From Buttiauxella sp. A111 (lineage in GTDB: Bacteria > Pseudomonadota > Gammaproteobacteria > Enterobacterales > Enterobacteriaceae): a stretch of DNA of 64,000 nt. A model generated the notes under the pieces. It ran no database searches. It saw only the letters and a program-made list of their open reading frames with translations, and was not told the origin of the DNA. The translations under genes and the position numbers were made by a program. How positions within the stretch are numbered: position 1 is the first letter of the stretch; each line of letters starts with the position of its first letter. Shown here in pieces: positions 1 through 64,000 of this stretch. The DNA lies in contig NZ_BJFN01000005.1 in assembly GCF_014189855.1 (NCBI RefSeq), forward strand, positions 310,001 to 374,000, read 5' to 3'.

Positions 1-272
1 CTGATGTGGACTTCCTGTTCTCCTGCTTCGAGCAGTATGAGAAAGAAGCGCAGCATCTGCTGGCGCTGGAAAACCCACTGCCGCTGCCAGCTTACGAACG
101 CATTCTGAAAGCCGCGCACAGCTTTAACCTGCTTGATGCCCGTAAGGCCATCTCGGTTACCGAACGTCAGCGCTACATTCTGCGTATTCGTACACTGACC
201 AAAGCTGTGGCTGAAGCCTATTACGCTTCTCGTGAAGCGCTTGGCTTCCCGATGTGCAATAAGAACAAATAA
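1..272 (+). CDS. glyQ: Glycine--tRNA ligase alpha subunit (3' end, partial)
   Basis: C-terminal fragment of GlyQ; the gene enters from the left edge, with its reading frame set by codons at 3-5, 6-8 and so on. The visible residues (about 89, starting [11 protein letters not shown] and ending FPMCNKNK) read as the end of the enterobacterial alpha subunit almost unchanged. With GlyS it forms the alpha2beta2 class II synthetase that charges tRNA-Gly in the cytoplasm; the alpha subunit holds the catalytic core. The stop lies 9 bases before the glyS start, so the two genes form one operon. The GTG at 6 is internal and not a start. Confidence 0.97.
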
Positions 273-281
273 GAGGCTGCC

Positions 282-2351
282 ATGTCTGAAAAAACTTTTC
301 TGGTGGAGATCGGCACTGAAGAGCTGCCACCAAAAGCCCTGCGCAGCCTGGCCGAATCCTTTGCTGCAAACGTAACAGCAGAACTGGATGCGGCAAACCT
401 CGCTCATGGCGAAGTAAAATGGTTTGCAGCTCCACGTCGTCTGGCACTGAAGATTTCTAATCTGGCGGAATCTCAGCCAGACCGCGAAGTTGAAAAACGT
501 GGCCCGGCAATTTCTGCCGCTTTTGATGCAGAAGGCAATCCAAGCAAAGCCGCTGAAGGCTGGGCTCGCGGTTGTGGTATTACCGTTGCACAAGCTGAAC
601 GTCTGACGACCGACAAAGGCGAGTGGCTGCTGTATCGCGCGCACGTTAAAGGTGAAAACGCGCAAGCGCTGCTGCCTGCGATGGTTGCGACGGCTCTGAC
701 CAAATTGCCGATTCCAAAACTGATGCGCTGGGGTGCAAACGACACGCACTTTGTGCGTCCGGTTCATACCGTGACTCTGCTGCTGGGTGACGAAGTCATT
801 CCAGCAACGATTCTGGGTATCGCGTCCGATCGCGTGATTCGTGGCCATCGCTTTATGGGCGAGCCGGAATTCACCATCGACAACGCCGATCAGTACCCTG
901 AAATTCTGCTTGAGCGCGGCAAAGTTATTGCCGACTACGAGCAGCGTAAAGCGGTTATCAAAGCAGGCGCTGAAGAAGCGGCACGCAAAATCGGCGGCAA
1001 CGCTGATCTGAGCGAAAGCCTGCTGGAAGAAGTCACTTCTCTGGTGGAATGGCCGGTTGTTCTGACGGCTAAATTCGAAGAGAAATTCCTTGCGGTACCT
1101 GCGGAAGCGCTGGTTCACACCATGAAAGGTGACCAGAAGTACTTCCCGGTTTACGCAAACGACGGCAAATTGATGCCAAACTTTATCTTCGTTGCCAACA
1201 TTGAGTCGAAAGACCCGGTGCAAATCATCTCCGGTAACGAGAAAGTTGTGCGTCCACGTCTGGCGGATGCGGAGTTCTTCTTCAACTCTGACCGTAAAAA
1301 GCGTCTGGAAGATAATCTGCCACGTCTGGAAACCGTGCTGTTCCAACAACAGCTCGGTACGCTGCGCGACAAAACCAACCGTATCGAAGCGCTTTCTGGT
1401 TGGATTGCGGGTCAAATTGGTGCTGATGTTAATCATGCAACGCGTGCGGGCTTGCTGTCCAAATGCGACCTGATGACCAACATGGTGTTCGAGTTTACCG
1501 ACACCCAGGGCGTGATGGGCATGCACTATGCGCGTCACGACGGCGAAGCTGAAGACGTTGCTGTTGCACTGAACGAGCAATACCAACCACGTTTTGCAGG
1601 CGACGCGTTGCCTTCTAACCTGGTGGCTTGCGCGGTGGCGATTGCCGATAAGATGGATACCCTCGCGGGCATCTTCGGTATCTCTCAGCACCCGAAAGGC
1701 GACAAAGACCCGTTTGCTCTGCGTCGTGCAGCCCTTGGTGTGCTGCGTATCATCGTTGAGAAAAACCTGCCGCTGGATCTGCAAACGCTGACCGAAGAGG
1801 CCGTGCGCCTGTATGGCAGCAAGTTGACCAACGCGAAGGTTGTCGACGAAGTCATCGACTTTATGCTGGGCCGTTTCCGCGCCTGGTATCAGGAAGAAGG
1901 CCACAGCGTGGATACCATCCAGGCTGTCCTGGCACGTCGTCCAACTAAACCAGCAGATTTCGATGCGCGCATGAAAGCGGTGTCTCACTTCCGTACACTG
2001 GAAGCGTCAGCCGCACTGGCAGCAGCCAACAAGCGTGTTTCTAACATTCTGGCCAAGTCTGACGAGCAGCTGAACGACCACGTTCATGCTTCCGTTCTGA
2101 AAGAAGCAGAAGAAATCCGTCTGGCAACCAACCTGGTTGTGATGCGCGATAAACTCGAACCGTTCTTCGCAGAAGGCCGCTACCAGGAAGCCCTGGAAGT
2201 GCTGGCTAACCTGCGCGAGCCGGTGGATGAGTTCTTCGACAAAGTGATGGTGAACGCAGAAGATAAAGAGCTGCGTATTAACCGTCTGACGCTGCTTTCC
2301 AAGCTACGCGAACTGTTCTTGCAGGTTGCAGATATTTCTCTGCTGCAATAA
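282..2351 (+). CDS. glyS: Glycine--tRNA ligase beta subunit
   Basis: A 689-residue protein, the same length as E. coli GlyS, beginning [18 protein letters not shown]. The beta subunit of bacterial heterotetrameric glycyl-tRNA synthetase carries the tRNA-recognition parts, including the C-terminal anticodon-binding region, and works with GlyQ encoded immediately upstream. The start is supported by an AAGAGG ribosome binding site just before 282. A strong hairpin and T-run follow the stop, ending the glyQS transcript. Full length with no frame disruption. Confidence 0.98.
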
Positions 2352-2366
2352 ACGTTCCGTCGTTCT

Positions 2367-2393
2367 TAAAAACCCGCTTCGGCGGGTTTTTTT
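2367..2393. terminator. Bidirectional terminator between glyS and uspF-like gene
   Basis: Hairpin CCCGC-TTCG-GCGGG flanked by A-run and T-run on the two sides, so it can stop glyS (plus strand) and the converging uspF-like gene (minus strand). Confidence 0.88.
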
Positions 2394-2450
2394 ATCGGTG
2401 AAAAACAACAAATTCTGCGGCATCAGCGGGGCTTATGCTTATGGCACAGC

Positions 2451-2885
2451 TCAACGAACCACTAACACCGAGCATTTGGCATGACGCACCACGACCGCTG
2501 CGTTTGAACCAAGAAGATAGGTCGAGATGCTGGGTCGGTGAGAGGCCAGAATAATCACATCCGCATGAATATCGTCGGCCAACTGGAGGATATGATCTTT
2601 CGGTGGCCCGCACAGAACATACTTTTCAATTCTGTCCTCTGGCAGGCTGAACTTAGCGACAATTTCGCTCAGTGCTTCCATGGCAGCCACTTCCCTTTCT
2701 TTGGCATCTGGCGGAACGGACGCGTAACCCAGGCGGTAAGAGGCAAAATAGGTATAGTCGGGGATAACGGCCAGGAAGTGGATCGTGGCATCGTCTTGTT
2801 TGGCGTACGTTTCCACATGAGGAATGACTTGTTGCGTCAGCTCTATCTCAGAAATATCGATAGGCACGAGGATATTCTTAGACAT
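2451..2885 (-). CDS. uspF: Universal stress protein, UspF-like
   Basis: A 144-residue Usp-domain protein, the usual UspF/UspG length. It begins MSKNILVPIDIS and ends with the conserved SHRP...TYLLGSNAA...VVRHAKCSVLVVR block (residues 116-144), which matches the UspF subgroup. Usp proteins are small cytoplasmic stress proteins that dimerise through the C-terminal strand. The open frame extends upstream by 49 codons, but the start at 2885 is preferred: it has a GGAGG site 5-9 bases upstream and matches the family N-terminus. It is not beside glyS in E. coli K-12, so its position here is a local difference. The choice of F over G is by motif only. Confidence 0.85.
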   Translation of the reverse strand: MSKNILVPIDISEIELTQQVIPHVETYAKQDDATIHFLAVIPDYTYFASYRLGYASVPPDAKEREVAAMEALSEIVAKFSLPEDRIEKYVLCGPPKDHILQLADDIHADVIILASHRPSISTYLLGSNAAVVVRHAKCSVLVVR

Positions 2886-3074
2886 ACAACCTCCTTTTGT
2901 TTTCTCGAAAATAACCCTCCTTAAGTTATGGATTAAATTTGTGATTTGGGGAGTGATACAGGTCTGGTTTCCGGATATTGCCGCTTCGTTTGATACTATT
3001 TTCGTCGCTTCCAGAAACAACAAACCCCGCATACACGGGGTTTAGACTAAGGCATCAGGGTACAAAGTACTCAA

Positions 3075-3365
3075 TCATTCCATCAATTGCTTACTGATCG
3101 TTGGATTTGCCTGCATTAAGCGCATCAACTTCAGCTCGGTATTGGAGGGTCTGAGTCGTTTTGATTCCCACTCCTGTACCATTGCAACACTTACGCCCAT
3201 TGCGCGGGCAAAATCATCAATCTTTAACCCAGTGCTTTTTCTCAACTGTTCAAATTCAGAAAATGCATTGGGCTTATCATTAAGAGCCATCGTCTGTTGT
3301 TTATCTTTAAAAACAATCTGCTCAAGGTTACTTAGTAACTCATACATTGGATCTTTATATTCCAT
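3075..3365 (-). CDS. yiaG: HTH-type transcriptional regulator YiaG
   Basis: A 96-residue protein, the same length as E. coli YiaG. It begins MEYKDPM and contains an XRE-type helix-turn-helix at residues 47-72 (GLKIDDFARAMGVSV...WESKR). Proteins of this shape resemble the HigA/NadS antitoxin class, but no toxin gene is adjacent and the E. coli protein is an orphan regulator of unclear target. The start at 3365 has a GAGGAG ribosome site; the longer frame from 3404 is not needed. Its place between glyS and yiaF/cspA matches the E. coli neighbourhood. Confidence 0.9.
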   Translation of the reverse strand: MEYKDPMYELLSNLEQIVFKDKQQTMALNDKPNAFSEFEQLRKSTGLKIDDFARAMGVSVAMVQEWESKRLRPSNTELKLMRLMQANPTISKQLME

Positions 3366-3582
3366 CGAGTACTCCTCATAAATCACACAATGGACAGTGA
3401 ACACGTAAGAAGCTCATTAAGAGTAGTTCGAAAAAAAGCGTGACGATGATTTTCAGACTAACTATTTTTAAGCAAAAAGCGGCTTATGCGTTTCAGCAAA
3501 AAACCTAAGCGGCATAAGGAATTGAAAATGCTATGGAGTAGGGCGGGGAGTATAAATTTGTAAATGGTTAGACTATTTATGC

Positions 3583-3606
3583 AAAACGGCGGGACAAGCC
3601 CGCCGT
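3583..3606 (-). terminator. Probable terminator of the pcaK-like gene
   Basis: Perfect 8-bp stem ACGGCGGG / CCCGCCGT with a 5-base loop, just after the transporter stop. Read on the minus strand it is followed by a short T-rich stretch. The rest of 3366-3623 shows no gene. Confidence 0.65.
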
Positions 3607-3623
3607 AGTTGAAAAATTTTCCA

Positions 3624-5006
3624 TCATGCTTTTTGCGTAACTTTATCCAACTCATGACTTTCTGTGCGATTTTCACCTGGCGTGCGCTGACTTGCCCAGG
3701 ATTTCACCATCAGCGCGGTCGCTGAGAGTACCGCCGGAATGGCCAACAGCATGAAGATGGTTTTGAACGACAGTTCAGCCTGCATCAGGAATGCGCCACT
3801 AAACGCCCCGAGGATCCCGCCAAAGCGCCCCAGCCCAAGCATCCACGCGACACCCGTAGCACGTCCCTGGGTTGGATAGAAACCTGCCGCAAGTGCGGGC
3901 ATTGAGGATTGCGCCCCGTTCATAATTGTCCCGGCGATAAACACCATCACGCCCATCAGCACCAGACTTGAAGTGGAGAAGCCCACCAGGCAAACGAACA
4001 GCCCTGTCAGCAAATAACCTACCGCGACTACTTTATTCGGGTTCAGCTTATCCATCAGCGCCCCAATAATCAGAACGCCAATTCCCCCACCCAGCGGGAA
4101 GAGTGCCGTGATAATCGATGCCTGGCTGAGCGTTGCGCCCGTTTCACGAATCAGCAGCGGCAGCCAGCTGGTCAGGAGATAGAAAATCAGCAGGCCCATA
4201 AAATAGGTCAGGCACAGCATTAGCGTTCCTACCAGATAACGCGGTGAGAAAATCACGCCAAGTGCGGTTTTATCTTTGAAGTGGCCGCCGACTTCGTTAA
4301 GCACGAAGCGCAGGTTTTCACCTGATGGCAGCGGCGCGATACGTCGTAAAATAGTGGCGATATCTTTCTGCGGTTTGTTTTTTACCACCAGATAACGTGC
4401 AGATTCAGGCAGCCAAATCATCAGCACCACCGAAAGTATCAATGGCATCACACCGCCTAATACCAGAACGCTTTGCCAGCCGTAATGCGGGATCATCCAT
4501 GCGGAGACAAAGCCGCCCATTGACGAGCCAATTGGGAAGCCGACAAACATCAGGTTTACCAGCAAAGCGCGTTTACGTTCCGGTGCGTATTCGGACATCA
4601 GCGTTGCCGCGTTGGGCATTGCTGCACCCAGGCCCAGGCCAGTCAGGAAGCGCAGTATGGCGAGGGAGGTCAGGCTGGTGGCAAAGGCCGTCAGTAGGCT
4701 AAAACCGCCGAATACCAGAATGGAAAGTACCAGCACTTTTTTACGCCCAATGCGGTCAGCCATCGGCCCAGCCGTTAACGCACCCACAGCCAGCCCAACC
4801 AGCGCGGCGCTCATTACTGGGCCAAGGTCAGATTTCTGCACGCCCCATTCCTGCACCAGGTCGGAGGCGATAAATCCAATAATCGCGGTATCAAATCCGT
4901 CCAACGCCACCGTGATAAAACACAGCACGAGGATCATCCACTGGTATCTGGAAAACCGATTATTGTTAATAAATGCCTGAATATCAGTTGTTGTTGTCTT
5001 TGTCAT
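3624..5006 (-). CDS. pcaK: MFS aromatic-acid:H+ symporter, PcaK (4-hydroxybenzoate) type
   Basis: A 460-residue major facilitator with about 12 membrane helices. Signatures of the AAHS family are visible: DGFDT at 36-40 in helix 1, the loop 2-3 motif GPMADRIGRKK at 80-90, and a GLGLGAAMPNA stretch in helix 4. The N-terminus (DIQAFINNNRFSRYQW) and the FYPTQGRATGV...GRFGGILGA region read much like Pseudomonas PcaK, which imports 4-hydroxybenzoate and protocatechuate with protons. The substrate here is inferred. No catabolic pca genes are in the window and the gene is absent from this place in E. coli, so it is probably an insertion between yiaG and yiaF. IclR-type palindromes lie upstream. Confidence 0.8.
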   Translation of the reverse strand: MTKTTTTDIQAFINNNRFSRYQWMILVLCFITVALDGFDTAIIGFIASDLVQEWGVQKSDLGPVMSAALVGLAVGALTAGPMADRIGRKKVLVLSILVFGGFSLLTAFATSLTSLAILRFLTGLGLGAAMPNAATLMSEYAPERKRALLVNLMFVGFPIGSSMGGFVSAWMIPHYGWQSVLVLGGVMPLILSVVLMIWLPESARYLVVKNKPQKDIATILRRIAPLPSGENLRFVLNEVGGHFKDKTALGVIFSPRYLVGTLMLCLTYFMGLLIFYLLTSWLPLLIRETGATLSQASIITALFPLGGGIGVLIIGALMDKLNPNKVVAVGYLLTGLFVCLVGFSTSSLVLMGVMVFIAGTIMNGAQSSMPALAAGFYPTQGRATGVAWMLGLGRFGGILGAFSGAFLMQAELSFKTIFMLLAIPAVLSATALMVKSWASQRTPGENRTESHELDKVTQKA

Positions 5007-5083
5007 AAGGCAAGTCCTGCGAAAGGATCAAACCATGGCCAGAGTGTAGGGTCGGGCGTAGTTTGTCGGAGTGATTCTGGATT

Positions 5084-5098
5084 GTTCGATTATCGAAC
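5084..5098. promoter_or_regulatory. Putative PcaR/IclR-family operator 1
   Basis: A perfect 15-bp palindrome, GTTCGATTATCGAAC, 78 bp upstream of the transporter start. It closely resembles the Pseudomonas PcaR box as I recall it. A looser copy (TTCGTTAATCGTTCG) follows at 5104-5118. No IclR-type gene is in the window. Confidence 0.6.
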
Positions 5099-5170
5099 AA
5101 AAATTCGTTAATCGTTCGTTAAATCAAACCACTGGGCAGGCTTCAGGGCAATCATCTGACAGGCGTTTGT

Positions 5171-5185
5171 GTGCGATTATCGTAC
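5171..5185. promoter_or_regulatory. Putative PcaR/IclR-family operator 2
   Basis: GTGCGATTATCGTAC, itself palindromic and identical to operator 1 at 13 of 15 positions. It lies 87 bp from operator 1 start to start. The remainder of the 5007-5523 gap holds no coding sequence that I can support. Confidence 0.5.
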
Positions 5186-5523
5186 TGATTCAACAAGCGT
5201 CTACCCACTCGTAAAAATAAATTGTTTAGTATTAATGGCTTAATATTTATTCAACGTAGAGAAGGCGTGACCGGATTTGTGATGAGTTTAACAATTAAGC
5301 AACATTGGCTTGTGGCGGATGTGGAACAACTGCCGATGACCGCATGCTCCATCCTTGTCGCGACGCCAGCAATATCGCGCCAAAACCGACGATGAATCGT
5401 ATAAATTTGCCTTAAGAGATTAGAAGCAAAGGGTATCTTGCGAAGTCAGGTTGGACTATCCTTAGCAGCATTATTGGGTACGCATTTTCGCTTTGGCACT
5501 GAATGATGAAAGGAGTAGAAAAG

Positions 5524-6234
5524 ATGGCGACAGGTAAGTCCTGGTCACGCTGGTTTGCGCCGCTTGCGGCAATTTTAATGGTGGTGAGCTTGAGTGGTTG
5601 CTTTGATAAAGAAGGCGATCAACGTAAGGCATTTATCGATTTCTTGCAAAATACGGTGATGCGCAGCGGTGAACGTTTACCGACGCTGACGACCGATCAG
5701 AAGAAGCAATTTGGCCCGCTCGTTTCTGATTACGCGATTCTGTATGGTTTCTCCCAACAGATGAATCAGGTCATGGACGATGGCATGAAGCCCGTCGCTG
5801 ATAGCGTGAACAGCATTCGTGTGCCGCAAGATTATATGACCCAAAGCGGGCCACTGCGCCAGGCGAACGGTTCACTTAACGTATTAGGTCAGCAAGTGCA
5901 GAATGCCAAAATGCAGGCAGACAGCGCTCGCTCTACCTTGAAGCAAGCTGACGAGCTGAAAACCGTTTACGATAAGGTTTATCAAAAAGTGGTTACTGCT
6001 CCAGCAGACGCTATGGCTCCGCTGATCCCAGCCGCACAAACTTTCACGGCTCAACTGGTGCAAGTGGGTGATTTCATCCAGCAGCAGGGGACTCAGGTTG
6101 GATTTACCGCGGGGGGGATTCAATTCCCAACGTCACAGCAGGCAAGTCAGTATAACTCATTGATTGCTCCGCTGGCTTCACAGCACCAGGCGTTTATGCA
6201 GGCCTATTCAACTGCACAAAGCGCTATGCAGTAA
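5524..6234 (+). CDS. yiaF: DUF3053 lipoprotein YiaF
   Basis: A 236-residue lipoprotein matching E. coli YiaF over its length. The signal peptide ends in the lipobox LSGC with the lipidated cysteine at residue 26. The mature part is helical and Gln/Ala rich. Two earlier ATGs at 5503 and 5506 are in frame, but the start at 5524 gives the family N-terminus MATGKS and has AGGAG 9 bases upstream. The residue after the cysteine is Phe, so outer-membrane sorting is expected under the usual rule. Function is unknown in E. coli. Confidence 0.92.
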   Translation: MATGKSWSRWFAPLAAILMVVSLSGCFDKEGDQRKAFIDFLQNTVMRSGERLPTLTTDQKKQFGPLVSDYAILYGFSQQMNQVMDDGMKPVADSVNSIRVPQDYMTQSGPLRQANGSLNVLGQQVQNAKMQADSARSTLKQADELKTVYDKVYQKVVTAPADAMAPLIPAAQTFTAQLVQVGDFIQQQGTQVGFTAGGIQFPTSQQASQYNSLIAPLASQHQAFMQAYSTAQSAMQ

Positions 6235-6312
6235 TGGTGATTTTCCCCGTCGCAAGGCGGGGAATCCCAGAGGTGGCCTGAGCTCCAGCCCTGTGGATGG
6301 CTAAAATAAATC

Positions 6313-6342
6313 TTGTCATTCATACCGGAAATATGAGTTAAT
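6313..6342 (+). promoter_or_regulatory. cspA promoter
   Basis: TTGTCA at 6313-6318 and an extended -10 (TGA-GTTAAT, 6334-6342), 18 bases apart. Transcription would start near 6349, giving a leader of about 159 bases, the length known for E. coli cspA. Confidence 0.6.
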
Positions 6343-6349
6343 GCACTCA

Positions 6350-6507
6350 TCGGTTTGAAGCACAGACCTAAGCAGTTTAGTAACGCAGTCCTCAAAGAGT
6401 TATCATAGATACCCTTCGACGTGATCTACCTTCCTTTATCGCTTTAAAAAATCTGTAAAACATTCCAATTGCGCCGGAAGGCAAACTTAATCTAAAAGGT
6501 AATATCT
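6350..6507 (+). promoter_or_regulatory. cspA 5' leader with cold box (RNA thermosensor)
   Basis: A roughly 158-base untranslated leader. Its first bases CGGTTTGAAGCACAGACC (6351-6368) match the E. coli cspA cold box with two differences, and later segments (CAAAGAGTTATC, AATCTGTAAAAC) also align. In E. coli this leader folds differently at low temperature to expose the ribosome site; the same behaviour is inferred here. Confidence 0.82.
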
Positions 6508-6720
6508 ATGTCTAACAAAATGACTGGTCTCGTAAAATGGTTCAACTCTGACAAAGGCTTCGGCTTCATCACTCCTGACGATGGCTCAAAAGACGTGTTC
6601 GTACACTTCTCTGCTATCCAGAACGATGGCTACAAGTCTCTGGACGAAGGCCAGAAAGTGTCTTTCACCATCGAAAGTGGTGCTAAAGGCCCAGCTGCTG
6701 GTAACGTAACTAGCCTGTAA
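6508..6720 (+). CDS. cspA: Major cold-shock protein CspA
   Basis: A 70-residue cold-shock-domain protein, nearly identical to E. coli CspA. RNA-binding motifs RNP1 (KGFGFI) and RNP2 (VFVHF) are both present. It is an RNA chaperone that melts secondary structure after temperature downshift. AAGGT lies 8 bases before the ATG, and the long leader upstream carries the cold box. A hairpin terminator follows. Confidence 0.98.
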
Positions 6721-6746
6721 GGTTAGCGTTAACAAAGCTAAAAATT

Positions 6747-6772
6747 TAAAAACCCGCCTCGGCGGGTTTTTT
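6747..6772. terminator. Terminator of cspA (and of convergent yiiM)
   Basis: Perfect stem AACCCGCC-TC-GGCGGGTT with an A-run before it and a T-run after it, so it can act in both directions. Confidence 0.88.
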
Positions 6773-6787
6773 CGTTTCTGGGCTTTA

Positions 6788-7459
6788 CTACCCGATTAAG
6801 CGTCGTGAATTATCTTCAACCTTCCCCGAAATCCGGCGCTTCTGCATGGTGCGCGTCCAGCTCACTGACAGCCCTGCCGCGCTAAGCAAGCGATGATACT
6901 GCTCGTCGTCAAATGGCATATGCCAGGCTATGGCAATCGCTTCTGCCACCGAAACATCGCTCACGCGAGAAACCAGCTCCAGCGGTAAATCCGTCGAAAC
7001 ATTTCCTGCCAGCACCACCCGATAAAGCCAGCCGATACGCCCGGACTTCTGCATCAGGGAGGCCATATCACTGATACCAAAATGGAAGTTCAGCTTGAAG
7101 CAGGGTGAGCGCGGTTGCGTGACCTGAATCAGCGCGTCGCCCCAGCGAAAAATATCACCAATGTAGACATCGTGTTCAGTCAGCCCCTGCGTTGAGAGAT
7201 TTTCGCCAAAAGCTGGGGCGGTAAACTGCTCGGCCTGTTCAGGGAATTCGCGTGCCCAGTGGAGGTAGTGCTCACGAGGATAGTGGCACAACGCACGATC
7301 CGGCCCGCCGTGAATGATTTTTTCGGCCTGCTGATCGCCTTCCAGGCCCCGTTCAGTGAGTTTGAGCTCACCGTCGACCTGGTATTTGGCGATAGCGCTT
7401 GGCCTGCTGCCTGCATATTCACGAATTTTGCCAATATAAACGTTGAGTGGATAGTGCAT
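6788..7459 (-). CDS. yiiM: MOSC-domain 6-hydroxyaminopurine reductase YiiM
   Basis: A 223-residue MOSC-domain protein matching E. coli YiiM throughout. HGGPDRALCHYP (residues 50-61) and QPRSPC (115-120) are visible; Cys120 is in the position of the molybdenum-ligating cysteine of MOSC proteins. The family reduces N-hydroxylated bases such as 6-N-hydroxylaminopurine using molybdenum cofactor, giving resistance to these analogues. A GGAGG site precedes the ATG at 7459. As in E. coli it lies near sodA, but kdgT, which separates them there, is missing. Confidence 0.93.
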   Translation of the reverse strand: MHYPLNVYIGKIREYAGSRPSAIAKYQVDGELKLTERGLEGDQQAEKIIHGGPDRALCHYPREHYLHWAREFPEQAEQFTAPAFGENLSTQGLTEHDVYIGDIFRWGDALIQVTQPRSPCFKLNFHFGISDMASLMQKSGRIGWLYRVVLAGNVSTDLPLELVSRVSDVSVAEAIAIAWHMPFDDEQYHRLLSAAGLSVSWTRTMQKRRISGKVEDNSRRLIG

Positions 7460-7490
7460 CTGCTCCTCCCTGTGGCCTGACTACAGATAT

Positions 7491-7515
7491 AAAAAAAGCG
7501 AGCCATCAGGCTCGC
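7491..7515 (-). terminator. sodA terminator
   Basis: Stem GCGAGCC-ATCA-GGCTCGC; read on the minus strand it ends in a run of seven T. Confidence 0.9.
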
Positions 7516-7537
7516 CTCTCAGCAGTTGCAATGCAAC

Positions 7538-8158
7538 TTATTTTTTAGCGGCAAAACGTGCTGCTGCTTCGTCCCAGTTCACTACATCCCAGAATGCTTT
7601 GATGTAGTCAGGGCGACGGTTTTGGAATTTCAGGTAGTAAGCGTGTTCCCACACATCCAGACCCACGATTGGGAAACCGGATACGCCAGAAACGGCTTCA
7701 CCCATCAGCGGGCTATCCTGGTTTGCGGTAGAAACCACAGCCAGTTTGTCGCCTTTCAGAACCAGCCACGCCCAGCCAGAGCCGAAACGTGTTGCTGCTG
7801 CTTTCTCAAATTCTGCTTTGAAATTATCAACGCTACCGAAGTCACGTTCGATGGCTGCTTTCAGGTCACCTTGCAGAGTGGTGCCGGTTTTCAGGCCTTT
7901 CCAGAAGAAGCTGTGGTTAGCGTGGCCGCCTGCGTTGTTACGCAGAACGGTTTTCTTGTCAGCTGGCAGTTGATCAAGTTTAGCGATCAGCTCTTCAACT
8001 GGCAGGCTTGCGAATTCTGGCAGGGATTCCAGCGCTGCATTCGCGTTATTCACGTACGCCTGATGGTGTTTGCTGTGATGGATTTCCATCGTTTGCTTGT
8101 CGAAGTGTGGTTCCAGGGCGTCGTAAGCGTAAGGCAGGGATGGCAGTGTATAACTCAT
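7538..8158 (-). CDS. sodA: Superoxide dismutase [Mn]
   Basis: A 206-residue enzyme. The four metal ligands are visible: His27, His82, Asp168 and His172. Gly78 in NNAGGH and Gln147 in ANQDSP mark the manganese form rather than the iron form. It converts superoxide to oxygen and peroxide in the cytoplasm. The frame opens at 8170, but the start at 8158 gives the standard [14 protein letters not shown]-terminus with GGAG upstream. A Fur-type box lies in its promoter, in line with the known iron control of sodA. Confidence 0.98.
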
Positions 8159-8252
8159 GTTCATCTCCATTTAGAAGGTTGGGTTATATTATCGGACGGC
8201 GCATAACCTGTTAACGCCGCGTAATCAGTTGGTTCATTATAGTTAATTAAAT

Positions 8253-8271
8253 GATATTGAAAATGATTATC
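8253..8271. promoter_or_regulatory. Fur box upstream of sodA
   Basis: GATATTGAAAATGATTATC matches the 19-bp Fur consensus at 16 positions. It is about 95 bases upstream of the sodA start. Confidence 0.72.
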
Positions 8272-8320
8272 AATGCCGTAGTTTTTATAAGGTTATAACT
8301 TATTGTGATGATGGCGAAAA

Positions 8321-8389
8321 TGTGAGCACTGTCAGGTGGATAAATCGTTTTTTGCCACCCTCCACAGGATTTGGCATTACCACAAAGGT
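8321..8389 (+). promoter_or_regulatory. CRP site plus RhaS-type inverted half-sites, isomerase promoter
   Basis: CRP-like TGTGA-N6-TCAGG at 8321-8336, then a 17-bp half-site ending TTTTTTGCC (8340-8356), a 16-bp spacer, and an inverted half-site ending AAAGGT (8373-8389). The distance from the end of the CRP site to the end of the GCC is 20 bases, the same as at rhaB and rhaT in this window. Confidence 0.55.
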
Positions 8390-8444
8390 CGTCTGATGCC
8401 ATTCAGGCGATAGTCGATGCTTCTATTTTGCCTGGAGCATCATC

Positions 8445-9866
8445 ATGTCGCTTAATGTCGCCCTTTTCGGTATTGGACTCGATACCTACTGGCCGCAATT
8501 TTCAGGTCTTGAACAGCGCCTCACCGGTTATCTACAACACATCGACCAACGCCTCGCACAACTGAATGTTTCGGTGATTAATGGCGGGCTTATTGATAGC
8601 GTCGCCAAAGCCGATACCTTCGCCACACACCTCCAGCAGCAACCTGTTGATGCCATTGTGCTTTACATCAGCACCTATGCCCTGAGTTCTACCGTTTTGC
8701 CGCTGGTGCAGAAGATTAACAAGCCGGTGATTATTTTGGCTCTCCAGCCAGAATTGGGCCTGCCGTATGCAAAAATCCGCGATATGACTGACCGTGGTGA
8801 ACGCACCGGCGAGTGGCTGGCACATTGCCAGGCATGCAGCGCCCCGGAACTGGCAAACGTGTTCAATCGCGCGGGTATTCGCTACCAACTTATTGTCGGT
8901 GCACTAGAGGGCGACGAGCACGTCTGGCAGCAAACCGCGCAATGGTTACAAGCACTTGAGGTGCAACAAGGGCTGGCTGCGTGTCAGGTCGGCGTGCTGG
9001 GCCATTATTACGACGGGATGGTCGACGTTTACAGCAACATGACCAACCTGAGTGCAAAACTCGGCGTGCGGTTTAAGCCGCTGGAAATGTGCGAACTGGC
9101 GGAATACCGCGAGCAGGTCACGGCTGATGCTTGTGCCCAAAAATGGCAAGAAGTGGAAGCGTCGCTGCAAATTGACGCGGCGTGTGAAAAAGTCGAACTG
9201 CAACGTGCCGTGCAAACCGCCTGCGCCATGGACCAACTGATTGAAAAAAATCATCTCGGTGCGCTGGCTTATTACTATGAAGGGCGCAATGGCAACGCCT
9301 ACGAAAACATCATTACCTCGATTATTCTCGGCAACACGCTGCTCACCCAGCGCGGAATTCCGGTCGCCGGGGAGTATGAAATCAAAAACGTGCTGGCAAT
9401 GAAAATCCAGCAGTTGCTTGGCGCGGGTGGTTCGTTTTCTGAGCCATACGGCATTGAATTTGCCGATGACGTCGTGCTCTGGGGGCACGATGGCCCAGCG
9501 CATCCGCTGATGGCGCAAGGCAATGTGCGCCTTGTGCCGCTGCCGGTTTATCACGGCAAACCGGGCAAAGGCGTGTCAATTCAGATGACGGTCAAACCCG
9601 GCCCGGTGACATTCCTTTCCATCGTTGAAGATGCGCAAAACGGCGTGTGTTTGCAGTATGCCCACGGCGAAGCCGTTCCTGGCGACGTTCTGGATATCGG
9701 CAACACCAACAGCCGCTACCGCTTCCCGTTATCTGCGCGCGAGTTCACTACGCTCTGGAGCCTTGGTGGGCCTGCACACCATTGTGCAATTGGCCTCGGA
9801 CATCAGGGGGATATTCTGGAAAAACTGGCCTGGTTGCTGGGCGTGAAAACAGCAAAAATCTGTTAA
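8445..9866 (+). CDS. AraA/FucI-superfamily sugar isomerase, rhamnose-regulon candidate
   Basis: A 473-residue protein of the L-arabinose/L-fucose isomerase fold. Residues corresponding to the metal ligands of AraA can be picked out: Glu279 (YYYEG), Glu310 (AGEYE), His348 (WGHDG) and His445/446 (GGPAHH), with spacing much like the AraA set. Such enzymes use Mn2+ to interconvert aldoses and ketoses. The exact substrate is unknown to me, and the similarity to AraA itself is distant. It lies just upstream of rhaT on the same strand and carries a CRP plus RhaS-type site, so a role in using rhamnose or a related deoxy- or L-sugar is inferred. Absent from the E. coli rha locus. A stable hairpin follows the stop. 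Confidence 0.72.
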
Positions 9867-9880
9867 TTCTTTTCGCGTTA

Positions 9881-9905
9881 CCTCCACTCGGCTATCGGGT
9901 GGAGG
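9881..9905. other. Intergenic hairpin after isomerase gene
   Basis: Ten-base stem CCTCCACTCG / CGGGTGGAGG with loop GCTAT. No T-run follows, so it may protect the 3' end of the message or slow polymerase rather than act as a classic terminator. Confidence 0.5.
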
Positions 9906-9918
9906 GGAAATTAAGAAC

Positions 9919-9988
9919 TGTGACTCCCGTCAATCGCACCCCCTGAATTTTGCCAGTTTTACCCCTGCTGCGGCAGCACATAGAAGGT
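9919..9988 (+). promoter_or_regulatory. CRP site plus RhaS-type half-sites, rhaT promoter
   Basis: TGTGA-N6-TCAAT at 9919-9934 resembles a CRP site. A half-site ending ATTTTGCC (9938-9954) and an inverted half-site ending AGAAGGT (9972-9988) follow, 17 bp apart. Both end blocks are identical to those of the rhaB promoter. Confidence 0.6.
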
Positions 9989-10075
9989 TCACTCGTTGCT
10001 CACTCTTTAGACTCGATGATTCGGGGTAGTGAGCTGTCACCCCTACGTTTTTTAGTTAAAACAGAGGGATAAATA

Positions 10076-11110
10076 ATGGATAACGCTATAACGATGGGGA
10101 TAATCTGGCATCTGGTGGGGGCAGCCAGTGCCGCTTGTTTTTACGCCCCTTTTAAGAAAGTACAGCACTGGTCATGGGAAACAATGTGGGCGGTGGGCGG
10201 TTTTGTCTCCTGGATAATATTGCCCTGGCTGGTCAGTTATCTTCTTTTACCTGATTTTTGGGCTTACTACGGTTCGTTTAATATATCTACCTTGCTGCCG
10301 GTGTTCCTGTTCGGCGCGATGTGGGGGATCGGCAATATCAACTACGGCCTGACGATGCGTTACCTGGGTATGTCGATGGGCATTGGTATCGCGATTGGCA
10401 TTACGCTTATCGTCGGCACCTTAATGACGCCAATTATTGCCGGAAAATTTGATGTACTGATTGGCACGCCAGGTGGGCGCATGACGCTGCTGGGCGTACT
10501 GGTTGCGCTGGTCGGCGTGGCGATTGTCACCCGCGCCGGGCAACTTAAAGAGCGCCAAATGGGCATTAAAGCCGAAGAATTTAACCTGAAAAAAGGGCTG
10601 GTTCTGGCAGTAATGTGCGGCATCTTCTCGGCGGGTATGTCTTTTGCGATGGACGCCGCAAAACCAATGCATGAAGCCGCTGCCGCGTTGGGCGTTGATC
10701 CGCTGTACGTTGCACTGCCAAGTTACGTCATCATCATGGGCGGTGGTGCGTTGATAAACCTGGGTTATTGCTTCATTCGTCTGGCAAAAATGCAAAACCT
10801 GTCGATAAAAGCCGACTTCTCACTGGCAAGACCGCTGATCATCAGCAACGTGCTGTTTGCCGCACTGGCCGGTTTGATGTGGTATCTGCAATTCTTCTTC
10901 TACGCCTGGGGTCACGCCAGAATTCCGGCACAGTACGACTACATGAGCTGGATGTTGCACATGAGTTTCTACGTGCTGTGTGGCGGGTTGGTTGGCTTGA
11001 TTATGAAAGAGTGGAAATCAGCAGGGACACGCCCAGTGGGCGTGTTGAGCGTGGGATGCGTGGTGATTATTATTGCCGCGAATATCGTCGGATTAGGTAT
11101 GGCGAACTGA
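10076..11110 (+). CDS. rhaT: L-rhamnose:H+ symporter
   Basis: A 344-residue inner-membrane protein with about ten hydrophobic helices, the same length as E. coli RhaT and close to it throughout ([14 protein letters not shown] near the start, [14 protein letters not shown] in the middle). It brings L-rhamnose and L-lyxose into the cytoplasm with a proton. AGGG precedes the ATG. It is transcribed away from sodA and towards rhaR, with its own CRP/RhaS-type control region. Two AT-rich genes separate it from rhaR, whereas the genes are neighbours in E. coli. Confidence 0.97.
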
Positions 11111-11152
11111 TCTCCTTCCAGCCCCTGTTTCCTCCTGTTTCTTAGTCACAAG

Positions 11153-11180
11153 TCCCTGTCATTTTGACGGGGATTTTTTT
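11153..11180 (+). terminator. rhaT terminator
   Basis: TCCCTGTCA-TT-TTGACGGGGA stem followed by a run of T, about 40 bases after the rhaT stop. Confidence 0.85.
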
Positions 11181-11376
11181 AACTTTTCTCCTGCTTGCTG
11201 ATTTGTTTATATACACTCACAGACAGCTCTTTATAAATTGATACCAATAAATATAAAAGTATTACTAATATATATATTTATCGCTGGATATATCATTAAC
11301 AAAAATGTTGCCTCACCTTATTAATTGGGACAAAATTCCAGCAATTAAACAGGGATCATTAATAAAGGAATATATA

Positions 11377-12228
11377 ATGCAAAAAATGCTAATGGGCTTA
11401 CAGGATGAGCCTTTATTATCAACCTACCCCAGCATGAACCCCACACTACGCGATATGGCAATGATGAATGGCTCATTTATTACTGAAAGCTGTTACGTCA
11501 TGCTACTGACACCAGGTGAAGCACAAAGAATTGCCAGCGAACTTGTCGGCAAGATAGACTTCCTGTTCAGTTACAGAGCGGGACCTGGAAACATTAAAGA
11601 TGCTTTCGATGGTTCTCGCACCATTGGGAGTTTAGGCGCGTATTATAATGAATTAAACAAGCTTGTTTTTAACTTTAGAGCGCTGGGTATTCGGGCTGTT
11701 AAATATCAATACAGAGGTAAGTATTATATAAAAATAACGGGTTATGCTTCCATGCGCCGCATTCTTAACGGTACACGTTATGCATTAGACAACCCGCAAA
11801 TCCTGGAAATGGCGATTGGTGCGCGTGGGCTTATGGAGTCATTTATCAAAGGCACCAAATTCTGTATTTGCTGTTCATTAGCATGGCGAGTCGTGGAGCT
11901 GATATTTAAATCTGATTGCGATCTCATTGATTTCTTGGTGGATATTACGGTTGATGTGGCAAAGGCGATTGTATCTGGGGTGGTGATTGCGGTTTTAGGT
12001 GGTGGGGCGCTGTTTGTCAGTGCACCTATTATTTTTACCACGATAATAGTTGTAGCAATAGGTATCGCTCTAAATATTGGACTAAACACGCTAGACGATG
12101 AGTTTGGGCTATCAGCCAATCTTAAAGAAAATCTACGCGTTGCATTGGAACAAGAACGGAAAATGAGAGAGTGGAATCAACAACACGCACCATTATTTTT
12201 AAATTTATTTTCTAATGCGACATATTAA
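11377..12228 (+). CDS. Unrecognised protein with C-terminal helical hairpin; putative pore-forming effector
   Basis: A 283-residue protein that I do not recognise. The start at 11377 is chosen over 11305 because AAGGA lies 8 bases before it. Residues 1-190 look soluble, with no signal peptide and a CICC cluster at 163-166. Then come two adjacent, very hydrophobic helices, about 195-215 (AIVSGVVIAVLGGGALF) and 217-238, with a short turn between them, and a charged amphipathic tail. A soluble N-terminus ending in a helical hairpin recalls colicin-type or type VI ion-selective pore toxins. The next gene, 2 bases on, is a small three-helix membrane protein, as expected for immunity. The DNA is visibly more AT-rich than its neighbours, suggesting transfer. 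The toxin role is inference only. Confidence 0.55.
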   Translation: MQKMLMGLQDEPLLSTYPSMNPTLRDMAMMNGSFITESCYVMLLTPGEAQRIASELVGKIDFLFSYRAGPGNIKDAFDGSRTIGSLGAYYNELNKLVFNFRALGIRAVKYQYRGKYYIKITGYASMRRILNGTRYALDNPQILEMAIGARGLMESFIKGTKFCICCSLAWRVVELIFKSDCDLIDFLVDITVDVAKAIVSGVVIAVLGGGALFVSAPIIFTTIIVVAIGIALNIGLNTLDDEFGLSANLKENLRVALEQERKMREWNQQHAPLFLNLFSNATY

Positions 12229-12230
12229 AA

Positions 12231-12716
12231 ATGAACAGAGAATATTTACTGCAATGGATAGTGGTTAAGGGCGTCAGCCTTATCTTAATATCTATTATTT
12301 CTAGTTTACTTTATTTCATTATCTACTCTGTCCCAATGTGTGACTTACGCTCCTTGTATGCAAACGATGATATTATTATTTACCATGCTAAGGCCGTTGC
12401 TTGTGTCGGTGCAATACCACTCTGCATTTATTTCATTTTTTTGGGTCTTCGAGTGCTTTTTGCAAAAGGAACCACGATACCTACTAATAGAACGAAGATT
12501 GGTAAGATTTGGGGAGCATTTGGTGTGATTACAACTGCTTTGGGTTTCATCATCGCCTTTCTGATCCCCATTGGATTAGCGTTCTCAACATACAGTAATT
12601 GCCAGCAGGAAAAGCTGGAATATTATTATGTTACCGATCTCGAGCTATGTAAGACCATTGTCCCCAATCGTTGGTTTATACAAGACAATAATCATCATGT
12701 TTCACGCTCAATGTGA
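12231..12716 (+). CDS. Small inner-membrane protein, putative immunity (DUF1240-like)
   Basis: A 161-residue protein with three strong membrane segments (about 9-33, 54-77 and 96-119). A short C-terminal part contains YYYVTDLELC. The layout and this tail recall DUF1240 membrane proteins, but that assignment is from memory. Its ATG is 2 bases after the stop of the preceding gene with no good ribosome site, so it is probably translated by coupling. AT-rich like its partner. If the upstream protein forms pores in the inner membrane, this would be its immunity protein; otherwise a plain operon partner of unknown role. Confidence 0.6.
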   Translation: MNREYLLQWIVVKGVSLILISIISSLLYFIIYSVPMCDLRSLYANDDIIIYHAKAVACVGAIPLCIYFIFLGLRVLFAKGTTIPTNRTKIGKIWGAFGVITTALGFIIAFLIPIGLAFSTYSNCQQEKLEYYYVTDLELCKTIVPNRWFIQDNNHHVSRSM

Positions 12717-12757
12717 GTTGCCGCGGTGCAACTCGAATTATTTGGGGGTACAGGTGG

Positions 12758-13606
12758 TTACACGTCAACCGCATACCTCTGGCGCCACATTCGTGGCGTC
12801 ATTCCTGTTTCTTTAGTAAACACCACCGAAAAGTAATTACTGTCCTCAAACCCGCAGCGGGTGGCGATATTCCCAACCAACAGCTCGCTATTGCGCAGTA
12901 AATCCTGTGCCTGGCAAATCCTTAGCTGGCGCAAATACTGGCTGATACTCATGCCGGTTTGCTGGCGGAAAAATTGGCGTAAATGGCGTTCTGCCACTTG
13001 GTGCTGCTGGCAAAACTGCGTCAGCTCAAAGGGCGTTTCGAGACTTTGCCCCAGCGCCGCCATTAGCAGATCCAATATCTCACTGCTGTCCGGCCCGGCT
13101 GCGTCCTGGGTTTGATAACGGTGGCGGCGCAACGTAATGCAAAGTTGTAGAAACAGGCTTTCGGTCAAACACAACGAGAGTGCATCGGGTTTCACGCTTT
13201 CGTGCTCCAGTTGCACGATTAACTGACGTGCTTGCGCCATGCCTTGGCTGGAAAGCCGCCATCGCGGATCTTTTCCCGCATCCCTCACGCTATGCAGTAA
13301 ATCATCCCAGTCGACATTGATTTTTAGCCGCTCAGGGCAATAGATGATGTTGTGCAAGACTAAACCGTTCACCGACTCGTAGCTGTGGCGGTCTTCAGCG
13401 CGAATATAAAACAGATCGCCGCAGGTAATGCGATAAGGGCGGTCGTTCAGCACATGCAGCCCATTGCCGCGCCACACCAAAACCAGCTCGCAGAAATCGT
13501 GGGTATGTTCGGCAAAAACATTTTGCGGATAGCGGTCTGCCACCGCCACGGGCTGCGCGGCAGAGACAAAGAAGTCTGCTTTTTTGAGGACTAAATGATT
13601 CGTCAC
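12758..13606 (-). CDS. rhaR: AraC-family transcriptional activator RhaR
   Basis: A 282-residue AraC/XylS regulator. The N-terminal cupin ([20 protein letters not shown]) binds L-rhamnose, and the C-terminal double helix-turn-helix (about residues 180-280, including [24 protein letters not shown]) binds DNA. In E. coli RhaR activates rhaSR when rhamnose is present. It follows rhaS on the minus strand with a 77-base gap. It reads closest to E. coli RhaR rather than RhaS in both domains. Confidence 0.94.
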
Positions 13607-13683
13607 CGCTTATCCATCCTAAAATTTAGCCAACTAAAGATTATCGGCTTATTGGGTAAATAAAACGGTGATTGTGTTCGCGA

Positions 13684-14520
13684 TTACTGAAGTTCCGTGT
13701 CCCGTCCCTGACGAATCTCACGCGGGGACCAGGAAAACTCGCGCTTAAAAAGCGTCGAAAAATGGTTGCTGTCGCCAAAGCCGCATTGAAACGCGATATT
13801 CGTGACGCTTTCCTCGCCGTGGCGTAACAAATAGCGGGCCTTCATCAAACGTAAACGATTGAGATAACGCTGCGGCGTCATACCCGTTTGTTGTTTTAGC
13901 TGGCGATGCAGGGTGCGTAGGGAAAGTGTGAATTGCGATGCCAGCTGCTCCCAACAAATCTCTTCGGCGAAATGCTCTTCCAGCCAGGCCATCAACTGGT
14001 TTAATCGGCCTTCCGCGTTCGTCGCGCCTTCCATCATGCTGCCTTTGCGCAGCAAAACCAGCAACTGCATAAACAGGATTTCACGGTTAGCCACGGCGTG
14101 GGTATCCGCTGCTTCGCCAACCTGTTCGAACTGCTCGATCAATCCACGCACCTGTTGTAGCACTGGCTGGTTCACGCGCCAGTGCGACGGGTAATTGCCA
14201 TCTTGTTCTTGCGGCAGCAACTTATCCAGCCCGGACAAAAAGCAGAAGGCATCGGGTGCGCGATACAGAATATTGGTCAGACAGAGGTTTTCGGTGTGTT
14301 CGTATAAATGACGGTCGTGGTCACGCACAAAACAGACCGAGCCGCCGCTTAGCGTGTAGGGCTGGCCGTTAAAAACGTGTGTTCCGGTGCCGTGTTCAAC
14401 AATAACGATTTCATAAAAATCGTGGTGGTGTTCCGGGAATGCCCCCTGGGGTAAACGTGGCTCGATTGCCACGGATGAATGACCTGATGGGAAAAAATCA
14501 AAACCATGCAATACCGCCAT
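13684..14520 (-). CDS. rhaS: AraC-family activator RhaS of rhaBAD and rhaT
   Basis: A 278-residue AraC/XylS regulator matching E. coli RhaS (HDFFPSG-like start, [19 protein letters not shown] cupin strands, and [28 protein letters not shown] at the end). With rhamnose bound it activates rhaBAD and rhaT together with CRP. Two ATGs overlap at 14523 and 14520; the second gives the E. coli N-terminus and better spacing to the GGGGG upstream. Divergent from rhaB across a 300-base control region. Confidence 0.95.
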
Positions 14521-14695
14521 CATTACCCCCGGAACATTTTAATTGTCGATTGATAGTAAGTAACGAAGCTCCCCGTCACCTTAAAATTTCGACACGAAAT
14601 CAGTTAAAAATTGCACGTTTTTTAAGAAAGGGTGGGAATTATCAGGAAATGCGGCAAGCGTCACAGGCCGGTTTTTGGGGGTGTAAATATCAATC

Positions 14696-14765
14696 TGTGA
14701 CATAACTCACGTTCATCTTTGCCATTTTGCCAGCGGCTGATGGGGGCTGTCAGTGTCAAGAAGGT
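14696..14765 (+). promoter_or_regulatory. rhaB promoter: CRP site and RhaS inverted repeat
   Basis: CRP site TGTGA-CATAAC-TCACG at 14696-14711. RhaS half-sites lie at 14715-14731 (ATCTTTGCCATTTTGCC) and, inverted, at 14749-14765 (GTCAGTGTCAAGAAGGT), resembling the E. coli rhaBAD operator. They sit 57-107 bases before the ATG, a layout in keeping with the E. coli promoter. Confidence 0.78.
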
Positions 14766-14821
14766 GGGCGAGGGCGTTAGTTTTTAGAGTGGAGCCAATT
14801 AATTTAGCAAGGACCCCAAAA

Positions 14822-16294
14822 ATGACTCTACGCCACAGTGTTGCGGTAGACCTCGGTGCATCAAGTGGCCGTGTCATGCTGGCACGCTTTGAACGTGACT
14901 CCCGCAGCATCTGCCTGCGTGAGATTCATCGTTTCACCAACGACTTAAAACAGGCTGAGGGTTTCACCGTCTGGGACGTTGATGCGCTGGAGCATGAAAT
15001 CCGCACTGGCCTGCAAAAAGCCTGCGACGAAGGCATTAAAATCGACAGCATCGGTATCGATACCTGGGGTGTGGATTATGTGCTGATTGACCGTGAAGGC
15101 AATCGCGTTGGGCTGCCCGTGGCTTATCGTGATAGCCGCACCGATGGCGTGATGGATCTCGCTTTCAATCAGCTTGGCCGTGAAGATATTTACCGCCGCA
15201 CCGGCATTCAGTTTCTGCCGTTCAATACGCTTTACCAGCTCCGTGCGCTGGTCGAACAACAACCGGAGCTGCTTGATAAAGCCGAGCACGCGCTGTTGAT
15301 TCCCGACTATTTTTGCTACCGCCTGACGGGCGTGATGAACTGGGAATACACCAACGCCACCACTACGCAACTGGTCAATATCAACAGCGATAGCTGGGAT
15401 GAAACGCTGCTCGACTGGGCAGGTGTTCCACATAAATGGTTTGGTAAGCCAACACACCCAGGCCGCGTTATCGGCCAGTGGATTTGCCGCGAAGGCAACA
15501 AAATCCCGGTGGTGAGCGTTGCCACTCACGACACGGCCAGCGCAGTTATCGGTGCGCCGCTCAAAGACAAAGATGCCGCGTATCTCTCTTCCGGCACCTG
15601 GTCGCTGATGGGCTTTGAGAGCAAAACGCCTTACGCCAACAGCAAGGCATTAGCCGCCAACATCACCAACGAAGGTGGTGCGGAAGGGCGCTACCGTGTC
15701 CTGAAAAATATTATGGGACTGTGGTTATTGCAGCGTGTCACCAAAGAGCTGGGCATTACCGATCTTGCGGATCTCATCGATCGCACTAAACAGACGGCAG
15801 CCTGCAAGTTTGTCATCAATCCAAATGACGATCGTTTTATTAATCCTGAAAGCATGAGCCGTGAAATTCAGGTGGCATGCCGTGAAAGCAACCAGCCGGT
15901 TCCGTTCACTGATAACGAACTCGCACGCTGTATTTTCGACAGCCTGGCACTGCTGTATGCCAAAACGCTGGAAGAACTGGCCGCCGTTCGTGGTCGCCCG
16001 TTTAGCTGCCTGCACATTGTGGGTGGCGGCAGCCAGAACGAATTACTCAACCAACTTTGCGCCGATGCCTGCGGTATTCCGGTGCTTGCCGGGCCGATTG
16101 AGGCCTCAACGCTTGGCAATATCGGCTGCCAGTTAATGGCGCTGGACGAAATTACTGATGTCGACGACTTCCGAAAAATTGTCGCTGCCAGCTATCAACT
16201 GAAATCTTTTAACCCCGAAACCGACAGCGAAATTGCCCGTTATATCGAGCAGTTGCCGCTGAATATTCAAACACGAAAGGAGTTTTGCGCATGA
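14822..16294 (+). CDS. rhaB: Rhamnulokinase
   Basis: A 490-residue FGGY-family sugar kinase. [18 protein letters not shown] near the start is the phosphate-binding motif, and [16 protein letters not shown] and [12 protein letters not shown] come from the second domain. It phosphorylates L-rhamnulose to L-rhamnulose 1-phosphate with ATP in the cytoplasm. The frame opens further upstream at 14753, but 14822 gives the family N-terminus and has AAGGA just before it. The last codon overlaps the rhaA start (ATGA), showing coupled translation. Confidence 0.97.
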
Positions 16295-17550
16295 CCACAT
16301 CTCTTGAAACAGCCTGGGAACTGGCAAAACAGCGCTTTGCTGCTGTCGGTGTTGACGTTGAAGCCGCACTACTTCAGCTCGACCGCCTGCCGGTTTCGAT
16401 GCACTGCTGGCAGGGCGATGACGTCGCGGGCTTTGAAAACCCAGAAGGCGCGCTGAGCGGTGGGATTCAGGCTACGGGGAATTACCCGGGCAAAGCGCGT
16501 AATGCCGATGAGCTACGCTCTGACCTGGAACGCGCATTAAGCCTGATTCCGGGCCCAAAACGCCTGAATCTGCACGCCATTTATCTGGAATCTGAGCAGC
16601 CGGTTTCGCGCGACAAGATCGAACCTAAGCATTTTAAAAACTGGGTGGAGTGGGCGAAAGCGAACAAATTAGGACTGGATTTCAACCCATCCTGTTTCTC
16701 GCACCCGTTAAGCGCCGACGGCTTTACGCTGTCCCACGCTAACGATGAAATTCGCCAGTTCTGGATTGACCACGTTAAAGCAAGCCGCAAAATTTCTGCG
16801 TACTTTGGCGAGCAGCTGGGCACGCCGTCAGTGATGAACATCTGGGTCCCGGATGGCATGAAAGACATCACCATTGACCGTCTGGCACCACGTCAACGCC
16901 TGGTGGCCGCGCTGGATGAAGCGATGAGCGAAAAACTCAATCCGGCACACCATATCGACGCAGTAGAAAGCAAACTGTTCGGCATTGGAGCGGAAAGCTA
17001 CACCGTCGGCTCCAACGAATTCTATTTCGGTTACGCGACCAGCCGCCAGACTGCGCTGTGTCTGGATGCCGGGCACTTCCACCCGACCGAAGTTATCTCT
17101 GACAAAATTTCCAGCGCCATGCTGTATGTGCCGCGCCTGCTGCTGCACGTGAGCCGTCCGGTGCGTTGGGATAGCGACCACGTCGTGCTGCTGGATGACG
17201 AAACGCAAGCGATCGCCAGCGAAATTATCCGCCACGACCTGTTCGATCGCGTTCATATCGGTCTGGATTTCTTCGATGCCTCGATCAACCGCATCGCTGC
17301 GTGGGTTATCGGCACTCGCAATATGAAGAAAGCATTGCTGCGTGCGTTGCTGGAACCGACCGAAACCCTGCGCCAACTGGAACTTGAAGGCGATTACACC
17401 GCTCGTCTGGCCCTGCTGGAAGAGCAAAAATCACTGCCATGGGCGGCGGTCTGGGAAATGTATTGCCAGCGCAACGACACACCGGTTGATGCCCAGTGGC
17501 TGAAGACCGTGCGCGGTTACGAGAAAGACGTGTTGAGCCAGCGCGGTTAA
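16291..17550 (+). CDS. rhaA: L-rhamnose isomerase
   Basis: A 419-residue TIM-barrel isomerase, the same length as E. coli RhaA and very similar throughout. Metal-site segments such as [13 protein letters not shown] and [12 protein letters not shown] are intact. It converts L-rhamnose to L-rhamnulose using Mn2+. The start at 16291 overlaps the rhaB stop by four bases and has AAAGGAG about 9 bases before it; the ATG-like codon two residues earlier is not needed. The repeat element at 17562-17708 follows before rhaD. Confidence 0.97.
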
Positions 17551-17561
17551 GTTCGCCCAGA

Positions 17562-17708
17562 CCCTCACCCCAGCCCTCTCCCAAAGGAGAGGGGAAAAAC
17601 CGAACCATTCCCTCACCCACAGGAGAGAGGGAAAACCAAACAGTCACCTCACCCACTTGCGGAACTCGATCAGTCCCCTCTCCCTTAGGGAGAGGGCCAG
17701 GGTGAGGG
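17562..17708. repeat. CCCTCACC/GGTGAGGG palindromic repeat, composite (rhaA-rhaD)
   Basis: Begins CCCTCACCCCAGCCCTCTCCC and ends with its near inverse, so the whole 147 bp is a large inverted repeat with degraded inner units (CCCTCACCCACAGGAGAGAGGG, then a shorter copy). It lies in the gap between two genes of one operon, so it would be transcribed and fold as RNA. Same family as 18637, 39731, 51376 and 62867. Confidence 0.82.
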
Positions 17709-17739
17709 GAAAAAGAGAACACTAAAGGAACATAAGACT

Positions 17740-18564
17740 ATGCAGAACATCCTTAACGCCTGGTTTGTAGAAGGCATGATCAAAGCAACTAGCGATGCCT
17801 GGCTGAAAGGTTGGGACGAGCGCAACGGCGGCAACATCACGATGCGCCTGGATGAATCAGACATCGCCCCTTTCCAGGCTGACTTCCACGCCGCACCGCG
17901 CTATATCGCTCTGAGCCAGCCAATGCCTGAGCTGGCGAATACGCCGTTTATCGTTACCGGCTCCGGTAAATTCTTCCGCAACGTGCAGCTTGCTCCGGCG
18001 GAAAACATTGGCGTGGTTAAAGTGGACAACCACGGTAAGGGCTATCACATTTTGTGGGGGCTGGAGAACGAAGCGGTGCCAACGTCTGAACTGGCAGCAC
18101 ACTTCCAGTCGCACAGCGTGCGCATCAAAACCACCGGCGGTAAAGACCGTGTCATTATGCATTGCCACGCCACCAACCTGATTGCCCTGACTTACGTGTT
18201 GGAAAACCGCACCGACGTCATCACCCGCAAACTGTGGGAAGGCAGCACCGAATGTCTGGTGGTGTTCCCGGATGGTGTCGGCATTCTGCCGTGGATGGTG
18301 CCAGGGACTGATGAAATTGGTAACGCGACCGCTGACGAAATGGCAAAACATTCGCTGGTGTTGTGGCCTTTCCATGGCGTGTTTGGTAGCGGCCCAACGC
18401 TTGATGAAGCGTTTGGTCTTATCGATACCGCAGAGAAGTCCGCTGAAGTGTTGGTAAAAGTTATTTCCATGGGCGGCATGAAACAAACCATCAGCCGCGA
18501 CGAACTTATCGCGCTCGGCAAACGCTTTGGAGTGACCCCATTGGCCAGTGCGTTAGAACTTTGA
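17740..18564 (+). CDS. rhaD: Rhamnulose-1-phosphate aldolase
   Basis: A 274-residue class II aldolase. The zinc ligands His141, His143 (HCHATNL) and His212 and the catalytic Glu117 are at the E. coli positions. It splits L-rhamnulose 1-phosphate to dihydroxyacetone phosphate and L-lactaldehyde. AAAGGA precedes the ATG. It is separated from rhaA by a 147-bp palindromic repeat and followed by a second one, so message level may differ from rhaBA. Confidence 0.97.
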
Positions 18565-18636
18565 GCTTAGCTCTTTCTCTTTTTCCTGGAAGACGGCCGG
18601 GGTGAGAGGAATTTGATTTCAGCCATTCTTTCTTTA

Positions 18637-18679
18637 CCTTTTCCCCCTCTCCCCTTGGGAGAGGGCCGGGGTGAGAGGA
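18637..18679. repeat. Palindromic repeat unit (rhaD-fucO)
   Basis: CCCCCTCTCCCC-TTG-GGAGAGGGCC followed by GGGGTGAGAGG. A broken half-copy (GGCCGGGGTGAGAGG) lies about 45 bases upstream near 18595-18609. Confidence 0.75.
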
Positions 18680-18703
18680 AAACGATCATTATGGAGAATA
18701 GCT

Positions 18704-19852
18704 ATGAGCTTTATGTTGGCGTTACCCAAAATCAGTCTGCACGGCGCGGGCGCAATCGGCGATATGGTGAAATTGATTGCCACAAAACCCTGGGGCAAAG
18801 CGTTAATTATTACCGACGGGCAGCTCGTGAAAATGGGTCTGCTCGACAGCCTGTTTAGCGCGCTCGACGAGCATCAGCTTTCTTACGAACTGTTTGACGA
18901 AGTGTTCCCGAACCCGACCGAAGAACTGGTGCAAAAAGGGTTTGCCGCGTATCAGGCAGCCAAATGCGATTACCTGATTGCCTTTGGCGGCGGCAGCCCG
19001 ATTGATACCGCTAAAGCAATGAAAATCCTGACCGCCAACCCAGGGCCATCAACGGCTTATTCGGGCGTGGGTAAAGTCACCCATCCCGGCGTTCCGCTGG
19101 TGGCGATTAACACCACTGCTGGTACCGCAGCGGAGATGACCAGTAACGCGGTGATCATCGATTCTGTGCGCCATGTGAAAGAAGTGATTATCGATACAAA
19201 CCTGATTCCTGATATCGCCGTAGATGACGCCAGCGTCATGCTGGATATCCCGGCAAGCGTCACCGCCGCAACGGGTATGGACGCGCTGACTCACGCCATC
19301 GAAGCTTACGTTTCTGTCGCGGCGCATCCGCTGACCGATGCCAATGCGCTCGAGTCTATCCGTCTGATTAGCCAGTGGTTGCCGAAAGCGGTCGACGATG
19401 GGCATAACCTCGAAGCGCGTGAAATGATGGCTTACGGGCAATATCTGGCGGGCATGGCGTTTAACAGTGCCGGGCTTGGCCTGGTTCATGCGCTGGCGCA
19501 CCAACCGGGCGCGACACACAATCTTCCGCACGGTGTGTGTAACGCGATTTTGCTGCCGGTGATTGAAGCGTTTAACCGTCCAAAAGCCGTTTCGCGTTTT
19601 GCGAAAGTCGCCGCAGCGATGGGTGTGGATACGTTGTCGATGAGCGAAGAAGAAGCCAGTTTCGAGGCGATTCTCGCCATACGCGCGCTTTCCGCTCGCG
19701 TAGGTATTCCATCCGGTTTCAGCCAGCTTGGGATTAAAACGGCTGATATCGAAGGTTGGTTGGACAACGCGCTTGCAGACCCCTGCGCGCCATGCAACCC
19801 ACGCGAGGCTACCCGCGATGAAGTTCGCGAGCTGTACCTGGAGGCGTTATGA
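18704..19852 (+). CDS. fucO: Iron-dependent alcohol dehydrogenase, lactaldehyde reductase (FucO/YiaY type)
   Basis: A 382-residue group III alcohol dehydrogenase. The NAD-binding GGGSPID (95-101) and the iron ligands Asp193, His197, His262 and His276 are visible. The protein reads somewhat closer to YiaY than to E. coli FucO, but its place between rhaD and rhaM supports reduction of L-lactaldehyde to 1,2-propanediol, the fermentative end of rhamnose breakdown. The start at 18704 (GGAG 7 bases upstream) is preferred over 18671. It overlaps rhaM by four bases. In E. coli this activity comes from the fuc locus. Confidence 0.88.
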
Positions 19853-20163
19853 TCCGCAAAGCGTTTGTGATGCAGGTAAATCCTGATGCGCATGAAGAGT
19901 ACCAACGTCGACACACGCCAATTTGGCCAGAGCTGGAAGCGGTGTTGAAACAGCATGGTGCGCATCATTACGTCATTTATCTTGATGCGTCGCGCAACCT
20001 GCTTTTTGCCACGGTAGAGATTGAGTCCGAAGCCCGCTGGAACGCCGTTGCCCAAACGGAAGTTTGCCAGCGCTGGTGGAAGCATATGAGCGAGATCATG
20101 CCAAGCAACCCGGATAACAGCCCGGTGAGTGCAGAATTAAAAGAAGTGTTTTATTTAGAGTAA
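19849..20163 (+). CDS. rhaM: L-rhamnose mutarotase
   Basis: A 104-residue dimeric alpha/beta-barrel protein like E. coli RhaM (YiiL). The catalytic His22 in [11 protein letters not shown] is present. It speeds up exchange of alpha- and beta-L-rhamnose. Starts inside the fucO stop codon (ATGA), so it is the last gene of rhaBAD-fucO-rhaM. A 10-bp stem hairpin follows. Confidence 0.96.
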
Positions 20164-20174
20164 TACCTGGTTTG

Positions 20175-20207
20175 CAGGGTGGATTCGCGTGTGCGGTATC
20201 CACCCTG
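20175..20207. terminator. Hairpin between rhaM and cheV
   Basis: Perfect stem CAGGGTGGAT / ATCCACCCTG with a 13-base loop, between the converging genes. It has no clear T-run on either side, so the terminator call is tentative. Confidence 0.45.
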
Positions 20208-20242
20208 TCAGCGAGCTTTAATGGTTCGGATTAACCGAAAAA

Positions 20243-21208
20243 TTAAAGCTCCGCCCCCTCCAGCGCCTTATTAATCACCTGAGAAAGCTCCTTCACATCG
20301 AACTTCGCGACATAGCCATTCGCGCCCACTTTGCGCACGTGATCTTCGTTGGCGCTACCTGAAAGCGACGAGTGAATCACCACCGGGATCTGTTTAAGCG
20401 TGATATCCGTTTTGATGTTTCGCGTCAGGGTAAAACCGTCCATTTCCGGCATTTCGATGTCGGTTAACACCATGCCAATACGGTCGGTGATGGGCTGCCC
20501 AGCGGCTTTGGCTTCTGCGGCGATAACCTTGATTTTCTCCCAGGCTTCAAGGCCCGTGGAATGCATAATCGTCGGAATGCCCATACCTTTCAGGCCCTGT
20601 TCGAGCATCATGCGGGCGACTTTCGAATCCTCGGCAACAATGGCAACAGCACCCGGTTTCAGAGGGTTTGTGCTCCCCTCAATGGCCGCGACATCAACAT
20701 TGCGCCCGGAAGGGATAATGTCGTAAAGAATTTGTTCAACATCGAGTACCAGCGCCAGTTCACCTTTGTATTCGTCACTATCGAGCGAAGCAATACTGGT
20801 GATATTACGGCTGCTTACACCTGATTCGGCGGCGTGAACCTGGCTCCAGTCCAGGCGGATAATATTTTCCACTGACTCTACCGCAAATGCCTGCGTGCTA
20901 CGGGCGTATTCGGTTATCAGTAACAGGTTTAGCCCCGTTTCTGGCGTGCAACGGGTGACGGCGGGCAAGTCGATTACCGGGATAATCTGATCACGAATAT
21001 TGGCCATGCCTAACAGCGGTGACATCATTCCGGCCGCACGATTGATTTTCTGCATCGGCACAATTTCACGCAGCTTAAAGACGTTGATGCCGTACAGCTC
21101 TGATTTATCAGAGTGCTGGCCTTTCCCTAAGCGGAATAACAACAACTCAAATTTGTTGGATAACGCCAGGTTAGCCCTTTCATCAATATCTTTTTGAAAA
21201 TTATCCAT
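20243..21208 (-). CDS. cheV: Chemotaxis coupling protein CheV
   Basis: A 321-residue protein with a CheW-like domain (about 15-165) followed by a response-regulator receiver domain (about 185-315). The acidic pocket Glu193-Asp194 and the phospho-acceptor Asp250 (VLTDIEMPEMDG) are intact. CheV couples chemoreceptors to CheA, and the phosphorylated receiver tunes adaptation. It stands alone with no other flagellar or chemotaxis gene in the window. E. coli K-12 lacks cheV, while Salmonella and Enterobacter have it. Start supported by the MDNFQKDIDERANLALSNKFELL-type N-terminus of the family. Confidence 0.93.
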   Translation of the reverse strand: MDNFQKDIDERANLALSNKFELLLFRLGKGQHSDKSELYGINVFKLREIVPMQKINRAAGMMSPLLGMANIRDQIIPVIDLPAVTRCTPETGLNLLLITEYARSTQAFAVESVENIIRLDWSQVHAAESGVSSRNITSIASLDSDEYKGELALVLDVEQILYDIIPSGRNVDVAAIEGSTNPLKPGAVAIVAEDSKVARMMLEQGLKGMGIPTIMHSTGLEAWEKIKVIAAEAKAAGQPITDRIGMVLTDIEMPEMDGFTLTRNIKTDITLKQIPVVIHSSLSGSANEDHVRKVGANGYVAKFDVKELSQVINKALEGAEL

Positions 21209-21377
21209 TTTAACCTCGAATGATTACTCGCCGTTGCGTCGCCCTGGCGTCTGGTTAAGTTATCGGCAGATTGGGGGAAAAGTGGAGTCTGACAGGTGAA
21301 TGGTGAAGGAAAAATCCTCCTTTGCTTCATACGATGGCTTGCCCTACTATTAACGCCGTGTCGAAAAGGGACAGAAA

Positions 21378-22424
21378 ATGAAAAAGCCGCTAACAATCAA
21401 GGATATTGCTGAACTGGCCAATGTATCTATTGCCACGGTTTCCAGAGTGTTGAATAACAACAGTTGGGTGTCGGATAAAACCCGCGCTCGTGTCGAGAAA
21501 GTTATTCAGGAACAGCAATTTAGTCCAAATTTGTTAGCGCGTGGCATGATTTCTAAAAAGACGCAGACGCTGGCCATTGTGGTATCTGATATTAGTAACC
21601 CTTACTTTGTGATGCTGGTTGCTCAAATCGAAAATGAAAGTTTGCGCGCAGGTTATAAAGTCACGCTCTATGATACGCAATCCGCTAATAAATCCTCTTC
21701 ACAAGGTGAAATTATCCCTGAAGAGAACATTTTCAATTCGATTACCGATAGCCAGATCGATGGCGTTATTATTCTTGGCGGTAATATTGACTATAACAAT
21801 GTTCCCGACTCGTACTTGCAAGAGTTAAAAAAACTCAGCTCAGCAATCCCGGTTATTGTTGTAGGACGGCAACTGGCTGATGTGGATTATTCTTGCGTAG
21901 AGCGCGATCAATCAGGTTGTGTCACGCTCGCAACTAATCACCTGATAAGTAAAGGGTATAAGAATATCGGTTTTATTGGTGGTTCAAAAAGCGTTTATAT
22001 TACCCATCAGCGTGTTGATGCTTTCCGTAATGCATTAAATAATGCCAGCCTACAGGCTGATGATAATAATATTGTGCTGAATAACTTCTATCTGCAACAT
22101 GGTTATGAAGCGATAGAAAAATTACTGGCACAAAGCGAAAAATTGCCCGAAGCGATTGTGGCAATTAATGATCATGTGGCAAAGGGCGCTATCAGAGCGT
22201 TAAAAGATCGGCAGATTTCTGTGCCAGAAGATATTGCTATTGTGAGCTGCGAATATTTCCCCGGTAGCGAATATTTCATCCCACGTATTACTACCGTGAA
22301 CCATCATAACGAATTGATCGGCAAAACAGTCATGCAGATTTTAATGACTCTGCTGAGAGATGAAGCGAAGTCTACCGTTCCTGAAAAAATCCAGGTGAGC
22401 TTCATGCCAGGAGAATCCTGCTAA
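21378..22424 (+). CDS. LacI/GalR-family transcriptional regulator
   Basis: A 348-residue regulator. The N-terminal helix-turn-helix (TIKDIAELANVSIATVSRVLNN, residues about 6-27) and hinge are typical, followed by a periplasmic-binding-protein-like sensor domain. It lies directly upstream of the SIS and PTS genes on the same strand. A perfect 26-bp palindrome centred on CG lies 120 bases past its stop, in the promoter of those genes. It is therefore the likely repressor of that operon, relieved by a phosphorylated substrate. The sugar is not known. Confidence 0.9.
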   Translation: MKKPLTIKDIAELANVSIATVSRVLNNNSWVSDKTRARVEKVIQEQQFSPNLLARGMISKKTQTLAIVVSDISNPYFVMLVAQIENESLRAGYKVTLYDTQSANKSSSQGEIIPEENIFNSITDSQIDGVIILGGNIDYNNVPDSYLQELKKLSSAIPVIVVGRQLADVDYSCVERDQSGCVTLATNHLISKGYKNIGFIGGSKSVYITHQRVDAFRNALNNASLQADDNNIVLNNFYLQHGYEAIEKLLAQSEKLPEAIVAINDHVAKGAIRALKDRQISVPEDIAIVSCEYFPGSEYFIPRITTVNHHNELIGKTVMQILMTLLRDEAKSTVPEKIQVSFMPGESC

Positions 22425-22513
22425 TTCATCTTTGCTTTTTGCTGACTTCAAACAGTGTAAAAACACCCGCACACGATATTTTTTGATCCCCACCACATTT
22501 GCTGAAAAGTGGA

Positions 22514-22543
22514 TTGACAACCCCACTCTGGCTCCTCTAGCCT
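22514..22543 (+). promoter_or_regulatory. Promoter of the SIS-PTS operon
   Basis: TTGACA at 22514-22519 and a weaker TAGCCT at 22538-22543, 18 bases apart. The operator begins at the -10 edge, so bound repressor would block initiation. Confidence 0.55.
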
Positions 22544-22569
22544 AAAACCTGAAAACGTTTTCAGGTTTT
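22544..22569. promoter_or_regulatory. LacI-family operator, perfect 26-bp palindrome
   Basis: The core CTGAAAACGTTTTCAG (22549-22564) is flanked by AAAAC and GTTTT to give a perfect 26-bp inverted repeat with central CG, the standard form of a LacI/GalR operator. Confidence 0.85.
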
Positions 22570-22585
22570 GATTTCAGGAGGGCCA

Positions 22586-23656
22586 ATGAAGCCGACAATG
22601 ATGACATACATTCACGAAGAGCAAGCCACACTATCGGGCATGCTTGATCGTTATCCACATGATCTACCAGAGATTAAAGGGAAGGGGTCATGGTTGGTTT
22701 TAGCCACGGGCTCCAGTATCAACGCCATCAAAAGTGCGAAGTACTACGTTGAAAATCTGGCAAATGTGCGTGTCACCGTGGAAGAACCGTTCCACTTTCA
22801 GCACTACGAAAAAATGGATGCTTCAACCGATTTAGTGATGGGCGTTTCGCAAAGTGGCGAAAGCACATCGACCATCAACGCGATAAAACATATCCGTAAA
22901 AGTTTCCCGATTTCGACCTACGGATTGACCAGTAAACTCACCAGTGAACTGGCAAATACCGTTGACCACGCCATTGATATTGAAATTGGTGAAGAACGCG
23001 TGGGCTACGTCACCAAAGGCTACGTGGCGACCATTTTCAAATTCATGCTGTTGGGCGTTTATACCGCTCGCTACAACGGCCTGATTAACGAAGCTCAGGA
23101 GGCCGAAGAGTTAGCGAAACTGGCCGTCGCCGTAGAATCTATTCCAGAAATTATTGATACGGCTGAAGTTTTCTTTGAAAAATGGAAAGATGAATTAACG
23201 GCATCCCCACGATTCACCGCGATTGGTTACGGCCCGAGCGTCGGTGTGATTAAAGAGATGGAGACAAAGTTTGCGGAAACTATTCGCGTGCCATCTCAGG
23301 GCGTTGAGCTGGAAGCGTTTATGCACGGCCCTTATTTTGAAGTGAACGGCAACCACCGTATATTTTTCCTCGACACACCGGGTGAAGCACGCGAGCGTTT
23401 ATTGCTGCTAAAAGCCTATGAGCAAAAATATACCGATTATATTTATACCGTGAAATTAGGTGAAAGCGACGACGCCAGAACCTTAGCCATTAATGCCGAT
23501 GTCGATATTTTCATTGCGCCATTATTAATGGTGATTCCGTTCCAGATTCTGGCGCATCATATTGCTGAAGCAAAAGGTAATAATTTGCCACAGCGTATTT
23601 TTACCGATTTTGGCGTGTCCGTTAAAAGTAAAACAAAACCAGGCGATTACGCGTAA
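22586..23656 (+). CDS. SIS-domain sugar-phosphate isomerase/deaminase or deglycase
   Basis: A 356-residue protein made of two SIS domains (about 30-160 and 200-345), equal to the isomerase half of GlmS without the glutaminase half. SQSGES (88-93) and ATGSSINA (40-47) are phosphosugar-binding loops, and EAFMHGPYFE is the GlmS-like active-site segment. Enzymes of this kind remove the amine from amino-sugar phosphates or cleave Amadori compounds such as fructosamine 6-phosphates. With a PTS EIIBC downstream the substrate is probably a PTS-imported amino sugar or Amadori product. Start at 22586 chosen for AGGAGGG 4-9 bases upstream. Confidence 0.82.
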   Translation: MKPTMMTYIHEEQATLSGMLDRYPHDLPEIKGKGSWLVLATGSSINAIKSAKYYVENLANVRVTVEEPFHFQHYEKMDASTDLVMGVSQSGESTSTINAIKHIRKSFPISTYGLTSKLTSELANTVDHAIDIEIGEERVGYVTKGYVATIFKFMLLGVYTARYNGLINEAQEAEELAKLAVAVESIPEIIDTAEVFFEKWKDELTASPRFTAIGYGPSVGVIKEMETKFAETIRVPSQGVELEAFMHGPYFEVNGNHRIFFLDTPGEARERLLLLKAYEQKYTDYIYTVKLGESDDARTLAINADVDIFIAPLLMVIPFQILAHHIAEAKGNNLPQRIFTDFGVSVKSKTKPGDYA

Positions 23657-23677
23657 TTAAACCTGCACCCTACAACG

Positions 23678-23701
23678 TTGCCTGATATCGCTATCGGGCA
23701 A
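23678..23701 (+). other. Intercistronic hairpin between SIS gene and EIIBC
   Basis: A ten-pair stem TTGCCTGATA / TATCGGGCAA with loop TCGC in the 76-base gap. It is followed by TAAAAATAA rather than a T-run, so it is more likely a processing or stabilising stem-loop than a terminator. Confidence 0.55.
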
Positions 23702-23732
23702 TAAAAATAAGCGCTGTTATTAAGGAATCACT

Positions 23733-25094
23733 ATGGCTACTTTCAGTCATCTTGCCCAACAGATTATTCACCACGTTGGCGAATCCGAAAACATTGAACA
23801 TATTACTCATTGCGCAACACGTTTACGTTTTACTCTGAAAGATAAGAATAAAGTGAATCAGGAAGCCTTATATCATCTTCCTGAAGTGGTGAAATTAGTC
23901 GACAACCCAGGCCAATTCCAGATTGTTATTGGGCCGAAGGTCGAGCAAGTCTTTAATGCAATTAAAGAAATCCTTGGCGAAAGGCCCGCCGCCAACGAAC
24001 CCGTAGTCGCGCAAGGCTCATGGGCAAGTCGTTTGCTGGCAACGCTTTCCGCTATTTTCACGCCATACATCGGCGTGTTGGCGGGTGTCGGCGTGGTCAA
24101 AGGCATTGTGGTTTTGCTGCAAACCATGAACCTGGTGGATACCCATTCCTATATTTTCACCGTGTTTAATGCTCTTTCGAGTGGCGTGTTTGTCATGCTG
24201 CCACTATTTATTGCGGTCACGGCAGCGGAGCGCTTTAAAACCAATAAATTTACCGCGCTGGCGCTAACCGCCGCGATGATATTCCCATTAACCGATGCCA
24301 GCGTGCCCGGCGCCTTCCATATTATGGGCCTGGCGCTGAACGTTAAAATCTACGGTGGCGCGGTGATCCCGGCAGTATTTGCCGTGCTGTTCCTGAGCCA
24401 TGTGGAGCGCTGGCTGAAAAAGGTCATCCCGGAACTTGCCGCCTTTGTCTTCGTGCCATGCTTGTCGCTGATTATTTGTGGATTCGTGGTATTTACGTTA
24501 ATTGGCCCAATTGCAGATTACGTTGGGGTCGGCATTGCTAACGGTTACGCATGGCTCTACAACTTAAGCCCGGTGATTTCTGGTGCATTACTGGCAGGTA
24601 TCGGCCAACTGTTTGTGGTATTCGGCGTGCACTGCGGCATCATTCCGCTGGCGCTGATCAACATTCAGGTCAACGGTTACGACACCATAATGGCGATGTT
24701 TATGTCAGCAGTGATGGGGCAATTTGGCGCGGCATTTGGCGCTATCTTTATTGCCCGCAACCTCAAAGATAAGCAAATTGCGATTTCTGCCTCAATTTCC
24801 GCCTTCTTTGGTATCACTGAACCGGCACTTTATGGCGTGAACCTGAAATATAGAATGCTGTTTGTCTTCGGTTGTATTGGTGCGGCATTAGGCGGGGGGA
24901 TTACCGGTTTGCTGGGCGTGAAAACCTACAGCTTCCTGCCGGTGTTGAATGTCTTCGAATTAGGTTTGTTTAGTGGCCCAGATTCGAAAATGATTTATGA
25001 AGTGTTTGCGATAGTCGTCGCATTTACCGTCCCTGCGGTGCTGACCATTATTTATGGTAAGACTCGCAAACTGGTGGCATCCCCGGCGTCTTGA
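23733..25094 (+). CDS. PTS EIIBC permease, glucose-glucoside family
   Basis: A 453-residue protein. Residues 1-88 are an EIIB domain with the phospho-cysteine Cys27 (HCATRLRF); about 105-450 is an EIIC membrane domain carrying the GITEPALYG motif. No EIIA domain is attached, so phosphate must come from an EIIA encoded elsewhere, such as Crr. It imports and phosphorylates one sugar across the inner membrane. Its partner genes (LacI repressor and SIS enzyme) suggest an amino-sugar or Amadori-type substrate. AAGGA precedes the ATG. Confidence 0.9.
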   Translation: MATFSHLAQQIIHHVGESENIEHITHCATRLRFTLKDKNKVNQEALYHLPEVVKLVDNPGQFQIVIGPKVEQVFNAIKEILGERPAANEPVVAQGSWASRLLATLSAIFTPYIGVLAGVGVVKGIVVLLQTMNLVDTHSYIFTVFNALSSGVFVMLPLFIAVTAAERFKTNKFTALALTAAMIFPLTDASVPGAFHIMGLALNVKIYGGAVIPAVFAVLFLSHVERWLKKVIPELAAFVFVPCLSLIICGFVVFTLIGPIADYVGVGIANGYAWLYNLSPVISGALLAGIGQLFVVFGVHCGIIPLALINIQVNGYDTIMAMFMSAVMGQFGAAFGAIFIARNLKDKQIAISASISAFFGITEPALYGVNLKYRMLFVFGCIGAALGGGITGLLGVKTYSFLPVLNVFELGLFSGPDSKMIYEVFAIVVAFTVPAVLTIIYGKTRKLVASPAS

Positions 25095-25105
25095 TTGTTT
25101 CAAAT

Positions 25106-25127
25106 GCCCTCTCGAATCAGAGAGGGC
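25106..25127. terminator. Hairpin between converging EIIBC and acetyltransferase genes
   Basis: Perfect stem GCCCTCTC-GAATCA-GAGAGGGC, flanked by TTGTTT before and AACAAA after, so it can serve as a weak bidirectional terminator. Confidence 0.6.
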
Positions 25128-25143
25128 AACAAACCAGGCTGGC

Positions 25144-25731
25144 TTAGCGAGAAAAAGCCAGCTTGTCCTCTTCATTAATTTCACGCAGCACCCGGCATGG
25201 CACCCCCGCGGCAACCACGTTTGCGGGAATAGATTTCGTCACCACGCTGCCCGCGCCAATCACGCTATTACGGCCAATCGTCACACCAGGGTTGATAATA
25301 ACGCCTGTTCCCAACCAGACGTTGTCTTCAATTGTCACCGGTAAAGAAAACTGCTGTCCGGTGATACGGATTTCTGGGTCGATCGGGTGTCCGGCGGTGG
25401 AGATCGTCACGTTTGGCGCAACCATCACGTTATCGCCAATTGTTACGGTGGCATCGTCCACCACCACGAAATTAAAGTTGCCGTAAAAGTTATTGCCGAT
25501 ATGAGTGTGGCTGCCGTAAGCCACGCGAATAGGGGGTTCAATCCAGCAATTTTCGCCCACGCTACCGAATAATTGCTTGAGCAATTCTGCGCGGCGAGTT
25601 TCCTGCGCTGGGCGCGTCAGGTTGTAGTCATAGACCAACTCTTTTCCAGCACGGCGTTCTTCTGGTAATCCTTCGCAGTGGTCTGTGTACAATTCACCGA
25701 CTTCCATTCTTCTTCTTACTGACATAGCCAT
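25144..25731 (-). CDS. Galactoside/maltose O-acetyltransferase-like enzyme
   Basis: A 195-residue left-handed beta-helix acetyltransferase. It reads like LacA: GELYTDHCEGLPEERR at the N-terminus, catalytic His115 in STAGHP, and hexapeptide repeats through VIGAGSVVTKSIP. It moves an acetyl group from acetyl-CoA to a sugar, and such enzymes are thought to detoxify non-metabolised sugars. The start at 25731 has AAGGA upstream and aligns with the LacA N-terminus; the frame opens earlier at 25815. It converges on the PTS operon, but common control is not shown. Confidence 0.85.
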   Translation of the reverse strand: MAMSVRRRMEVGELYTDHCEGLPEERRAGKELVYDYNLTRPAQETRRAELLKQLFGSVGENCWIEPPIRVAYGSHTHIGNNFYGNFNFVVVDDATVTIGDNVMVAPNVTISTAGHPIDPEIRITGQQFSLPVTIEDNVWLGTGVIINPGVTIGRNSVIGAGSVVTKSIPANVVAAGVPCRVLREINEEDKLAFSR

Positions 25732-25905
25732 ATTCCTTAATTTTCCTGAACTGTCGTAGTTTGTGACACTCGTAAGCGCCATGTTATCCAACATCAGATT
25801 CAGCCATGGAATCAAATTATTATGTGGTCAGGAGAATGTATTTAATCGCGGTGATGAGCAGGTTGAGAAATGACGAGGAGTTTGTGACGCTACGAAGATA
25901 ATAAA

Positions 25906-25986
25906 TTAAAGAAAAAGGCTAGCTGCAACCATTCCGTAAAGAATGACCAGTAAGAGAATGATTTCAAACCGATAACGCTTTAGCAG
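25906..25986 (-). CDS. ydgU: YdgU-like acid-shock small membrane protein, start codon uncertain
   Basis: Downstream of asr on the same strand, a short frame encodes LKRYRFEIILLLVILYG and ends SLFL. As I recall it, this resembles E. coli YdgU, a membrane peptide of about 26 residues also encoded just after asr. No ATG, GTG or TTG is in frame. CTG at 25984-25986 is the best candidate; ATC at 25999-26001 is another. It may use a rare start, depend on readthrough past the asr hairpin, or be decaying. The rest of 25732-26001 holds nothing else I can support. Confidence 0.4.
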   Translation of the reverse strand: MLKRYRFEIILLLVILYGMVAASLFL

Positions 25987-26001
25987 CCGTTCTGGTTTGA
26001 T

Positions 26002-26031
26002 AAAAAAACACCCGGCAAGCCGGGTGTTTTT
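26002..26031 (-). terminator. asr terminator
   Basis: AACACCCGGC-AA-GCCGGGTGTT stem with T-runs; read on the minus strand it ends in seven T. Confidence 0.88.
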
Positions 26032-26056
26032 AATAATGAGGGTTCTCATTGCACTG

Positions 26057-26296
26057 TTATGCAGCTGGTTTAACCGCTGGTTTGGCTGCAGGTGCTACTG
26101 GAGTCGCTGCTTTTTTGTGGTGCTTTTTAGCAGCCTGCGCTTTCTGCGCTACAGGTGCTGCTTTATGGTGTTTTTTGTGGTGTACGGTGGTGGTGCTGTG
26201 TTTTGCCGGAGCAGGTGCTGCGGTGGTTTCAGCAGCGAAAGCAGCAGAAGACAGACCCATTACAGCAACAGCAATCAGAGTTAATACTTTTTTCAT
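26057..26296 (-). CDS. asr: Acid-shock protein Asr
   Basis: A 79-residue periplasmic protein. Residues 1-21 ([21 protein letters not shown]) form a signal peptide, and the rest is very rich in Lys, His, Ala and Pro with repeated HHKKHHK blocks. It is strongly induced in moderate acid through PhoBR/RstBA in E. coli. It is shorter than the E. coli protein because it has fewer repeats. The frame opens upstream at 26365, but 26296 begins the signal peptide. It stands next to fdhD here, unlike in E. coli. Confidence 0.92.
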
Positions 26297-26415
26297 TTTG
26301 ATAGTCTCGTATTTGTTTATGTATGGGTTGTTGGCCCGTTGAAATAACTTTATTCCAACAAACAAATACGTTCAGTGAGTGATTGGTGTCGGTAAGTAAC
26401 GGAATGTACAACTCG

Positions 26416-27240
26416 TTAACACAGCCGCTGCGGATGGGTATAAACCGTCGCACGACCGGGTTTGCTAAAGCCAATTAACGTCAGATTGCAGCGCTGCGCA
26501 ACTTCCACGGCCAGCGTGGTTGCGGCAGACACGGCAAACAAAATTTCGACGCCGCATTGGGCCGATTTTTGCACCATTTCATAGCTGGCGCGGCTGGAGA
26601 CTAGCACCGCACCGTTATTCCAACCTTCACGGCAACGTACGCCGAGCAGTTTATCCAGCGCCACATGGCGGCCAATATCTTCTTTGCCATCCAGAATCGT
26701 GCCGTTTTCATTAAGCCAAAGTGCGGCGTGCGTACAACCGGTGAGTTGCCCGACGGGCTGGTATTCACGCATCTGGGTCAGGGCTGCATCAAGCTTGTTC
26801 AAATCGAAGGTTTGGGTGAACGGAAGGGGGGTTATTGGGCGGCCAATATCATTGAGTTGCTCGACGCCACAGACGCCGCAACCGGTACGCCCTGCAAGAG
26901 AGCGGCGGCGTTCTTTCAGCCCCATAAAGCGGCGGCTGGAAAGCTCGATTTGCACTTCCAGTCCATTGCATACCGAAATGACATCCATGCCATAAATATC
27001 AGCAGGAGAATCTATAATTCCTTCTGATAAGGAAAAACCCAATGCAAATGACTCCAGATCTTTGGGCGAAGCCATCATAACGACATGCGAAATACTATTG
27101 TAAACCAGAGCCACTGGGACTTCTTCAGCCAGCCAGTCGCCTTTTGGCTGGTGTAAATCGTGGCGCTGCCACAGATCTATCGTCCGCGCGCCAGTGATGG
27201 CGTTCACAATTTTGTCCTGATTTGGGTTGGATTTGTTCAC
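26416..27240 (-). CDS. fdhD: Formate dehydrogenase sulfurtransferase FdhD
   Basis: A 274-residue protein. The CxxC pair Cys121/Cys124 (TGCGVCG) takes sulfur from IscS and passes it to the molybdenum cofactor, which formate dehydrogenases need for activity. Divergent from fdoG over a 173-base gap, as in E. coli. Start matches the family ([15 protein letters not shown]). Confidence 0.95.
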
Positions 27241-27413
27241 TTTGTCTTAACCTGATTGGAACAGCCTTAATCCTAATGTGGTATTCTTGCAACACTAACT
27301 CTTTAGGATTAAGGGTTATTGCCAGTTTGGGTTTGATTGTGAACCTTTGCGGCTTAGACCGCAAAAAAATACACCTATAAGTCATGTGAAAATGTCGAAA
27401 AAAAGGAGCATCC

Positions 27414-30400
27414 ATGCAGGTCAGCAGAAGACAGTTCTTTAAGATCTGTGCTGGCGGTATGGCAGGGACTACAGCAGCGGCACTGGGTTTTGCCCCGGGC
27501 GTTGCTCTTGCGGAAACACGGCAATATAAATTACTGCGTACTCGTGAAACCCGTAATACCTGCACATACTGTTCTGTCGGTTGTGGGCTGTTGATGTACA
27601 GTCTCGGTGACGGAGCGAAAAATGCCAAAGCATCTATCTTCCATATTGAAGGCGATCCGGACCATCCGGTAAACCGCGGTGCGCTTTGCCCGAAAGGCGC
27701 AGGCCTGGTGGATTTCATCCACAGCGAAAGCCGTCTTAAATTCCCGTCTTACCGCGCGCCAGGCTCGGATAAGTGGGAACAAATCAGTTGGGAAACGGCA
27801 TTTGACCGTATCGCTAAACTGATGAAAGAAGACCGTGATGCCAACTTTATTGCGCAGAACGACCAGGGAACCACGGTTAACCGTTGGCTTTCCACCGGTA
27901 TGTTGTGTGCATCAGCCTCCAGTAACGAAACCGGTTATTTAACCCAGAAATTTACCCGCGCCCTCGGCATGTTAGCCGTGGATAACCAGGCGCGTGTCTG
28001 ACACGGACCAACGGTAGCAAGTCTTGCTCCAACATTTGGTCGCGGTGCGATGACCAACCACTGGGTTGATATCAAGAACGCCGATCTCGTGATTGTGATG
28101 GGTGGCAACGCCGCAGAAGCGCATCCGGTCGGATTCCGCTGGGCGATGGAAGCCAAAATTCACAATGGCGCGAAGCTCATCGTTATCGATCCGCGCTTTA
28201 CGCGTACCGCTTCGGTGGCGGATTTCTACACCCCGATTCGCTCAGGCTCTGACATTGCTTTCTTGTCAGGTGTACTGCTGTACCTGATCAACAACAATAA
28301 ATTCAACCGCGAATACGTTGAGGCCTACACCAACGCCAATTTGATTGTGCGTGAGGATTATAGCTTCGACGACGGCCTGTTCTCCGGCTACGACGCGGCA
28401 AACCGTAAATACGACAAAACGAGCTGGAACTATGAGCTGGATGAGAAAGGTTTCGCGAAACGCGACCTGACACTCAGCCATCCGCGTTGCGTGTGGAATC
28501 TGCTCAAAGAGCACGTTTCCCGCTACACGCCAGACGTGGTGTCCAATATTTGCGGCACGCCTAAAGATGACTTCATCAAGGTGTGTGAATACATCGCAGA
28601 AACCAGCGTCAAAAACAAAACCGCATCGTTCCTGTATGCGCTGGGCTGGACGCAACACTCCGTGGGCGCGCAAAACATTCGCACCATGGCGATGATTCAG
28701 TTGCTACTCGGCAACATGGGTATGGCTGGCGGCGGCGTGAACGCCCTGCGTGGTCACTCCAATATTCAGGGTTTGACCGACCTTGGCCTGTTGTCACAAA
28801 GCCTGCCAGGCTACATGACGCTGCCGAATGAAAAACAGCCCGACCTCCAGACCTATCTTGCCGCCAACACGCCAAAACCGTTGCTGGAAGGCCAGGTAAA
28901 CTACTGGGGTAACTACCCGAAATTCTTCGTTTCGATGATGAAAGCTTTCTTTGGCGACAAAGCCACAGCGGAAAATAGCTGGGGTTATGACTGGTTGCCG
29001 AAGTGGGACAAAGGCTACGACGTCCTGCAATATTTCGAGATGATGAACCAGGGCAAGGTGAACGGTTATCTCTGCCAGGGCTTCAACCCTGTCGCCTCGT
29101 TCCCGAACAAAAACAAAGTCATTGCGTCACTGTCGAAGCTGAAATTCCTCGTGACCATCGACCCGCTGAACACGGAAACCTCGAACTTCTGGCAAAACCA
29201 CGGCGAGATGAACGATGTTGATCCGTCGAAAATCCAGACCGAAGTGTTCCGCTTACCGTCCACCTGCTTTGCCGAAGAAAACGGTTCTATCGTTAACTCC
29301 GGTCGCTGGTTGCAGTGGCACTGGAAAGGTGCGGACGCCCCAGGAGAAGCGCTGAACGACGGCGAAATTCTCGCGGGTATCTTTAGCCGCTTGCGCCACA
29401 TGTACCAGACCGAGGGCGGTGCGCTGCCTGAGCAAGTGCTGAACATGAGCTGGAATTACCTGACGCCAGATAACCCAGCGCCAGAAGAAGTGGCGATGGA
29501 AAGCAACGGTAAAGCGCTGGCGGATGTGACTGACCCGGCAACTGGCGCGGTGCTGGTGAAAAAAGGTCAGCAGCTTAGTTCGTTTGCTCAACTGCGCGAT
29601 GACGGCACCACCTCGAGTGGCTGCTGGATTTTCGCCGGTAGCTGGACGCCAGACGGCAACCAGATGGCGCGACGTGATAACGCCGATCCGTCAGGTTTAG
29701 GCAACACACTGGGCTGGGCCTGGGCGTGGCCGCTCAACCGTCGCATTCTGTATAACCGCGCTTCCGCTGACCCGCAGGGTAAACCGTGGGATGAAAAACG
29801 CCGCCTGATTTCCTGGGATGGCGCGAAGTGGAGCGGTGCGGATATTGCCGACTACAGCACTGCCGCACCGGGTACTGACGTTGGGCCGTTCATCATGCAG
29901 CCGGAAGGTTTAGGGCGCCTGTTCGCTATCGACAAGATGGCAGAAGGGCCGTTCCCGGAACATTACGAGCCGTTTGAAACGCCACTCGGTACTAACCCAC
30001 TGCACCCGAACGTGGTCTCTAACCCAGCCGCGCGCGTGTTCAAAGGTGACCTGGAAGCGATGGGCAAACACGACAAGTTCCCGTATGTCGGCACCACTTA
30101 TCGTCTGACCGAGCACTTCCACTACTGGACCAAACACGCGGTTTTGAACGCCATCGCGCAGCCAGAGCAGTTTATTGAGATTGGCGAGAAGCTCGCGAAT
30201 TCACTCGGTATTGCACACGGTGACACGGTGAAAGTTTCGTCTAACCGTGGCTTTATCAAGGCCAAAGCGGTGGTGACCAAACGTATTCGCCAGCTGGATG
30301 TTAACGGTCAGAAAGTGGACACCATCGGTATTCCGATTCACTGGGGTTACGAAGGCGTGGCGAAGAAAGGCTTTATCGCCAACACCCTGACGCCATATGT

Positions 30401-30464
30401 CGGTGATGCCAACACGCAAACGCCTGAATTTAAGGCGTTCCTGGTCAATGTGGAAAAGGTGTAA
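27414..30464 (+). CDS. fdoG: Formate dehydrogenase-O major subunit, selenoprotein
   Basis: One 1016-residue protein read through an in-frame TGA at 27999-28001, which encodes selenocysteine 196 (RV-Sec-HGPTVASLAP). The N-terminal SRRQFFK is a twin-arginine signal, and CTYCSVGCG holds cysteines for a [4Fe-4S] cluster. The rest is the molybdopterin guanine dinucleotide domain of the DMSO-reductase family. It oxidises formate in the periplasm and passes electrons to FdoH. Length equals E. coli FdoG. The bases after the TGA match the fdnG/fdoG SECIS. The tRNA-Sec gene is 9 kb to the right. Confidence 0.97.
28002..28040 (+). promoter_or_regulatory. Bacterial SECIS element of fdoG
   Basis: The stretch directly after the UGA (CACGGACCAACGG then TAGCAAGTCTTGCTCCAAC) contains the hairpin AGCAAGTCTTGCT and agrees with the E. 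coli fdnG/fdoG SECIS that recruits SelB. Confidence 0.85.
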
Positions 30465-30476
30465 CGGAGACGAATT

Positions 30477-31382
30477 ATGGCTTATCAATCTCAGGACATC
30501 ATCCGTCGTTCCGCTACTAACGGCATTACACCCGCGCCACAGGCGCGGGATCATCAACAAGAGGTCGCAAAACTTATCGACGTGACCACCTGTATCGGCT
30601 GTAAAGCCTGTCAGGTGGCGTGTTCGGAGTGGAACGATCTGCGTGATGAAATCGGCAGTAACGTTGGGGTTTACGATAATCCGGCGGATTTAACCGCCAA
30701 ATCGTGGACGGTGATGCGCTTCTCGGAAGTCGAGCAAAACGACAAGCTGGAATGGCTTATCCGCAAAGATGGCTGTATGCACTGTGCGGATCCTGGCTGC
30801 CTGAAGGCGTGTCCGGCTGAAGGCGCAATCATTCAGTACGCCAATGGCATCGTCGATTTTCAGTCTGAACAGTGCATCGGCTGTGGTTACTGCATCGCGG
30901 GTTGCCCATTCGATGTGCCGCGCCTGAACCCGGAGGACAACCGCGTCTACAAATGTACTTTGTGTGTAGACCGTGTGACCGTCGGTCAGGAGCCCGCTTG
31001 CGTGAAAACATGCCCAACCGGCGCGATTCATTTCGGTTCGAAAGAGGATATGAAAACGTTGGCGGGCGAGCGTGTGAGCGAGCTGAAAACGCGCGGTTAC
31101 GACAACGCCGGTCTGTACGATCCTGAAGGCGTTGGTGGCACACACGTTATGTATGTGCTGCATCATGCGGACAAGCCGACGTTGTATCACGGCCTGCCGG
31201 AGAATCCGTCCATCAGCCCAACGGTGAAATTCTGGAAAGGCGTCTGGAAGCCGCTGGCCGCTATCGGCTTTGCTGCGACCTTTGCTGCCAGTGTATTCCA
31301 CTATGTAGGGGTCGGCCCGAACCGTGCCGAAGAAGAGGACGATAACCTGCACCATGACGATGACGAGGTGCGCAAGCCATGA
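30477..31382 (+). CDS. fdoH: Formate dehydrogenase-O iron-sulfur subunit
   Basis: A 301-residue ferredoxin-like subunit. Four cysteine groups for [4Fe-4S] clusters are visible ([38 protein letters not shown]). A single membrane anchor ([21 protein letters not shown]) lies near residues 257-280. It carries electrons from FdoG to the cytochrome FdoI. Its stop overlaps the fdoI start (ATGA). Confidence 0.97.
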
Positions 31383-32014
31383 AAAAACAAGTGACTATTC
31401 AGCGTTATAGCGCGCCTGAGCGTATCAACCACTGGATTACCGCCTTCTGCTTTATGCTGGCGGCAATCAGCGGACTGGGCTTTTTCTTCCCATCCTTCAA
31501 CTGGTTGATGAACATTCTTGGCACGCCGCAGCTGGCACGCATCCTCCACCCGTTCGTCGGTGTGGTGATGTTTGCCTCGTTTATCATCATGTTTTTCCGT
31601 TACTGGCACCACAATCTAATCAATCGGGATGATATCTTTTGGGCGAAGAATATTCGTAAGATCGTCGTCAACGAGGAAGTAGGTGATACCGGGCGGTATA
31701 ACTTCGGCCAGAAGTGCGTGTTCTGGGCGGCGATTATCTTCCTGGTGCTGTTGCTGGTGAGTGGCGTGATTATCTGGCGTCCTTACTTTGCGCCTGCATT
31801 CTCAATCCCGGTGATCCGCGTAGCCCTGATGGTGCATTCATTTGCCGCAGTGGCACTGATTGTGGTTATTATGGTCCACATCTACGCCGCCCTTTGGGTG
31901 AAAGGCACGATTACTGCGATGGTGGAAGGCTGGGTTACCACGACCTGGGCGAAGAAACACCATCCTAAATGGTATCGTGAAGTTCGCCAGAAACAGGAAA
32001 AACGACAGGAATGA
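31379..32014 (+). CDS. fdoI: Formate dehydrogenase-O cytochrome b556 subunit
   Basis: A 211-residue inner-membrane protein with four hydrophobic helices and the histidines that bind two haems b. [15 protein letters not shown] at the N-terminus is typical of the family. It passes electrons from FdoH to quinone. Starts inside the fdoH stop and overlaps the fdhE start by four bases, so the operon is tightly coupled. Confidence 0.97.
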
Positions 32015-32940
32015 GTATTCGCATAATCCCGCAAGATCAGCTGGGTTCGAGCGAGAAACGTACGGCGGAGATGATTCCGCCGTTGTTGTTCCCCCGGCTG
32101 AAAAATCTCTATAACCGCCGAGCAGAACGACTGCGCGAACTGGCAACCGATAATCCGTTGGGCGACTACCTGCGCTTTGCCGCACTGATCGCCCATGCGC
32201 AGGAGGTGGTGCTGTATGACCACCCACTGGAAATGGATTTAACGGCGCTGATTCAGAAATCATCTGAAACGGGCAAGCCGCCGCTGGATATCCACGTTCT
32301 GCCACGCGACCCGCACTGGCAGCGTTTGCTTAATTCGCTGATTGCCGAGCTGAAACCGGAAATGAGCGGCCAGGCACTGGCGGTTATCGAAAATCTGGAA
32401 AAAGCGTCGACGCAAGAACTCGAAGAGATGGCCACTGCGCTGTTTAACACCGATTTTGCGCTGGTGAGTAGCGACAAAGCCCCGTTCATCTGGGCGGCGT
32501 TATCACTTTATTGGGCGCAAATGGCGAGTCTGATTCCAGGTCGTGCTAAAGCAGAATACGGCGAACAACGCCAGTTCTGCCCGGTGTGCGGTTCGATGCC
32601 GGTTTCCAGCGTCGTGCAGATTGGTGGCACCAGTGGCCTGCGTTATTTGCACTGCAACCTGTGTGAAACCGAATGGCACGTGGTGCGAATCAAATGCAGC
32701 AACTGCGAGCAAACCCGCGATTTGAACTACTGGTCGCTCGACAGCGAACAGTCAGCGATTAAAGCGGAAAGCTGCGGCGACTGTGGCACTTACCTGAAGA
32801 TTTTGTATCAGGAAAAAGATGCCAATGTGGAAGCCGTGGCCGACGATTTAGCCTCGCTGGTGCTGGATGCGCGCATGGAGCAAGAAGGCTTTGCTCGCAG
32901 CAGCATCAACCCGTTCCTGTTCCCTGGGGAAGGGGAGTAG
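32011..32940 (+). CDS. fdhE: Formate dehydrogenase maturation protein FdhE
   Basis: A 309-residue cytoplasmic protein. Several CxxC pairs (FCPVCG, HCNLCE, KCSNCE, SCGDCG) in the second half form the rubredoxin-like iron site. It is needed for assembly of the respiratory formate dehydrogenases. Last gene of fdoGHI-fdhE, overlapping fdoI by four bases. Confidence 0.96.
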
Positions 32941-32960
32941 TTTCCAATCTGGTTACTATC

Positions 32961-32987
32961 AAACGGCTCAGAAATGGGCCGTTTTTT
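32961..32987 (+). terminator. fdhE terminator
   Basis: Stem AACGGC...GCCGTT followed by a run of six T. It ends at the stop of the converging PIN-domain gene. Confidence 0.85.
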
Positions 32988-33369
32988 ATGAGAGCGAATA
33001 AGGCACGATAACGCCTGGAACATTTTGAAAATCTTTAGTATTCCGAGTTACCAGCGTTTTCGAATTCACTTGGGTAGTGGCTAAAATAATGGCGTCTGGC
33101 AGTTTTATTCCATATTGACGACGTGCTTCCACTGCTTTTTCTGATACTGCTGAATCAATCTGTAAAACATCAAACTGAGAAAGAAAATGCCTGGTTTGTT
33201 GTTCCTGAGCATAATGTTTTGCTCCGACCATCACTTCCATCCAGGTCACAACACTGATTGAAGGCTTACTTCCGTAACTTTCGATAGTTGCCTGTGCCTC
33301 AGGGCGACCTTTCAAGTAATCGATCAAAATATTGGTGTCAAAAACAGCTGAGTGCATAAGCTTCACCAT
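32986..33369 (-). CDS. PIN-domain ribonuclease toxin, VapC family
   Basis: A 127-residue PIN-domain protein. The acidic active-site residues Asp11 (VFDTN), Glu45 (TWMEV), Asp92 (LPDAI) and Asp113 are all present. VapC toxins cut tRNA or rRNA when freed from their antitoxin. The start at 33369 overlaps the end of the antitoxin gene by 7 bases; an inner ATG at 33357 is a possible alternative. Target RNA unknown. It is the first gene of the accessory stretch between fdhE and selC. Confidence 0.88.
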
Positions 33370-33605
33370 TCCTCGCGAAGTTTTCGTTCGTATTCCAAAC
33401 CATCGGGTGCTTCTTCACCCCAAAGACCAAATGCTTCTTTGATACTGGTTTGAGTCTGCCTTTCCAGATACTCCTCTACCGCTTCCCGTAACAGCTCAGC
33501 GCGCGGTAAATTGCGTTTCTGCTTAAGACTATCAAGGCGTTGAATTGCCTCGTCCGACAGATCGAGAAGAATTCGTCCCATCATTTCTCCAAACATCGTT
33601 GCCAT
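33363..33605 (-). CDS. Ribbon-helix-helix antitoxin (CopG/VapB-like)
   Basis: An 80-residue protein. The N-terminal [37 protein letters not shown] region is a ribbon-helix-helix DNA-binding fold; the acidic C-terminus would bind the toxin. Antitoxin first, toxin second with overlapping frames is the normal order. Two direct copies of ATATATCA (33604-33611 and 33617-33624) overlap the start and may be the operator. AAGGTGAT serves as ribosome site. Confidence 0.86.
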
Positions 33606-33624
33606 ATATCACCTTAATATATCA
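33604..33624. promoter_or_regulatory. Direct repeats, possible toxin-antitoxin operator
   Basis: ATATATCA occurs twice, 13 bases apart, at the antitoxin start. The region 33625-33824 contains no gene that I can support. Confidence 0.4.
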
Positions 33625-33824
33625 TTTTAGTTCAAATTTAAATCGTCCTTGTTCGCAAATCATACGCCTCCCAAAAACGAAATTTAACGCTTTGATTTGG
33701 TGAGTTTTCATTTCTTCGAGATGCCTTCCAGATTGGAATCTTTCAGGGGATTTATCGCGGGAAAAAAAAGAGAAGGGGAAAAAGAGTACCAGCCAGTTAG
33801 CACTGGCCAGTTTGAGCGTGCAAA

Positions 33825-34046
33825 TCAGTTTTTCTTAATCATCTGCACAACTTGATCGTCATTAATCTGGCGCTCGTTGCCTTGCTGGTCGGTATAGCTG
33901 ATAAGGCCAGTGTCTTTATCCACCTGCGGTTTCCCTTGCGTCACAATCATATCGCCAGTTTTGGTCGACATCACATAGTCACTTGAGCAAGCGGTAGCAG
34001 ACAGCGCAACGCCACTTAACAGCAAAATTTTCATCAACTTATTCAT
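33825..34046 (-). CDS. YgdI/YgdR-family small lipoprotein
   Basis: A 73-residue lipoprotein. The signal peptide ends in ATAC with the lipidated cysteine at residue 20, followed by SSDYVMSTKTGDMIVTQGKP, which is the YgdI/YgdR (DUF903) fold. Function is unknown. Stand-alone gene between the toxin-antitoxin pair and an unrecognised membrane protein. Confidence 0.85.
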   Translation of the reverse strand: MNKLMKILLLSGVALSATACSSDYVMSTKTGDMIVTQGKPQVDKDTGLISYTDQQGNERQINDDQVVQMIKKN

Positions 34047-34150
34047 ACAGAAGCATCCCTTTCAAAGTGAGCAGGAATATTACCCGTTGAAAGTAAGACA
34101 GATTGTTAAGGTGTATTACGAAGGGTTTTTGGGGAGCGACGACAAGATAC

Positions 34151-34186
34151 AAAAAGCCCGCGTGGATTAACCATACGGGCTTTTAA
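34151..34186. terminator. Terminator hairpin after the 34220 gene
   Basis: AAAAGCCCG / CGGGCTTTT arms separated by 15 bases, with A-run and T-run on the two sides; works on the minus strand for the membrane-protein gene. Confidence 0.75.
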
Positions 34187-34219
34187 TTTGCTCAGGATTT
34201 CTCGGCGACTAAGCGAGGT

Positions 34220-34579
34220 TCAGGAGCTCAAATGAGCTTGTTTCCTGCGCGCGATATCAATAAACAAAATGCTGGCAGCGAAGGATAGACAGGACGCAAT
34301 AATCAAGACCAAAAGATAAGAAGTGACGTAGCTGTATTCTTTGTCCAGATGGGAAAGCTGTTCTGATATCAGATCTATGTTATCTACGGTGTAGCTTCTG
34401 CACGCATACAGCCCGTACCAGAAGGCGCTGAACGCTATCATGCAGGTGTAACAGAACCAGGTGAGTTTTTTATCTATGTATTCCAGATAAAATTTTGGGT
34501 CTGAGTAGGCGACTTTGAGAAGTCCAAAAAAACAGCCAAAGTAGATGCCAATCAACCACTTCAACACATCCCAATTCAT
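34220..34579 (-). CDS. Unrecognised small membrane protein
   Basis: A 119-residue protein that I do not recognise. Three hydrophobic stretches are visible: WLIGIYFGCFFGLL near the start, WFCYTCMIAFSAFWYGLYAC in the middle, and YLLVLIIASCLSFAASILFI near the end. The start at 34579 (MNWDVLKW) is preferred because GAGG lies 6 bases upstream; an earlier ATG at 34609 lacks this. Lies in the accessory stretch next to selC. Confidence 0.7.
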   Translation of the reverse strand: MNWDVLKWLIGIYFGCFFGLLKVAYSDPKFYLEYIDKKLTWFCYTCMIAFSAFWYGLYACRSYTVDNIDLISEQLSHLDKEYSYVTSYLLVLIIASCLSFAASILFIDIARRKQAHLSS

Positions 34580-34616
34580 AAAAACCTCTTCCATTGCTGT
34601 TGCCTGCATCTTCAGA

Positions 34617-34651
34617 CATTAAAAAAGGGCTACGTTACCACGCAACCCTTT
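34617..34651 (-). terminator. Terminator after the 34800 gene
   Basis: AAAGGG / CCCTTT arms with partly paired interior; on the minus strand it ends in six T. It lies 150 bases downstream of the gene it would serve. Confidence 0.6.
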
Positions 34652-34799
34652 GTTTCTTTTCATTTACGCCAGGTAAGTCTAACTGACTGATTCTTTTGCT
34701 TATACGGCGCAAACTTTAGCGGCATAGTATGTCACATGCTGTGCACACAAAAAAGGCTGAAAAATTGGGCGAAATGGGCCACCTCGCCCACTTAATTAA

Positions 34800-35330
34800 T
34801 CAGTGAATGCCTGGCACTGCTTCACCGCTAATCATCGTCAGCCCGCCTTCTGTGCGAACAAAACGCGGCGTTTTCAAATCCTCAACCAGAACGTTAACCA
34901 ACTCGAATAACAACCCGGTGATATGTTCTTCCTGCTCCGCCGACTGCTGGCGTTGCAACAATAATAGGGTTAGCGCTACACAGTATTCACGCAGGGTTTC
35001 CGAATCGGTAGAAAGTGCACCACGATAATTATCGGGTTCTGCCACATCCACCGTCAGGCGCTCAATTAAATGCGTTGTCAATGGTGCTTTTAGTGCGACT
35101 TTCAACACTTCGAATGCTGCGAGCAAACGCCCACACAGCGCCATGCATTCGGTGCTGTCGTCGTTTTCAACAAGCGCATCAACATAGTGCTGGCAAGCGT
35201 CGAGCACCTGGAAGAGATCGTGCGTGGCACCGAGCGGGGTTTTTATTAATGTCGTGATTGCCGATTCAATAACTGGCTGTGGGTATGCGGTTTCAGGGGG
35301 ATTGGTTGTGGTAGTATTCGTGTTAGCCAT
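34800..35330 (-). CDS. Unrecognised soluble helical protein
   Basis: A 176-residue protein that I do not recognise. The first 20 residues are Thr/Asn/Pro rich and probably disordered. The rest is predicted by eye to be helical, with ACQHYVDALVENDDSTECMALCGRLLAAFEVL and a Leu/Gln-rich stretch near 120-130. No signal peptide or catalytic motif is seen. GGAG precedes the ATG by 9 bases. Divergent from the Arc-like gene with an inverted repeat between them, an arrangement common in prophage or island remnants. Confidence 0.65.
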   Translation of the reverse strand: MANTNTTTTNPPETAYPQPVIESAITTLIKTPLGATHDLFQVLDACQHYVDALVENDDSTECMALCGRLLAAFEVLKVALKAPLTTHLIERLTVDVAEPDNYRGALSTDSETLREYCVALTLLLLQRQQSAEQEEHITGLLFELVNVLVEDLKTPRFVRTEGGLTMISGEAVPGIH

Positions 35331-35403
35331 ATCGTTAACTCCATTAACGTTTGTGGTTAGCCCTCGTCTGGTACTCGTAATACTTTTCGGGGGCGTTTTT
35401 TTT

Positions 35404-35432
35404 CAGGTGACCTTATGGTAGGGTGTCACCTG
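35404..35432. promoter_or_regulatory. Inverted repeat, possible operator of Arc-like gene
   Basis: CAGGTGAC and GTCACCTG form a perfect 8-bp inverted repeat separated by 13 bases, 32 bases before the Arc-like start and in the divergent control region. Confidence 0.5.
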
Positions 35433-35463
35433 ACCACTTAAATCTAATCTTGTGGGTACGTAC

Positions 35464-35658
35464 ATGTCAACTGTGAAAAGGGATGTAAAACACTCTGTGG
35501 CAGGTAAATCTCCGACATTTCAGATCCGCATCACACCAGAGCTGAAAGCCCAATTTGAAGTTGCAGCGAAGGATGCTGGAATGAGTTTGGGGAATTGGTT
35601 GAAGACACTTGGGAGGAAGGAGTTGGAGCGGTTGGAAAGTAATATTAAAATTAATTAA
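35464..35658 (+). CDS. Arc/HicB-like ribbon-helix-helix DNA-binding protein
   Basis: A 64-residue protein. TFQIRITPELKAQFEVAAKDAGMSLGNWLKTLGRKELE is a ribbon-helix-helix fold of the Arc/MetJ type. Such proteins often repress their own promoter or act as antitoxins. A GTG at 35452 could extend it by four residues. No toxin gene is directly linked; the next gene on the strand, the RelA/SpoT-domain protein, starts 200 bases later. AT-content rises sharply after it. Confidence 0.72.
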   Translation: MSTVKRDVKHSVAGKSPTFQIRITPELKAQFEVAAKDAGMSLGNWLKTLGRKELERLESNIKIN

Positions 35659-35857
35659 TTACATGTACATATCTAATATAAGGATGCAATATTTTTTCTT
35701 CCCTGATTTGATACATTCATCACACTTATAAAATAGACTAAATGTAATCGAAAAATTATCATAATTGGAAATTTTTATTATCAATTAGATAGATATAGTC
35801 AAGTTTTTGTTAATTTTACAATGCATGACTTATTATCATTACAGGTTACTATTGCGC

Positions 35858-36883
35858 ATGTATACATTGGATTTTTCGAAAAAAGAAATAGGTCGTGCAG
35901 GGGAAAGGATTGTTTTATGCGCCTCCAGCAATCAAACTATGGATGATAGCGATTTAGACAAACTTCATGCATGGAGGATGTTACATTTATATCCTTTAAA
36001 TAGATTGAAATTTTATCTTGGCAGGGAGGCTATGGTCGTTGATAAGAAAATGCTAATGTCTTCCAGAATAAAAAGATTACCATCAATAATTAATAAGCTA
36101 CAGCGCTTCCCCGAAATGAAACTTCATAAAATGCAAGATTTGGGAGGTTGTCGGGTTATTCTTAGTAATATTGAACAGGTGTATAGCCTTGAAAAAAAGA
36201 TCAAAAAATTAAAATTTAAACATGAATTAGTTCGCACAGATGATTACATGATTAATGTAAAAGAATCTGGGTATAGAAGTCTTCATATGATTTATTCATT
36301 TAAAAATGACAAGCATGAATCATTGAATGGCTTACGTATAGAAATGCAGTTAAGAACAGCTATACAACATAGTTGGGCGACTGCAGTAGAAATGGTCGGT
36401 CTTTTTCGTAAAGAATCTCTAAAATCTGGACAGGGAGATCAGTCTTGGTTGTATTTTTTCCAATTGGTTTCCGATTTATTCTATCGAATAGAATCTGGAA
36501 ATATAATAGGGAGATATAATTCTATTTCAACCGAATTAAAAGTTCTTAGTGAAAAGCTAAATGTATTTGAAAACTTGACTGCTTATAATAAATTTATCAG
36601 TCATATCGAACAGTCTGAAAAGCTAAAGGAAGATCCGGATGGCTTATTTATCATAATAGTAGATACAAATGTTAAGCAGATAACTATAAATAACTTTACA
36701 TCACAAAACCATAAAGCCGCAGCTAAAAAGTACAAAGAAGCTGAAAAATACTGTGCCGAAAATAATGGTTGTGAAGTAGCTATGGTTTCAGTTTCAGATA
36801 TTAATGATCTTAGAAGTGCTTATCCAGCATACTTTTTAGATACAAAGACATTCCTGAATAACTTGGGGCGATTTCTTTTTTAG
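35858..36883 (+). CDS. Stand-alone RelA/SpoT (p)ppGpp-synthetase-domain protein, possible toxSAS
   Basis: A 341-residue protein. Synthetase residues are recognisable: Arg70 and Lys72 ([10 protein letters not shown]), [10 protein letters not shown] (92-101), Tyr139 in ESGYRSLH (G-loop), EMQLRT (162-167) and QHSWA..VEMV (170-180). No HD hydrolase, TGS or ACT domain is present. The N-terminus ([16 protein letters not shown]) is of a type seen in single-gene alarmone-synthetase proteins, and a C-terminal part of about 130 residues follows. Some relatives make toxic nucleotides or pyrophosphorylate tRNA in phage defence, so that is one possible role; housekeeping (p)ppGpp synthesis is another. In-frame starts at 35807 (TTG) and 35825 (ATG) lack ribosome sites. 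AT-rich, 25 bases from the 3' end of selC. Confidence 0.8.
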
Positions 36884-36908
36884 CTCAACTTTATATCAAG
36901 TAAAAAAA

Positions 36909-37003
36909 TGGCGGAAGATCACAGGAGTCGAACCTGCCCGGCACCGCTGGCGGCACCAACTGGAGTTGAAGTCCAGCCGCCTCACCGGAGACGACGATCT
37001 TCC
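36909..37003 (-). tRNA. selC: tRNA-Sec (UCA anticodon)
   Basis: A 95-base gene with the long acceptor stem and large variable arm of selenocysteine tRNA, matching E. coli selC with few differences. The anticodon TCA reads from plus positions 36969 to 36967, and CCA is encoded at 36911-36909. It is charged with serine, converted by SelA and delivered by SelB to UGA codons such as the one in fdoG. Its 3' end faces the accessory stretch on the left, the usual side for integrated islands. Confidence 0.97.
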
Positions 37004-37034
37004 TAGCCTCGATTGCTACATGGAGGCGGTGCGC

Positions 37035-37062
37035 AGTATACCGAGTTTTTCCCCCTTACCAA
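37035..37062 (-). promoter_or_regulatory. selC promoter
   Basis: On the minus strand, TTGGTA and TATACT 16 bases apart, then a GC-rich discriminator (GCGCACC) as at stable-RNA promoters. The rest of 37063-37357 shows no gene. Confidence 0.6.
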
Positions 37063-37357
37063 ACAATGCTTTCCTCTTTCCCCTATGATTTCTCTGAAAC
37101 TATTAGCCAGATCAATCAAACCGCACGAAAAACAGACTCTCCTTGACTCTTAGCCTGCGAAGAGAGCGACTCCGCTCACACTTATCAAGAAACGTAATCT
37201 GATAACCAGAAATTAGAATTCCGACCCTCTGCCAGATGCTTTACAACCGTTGATATTGAATTTCACGCTCATTTTTGCCTGGCGTACCGCTCCGGTGGGT
37301 TATCAACACTGCGTCAACGCCGTTTCCAAAAAATTCCAGCATTGTAAGGACTGCATA

Positions 37358-39682
37358 ATGAAAATTAGTGACGGTAACTGGCTGATCCAGCCTGGACTTA
37401 CGTTGATTCACCCGATTCAGGTGTTTGACGTGGAACAGAATGGCAACGAAATGGTGGTGTATGCAGGGACGAAGGATGTCAGCGAACGTGGCAATCAGCT
37501 CGATACGCCTCTGTTTACGCTGCGCTTCTTCTCGCCGCAGGAAGGTATTGTCGGGGTGCGGATTGAGCACTTCCAGGGCGCGGTGAATAACGGGCCGCAT
37601 TATCCGCTGAATGTGCTCAATGACGTGAACGTGACGATGCAAAACACGGCTGAGTACGCTGAGTTGAAAAGCGGCAACCTGAGCGTGCGAGTCACAAAGG
37701 GCAACGACTGGGCGCTGGATTTCCTGCGCGACGGCGTCCGTATCACCGGTAGCGCGTTCAAAAATAACGGCTACGTGCAGGACGCAAACCACGGCAATAC
37801 GCACATGTTTGAGCGTCTGGATTTAGGCGTGGGCGAAACGGTTTATGGTCTCGGCGAACGTTTCACCGCGCTGGTGAAAAATGGCCAGACGGTGGAAACC
37901 TGGAACCGCGATGGCGGCACCAGTACCGAGCAATCCTACAAAAATATCCCGTTCTATCTCACTAACCGCGGCTACGGCGTGTTGGTGAATCATCCGGAAT
38001 GTGTCTCCTTTGAAGTGGGCTCCGAAAAAGTCTCCAAAGTGCAGTTCAGCGTAGAAGGCGAATACCTCGAATACTTCGTGATAGATGGCCCAACGCCGAA
38101 AGCGGTGCTCGACCGTTATACCCGCTTCTCAGGCCGCCCGGCGTTACCGCCAGCGTGGTCGTTTGGCTTATGGCTCACCACGTCATTTACGACGAATTAC
38201 GATGAAGCGACGGTTAACAGCTTTATCGACGGTATGGCCGAGCGCAATCTGCCGCTGCACGTTTTCCACTTCGACTGCTTCTGGATGAAGGCCTTCCAGT
38301 GGTGCGATTTTGAGTGGGACCCGGTGACCTTCCCCGACCCGGAAGGGATGTTGAAGCGCCTGAAAGCGCGTGGCCTGAAAATCTGTGTGTGGATTAACCC
38401 GTATATCGGCCAAAAATCCCCGCTGTTCCGTGAAGGAATGGAAAAAGGTTATCTGCTCAAACGCCCGAATGGCGCGGTGTGGCAGTGGGATAAATGGCAG
38501 CCAGGGCAGGGGATTGTTGATTTCACCAATCCGGCGGCGTGCGAATGGTATGCAGGGCATCTGAAACGCCTGGTGCGCATGGGCGTGGATTGTTTCAAAA
38601 CCGATTTCGGTGAGCGCATCCCAACGGATGTGGTCTGGCATGACGGCTCCGACCCGCAGAAAATGCACAACCATTACGCGTTCATCTATAACGAGCTGGT
38701 GTGGAATGTGCTGAAGCAGGAACTCGGTGACGAAGAAGCGGTGCTGTTCGCCCGTTCAGCGTCTGTCGGTGCACAACAATTCCCGGTTCACTGGGGCGGC
38801 GACTGCTACGCCAACTATGAATCGATGGCGGAAAGCCTGCGCGGCGGGTTGTCGCTGGGGATGTCCGGTTTTGGTTTCTGGAGCCACGATATCGGCGGTT
38901 TTGAAAACACCGCGCCTGCGCATGTCTACAAACGCTGGTGCGCGTTCGGGTTGCTCTCCAGCCACAGCCGCCTGCATGGCAGCAAATCCTACCGTGTGCC
39001 TTGGGCATATGATGACGAAGCTTGCGACGTGGTGCGCCACTTCACGCAACTGAAATCGCGCATGATGCCGTATCTGTACCGCCAGGCGGCGCAGGCCGCA
39101 GAATTCGGTACGCCGATGATGCGTTCCATGATGCTGGAGTTCCCGGACGATCCGGGCTGCGATTATCTTGACCGCCAGTATATGTTGGGTGATTCGGTGA
39201 TGGTTGCGCCTGTGTTCAGTGAAGCGGGTGATGTGCAGTTCTATTTGCCGGAAGGCCGCTGGACGCATCTGCTCACTAATCATGAAGCGCAGGGCAGCCG
39301 CTGGCACAAACAGCAGCATGATTTCCTGAGCTTGCCGGTGTATGTGCGTGACAACACGCTGCTGGCGTTGGGCAACAACGATCAAAAACCGGATTACGCA
39401 TGGCATGAAGGCACCACTTTCCAGCTGTTTAATCTGGATGATGGCCGTGAAGCTATTTGCGAAGTCCCGGCGGCAGACGGTTCGGTGATTTATACACTGA
39501 AGGTTAAGCGCGAAGGGAATACGCTGACGGTGCAGGGCGACGGGCAGGCGAAAGACTGGACGCTGTGTCTGCGCAATATCGGCAACGTGAAAGGCGTGAA
39601 GCAAGGTAAAAGTGCGGCGGGTGAGTTTGGCGTGGTTGTGACGCCGGATTCGCGCGAGGCGGGGTTGGTTATCGAGCTTTAA
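37358..39682 (+). CDS. yicI: Alpha-xylosidase YicI (GH31)
   Basis: A 774-residue glycoside hydrolase of family 31, two residues longer than E. coli YicI and similar throughout. The nucleophile lies in [13 protein letters not shown] (near residue 416) and the acid/base in the [13 protein letters not shown] region. It releases xylose from the non-reducing end of isoprimeverose and similar alpha-xylosides in the cytoplasm. The start at 37358 gives [13 protein letters not shown] with AAGGA upstream. The partner transporter gene yicJ is missing; a palindromic repeat and yhgN follow instead. Confidence 0.95.
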
Positions 39683-39730
39683 TGGGGTTTTGTCGTTCTG
39701 GGGGGAGGTTGGGATGAGGGGGGTATTTCA

Positions 39731-39764
39731 CCCTCACCCTAACCCTCTCCCTGAGGGAGAGGGG
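39731..39764. repeat. Palindromic repeat unit (yicI-yhgN)
   Basis: CCCTCACCCTAACCCTCTCC followed by CTGAGGGAGAGGGG: the single-unit form of the family, between converging genes where it may also end transcription. Confidence 0.75.
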
Positions 39765-39785
39765 ACTTAATCAGCGCTTATAAAT

Positions 39786-40379
39786 TTAACCCTTCATCCA
39801 CACCCGAAGGCCATCGAGGAACATTTGGGTTGCCAGCATCACCAATACCAGACCCATCAAGCGCTCCAGCGCGTTCACGCCTTTTTCGCCCAGCAAGCGT
39901 AAGAACAACGACGATTGCAGCAAAATCGCCACGGTTCCGCCCCATGCCAGCAACAGCGCGATGACTAAATGCCCCATCTGATTCGGATACTGGTGGGATA
40001 ACAGCATTAATGTTGCCAGTAGCGTTGGCCCGGCAACCAGCGGGATCGCCAGCGGCACGATAAACGGTTCTTCACCCGCAGGCAGGCCAGAGGCGTTCCC
40101 TTCATGGCTTGGGAATATCATTTTAATCGCAATCAGGAACAGAATTATCCCGCCGGAAATCGAGACGCTTTCCGTGCGCAGGTTGAGAAATGCGAGGATT
40201 TTTTCCCCAGCGAATAAGAAAATCAGCATGATTATCAGAGCAATAAGCAGCTCGCGGATCATGATCGCCCGGCGACGCTTCGGTTCAGTATGCTTGAGCA
40301 CTGACATAAAGATCGGCAGATTACCTAACGGGTCCATAATCAGGATTAACAATACTGCCGCAGAAATAATTTCGGTCAT
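39786..40379 (-). CDS. yhgN: MarC-family inner-membrane protein YhgN
   Basis: A 197-residue protein with six hydrophobic helices, equal to E. coli YhgN. MDPLGNLPIFMSVL near the N-terminus is the MarC signature. Transport function has been suggested for the family but is not proven. Divergent from asd, as in E. coli. Confidence 0.94.
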   Translation of the reverse strand: MTEIISAAVLLILIMDPLGNLPIFMSVLKHTEPKRRRAIMIRELLIALIIMLIFLFAGEKILAFLNLRTESVSISGGIILFLIAIKMIFPSHEGNASGLPAGEEPFIVPLAIPLVAGPTLLATLMLLSHQYPNQMGHLVIALLLAWGGTVAILLQSSLFLRLLGEKGVNALERLMGLVLVMLATQMFLDGLRVWMKG

Positions 40380-40521
40380 GAATAGTTGTCTCTAATAAGC
40401 TGTATTTCTAATAGGTTGCGTATCATTGATTAATTTCACTTGCGACTTTGACAGCATTTTGTAATGTGGACGGTAATTCCAATTAACGCACACAATGCAA
40501 ACCCCCGCAGGATTAGTCGCT

Positions 40522-41628
40522 ATGAAAAATGTTGGTTTTATCGGTTGGCGCGGTATGGTCGGTTCCGTTCTCATGCAACGCATGGTTGAGGAGCGTGATT
40601 TTGACGCCATTCGTCCGGTTTTCTTCTCTACTTCCCAGTTAGGCCTCGCGGCCCCGTCTTTTGCCGGCCAGAACAATGGCACGCTGCAAGACGCATATGA
40701 CCTGGAAGCGTTGAAGGCGTTGGACATTATCATTACCTGCCAGGGCGGCGATTATACCAACGAAATCTATCCAAAGCTTCGTGAAAGCGGTTGGCAAGGT
40801 TACTGGATTGACGCAGCTTCTTCTCTGCGTATGAAAGATGACGCGATTATTATCCTCGACCCGATTAACCAACACGTTATTCAGGAAGGTCTGAACAACG
40901 GCGTGAAAACCTTTGTCGGTGGCAACTGTACGGTCAGCCTGATGCTGATGTCTCTCGGCGGCCTGTTTGCAAACGACCTGGTTGACTGGGTGTCTGTTGC
41001 GACCTACCAGGCGGCATCCGGCGGCGGTGCGCGCCATATGCGTGAACTGCTAAGCCAGATGGGACAACTGCATAATCACGTTGCGGCTGAACTGGCCGAT
41101 CCTGCTTCCGCCATTCTGGATATCGAACGCAAAGTGACTGATTTGACCCGTAGCGGCAGCCTGCCAACGGATAACTTTGGCGTGCCATTGGCGGGAAGCC
41201 TGATCCCGTGGATCGACAAGCAGCTCGATAATGGCCAAACCCGCGAAGAGTGGAAAGGCCAGGCTGAAACCAACAAGATCCTGAATACTGGCAGCATTAT
41301 CCCGGTTGATGGCCTGTGTGTCCGTGTTGGCGCATTACGCTGCCACAGCCAGGCGTTTACCATCAAACTGAAAAAAGATGTCTCGCTGCCAACCATTGAA
41401 GCGATGCTGGCCGGGCATAACGAGTGGGCAAAAGTGGTGCCAAACGATCGTGACATCACGCTGCGCGAACTCACCCCTGCGGCTGTTACCGGCACATTGA
41501 CCACGCCAGTTGGCCGTCTGCGTAAACTCAACATGGGTCCTGAATTCCTTTCAGCGTTCACCGTGGGTGATCAGCTTCTGTGGGGTGCTGCGGAACCGTT
41601 ACGTAGAATGTTGCGCCTGCTCGCATAA
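40522..41628 (+). CDS. asd: Aspartate-semialdehyde dehydrogenase
   Basis: A 368-residue enzyme. The NADP-binding GWRGMVG (8-14) and the catalytic Cys136 in VGGNCTV are present. It reduces aspartyl phosphate to aspartate semialdehyde, feeding lysine, diaminopimelate, methionine and threonine synthesis. The start at 40522 gives the E. coli N-terminus MKNVGFIGW; the frame is open from 40495. A hairpin terminator follows and the glycogen operon begins 259 bases on. Confidence 0.97.
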
Positions 41629-41645
41629 GTACACTTATTTACAAG

Positions 41646-41670
41646 AGGGGCATTGCAGCCCCTTTTTTTT
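41646..41670 (+). terminator. asd terminator
   Basis: AGGGGC-ATTGCA-GCCCCT stem with a run of eight T. The following 41671-41887 is the glgB control region with no gene. Confidence 0.9.
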
Positions 41671-41887
41671 CGCGTCATACATGGAATGTAAGACATTCTT
41701 TTATTTTATCGGGAGTAAAACAGCGCGTTGGCTATGCTTTATTCAGGACAGTGATAACTGTCGTGATGGGTTGTTGGGCGGAGCAGCTTACAGGAGTTCA
41801 TTTACGCTGCCTGTTGGGTCAATGATAACGTTCTCCGGGCGCGTAAGCGTAGCGCTGGGATGAGACAAAAAAAACAGGACGAAATCC

Positions 41888-44074
41888 ATGTCTGTTCATC
41901 CAGAAAAAGACGTGATAAATGCGCTAATTGCGGGTCATTTTGCTGATCCTTTTTCCTTGCTGGGAATGCATAAAACAGAAGCTGGGCTGGAAGTTCGTGC
42001 CCTGTTACCTGACGCCACTGAAGTGTGGGTTATCGAACCAAAAACGGGAGGTAAAGTCGGTAAGTTAGAGTGCATTGATTCACGTGGTTTCTTTTGCGGG
42101 GTTATCCCCCGCCGTAAAAATCCTTTCCGTTATCAGCTGGCTGTCATGTGGCATGGCCATGAAAATCTTATTGATGATCCATACCGCTTTGGGCCGTTAA
42201 TCCAGGAAGTGGATAGCTGGTTATTGTCCGAAGGCACGCATTTGCGTCCTTACGAAACACTCGGTGCTCACGCCGATACAATGGATGGCGTTACCGGCAC
42301 ACGTTTCTCCGTTTGGGCACCCAATGCCCGCCGTGTCTCCGTCGTTGGCCAGTTTAACTATTGGGATGGCCGTCGCCACCCGATGCGTTTACGCCGCGAA
42401 AGCGGGATCTGGGAGCTTTTCATTCCCGGCGCTCATCCTGGGCAGTTATACAAATTCGAACTGATTGATACCGAAGGGCATTTGCGTCTTAAGGCGGACC
42501 CGTACGCGTTTGAGTCTCAAATGCGTCCAGAAACAGCGTCGCTGATTTGCGGTTTGCCTGAAAAAACCACGCTGAGTCCTGCGCGTCAACGCGCCAATGG
42601 CTTTGATCAGCCGATTTCAATTTACGAAGTGCATCTCGGTTCCTGGCGTCGTCATACCGACAATAATTTCTGGCTCAGCTATCGCGAACTGGCAGACCAA
42701 CTGGTGCCGTACGTGAAAGAGATGGGCTTTACGCACCTCGAACTGTTGCCGATTAACGAACACCCGTTCGATGGCAGTTGGGGCTACCAGCCACAAGGGA
42801 TGTATGCGCCGACGCGCCGCTTCGGCACGCGCGACGACTTCCGCTATTTCATTAATGCCGCACATGCAGCGGGCCTGAATGTGCTGCTGGACTGGGTGCC
42901 TGGGCATTTCCCGACAGACGACGCGGGTCTTGCTAAATTCGACGGCACGTCTTTGTACGAACACGGCGACCCTCGTGAAGGCTATCACCAGGACTGGAAC
43001 ACGCTGATTTACAACTATGGGCGGCGTGAAGTCAGTAACTATCTGGTTGGCAACGGGCTGTACTGGATTGAGCGTTTCGGCATTGATGGCTTGCGCGTTG
43101 ATGCCGTGGCGTCGATGATTTACCGCGATTACAGCCGCCAGCCAGGCGAATGGATCCCGAACGATAAAGGCGGGCGCGAAAACCTCGAGGCCATCGAATT
43201 CCTGCGTAACACCAACCGCATTATTGGCGAGCAGACGCCGGGTGCGGTGACGATGGCGGAAGAGTCGACTGACTTTGCAGGCGTGTCGCGCCCAGCTTCA
43301 ATGGGCGGATTGGGGTTCTGGTTTAAATGGAATCTGGGCTGGATGCACGACACGCTCGATTACATGAAACTCGATCCGGTGCATCGCCAGTATCACCACG
43401 ACAAAATGACCTTCGGCATGCTGTACAACAGCACCGAAAACTTCGTACTGCCGTTGTCGCATGATGAAGTAGTGCACGGTAAAAAATCTATTCTCGACCG
43501 CATGCCGGGCGACGCATGGCAAAAATTTGCCAACCTGCGCGCTTACTACGGGTGGATGTGGGCGTTCCCTGGTAAGAAATTACTGTTTATGGGCAACGAG
43601 TTTGCTCAAGGGCGGGAGTGGAACCACGACAGCAGCCTCGACTGGCACTTGCTGGAAGGCGGCGACAACTGGCACCACGGCGTGAAACGGCTGGTTCGCG
43701 ATTTGAACCGGACATATCGCCATCATGCCGCAATGCATGAGCTGGATTTTGACAGCTATGGTTTCGAGTGGCTGGTGGTTGAAGACAACGTTAACTCGGT
43801 GTTTATCTTCGTGCGCCGCGATTCGAAGGGCAATGAAATCATTGTCGCCAGCAACTTTACACCCGTGCCGCGTTACCACTATCGATTCGGCATTAACCAA
43901 CCAGGCCGCTGGCGCGAAGAGCTCAATACTGACTCCATGCACTATCACGGCAGCAATACCGGAAATAGCGGGTCGGTTCACAGTGATGCGATCCCAAGCC
44001 ATGGAAGAGAGCATTCGTTGAGCCTGACGTTACCACCGCTTTCTACCCTCTGGCTGGTGCGGGAGGCGGAATGA
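41888..44074 (+). CDS. glgB: 1,4-alpha-glucan branching enzyme
   Basis: A 728-residue GH13 enzyme, the same length as E. coli GlgB. The N-terminal carbohydrate-binding modules are followed by the catalytic barrel with [17 protein letters not shown] and [10 protein letters not shown], which carry the Asp/Glu/Asp triad. It makes alpha-1,6 branches in glycogen. Overlaps glgX by four bases (ATGA), starting the operon glgBXCAP. Confidence 0.98.
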
Positions 44075-46053
44075 CGCTACTCAGCGCTGGGAACTCCACG
44101 CCCTACGGTTCGTTCTACGACGGGAAAGGGGTGAATTTCACCCTGTTTTCTGCCAACGCCCATAAAGTCGAACTGTGCGTGTTCGACGAACACGGCCACG
44201 AGCAACGTTACGATTTACCCGTGCGAACCGGCGACATCTGGCACGGGTATTTGCCCAACGCCAAACCGGGTCTGAAATACGGTTACCGTGTACACGGTCC
44301 GTGGGAGCCGCAAAATGGGCATCGTTTCAACCCGGCGAAACTGCTGTTAGATCCTTGTGCTCGCGTGGTGGTAGGCGGGACGGACTACCATCCCCATCTG
44401 CACGGCGGTTACGATGAACCGAACCTCGAAGACAGCGCCCCGCATATGGCGAAGTGCGTGGTGGTGCAGGATAAATTTGACTGGGAAGACGACGAACTGC
44501 CGCATACCCCGTGGGGCGATACGGTTATTTATGAAGCAAACGTTCGCGGCTTGACGCTGCTTCACCCGGAGATCCCTGAAGAACTTCGCGGAACCTACGC
44601 CGCGCTCGGCCATCCGGTGATGATCAACTACTTCAAACGCCTGGGCATTACGGCGCTGGAGCTGATGCCGGTGGCGCATTTTGTCACCGAACCGCGTATC
44701 GCCCATTTAGGGTTAAGCAACTATTGGGGCTATAACCCCCGTTCGTTGTACGCCGCTGAAGGCTACTACGCGGTGAATCAAGATCCCCTGGCCGCCGCCA
44801 ATGAACTCCGTGGCGCTGTAAAAGCGCTGCACGAGGCGGGTATTGAGGTGATCCTCGATATCGTACTCAACCACAGTGCTGAACTGGATCGCGACGGTCC
44901 AACCCTCTCGCTGAGCGGAATCGACAACCGTAGCTATTATTGGTTAATGGAAAACGGTGATTACCAGAACTGGACGGGTTGCGGTAACACCTTAAATTTG
45001 AGCACGCCAGGTGTGGTCGCTCAGATGATGGATTGCCTGCGTTATTGGGTCGATAGCTGCCATATCGACGGTTTTCGCTTCGATTTAGCCTCAGTTATGG
45101 GACGCACACCGGAATTCCGTCAGGATGCTCCGTTTTTTGAAGCGATCAAAAACGATCCGGTTTTGTCGCAGGTAAAGCTGATTGCGGAACCGTGGGACAT
45201 CGGTGCGGGTGGATATCAGGTCGGTAACTTCCCGCCGTTATTTGCCGAGTGGAACGATCATTTTCGCGATGGCATTCGGCGATTCTGGTTACGACAGGAT
45301 CTGTCGTTAGGGGGATTTGCTTGCCGTTTTGCTGGCTCCAGCGATGTCTATCGTCGTGGAGATCGCAAGCCATCTACCAGCATCAATTTAATTACTGCCC
45401 ACGACGGCTTTACGCTGCGCGATTGTGTCAGCTTCAACCAAAAACATAATGAAGCTAACGGTGAAGACAACCGTGATGGCACCAACAATAACTACAGTAA
45501 TAACTACGGCTTCGAAGGGCTGGAAGCTTCGCTTTTTATCAAAGAACGGCGGCGCGACAGCGTCCACGCGTTACTGACATTGTTACTGCTTTCTCAGGGT
45601 ACGCCGATGCTTTTGGCGGGTGACGAACACGGTCATAGCCAGCACGGCAACAACAATGCCTATTGTCAGGACAACCAACTGACCTGGCTTGACTGGGAAC
45701 ACTGTAACGATGGCTTAACCACATTTACCGCGGCATTGATTCATCTACGCAAGACGATTCCGGCTTTAACGCAAAACGTCTGGTGGGAGGAAGGTGATGG
45801 CAATGTCCGTTGGTGGAATAAAGAGGCTCAGCCTCTGAGTACTGACGAGTGGGAAAACGGGATTCATCGCCTTCAAATCCAGCTTTCTGAACGTTGGCTC
45901 ATCACGATTAATGCTACCGAAGAAGTGGCTGACATCGTACTACCTGAAGGGGAGTGGCGTGCTATTCCTCCGTTTGCCGGTGAGGATAACCCGGTGGTGT
46001 TAGCTGTATGGCATGGTCCAGCGCACGGAGTCTGCGTATTCCAGAAATCATAA
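44071..46053 (+). CDS. glgX: Glycogen debranching enzyme (isoamylase type)
   Basis: A 660-residue GH13 enzyme close to E. coli GlgX (657). The catalytic segments [24 protein letters not shown] and [10 protein letters not shown] hold the Asp/Glu/Asp triad. It removes short branches left by phosphorylase during glycogen breakdown. Starts within the glgB stop and ends 14 bases before glgC. Confidence 0.97.
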
Positions 46054-46067
46054 AAAAGGAGTCAGTC

Positions 46068-47351
46068 ATGGTTAGGCTTGATAAGAACGATCCTCTGATG
46101 CTGGCAAGACAATTGCCAAATAAAGCTGTCGCCCTGATTCTGGCTGGTGGGCGAGGTACCCGATTGAAAGATTTAACTTCAACGCGCGCCAAACCTGCCG
46201 TCCACTTTGGTGGCAAGTTTCGTATTATCGATTTTGCATTGTCGAACTGCATTAACTCGGGTATCCGCCGCATCGGCGTCATAACCCAATATCAGTCACA
46301 TACGCTGGTGCAACATATTCAGCGTGGCTGGTCTTTCTTCAGTGAAGAGATGAACGAGTTTGTTGATTTGCTCCCGGCACAGCAGCGCGTACACGGTGAA
46401 AACTGGTATCGCGGCACGGCTGATGCCGTCACGCAAAACCTCGATATTATCCGTCGCTACAAAGCGGAGTATGTGGTGATCCTCGCGGGTGACCATATCT
46501 ACAAGCAAGACTACTCGCGCATGTTGATTGACCATGTGGAAAAAGGCGCGCGCTGTACGGTGGCATGTATGCCTGTGCCGCTGCATGAAGCCTCAGCATT
46601 TGGTGTGATGGCGGTGGATAGCGAAGAGAAAATCATTGAATTCGTTGAAAAACCAGCTAATCCGCCTTCAATGCCAGGTGACGATAGCAAAGCGCTCGCC
46701 AGCATGGGGATCTACGTTTTCGATGCAGATTATCTCTACGAACTGCTGGAAGCCGACGACAAAGACGAAAACTCAAGCCATGACTTCGGGAAAGATATCA
46801 TTCCGTTCGTCATGAAATCCGGTTCGGCCTTCGCCCATCCATTCCCACTTTCTTGCGTACAGTCTGACCCAAATGCAGAGCCGTACTGGCGTGATGTGGG
46901 GACACTGGAAGCCTACTGGAAAGCTAACCTGGATCTGGCTTCGGTGACGCCAGAGTTGGATATGTACGACCAGGAATGGCCAATCCGAACCCACATGGAG
47001 CCCCTGCCTCCGGCTAAATTTGTGCAGGACCGCTCGGGCAGCCACGGCATGACGCTGAACTCTTTGGTGTCTGGCGGCTGCATTATTTCGGGTTCGGTTG
47101 TGGTTCAGTCGGTGCTTTTCCCGCGTGTGCGCATCAACTCGTTTTGCAACATTGACTCGTCAGTATTACTCCCTGATGTTCAGGTCGGCCGCTCTTGCCG
47201 CTTGCGTCGTTGCATTATTGACCGCGCTTGCGTCATTCCTGAGGGCATGGTCGTGGGGGAAAACGCCGAAGAAGATGCACGCCGTTTCTACCGTTCAGAA
47301 GAAGGCATTGTTTTGGTGACGCGAGAGATGCTAGCCAGGTTGCCAGGTTAA
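46068..47351 (+). CDS. glgC: Glucose-1-phosphate adenylyltransferase (ADP-glucose pyrophosphorylase)
   Basis: A 427-residue nucleotidyltransferase. LAGGRGTRL (25-33) binds ATP and EFVEKPANP lies near the glucose-1-phosphate site; the C-terminal part is a beta-helix. It makes ADP-glucose, the rate-limiting step of glycogen synthesis. Position 39, the fructose-1,6-bisphosphate activator Lys in E. coli, reads Thr here ([11 protein letters not shown]). The protein is 4 residues shorter at its C-terminus than the E. coli enzyme. The start at 46068 follows AAAGGAG; the frame is open from 46008. Confidence 0.97.
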
Positions 47352-47458
47352 ACAGGATTGACCCACGCGTGGCGTGTGCTGCGCGTAGTATTTTTATCGT
47401 TTGGCGTGCCTGAATTTTAATTAAATAGAGCGCCACGACTTTCCATACGGGAGCGATA

Positions 47459-48892
47459 ATGCAGGTCTTACATGTATGTTCTGAAATTTTTCCACTGCTG
47501 AAAACGGGTGGCCTGGCGGATGTGATTGGTGCGCTACCAGCAGCACAAATCGCAGGTGGCGTTGAGACGCGAGTCTTGCTGCCCGCTTTCCCTGACATCC
47601 GTCGTGGCATCGTTGATGCGCAGGTTGTTGCACACCGTGACACCTTCGCGGGTCATATGACTTTGTTATATGGCCACTTCAACGGCGTGGGGATTTACCT
47701 CATTGACGCTCCGCATTTATATGACCGCCCAGGCAGCCCGTATCACGATACCAATCAGTTCGCTTACGTCGACAACGTGCTCCGATTTGCCCTTTTAGGA
47801 TGGGTCGGTGCCGAGATGGCATGTGGCCTGGATCCCTTCTGGCATCCGGATATTGTGCATGCACATGACTGGCATGCGGGCCTGGTGCCAGCCTATATGG
47901 AAGCGCGTGGGCGTCCGGCAAAGTCGGTATTTACCGTGCATAACCTGGCCTATCAGGGGATGTTTTACGCCCATCATATGAGTGAAATTGAACTGCCGTG
48001 GTCGTTCTTCGATATGAACGGCCTGGAGTTTAATGGTCAAATTTCGTACTTGAAAGCGGGTCTTTATTATGCTGATCATATTACGGCGGTCAGCCCGACC
48101 TACGCTCGAGAGATAACCGAACCGCAATTTGCGTACGGCATGGAAGGGCTTTTACGTCAGCGTCATCGTGAGGGGCGGTTGTCCGGCATCCTCAATGGCG
48201 TGGACGAAAAAATTTGGGACCCGGCGCACGACGTACTTCTGGCGTCTCGCTACACCCGCGATACTCTGGAAGAAAAGGCGGAGAACAAACGCCAGTTGCA
48301 GGTGGCAATGGGGCTGAAAGTGAACGACAAAGCACCGCTATTTGCGGTGGTAAGCCGTTTAACCAGCCAGAAAGGTTTGGATTTAGTGCTGGAGGCGTTG
48401 CCGGGTTTACTCGAGCAAGGCGGGCAATTGGCGTTACTGGGGGCGGGTGACCCGGTGATGCAAGAAGGTTTCCTTGCGGCTGCTGCAGAGCATCCAGGGC
48501 AAGTGGGCGTTCAAATCGGTTATCACGAAGCGTTCTCGCACCGGATTATGGGCGGGGCTGATGTGATACTGGTGCCAAGCCGTTTTGAACCGTGTGGTCT
48601 AACGCAATTGTATGGCCTGAAGTATGGCACTTTGCCGCTGGTGCGGCGCACGGGCGGGCTTGCAGATACGGTTTCTGATAGTTCGCTGGAAAACCTGGCT
48701 GACGGTATCGCCAGTGGATTTGTGTTCGAGGACAGTAATGCCTGGTCGCTGCTAAGAGCGATTAGGCGTGCCTTCGTGTTGTGGTCCCGCCCGTCGTTGT
48801 GGAGATTTGTGCAACGTCAGGCGATGGGCATGGATTTTAGCTGGCAGGTGGCGGCGCATTCCTACCGCGATCTGTACCAACGTTTGCTGTAG
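47459..48892 (+). CDS. glgA: Glycogen synthase (ADP-glucose)
   Basis: A 477-residue GT5 glycosyltransferase, the same length as E. coli GlgA. Lys15 in LKTGGLADV binds ADP-glucose, and the C-terminal domain carries [17 protein letters not shown]. It lengthens alpha-1,4-glucan chains. GGGAG lies 7 bases upstream of the ATG. Followed after 22 bases by glgP. Confidence 0.98.
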
Positions 48893-48914
48893 CCATCCAC
48901 CAGGAATCACTGAT

Positions 48915-51362
48915 ATGAACGCACCCTTTTCTTATGCATCACCCACGCTGAGTATTGAGGCTTTAAAGCACTCAATAGCCTATAAGCTGATGTTCACGGT
49001 TGGGAAGGACCCCGCCATAGCAAACAAGCATGAATGGCTGAACGCCACATTATTTGCGGTTCGTGACAGGCTGGTTGAGCGCTGGTTGCGCTCCAACCGA
49101 GCTCAGCTTTCCCAGGAAGTTCGTCAGGTTTATTACCTGTCGATGGAGTTTTTGATTGGCCGCACACTCTCTAACGCGCTGCTTTCATTAGGCATTTATG
49201 AAGATGTCAAAAACGCTCTGGAAGAGATGGGGCTGGATCTTGAAGAGTTGATTGACGAAGAGAACGACCCCGGCCTCGGCAATGGCGGGCTAGGTCGTCT
49301 CGCCGCCTGTTTCCTCGATTCATTAGCGACACTCGGTTTGCCGGGTCGTGGTTACGGCATTCGTTACGACTACGGCATGTTTAAACAAAACATTGTTGAT
49401 GGCCGTCAGAAAGAGTCCCCGGATTACTGGCTCGAGTACGGTAACCCGTGGGAGTTCAAGCGCCACAATACGCGCTACAAAGTTCGCTTTGGCGGGCGCG
49501 TGCAAATGGAAGCTAAAAAATTCCGTTGGGTAGAAACCGAAGAGATTTTGGCCGTAGCGTATGACCAGATAATCCCAGGTTACGATACCGATGCCACTAA
49601 CACACTGCGCTTGTGGAATGCCCAGGCGAGTAGCGAAATTAACCTGGGTAAATTTAACCAGGGCGATTATTTCGCGGCGGTAGAAGATAAGAACCATTCA
49701 GAAAACGTATCACGGGTACTGTATCCGGATGACTCGACCTATTCAGGCCGAGAGCTACGTTTGCGTCAGGAGTATTTCCTGGTGTCCTCGACCGTACAGG
49801 ACATTCTTAGCCGCCATTATCAGCTGCATAAAACCTATGACAATCTGGCGGATAAAATCGCCATCCACCTCAATGATACGCACCCAGTGTTAGCGATTCC
49901 TGAGCTGATGCACCTGTTAATCGACGAGCATAAATTCAGTTGGGAAGACGCCTTCGAAGTGACCTGCCAGGTCTTTTCGTATACCAACCACACGCTGATG
50001 AGCGAAGCGCTGGAAACCTGGCCTGTGGATATGCTGGGTAAAATTCTGCCGCGTCATTTGCAGATAATCTTTGAGATTAACGACTATTTCCTCAAGACCT
50101 TGCAGGAGCAGTATCCGAACGATACCGCTTTGCTGGGGCGCACTTCGATTATTGATGAATCCAACGGTCGCAAAGTCCGAATGGCGTGGCTTGCGGTTGT
50201 GGCCAGTCATAAAGTAAACGGCGTTTCGGAGTTGCACTCCAACCTGATGGTGCAGTCGTTGTTTGCCGATTTTGCCGCTATCTTCCCGATGCGCTTTTGC
50301 AATAAAACCAATGGTGTGACTCCACGTCGCTGGCTGGCGCTGGCGAATCCACCTCTTTCTGATGTGCTGGATGAGAATATTGGTCGCACCTGGCGTACCG
50401 ATCTCAGCCAGTTAAACGAACTGAAGCAGCACATCGATTACCCTACGGTGAATCAGGATGTGCGTAAGGCGAAGCTGGCTAACAAGAAGCGCCTGGCCAG
50501 CTACATCGGCCAGCATCTGAATGTGGTGGTGAACCCGAATGCGTTGTTTGATGTACAGATCAAACGTATTCACGAGTACAAACGCCAACTGATGAATGTG
50601 CTGCATGTGATTACGCGCTATAACCGCATTAAGGCCGACCCGACAGCCGATTGGGTGCCGCGTGTGAACATCTTCGCGGGTAAAGCGGCGTCGGCGTACT
50701 ACATGGCGAAACACATCATTCATCTCATCAATGATGTGGCGGCGGTGATCAACAACGATCCGGTAGTAAAAGATCGTTTGAAAGTGGTCTTCATCCCGAA
50801 CTACAGCGTCAGTCTTGCGCAGATCATTATCCCGGCGGCGGATCTTTCTGAGCAAATTTCGTTAGCGGGAACCGAAGCGTCCGGCACCAGTAACATGAAG
50901 TTTGGCCTTAACGGCGCGCTGACCATCGGTACGCTGGACGGGGCAAACGTTGAAATGCTGGAGCACGTTGGGGCAGAGAATATCTTCATCTTTGGTAATA
51001 CGGCGGACGAGGTCGAAGCGTTGCGGCGCAAAGGCTATAAGCCACGGGAATATTATGAAAGTGATGAGGAGTTGCACCAGGTGCTGACGCAAATTGGCAC
51101 CGGAACGTTCAGCCCTGGGGAGCCAACACGTTATCGCGACCTGCTGGACTCACTGATTAACTTTGGTGACCACTATCAGGTGCTGGCAGATTATCGCAGT
51201 TATGTGGACTGCCAGGATAAGGTCGACGAACTTTACCGCCAGCCAGAAGAGTGGACGATTCGCGCCATGCATAATATCGCCAATATGGGTTACTTCTCGT
51301 CTGACAGGACGATTCAGGAATACGCCGATGAGATTTGGCATATTAAGCCGGTGAGGTTGTAA
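48915..51362 (+). CDS. glgP: Glycogen phosphorylase
   Basis: An 815-residue GT35 enzyme, the E. coli GlgP length. The pyridoxal-phosphate lysine lies in [19 protein letters not shown]. It releases glucose 1-phosphate from glycogen ends. The frame is open back to 48768 within glgA, but the start at 48915 ([10 protein letters not shown]) follows AGGA and matches the family. Last gene of the glg operon; a composite palindromic repeat follows. Confidence 0.98.
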
Positions 51363-51375
51363 GTTCTGAAACCAT

Positions 51376-51533
51376 CCTCACCCTAACCCTCTCCTTGAAG
51401 GAGAGGGAACTGTATGGTTTTCTCCATCACCGTCAGGAGAGGGAACTGTATGGTTTTCTCCATCACCGTCAAGAGAAGGAACTGGACAGGTTTTCCCCCC
51501 TCTCCCTCAGGGAGAGGGCCGGGGTGAGGGGGG
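51376..51533. repeat. Composite palindromic repeat with 36-bp tandem duplication (glgP-glpR)
   Basis: Opens CCTCACCCTAACCCTCTCC and closes GGGAGAGGGCCGGGGTGAGGG. Inside, a 36-bp unit beginning GAGAGGGAACTGTATGG occurs at 51401 and 51437, and a third partial copy begins at 51473. Lies between converging genes. Confidence 0.85.
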
Positions 51534-51535
51534 TT

Positions 51536-52294
51536 TTAGCACAACTCTAGCTGCACATTATTCTCTGCAATCACCTGCATCACACCTGCTGGCGGAATGA
51601 TATCGGTATAGACCGCATCCACCAGAGCAATGCTGCCCAGATTCACCATCGCATTGCGGCCAAATTTAGAGTGATCGACAACCAGCATCACACAGCGTGA
51701 GTTTTCAATAATCGCGCGTTTGGTGCGTACTTCGTGGTAATCAAACTCCAGTAACGAGCCGTCGCCGTCGATGCCGCTGATCCCCAGGATACCGAAATCC
51801 AGTCTGAACTGAGAGATAAAATCGAGTGTCGCCTCTCCGATAATTCCACCGTCGCGGCTGCGTAATTCGCCACCCGCCAGAATAATGCGGAAATCCTCTT
51901 TCACCTTGAGTGTGTTCGCCACGTTCAGGTTGTTGGTCACGACACGCAAATTACTGTGATTGAGCAGAGCATGAGCCACCGCTTCCGGTGTGGTGCCGAT
52001 ATCAATAAACAGCGTGGCACCGTTCGGGATCTGACTGGCAACTTTCTGCGCGATGCGCTCTTTTTCCGCAGTCTGCGTGGCTTTACGATCGTGCCATGGT
52101 GTATTCACGGAACTTGACGGTAATGCAGCACCACCGTGATGGCGCATGATCAGGTTCTGGTCGGCCAGATCGTTCAGATCACGGCGAATCGTTTGTGGGC
52201 TAACAGCAAACTCTTCGACTAACTCTTCGGTGCTGACATAACCCTGTTTTTTAACCAGTTCGACAATCGCATCATGACGTTGTGTTTGCTTCAC
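51536..52294 (-). CDS. glpR: DeoR-family repressor GlpR
   Basis: A 252-residue regulator. The N-terminal DeoR helix-turn-helix (residues 1-57, GYVSTEELVEEFAVSPQTIRRDLNDL) and the C-terminal sugar-phosphate sensor domain are intact. It represses glycerol-3-phosphate genes until glycerol 3-phosphate binds. Last gene of glpEGR; its probable operator lies before glpD at 53683. Confidence 0.97.
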   Translation of the reverse strand: MKQTQRHDAIVELVKKQGYVSTEELVEEFAVSPQTIRRDLNDLADQNLIMRHHGGAALPSSSVNTPWHDRKATQTAEKERIAQKVASQIPNGATLFIDIGTTPEAVAHALLNHSNLRVVTNNLNVANTLKVKEDFRIILAGGELRSRDGGIIGEATLDFISQFRLDFGILGISGIDGDGSLLEFDYHEVRTKRAIIENSRCVMLVVDHSKFGRNAMVNLGSIALVDAVYTDIIPPAGVMQVIAENNVQLELC

Positions 52295-52316
52295 GCTGTT
52301 TTATTCTCCTGAAATG

Positions 52317-53147
52317 CTATGTTCGTTTTCGCGCATGCAAAGTATCAACCAGCGCCATTGCAAGACCAACAACCAGGCCGGTAATGTGAGCGGCGTTGGC
52401 GATCGACATTCCTAAGACATCGAAAAATCCTATCACAATCCAGAGAACCGCAAAGGCTAAAAGACCGCGCTGCATATAGATGCCACTGTCCGGGTCACGT
52501 TCTCCACGCAACCAGACATAACCCATTAATGCGTAAACCACGCCCGATAAACCACCGAAAAGTGGGCCACCGAATTTTGCCTGCACGAAGCCGCTCAGCA
52601 GGGCAGAAACCAGCGTCAGGGTGATTAGTTTTCCGCTGCCGAGGCGTTTTTCTAACGGGCCGCCGAGATACCACCACCACAACAAGTTGAAAGCGATATG
52701 CATAATCGAGAAGTGCATTAACGCGTGGCTGAAATAGCGCCATAACTCGTAGTGCAAGCTGTCTTTATACGGCCAGGCTAACCACACCATAACGGCCCGG
52801 TCGCCGATAACTTGCATCATTAAATACACCAGCACGCAAGCCGCCATGATAACCATCGTAAACGGGCCCGCTTTTTGCCGAATCGTCGCGAGGAAAGGAT
52901 AGCGCTGGTAGTGCAAGCCGCTATCGGTGTGGCCGGTATTCCAGCTTGCTGCCAGATAACGTGGGTCACCAGGATTCGCAAGGAACTGTTCGAGCTCGGC
53001 ACGTACACGGGATTCCTGGCTGTCATTTGCCAGCCAGATATCACTCTGTTCGTGTTGTTGAATCGCGAGGATAACGCCCTGCGTCGCCATATAGTCGACA
53101 AATGCCTGCGCGACTCGCGGGTTGGCAAACGAGGTAATCATGATCAT
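52317..53147 (-). CDS. glpG: Rhomboid intramembrane serine protease GlpG
   Basis: A 276-residue protein, the same length as E. coli GlpG. It has a cytoplasmic N-terminal domain and six membrane helices. The catalytic Ser201 ([12 protein letters not shown]) and His254 (NAAHITGL) are present, as is the WWWYLGG loop. It cleaves membrane proteins within the bilayer. Between glpE and glpR on the minus strand. Confidence 0.97.
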
Positions 53148-53210
53148 AAGGTTTAACCCGCTCTAAGCAAAAAGAGCATTATACCTGCAACACCGTGATT
53201 TCCTGACTCA

Positions 53211-53540
53211 TTAAAAGGCGCCGTGTGCCACTTCAGCAGGGAAATGGCGATGCCATGCGTCAAAACCGCCATCGACGCTATAAACATGGTCGTAGCCTTG
53301 TTGCAGCAGATACTGCGCAGCCCCTTTGCTGCTGTTGCCGTGATAGCACATCACCATCACCGGCGTGTCAAAATCGGTTTGCTGCATAAATGCCACCAGA
53401 CGATCGTTTGTCAGGTGGAATGCGCCAGGCGTATGGCCCATCGCAAAGCTCTGCGGGTCGCGGATATCAACCAATACTGCCATTTTTTGCTGCAACTTCT
53501 GGTGCGCTTCTTCCACACCAATACACTCAAAAGTTTCCAT
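53211..53540 (-). CDS. glpE: Thiosulfate sulfurtransferase GlpE
   Basis: A 109-residue single-domain rhodanese. The active-site Cys65 sits in [11 protein letters not shown]. It transfers sulfur from thiosulfate to cyanide or thioredoxin. The start at 53540 matches the E. coli N-terminus; 53564 would add eight residues. First gene of glpEGR, divergent from glpD. Confidence 0.95.
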
Positions 53541-53621
53541 GGATTTGCTCGTCACTTTATTCAATTGGCTTGTGCCATATTAAGGGAATCAGCCCTCTGC
53601 CCGCTGATATTAACGTCATTA

Positions 53622-53637
53622 TGTTATCCATATCACG
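53622..53637. promoter_or_regulatory. CRP-like site between glpE and glpD
   Basis: TGTTA-TCCATA-TCACG: one good half and one with a single change from TGTGA. Confidence 0.5.
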
Positions 53638-53682
53638 CAGAAATGTTTTTTTTTCGTTACAAAGCGCGCGTAGACTTGCTAG

Positions 53683-53702
53683 TATGAGCGATAACGAACA
53701 TA
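53683..53702. promoter_or_regulatory. GlpR operator in glpD promoter
   Basis: TATGAGCGATAACGAACATA fits the 20-bp GlpR consensus at 18 positions. A looser copy overlaps 53702-53722, in keeping with the tandem operators of E. coli glpD. Confidence 0.75.
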
Positions 53703-53734
53703 TTTGAACTTTAACGAAAGCGTGTGAGGGTGAC

Positions 53735-55243
53735 ATGGAAACTAAAGATCTGATTGTGATTGGCGGAGGAATAAATGGGGCAGGTATCGCCGCTGACGCC
53801 GCAGGCCGTGGTTTATCCGTGTTGGTGCTTGAAGCTCAGGATTTGGCGAGTGCCACGTCTTCTAACAGCTCGAAATTGATCCATGGTGGCTTGCGCTACC
53901 TTGAACATTACGAGTTTCGCCTGGTGAGTGAAGCATTAGCCGAGCGTGAAGTGTTGCTGAACATGGCTCCCCACATTGCTTTCCCGATGCGTTTTCGTCT
54001 GCCACATCGCCCCCATTTGCGTCCGGCGTGGATGATTCGTATCGGTTTGTTTATGTACGACCACCTCGGTAAACGTACCAGTTTGCCTGCGTCCACCGGT
54101 TTGCGTTTTGGCGCAGACTCCGTTCTGAAATCGTCTATTGTGCGCGGTTTCGAATATTCCGACTGCTGGGTTGACGATGCGCGCCTGGTCTTAGCGAACG
54201 CGCAAATGGTGACGCGTGAAGGTGGCGAGGTGAAAACCCGCACTCGCGCAACGCGCGCCTGGCGTGAAAACGGTTTATGGATTGTCGAAGCGCAAGATAG
54301 TGTAACCGGTGAAACATTCAGCTGGCGTGCGCGTGGTCTTGTGAACGCTACTGGACCATGGGTGAAAAACTTTTTTGACGACGGTCTGCAATTGCCTTCG
54401 CCATATGGCATCCGGCTGATCAAAGGCAGCCACATTGTGGTGCCACGCGTACACAATCAGAAGCAGGCTTATATTCTGCAAAACGAAGATAAGCGCATCG
54501 TGTTTGTTATTCCGTGGATGGATGAGTTCTCAATTATTGGTACTACCGATGTGGAATATCAGGGTGATCCGAAAGATGTCCACATTGACGAGAATGAAAT
54601 TAAATACCTGCTGGAAGCCTACAACGCGCACTTTAAAAAGACGCTGAGCCGTGACGATATCGTCTGGACCTACTCGGGTGTCCGTCCGCTCTGTGATGAT
54701 GAGTCCGATTCACCGCAGGCTATCACCCGTGATTACACGCTCGATATTCATGATGAGCAGGGCAATGCTCCTCTGCTGTCTGTGTTTGGTGGCAAGCTCA
54801 CGACTTACCGCAAGCTGGCAGAACATGCGTTGGATAAGCTGAAAGGCTACTACCCGAAAATGGGGCCAGCCTGGACTAAAGGCTGCACCTTGCCAGGTGG
54901 CGATATTCAGGGCGATCGCGATGATTACGCCGCGCAATTGCGCCGCCGCTACACCTTCCTGAGCGAAAGCCTGGCGCGTCGTTTCTCACGGACTTACGGC
55001 AGCAACAGCGATTTGATTCTGGCGGGGGCGACCAGCGTCAGTGATTTGGGCGAAGACTTTGGTCATGAGTTTTACGAAGCAGAGCTACGCTACCTGGTTG
55101 AGCATGAGTGGGTTCGTGGTGTGGATGATGCTATCTGGCGTCGTACCAAATTAGGAATGTGGTTGACGAAAGAACAGCAAGTGCGTGTCGCCCAATGGCT
55201 GGGAAAGCGTGTCGGTAAAGCGAAGTTATCGTTAGCATCTTGA
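53735..55243 (+). CDS. glpD: Aerobic glycerol-3-phosphate dehydrogenase
   Basis: A 502-residue membrane-associated flavoprotein. VIGGGINGAGIAADAAGRG at the N-terminus binds FAD. It oxidises glycerol 3-phosphate to dihydroxyacetone phosphate and passes electrons to quinone. Divergent from glpEGR, with CRP and GlpR sites between. Converges on malT. Confidence 0.98.
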   Translation: METKDLIVIGGGINGAGIAADAAGRGLSVLVLEAQDLASATSSNSSKLIHGGLRYLEHYEFRLVSEALAEREVLLNMAPHIAFPMRFRLPHRPHLRPAWMIRIGLFMYDHLGKRTSLPASTGLRFGADSVLKSSIVRGFEYSDCWVDDARLVLANAQMVTREGGEVKTRTRATRAWRENGLWIVEAQDSVTGETFSWRARGLVNATGPWVKNFFDDGLQLPSPYGIRLIKGSHIVVPRVHNQKQAYILQNEDKRIVFVIPWMDEFSIIGTTDVEYQGDPKDVHIDENEIKYLLEAYNAHFKKTLSRDDIVWTYSGVRPLCDDESDSPQAITRDYTLDIHDEQGNAPLLSVFGGKLTTYRKLAEHALDKLKGYYPKMGPAWTKGCTLPGGDIQGDRDDYAAQLRRRYTFLSESLARRFSRTYGSNSDLILAGATSVSDLGEDFGHEFYEAELRYLVEHEWVRGVDDAIWRRTKLGMWLTKEQQVRVAQWLGKRVGKAKLSLAS

Positions 55244-55250
55244 ATATATT

Positions 55251-55274
55251 GCCCTTTCCCGAATGGGAGAGGGC
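55251..55274. terminator. Terminator hairpin between glpD and malT
   Basis: Ten-pair stem GCCCTTTCCC-GAAT-GGGAGAGGGC between converging genes. The stem resembles the core of the CCCTCTCC repeat family and may be a reduced copy. Confidence 0.65.
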
Positions 55275-55280
55275 GATGTC

Positions 55281-57989
55281 TTAAACGCCATACCCCATCA
55301 TTTTCAGCAATTTCTGTGCGTGTAGCACCGCATCCTGGCGGTGCGTCACACCCAACTTCTGATACAAATTTCGAATGTGCGTTTTAATCGTGGTGGCCGC
55401 AACATCCAACTCACCCGCGATTTGCTCATTGCTGTAGCCCGAATAGATAAGCCCCAGCACTTGCCATTCGCGTTGCGTCAGCGGACTGGTGCGAATCAGC
55501 TCCGGCACTTCAGGATGCGTCAATAAACGGTTAACAAAGTTCTCATCGAAATGGGCGAACTTGTGGCGATGATGCTGGTTAATCTCACGCAAAATGCGTT
55601 GCGCACGATGCTGATCCAGTTCCGGCAGCGTGTTGAGTTGAATCAGCTGGCGTAGTTGTTGCGCCATAGCTTCTCCCTCAATCACAAAGTGGCTGATAAA
55701 TCCGGTGCGGTTGGCCAGTGCCAGCGCTTCCAACAATACACGTTGCGCATCACTCTTGCGGCCAGCCTGCCAGTAAAGTTGGTTAAGCAGTAACAGATTG
55801 CGGTTGAGATCGCTCATCAAGCGCAGGCTGCGGGCATTCTCATTTAACTCCTCCAACACCATTTCGGCTGGCTCAAAGTCGCTTAGCAAAATCTGCGCTC
55901 GCGCGATATTACGCCATTGGCCTTGCAGGAAGTGATTATTGGCAAACTCGGGTTTTGGAGTCAGACGTAACCAGTTGGCGGCGGATTGTTTATCACCGGT
56001 CATTTGCCAGTAAATCACACGCACTTTGTCGGCGTTGGACACCCAATCGCTATGGAACGCACCATTCCCTAGCAAGTTTTCCAGACGGTTCAGATGATTA
56101 CGGGCGTTATCCAGATCGCCGCGCGCCAGAGAACATTGCACTAACAACGCAAGGCACTGTAATTGCTGCTGTGGCTGATACCCGGAAAGCACTTCCAGGC
56201 CCATGCGCGTTGTCGCTTCGGCTTCGTCGAGCCGCGACCACGCCCACAGCAACTGCGCACGAATACGCAGTAAAAATTCGTGCAGCGGGAGTTGCTCAAG
56301 GTGTTGCTCTTCAATCAGCGTGAAGGCCTTCTGTTGCGCTTCCCATGCTGACTGGAGGAAACCCTGTGCCAATAAAATTTCGCTCTGTTGGCATAAGCCC
56401 CATAGTGCGTAATGCCACATGTCATGGCGGCGCGCCATTTGTTCAGTTTGCTGCATCACAGAAAGCGATTTGGTGAGATCGCCTTTGCAGTGCAGCACTT
56501 CGCCATGCACTGATGTTGCGACAATACGGCTGTAGAAACTGGCCAGCGGCAGCACATCGAGCGCGATCATTGCCAGCCGTTCGGCCTCATCCGGGTTACC
56601 ATCATTAATCGCAACCTGAGCGCGTAATGCATTGAATTCGCCGTGCATGGTATCGTCCATTACGACATTCATTTCCTGCTCAGCACGGGCCAGCAGTGTG
56701 TTGACTTCACTGTAGCGATGCTGGCTTTGCATCAGCCAGGCTTGCAGTAATACAAGCTTCGGATTTTCCAGCAAACTGGTCCACGGCAATGCTTTTAATG
56801 ACTCTTCCAGCAGGGCTAATTCGCTGTGATTAAACAGTGCCCAGGCGTGATTGAGCAGGATATCGCGCAGCAGGGTTGCGTCGCCTGCAGCCAACGCGTG
56901 GTGAATAGCTTCGCTTGGGAAACCCTGCGCCATCCAGCTTTCCGCTGCCGCACGATGGATTTCCGGGAGTTCGGTCGCCAGTTCCCACTGGCAACGTTGG
57001 CGTAAGAAATTGCCAAACAACGGGTGAAAACGGAACCATTCGCCGCTGTCATCCATGCGCTGAATAAATAGCCCCTGGCGTTCGGTCTCTTCAAGGCGCA
57101 TCTGGCCGTTTTCTTCGCCGGTGACACGGACAATCAGCGCGTCATTCATCGACCGTAGAATCGAGCTGCGCAGCAGGAAATTACGCGTTTGTGCGTCAAC
57201 ATTATCCAGCACTTCATCGGCCAGATAGTCAGATAAATGGCTGGCGTTGATGCCTGAAAGCCGGCGTGCTGAGTGTTGTGCTGAGGAGTTACTGTTCTGG
57301 CGTGCGGAAAGCGCGATGAGTTGCAGCGCAGTCGCCCAACCGGCGACATCATCACACAGGCTGTTGCTCTCGGTGTTCTCGAGAGGTGAATTGAGCCGGT
57401 GGTCGAAAAATTGTTTCGCTTCAAGGTGTGTAAAAGCGAGTTGTTGGCTGCCGATTTCCAGCAGTTGGTCGCGCACGCGTAAATTGGCGATACCCAGTTG
57501 TGGCAAATTACGCGACATCACAAGCAGCGTCAGATTTTCTGGCTGATGGCGAATGAAAAAGCGCATCGCTTCATGAATCACTGGGTTGGTAATGAGATGG
57601 TAATCATCAATGACCAAATACAGGGGGCGATGCCATTCCACCATTTCGATAAACAGTTGGGCAAACAGCGCGGTTAAGCTCGAGTATTGGCGTTTTTGCA
57701 CCATGACTTCGCTGGTCACGCAATGGCCAGAAGTCGCCTGCTGAATGGCCGCTATCAAATAGCTGGCAAAACGTTCTTGTTGGTTATCACCCTCATCAAG
57801 GGAATACCAACCTAACTCATTTTTCCCCGCCGCCCACTGAGAAACCAGAGTCGTTTTTCCATAACCCGCCGGGCTGGTTACCAGTGCAACTCGATAATTA
57901 TTGGCCGTTGATAACTTCTTCAACAGACGGTCGCGGACCACTGTATTTTCCAGACGTACTGGACGACTTAATTTGGAGGGGATCAGCAT
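55281..57989 (-). CDS. malT: Maltose regulon activator MalT
   Basis: A 902-residue LuxR-type (LAL/STAND) activator. The Walker [11 protein letters not shown] (near residue 40) lies in the N-terminal ATPase; helical repeats follow, and the C-terminal LuxR helix-turn-helix ([25 protein letters not shown]) binds DNA. It activates malPQ and other mal genes with maltotriose and ATP. Length is one residue off E. coli MalT. Divergent from malP. Confidence 0.98.
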
Positions 57990-58119
57990 GGTCTACCACT
58001 TCACTGTGTAAGAAATATGTTCGATTGTGAATTTTTTTACGCTTCGTAATTAATACTTACTACAAAGTCGACCAGTTTGCGGGTTATTGCAAGATTGTTG
58101 AGGGTTTGAGACGTGGTAA

Positions 58120-58135
58120 GTTGCTCCTGGTCACA
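58120..58135 (-). promoter_or_regulatory. CRP-like site of malT
   Basis: On the minus strand TGTGA-CCAGGA-GCAAC, one strong half-site, about 130 bases before the malT start; malT is CRP-dependent in E. coli. Confidence 0.45.
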
Positions 58136-58266
58136 AATCTATGGATTAGATGAATTCATTCATGAAATGTCAGCTGCCGATGTGAAAACTCAGTGCTGGT
58201 GGGCGTTTGTGATAGCCGCGCCTCATTTTAAGTGGTGGCGATCACATTTTTAGCTACTCCCCACTA

Positions 58267-58297
58267 CTCCTCCCTCCCTAATCCGACTCAGGAGGAG
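58267..58297. promoter_or_regulatory. Candidate MalT boxes of malPQ promoter
   Basis: CTCCTCC (58267-58273) and GGAGGAG (58291-58297) are inverted and resemble the GGGGAKGAGG core of MalT boxes. Otherwise 57990-58364 shows no gene. Confidence 0.5.
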
Positions 58298-58364
58298 GAA
58301 TTAGCCCTGGTCACCCTGCACACTAGCGGGTAATGAAATTAGAACATCACAGGACCGAGCCCTT

Positions 58365-60767
58365 ATGTCACAGACGACCTTCAATAAAGCACAATTTCAG
58401 GCTGCACTGACACGTCAGTGGCAGCGTTATGGGTTGCATTCAGCTTCCGAAATGAACCCGCACCAATGGTGGCATGCTGTCAGTGGCGCGCTTGCTGAAT
58501 TGCTGGCAGCTCAACCTGCGGCTAAACCTGAAAAAAATCAGCGCCACGTAAACTACATCTCAATGGAGTTTTTGATTGGTCGTCTGACGGGTAACAATTT
58601 GCTGAACCTCGGTTGGTATCAGGACGTCGCTGATGAACTGAAAACGTTCGATATCAACCTGACCGATTTGCTGGAAGCGGAGACCGATCCAGCATTGGGT
58701 AATGGCGGGTTGGGGCGTCTTGCTGCGTGCTTCCTGGATTCCATGGCTACCGTCGGACAGTCAGCGATTGGATACGGCCTGAATTACCAGTACGGTTTGT
58801 TCCGCCAGTCCTTTAAAGATGGGCAGCAGATGGAAGCCCCTGACGACTGGCATCGCGGCAGCTATCCGTGGTTCCAGCACAATTCAGCACTCGACGTGCA
58901 AGTGGGTGTCGGCGGCAAAGTCGTGAAAGATGGCAAGACTCTTCGCTGGGAGCCTGCGTTTGTGTTCCACGGCGAAGCCTGGGATTTGCCGGTTGTCGGC
59001 TACCGTAACGGCATCGCGCAACCGCTCCGTTTATGGCAGGCAAAACACGCTCATCCATTTGATTTAACTAAATTCAACGACGGCGATTTCCTGAAAGCAG
59101 AACAGCAGGGCATCGACGCTGAAAAACTGACTAAAGTGCTTTACCCGAACGACAACCACCTGAACGGCAAGAAACTGCGCCTGATGCAGCAGTATTTCCA
59201 GTGCGCGTGTTCGGTGGGCGATATCTTACGTCGTCACCATTTGGCGGGCCGTAAGCATAAAGAACTGGCGGATTACGAAGTCATTCAGCTGAACGATACC
59301 CATCCGACTATCGCCATTCCTGAGCTGTTACGTGTGCTTATCGACGAGCACCAGATGAGCTGGGATGACGCCTGGGCCATTACCAGTAAAACCTTCGCGT
59401 ATACCAACCACACACTGATGCCTGAAGCGCTGGAGTGCTGGGACGAGAAACTGGTGAAAGCGTTGCTGCCGCGCCATATGCAGATCATCAATGAAATTAA
59501 TGCCCGCTTTAAGAAGCTGGTGGACAAAACCTGGCCTGGCGACGAAGCCGTGTGGGCAAAACTGGCTGTGGTTCACAACAAGCAAGTTCGCATGGCGAAC
59601 ATGTGTGTGGTCAGTGGTTTTGCGGTAAACGGTGTGGCAGCGCTGCACTCCGATCTGGTGGTCAAAGATCTGTTCCCGGAATATCACCAACTGTGGCCGA
59701 ACAAATTCCATAACGTAACCAACGGTATTACCCCACGTCGCTGGATCAAACAGTGCAACCCGGCACTTGCGGCACTGCTCGATAAAAAGCTCAAGAAAGA
59801 GTGGGCAAACAATCTGGACGTGCTCGAAGGTCTGGAAAAATATGCTGATGATGCGAAATTCCGTAAGGAATACCGCGACATCAAATATCAAAACAAAGTG
59901 AAGCTGGCTGCCTTTGTTAAACACCGCACGGGTATTGTTATCAGCCCGGATGCGTTGTTTGACGTACAGATCAAGCGCCTGCATGAGTACAAACGCCAGC
60001 ACTTGAACCTGCTGCACATTTTGGCGCAGTACAAAGAAATCCGTGAAAACCCGACCGCTTCCCGCGTGCCGCGTGTGTATCTGTTCGGTGCGAAAGCGGC
60101 TCCGGGCTACTACCTGGCAAAAAATATCATCTTTGCGATTAACAAAGTCGCGCATGCCATCAACAACGATCCGGTCGTTGGCGATCAGCTGAAAGTGGTA
60201 TTCCTGCCGGATTACTGTGTCTCTGCGGCAGAGGTGATGATTCCGGCGGCTGATATTTCCGAGCAAATCTCTACCGCAGGTAAAGAGGCCTCCGGCACCG
60301 GTAACATGAAACTGGCGCTCAACGGAGCCCTGACGGTCGGTACGCTGGATGGGGCGAACGTCGAAATCGCTGAGAAAGTCGGTGAGCAAAACATCTTTAT
60401 CTTCGGCCATACCGTGGAAGAAGTGAAAGCGCTCAAAGCCAAAGGCTATGACCCAGTGAAATGGCGTAAGAAAGACAAAGTGCTGGATGCCGTACTTAAA
60501 GAGCTGGAAAAAGGGGTTTATAGCGATGGCGATAAACATGCCTTCGACCAGATGCTGCACAGCATCGGCAAACAAGGCGGCGATCCGTATTTAGTGATGG
60601 CCGATTTCACGGCGTATGCGGAAGCGCAAAAACTTGCAGATGCACTGTATCTCGACCAGGAAGCCTGGACGCGCGCCGCCATTCTGAATACGGCTCGTTG
60701 CGGTATGTTCAGCTCCGATCGTTCTATCCGTGATTATCAACAACGTATCTGGCAGGCAAAACGCTAA
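58365..60767 (+). CDS. malP: Maltodextrin phosphorylase
   Basis: An 800-residue GT35 enzyme. The pyridoxal-phosphate lysine lies in [19 protein letters not shown]. It splits maltodextrins with phosphate to glucose 1-phosphate. It is a paralogue of glgP in the same window, and lacks the longer N-terminus of the glycogen form. Followed by malQ after 8 bases. Confidence 0.97.
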
Positions 60768-60775
60768 GGGAAAGC

Positions 60776-62857
60776 ATGGACAGCAAACGTCTTGATAACG
60801 CCGCCCTGGAGGCGGGAATTAGCCCAAACTACATTAACGCCCATGGCAAACCGCAGGCGATTCCTGCGGATACCAAGCAGCGTTTGCTGGAAGCCATGAA
60901 CCGTACTGTCACCTTGAAAAAGGTGGCAGTAACACCAGTGGCGAATGTGCTGGTGTTTACTTCTGGCACTCGCATGGCGACGGTATTGGAAGGAAACGGT
61001 GAATACACCTGGCATCTGACCACCGAAGAGGGCAAGCAGCATAAAGGGCATGCACAGGCAGGCAAAAAGATGCTGTTGCCTGCAACATTGCCGGAAGGCT
61101 ATCACGACCTCACAGTCAGCCAGAATGAGCACAACTGGCAATGCCGCGTGATTGTCGCGCCAAAGCGTTGTTATGAACCTGCCGCGTTGATGCGGGATGA
61201 AAAACTGTGGGGAGCGTGTGTTCAGCTTTACACCATACGGTCGACGCATAACTGGGGTATTGGGGATTTCGGTGATTTACAACGCATGCTGGTGGATGTG
61301 GCAAAACGGGGTGGCTCGTTTATCGGCCTGAATCCGATTCATGCGCTGTATCCTGCGAATCCAGAAAGTGCCAGCCCGTATAGCCCGTCATCACGTCGTT
61401 GGTTGAACGTGATTTATATCGATGTGAACGCGGTTGACGATTTCTTGCTTAGCGATGAAGCGCAGACGTGGTGGAAAATGCCGACCACCCAGGCAACGTT
61501 GCAAGCGGCGCGAGATGCGCAGTGGGTCGATTATTCCACCGTTACCGTGCTGAAAATGGCTGCGTTGCGCATGGCGTGGAAGCAGTTTTCTTTACGTGGC
61601 GCGCGGGACGAGCACGTCGTTGCTTTCCAGAAATTTGTGCAAGAAGGCGGCGATAGTCTCTACTACCAGGCGGCGTTCGACGCACTGCACGCTTATCAGG
61701 TGAAAGAAGATCAAATGCGCTGGGGCTGGCCGGTGTGGCCGGAAGGTTTCCGCGACGCACATAACCCGGAAGTCAAAGCGTTCTGCACCGAACACAGTGA
61801 TGAAGTGAATTTCTATCTGTGGTTGCAATACCTTGCTTACGCCCAGTTCGAGATGTGCTGGCAAACGAGCCAAAGCTTTAAAATGCCGATTGGCTTGTAT
61901 CGCGATTTAGCAGTTGGCGTGGCGGAAGGGGGATCGGAAACCTGGTGTGACCGCGAACTTTACTGCCTGAAAGCTTCCGTGGGTGCGCCGCCGGATATTC
62001 TTGGCCCGCTCGGCCAGAATTGGGGTTTGCCACCGATGGACCCGCATGTGATTACCGCGCGTGCGTATCAACCGTTTATTGAACTGTTGCGTTCCAATAT
62101 GACCAGCTGTGGTGCGCTGCGTATTGACCACGTTATGTCGATGCTGCGTTTGTGGTGGATACCTTATGGCGAAACCGCAGACAAAGGCGCATACGTGCAT
62201 TATCCGGTGGACGATCTGCTGTCGATACTGGCGCTGGAAAGTAAACGCCATCACTGCATGGTTATCGGTGAGGATCTCGGTACGGTGCCGGTTGAGATTG
62301 TCGGCAAGCTGCGTGACAGCGGGGTTTACTCCTACAAAGTGCTCTATTTCGAGCACGATCAGGAAAAACAGTTCCGCGCGCCGAAAGCGTGGCCGAAACA
62401 ATCCATGGCGGTTGCCACCACTCACGATTTGCCGACGCTGCGCGGTTACTGGGAAAGCGGCGATCTGACGTTGGGTAAAACCCTTGGTCTGTATCCTGAT
62501 GAAGAGATGCTGACTGAGTTGTATCAGGATCGCGAGCGTGCCAAACAAGGTTTGTTGGATAGTCTGCATGAATATGGCTGTCTGCCAAAACGCGCAGGCC
62601 ATAAAGCCTCGTTGATGGCGATGACGGCCACGCTAAATCGCGGGATGCAACGCTACATTGCTGATAGCAATAGCGCTCTGTTGGGTTTGCAACCGGAGGA
62701 TTGGTTAGGTATCGCGGAACCTGTGAACATTCCGGGGACTAGCTATCAGTATAAAAACTGGCGGCGCAAGTTATCGACCTCGCTTGAGGAGATGTTCGCA
62801 GATGACGAAGTGAATAAGTTGCTGAAGGATTTAGATAAGCGGCGCAAGAAGAAGTAG
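60776..62857 (+). CDS. malQ: 4-alpha-glucanotransferase (amylomaltase)
   Basis: A 693-residue GH77 enzyme close to E. coli MalQ (694). The catalytic segments ALRIDHVMSMLRLWW, VIGEDLGTVP and THDLPTLRGYW hold the Asp/Glu/Asp set. It transfers glucan chains between maltodextrins, making longer substrates for MalP. GGGAAAG precedes the ATG. A composite palindromic repeat separates it from the converging nfuA; gntT, present here in E. coli, is missing. Confidence 0.97.
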   Translation: MDSKRLDNAALEAGISPNYINAHGKPQAIPADTKQRLLEAMNRTVTLKKVAVTPVANVLVFTSGTRMATVLEGNGEYTWHLTTEEGKQHKGHAQAGKKMLLPATLPEGYHDLTVSQNEHNWQCRVIVAPKRCYEPAALMRDEKLWGACVQLYTIRSTHNWGIGDFGDLQRMLVDVAKRGGSFIGLNPIHALYPANPESASPYSPSSRRWLNVIYIDVNAVDDFLLSDEAQTWWKMPTTQATLQAARDAQWVDYSTVTVLKMAALRMAWKQFSLRGARDEHVVAFQKFVQEGGDSLYYQAAFDALHAYQVKEDQMRWGWPVWPEGFRDAHNPEVKAFCTEHSDEVNFYLWLQYLAYAQFEMCWQTSQSFKMPIGLYRDLAVGVAEGGSETWCDRELYCLKASVGAPPDILGPLGQNWGLPPMDPHVITARAYQPFIELLRSNMTSCGALRIDHVMSMLRLWWIPYGETADKGAYVHYPVDDLLSILALESKRHHCMVIGEDLGTVPVEIVGKLRDSGVYSYKVLYFEHDQEKQFRAPKAWPKQSMAVATTHDLPTLRGYWESGDLTLGKTLGLYPDEEMLTELYQDRERAKQGLLDSLHEYGCLPKRAGHKASLMAMTATLNRGMQRYIADSNSALLGLQPEDWLGIAEPVNIPGTSYQYKNWRRKLSTSLEEMFADDEVNKLLKDLDKRRKKK

Positions 62858-62866
62858 TTCTGATTC

Positions 62867-62970
62867 CCCTCACCCCGACCCTCTCCCAAAGGAGAGGGGG
62901 AAAACCAGTATCCATGTGTAGTGGAAAACCGGTCAGTCCCCTCTCCCTGTGGGAGAGGGTTAGGGTGAGG
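62867..62970. repeat. Composite palindromic repeat (malQ-nfuA)
   Basis: Starts CCCTCACCCCGACCCTCTCCC and ends GGGAGAGGGTTAGGGTGAGGG, with an inner GGAGAGGGGG half and a 60-base filler. Lies between converging genes. Confidence 0.82.
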
Positions 62971-62980
62971 GCAAAATAAA

Positions 62981-63556
62981 TCAGTAGTAAGAGTGCTCGC
63001 CACGTTGGTGCTCGGTCAAATCACGAACACCTTTCAGTTCAGGGAACTCTGCCAGCAGTTGTTTTTCGATGCCTTCTTTCAGGGTCACGTCTACCATTGA
63101 ACAGCCGTTACAGCCGCCGCCGAATTGCAGAATCGCAAAACCTTCATCGGTAATTTCCATCAGCGTGACACGACCGCCGTGGCCAGCCAGCTGTGGGTTT
63201 ACCGTGGCTTGCAGCATGTACTCAACGCGTTCCATTAACGGCGCATCATCAGAAACCTTACGCATTTTGGCGTTTGGCGCTTTCAGCGTCAGTTGTGAAC
63301 CGAGTTGGTCGGTAACGAAATCAATTTCGGCATCTTCAAGATAAGGTGCGCTTAACTCATCCACATACGCGGTTAACTGCTCGAATTTAAGGGCAGTATC
63401 TGATGCTTCTACCGCATCCGGCGGACAGTAAGAAACCCCGCACTCCGCATTTGGAGTACCAGGATTAATGACGAATACGCGAATTTGCGTCCCTTCTTCC
63501 TGACCCGCCAACAGTTTGGCAAAGTGGGATTGTGCTGTATCGGAAATACGGATCAT
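62981..63556 (-). CDS. nfuA: Fe/S biogenesis protein NfuA
   Basis: A 191-residue protein, the same length as E. coli NfuA (GntY). The N-terminal degenerate A-type carrier domain is followed by a Nfu domain with CxxC ([10 protein letters not shown], about Cys149 and Cys152), which holds a [4Fe-4S] cluster for delivery. Works in iron-sulfur repair during oxidative stress or iron lack. Followed on its upstream side by gntX, as in E. coli. Confidence 0.97.
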
Positions 63557-63614
63557 AACGATTGCTCAATAGTTGACTATTTTAGTCGGTTATAATACGC
63601 CCATCATCGAGGGT

Positions 63615-64000
63615 CTACAAGGTTCGACAAAGGCACCACACCTGGATAGTCGCCGCGCCCTGCTTTTTCAGCAACCGCGCAATTTCCGCCACCGTACTGC
63701 CCGTCGTGACGACATCATCCACAATAATTATATGGCGGCCTGCCACGGGAAAATCAACCCTGAAAGCGCCTTTTAGATTGTTGCGCCGCTGCCGGGCCGT
63801 GAGTTGATGTTGTGTTTGCGCGGCCCGAATTCGAATGATCCCCTTTGGGAAATAGTCACACTGTAGCCAACGTGACAGCGAGTGTGCCAGTAGGTCACTT
63901 TGGTTAAAGCCACGACGCCAGGCACGGCGTGAATGCAGTGGAACACTGACCATGCAATCAGGTTTGCACCCGCTTTGAGTACGTTTTGCCTCAAGCCCAC
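63615..64000 (-). CDS. gntX: ComF-family phosphoribosyltransferase-like protein (5' part outside window)
   Basis: The C-terminal 128 or so residues of GntX; the frame stays open to the right edge, so the start is outside. WRRGFNQSDLL and the phosphoribosyltransferase loop IIIVDDVVTTGSTV are visible, ending QVWCLCRTL as in E. coli. The family is linked to DNA uptake and use of DNA as nutrient; the E. coli role is not settled. The ATG at 63953 is internal, not the start. Confidence 0.93.
   Translation of the reverse strand, partial: GLEAKRTQSGCKPDCMVSVPLHSRRAWRRGFNQSDLLAHSLSRWLQCDYFPKGIIRIRAAQTQHQLTARQRRNNLKGAFRVDFPVAGRHIIIVDDVVTTGSTVAEIARLLKKQGAATIQVWCLCRTL

Follow-up and report, generated by a model that had tools for sequence, protein, structure and literature searches.

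The gene at 8445-9866 of the window (the whole stretch of DNA analysed, 64,000 nucleotides of Buttiauxella sp. A111), here called ISO, is strongly supported by its promoter sequence as a member of the RhaS/CRP regulon. On balance, we regard its product as an accessory aldose-ketose isomerase of this regulon, which would convert a second sugar, imported alongside L-rhamnose, to a ketose for RhaB and RhaD. Few sugar pathways have been studied as thoroughly as that for rhamnose, and RhaS promoters are widely used in the laboratory; ISO has probably been overlooked as an accessory enzyme in the use of rhamnose-type sugars. In the parts of the open-access literature that we covered, it was not found as a RhaS target, as a rhamnose-associated isomerase or with an assigned substrate. 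If correct, the assignment would extend the RhaS regulon, give a function to the proteins of this family, which are currently annotated as 'L-fucose/L-arabinose isomerase family' or 'arabinose isomerase', and point to an enzyme acting on rare L-sugars and deoxy-sugars, compounds that are useful in biocatalysis.

The ISO promoter and its counterparts at rhaT and rhaB

The genes of the window are arranged in the order sodA(-), ISO(+), rhaT(+), two ORFs, rhaR(-), rhaS(-), rhaB, rhaA, rhaD and an iron-type alcohol dehydrogenase(+), with sodA and the dehydrogenase named from reading of the ORFs (Table 1). The genome comprises 4.89 Mb, and the closest relatives of ISO, among the matches listed and in the tree, are from Buttiauxella species. 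ISO is intact and under purifying selection, with dN/dS values of 0.04-0.11 against seven orthologues. In E. coli K-12, rhaT directly adjoins sodA without ISO in between, and a blastn search found ISO in none of 5,426 E. coli genomes. An insertion specific to the strain may account for the two ORFs that separate rhaT from rhaR: the one at 11305-12228 matches no Pfam family and has no equivalent in the ORFs of 80 related loci, and the one at 12231-12716 matches DUF1240.

Table 1. Promoter elements and genes around ISO, in positions of the window.
Feature	Position	Strand	Basis or details
ISO CRP-like site (TGTGA-N6-TCAGG), TGTGAGCACTGTCAGG	8321-8336	+	sequence; model score C=13.7
ISO RhaS half-site 1, ATAAATCGTTTTTTGCC	8340-8356	+	sequence, weight matrix, joint model
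ISO RhaS half-site 2, inverted, GGCATTACCACAAAGGT, after 16-base spacer	8373-8389	+	sequence, matrix, joint model
ISO -10-like hexamer GATAGT	8409-8414	+	19 bases after half-site 2; outside box-finding model
ISO, predicted metal-dependent aldose-ketose isomerase, L-arabinose isomerase fold, 473 aa	8445-9866	+	profiles, alignment, predicted structure
rhaT promoter	9919-10013	+	CRP 9919-9934 TGTGACTCCCGTCAAT, half-sites 9938-9954 and 9972-9988, -10 10008-10013
rhaT, L-rhamnose/proton symporter	10076-11110	+	PF06379 719.6 bits, NF010021 716 bits
rhaR, activator	12758-13606	-	NF010026 432 bits, cut-off 363
rhaS, proposed ISO activator	13684-14523	-	NF010028 513.7 bits, cut-off 288
rhaB promoter	14696-14790	+	CRP 14696-14711 TGTGACATAACTCACG, half-sites 14715-14731 and 14749-14765, -10 14785-14790
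rhaB, rhamnulokinase	14823-16294	+	TIGR02627 766 bits, over cut-off; ATG start chosen, ORF from 14753
rhaA, L-rhamnose isomerase	16294-17550	+	PF06134 768 bits, TIGR01748 791 bits
rhaD, rhamnulose-1-phosphate aldolase	17740-18564	+	TIGR02624 445.7 bits, cut-off 401

As an earlier note on this DNA had described, the promoters of ISO, rhaT and rhaB each carry a CRP-like site whose end lies exactly 20 bases from the end of a TTTTGCC half-site, followed by an inverted half-site that ends in AAGGT after a spacer of 16 bases (ISO) or 17 bases (rhaT, rhaB). In addition, all three have a -10 hexamer with four of six consensus matches exactly 19 bases past half-site 2. E. coli rhaB and rhaT follow the same plan (CRP site, 3 bases, half-site, 16/17 bases, half-site, 19 bases, -10), including the 20 bases to the half-site end. 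The mark of this regulon, a pair of inverted 17-base RhaS half-sites with 16-17 bases between them in front of the gene, is present at ISO. With the RhaS regulon (rhaBAD, rhaT, rhiTN) it shares the CRP site, the half-site pair and the -10 at +19; excerpts of Rodionova et al. (2013; PMC3870299) do not name ISO as a target.

The composite pattern TGTGA-N27-TGCC-N16/17-GNCA-N8-AAGG matched exactly three times in the 4,889,549 bases of the whole genome, namely at ISO, rhaT and rhaB, and the same pattern read backwards as a control gave no match, which agrees with the earlier judgement that the shared spacing is unlikely by chance. A weight matrix built from 35 rhaB/rhaT promoters, with ISO promoters excluded, gave its top scores in the window at rhaT (41.1) and rhaB (40.9); the next independent place was ISO with 18.5 bits, a far weaker box. 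Once shifted and reversed versions of these rhaT and rhaB sites are set aside, the sole other score above 10.5 was 16.6 at 14250(-), within the rhaS coding sequence. The ISO CRP site also matches poorly in its right half, which reads TCAGG instead of TCACA. In a joint model, the ISO promoter of the window scored 34.8, between the E. coli K-12 promoters of rhaB (50.0) and rhaT (18.3), both of which were held out of the model. Because the joint model uses the CRP score in choosing the place, CRP at unlinked loci is not independent evidence, whereas the -10 hexamer is; the null fractions of the joint-score test are conservative, since the null contains true rha sites. A chance match as origin of the ISO box was rejected on the matrix scan, the genome-wide pattern count and the shuffles.

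A whole-genome scan with the spacer fixed at 17 bases and up to two mismatches allowed added one place with one mismatch and four with two mismatches, against four for the reversed control. The one-mismatch site (C1:504215-504283; L106, L112) lies before the gene of a GPH-type symporter, which is followed by a GH88 hydrolase. Excerpts of the same paper (PMC3870299) give rhiTN as a RhaS target shown in Erwinia chrysanthemi. As the symporter/GH88 pair resembles rhiTN, the scan seems to have picked up a target of a known type, and by its sequence the pair probably forms another rhiTN-type operon under RhaS in this genome. The -10 at +19 of this rhiT-like promoter has three of six consensus matches only, which is no good match.

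We propose that rhamnose-bound RhaS would occupy the two inverted half-sites of ISO and, aided by CRP just upstream, would direct RNA polymerase to the ISO -10 box. ISO would then be made together with RhaT and RhaBAD.

The RhaS layout in orthologous promoters

A loss of the half-sites from orthologous promoters, which the earlier note had weighed against its own proposal, was not observed in loci of the same synteny. The order sodA-ISO-rhaT is found in Buttiauxella, a Citrobacter group and Atlantibacter, and in all 17 distinct promoters of these loci the box lies 104-107 bases before the start codon. A -10 hexamer with at least four of six matches stands at +19 in 17/17 (the next best offset between 8 and 33 was 30, with 5/17), and TGYGA is present at the CRP position in 16, L015 being the one without it. 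This record, titled 'Citrobacter freundii M-21', groups with Atlantibacter and its title looks wrong.

A second enterobacterial lineage of ISO, 62-64% identical, is located away from rhaBAD. Of its 16 loci, 13 are beside pgi and two (L090, L028) adjoin a RhaT-like gene; L029 shows neither arrangement. The loci represent 12 distinct promoters, as L088, L089 and L094 equal L030, L027 and L032 in the promoter and L091, which also has a -10 at +19, was merged as a near copy of L026. Nine of the 12 promoters beat all 200 shuffles, and the other three were beaten by 1, 4 and 6 of 200. The -10 at +19 was found in 9/12, and no other offset between 8 and 33 exceeded 2/12. In the tree, the syntenic group and the pgi-locus group are separate with a support of 100/98 each, and the Oxalobacteraceae and Cohaesibacter sequences join the second lineage (99/86 and 92/82). 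Since the layout stands at different loci in two separate lineages, RhaS control would have been kept or gained in both. One further locus, L031, titled as a 'Chryseobacterium' contig, is of the Enterobacteriaceae type, and this title looks wrong as well.

Two plasmid-borne Pantoea copies of the second lineage have box scores of 29.9 and 17.9, which none of 200 shuffles reached, and no good -10 at +19. On a Pantoea agglomerans plasmid (L099 7524-13416), ISO has a RhaS-like box and is a neighbour of dsr1, an anti-phage gene; the regulation of a Pantoea plasmid copy would need chromosomal RhaS in trans.

Outside the Enterobacterales, all seven promoters tested scored like shuffles, namely the plasmid copies of Rhizobium, Sinorhizobium, Devosia and Deinococcus (n=4) and the promoters from Oxalobacteraceae (L024), a spirochaete (L035) and Cohaesibacter (L036). 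The Rahnella boxes are visible by eye, with TAGACT at +19, and did not rise above shuffles (equalled or exceeded by 59 and 90 of 200). No RhaS box was detected at ISO of Yersinia aldovae (46/200 shuffles as high) and Raoultella (88-168 of 200). In Hafnia, ISO directly follows rhaT and has no box of its own; the rhaT promoter has one. The prediction of the earlier note that ISO is under RhaS and CRP is thus strongly backed by the spacing, the genome-wide uniqueness, the conservation in orthologues, the recurrence at unlinked loci and the negative controls.

Predicted fold and family of ISO

A single-sequence search of solved structures with ISO gave no match at E 0.1. A profile of 45 aligned sequences, consisting of the window ISO, 43 relatives and one Raoultella paralogue, matched E. 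coli L-arabinose isomerase with E 4e-15. The AF2 model of ISO (pLDDT 93, pTM 0.93) had AraA as its closest structure (E. coli 2ajt/4f2d; Foldseek E ~1e-30, VIA Z 36, rmsd 2.9 over 455 residues, ~16% identity), followed by FucI (1fui; Z 29). Four residues of ISO, E310, E333, H348 and H446, are invariant in the 45 sequences and align with E306, E333, H350 and H450 of AraA, which we take to be its catalytic/metal residues. In our reading, ISO would be an active metal-dependent aldose-ketose isomerase of the L-arabinose isomerase fold.

In contrast to this likeness in overall fold, ISO passes no curated cut-off of the known families. It reached 39 bits with the AraA equivalog NF002795 (cut-off 622), from which it also differs by its RhaS/CRP promoter and rha neighbourhood. 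Its best curated match, the equivalog NF048012 for the sulfoquinovose isomerase SftI, is of similar length (443 model positions), but the 49.3 bits are far under the cut-off of 700. ISO is about 120 residues shorter than the L-fucose isomerase FucI and scored 23.4 bits with Pfam Fucose_iso_C, where the gathering score is 29.3. The family models of RhaA and RhaI gave no match at E 0.001. The identity of ISO with AraA, FucI or SftI proper was therefore rejected, as the curated cut-offs are missed. We read it, from profiles and predicted structure, as a family of its own inside the L-arabinose isomerase fold; the former description as an 'AraA/FucI-like enzyme' holds for the predicted fold and fails for the curated families.

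Occurrence with rhamnose genes and possible substrates

At least 563 relatives of ISO exist, of which we looked at the best 80, 13 others and plasmid records. The genome counts refer to the 49 ISO genomes from the best 80 of these at least 563 relatives, with L076 set aside. RhaA was over the cut-off in 28/49 and the remaining 21 had a RhaI match; one of these 21 matches exceeded the strict TIGR02629 cut-off and the others were at 335-532 bits. The RhaI search covered the 21 RhaA-less genomes and two RhaA-positive controls (0/2). The RhaT family was found in 23/23 ISO genomes tested. ISO as a replacement for a missing rhamnose isomerase was rejected on the RhaA or RhaI match in all 49 genomes, and the role of ISO as an accessory to RhaA/RhaI is well supported by this genomic pattern. 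In the window, too, RhaA is present, as had been pointed out before.

At the family level, ISO was found in 14/198 Enterobacteriaceae genomes, and RhaA in 14/14 of those versus 89/198 overall. In Flavobacteriaceae, 13/199 genomes have ISO, and all 13 have RhaI (46/199 overall) and RhaT (22/199); here, the count takes in the 13 of 15 matches that are at least 62% identical and leaves out two at 39% and 31%. The co-occurrence p-values were 7e-6, 1e-9 and 6e-15, ignoring shared ancestry. The gene is hence not one of rha-less genomes mainly, the other finding that the earlier note had held against its proposal. Altogether, the isomerase family accompanies rhamnose genes in several phyla.

Among the best 80 of the at least 563 relatives, 64 loci are outside the sodA-rhaT synteny. 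RhaT genes or alpha-L-rhamnosidase genes (GH106 or GH78-type) are within reach in 36 of them (RhaT in 20, GH106 in 22, GH78-type in 21) and RhaT is directly adjacent in eight; the other 28 have none of the three. The labels 'GH106' and 'GH78-type' rest on one representative each (PF17132, PF17389). In the genome of the window, PF17389 (GH78 catalytic domain) gave one match below and none over the cut-off. In Deinococcus sp. AJ005, ISO is at the end of a run of rhaM and ABC transporter genes, which is divergent from rhaI, a bifunctional aldolase/dehydrogenase and a rhamnulokinase. ISO is thus found in the regulon of RhaA here, or beside the RhaI operon as in Deinococcus, but lacks a match to either family model and is additional to one of them in 49/49 genomes.

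As ISO is accompanied by RhaA or RhaI in all 49 genomes examined, often has RhaT near and carries the rhamnose switch in much of Enterobacterales, it would most simply supply a ketose to RhaB and RhaD. A second sugar would enter with rhamnose via RhaT or another importer and be converted by ISO, which would be no replacement for the rhamnose isomerase. If RhaB and RhaD already take the resulting ketose, ISO needs no kinase or aldolase of its own. The genomic pattern (RhaA/RhaI in 49/49, RhaT near in 20/64) is compatible with the earlier suggestion that ISO acts on a different sugar imported by RhaT, and the substrate itself is the conjectural part of this suggestion. AraA, FucI and SftI act on aldoses with opposite hydroxyls at C2 and C3 (C2,C3-threo). 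RhaA and RhaI act on aldoses with both hydroxyls on the same side, L-rhamnose being C2,C3-erythro. Given the threo preference of the first group, ISO would act on C2-epimers of RhaA substrates. By this analogy we favour the C2-epimers of rhamnose-type sugars as substrates, with 6-deoxy-L-glucose first and L-glucose and L-xylose in the same class. The ketose of 6-deoxy-L-glucose is the same as that of L-rhamnose; its low natural abundance counts against it.

More tentatively, this widespread AraA-fold family without a name might complement RhaA/RhaI by the opposite C2 preference and so form an epimerisation shunt, through which bacteria that use rhamnose would also use L-gluco and L-xylo sugars via RhaT, RhaB and RhaD, with RhaS sites in at least two enterobacterial lineages. 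Such a shunt would run L-rhamnose - L-rhamnulose - 6-deoxy-L-glucose, with parallel shunts L-mannose - L-fructose - L-glucose and L-lyxose - L-xylulose - L-xylose.

The main rival, which we consider rather unlikely, takes ISO as a second, unrelated L-rhamnose isomerase, an isozyme of RhaA/RhaI for another metal, temperature or substrate level. It would account for the layout common to ISO, rhaBAD and rhaT, for the alpha-L-rhamnosidase and RhaT genes within reach in many Bacteroidota loci and for the single-sequence search (E 1e-4), in which a RhaB- or RhaD-like gene was found in none of the 64 non-syntenic loci. A RhaA-like ORF was found in none of these loci either. The 49/49 genomes which already have a RhaA or RhaI match, none having ISO alone, argue against it, as does the threo preference of the AraA/FucI fold versus the erythro configuration of L-rhamnose.

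We give still less weight to a sugar that is co-released with rhamnose and has its own fate (e.g. L-fucose, L-galactose or an O-methyl sugar), the regulon link then being due to shared plant or algal polymers. Clusters with sulfatases, GH106, GH78-type genes and an enolase-superfamily protein are consistent with this idea, and so is the FucI-like fold of the ISO model. By eye, FGGY-type kinases were seen near ISO in L039, L068 (next to a xylose-isomerase-like gene) and L071 (next to one resembling RhaI); the single-sequence search therefore misses distant kinases, and a partner kinase is not absent everywhere in the ISO family. Against a separate fate, the neighbour clusters that recur outside rha synteny yielded no recognisable kinase or aldolase, a count in which distant kinases could be missed. 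That the arrangement is a functionless remnant of a duplicated rhaT promoter, as the place of ISO directly between sodA and rhaT might suggest, is highly improbable and a copy of that promoter was rejected as the source of the box, since the two promoters differ in spacer length (16 vs 17) and in the sequences of half-sites and -10, and since the layout is kept across genera and in orthologues at unlinked loci.

The accessory role in rhamnose-type sugar use, our preferred reading, may not extend to the whole family. In Yersinia aldovae and Raoultella, where ISO has no RhaS box, its neighbours are polyol- or sugar-type MFS transporters and dehydrogenases, and part of the family may therefore serve other sugars. 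The neighbours in Y. aldovae are an RbtT/DalT-type transporter and a GolD/DthD-type dehydrogenase. The Raoultella run (L021 8090-14498, L022, L034) comprises a RhaR-like regulator, ISO, a second isomerase (a paralogue with 30% identity), a sugar porter and a zinc dehydrogenase. Rhizobial loci and several from spirochaetes have mainly a transporter and an AraC regulator; beside the rhizobial copies the transporter is of the ABC type, and Devosia and S. meliloti have a CocE-type hydrolase there as well. On pSymB of Sinorhizobium meliloti (L102 7718-18768), the run of AraC regulator, ISO, ABC transporter and CocE-type hydrolase adjoins apparent sugar-nucleotide genes, as judged by ORF reading. 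The link to rhamnose may extend past the close ISO family, since the two distant paralogues left out of the Flavobacteriaceae count also have rhamnose genes nearby: the one with 31% identity (G266:C48:16886-19301) adjoins a RhaT gene and the one with 39% (G294:C14:243920-252240) is near RhaI.
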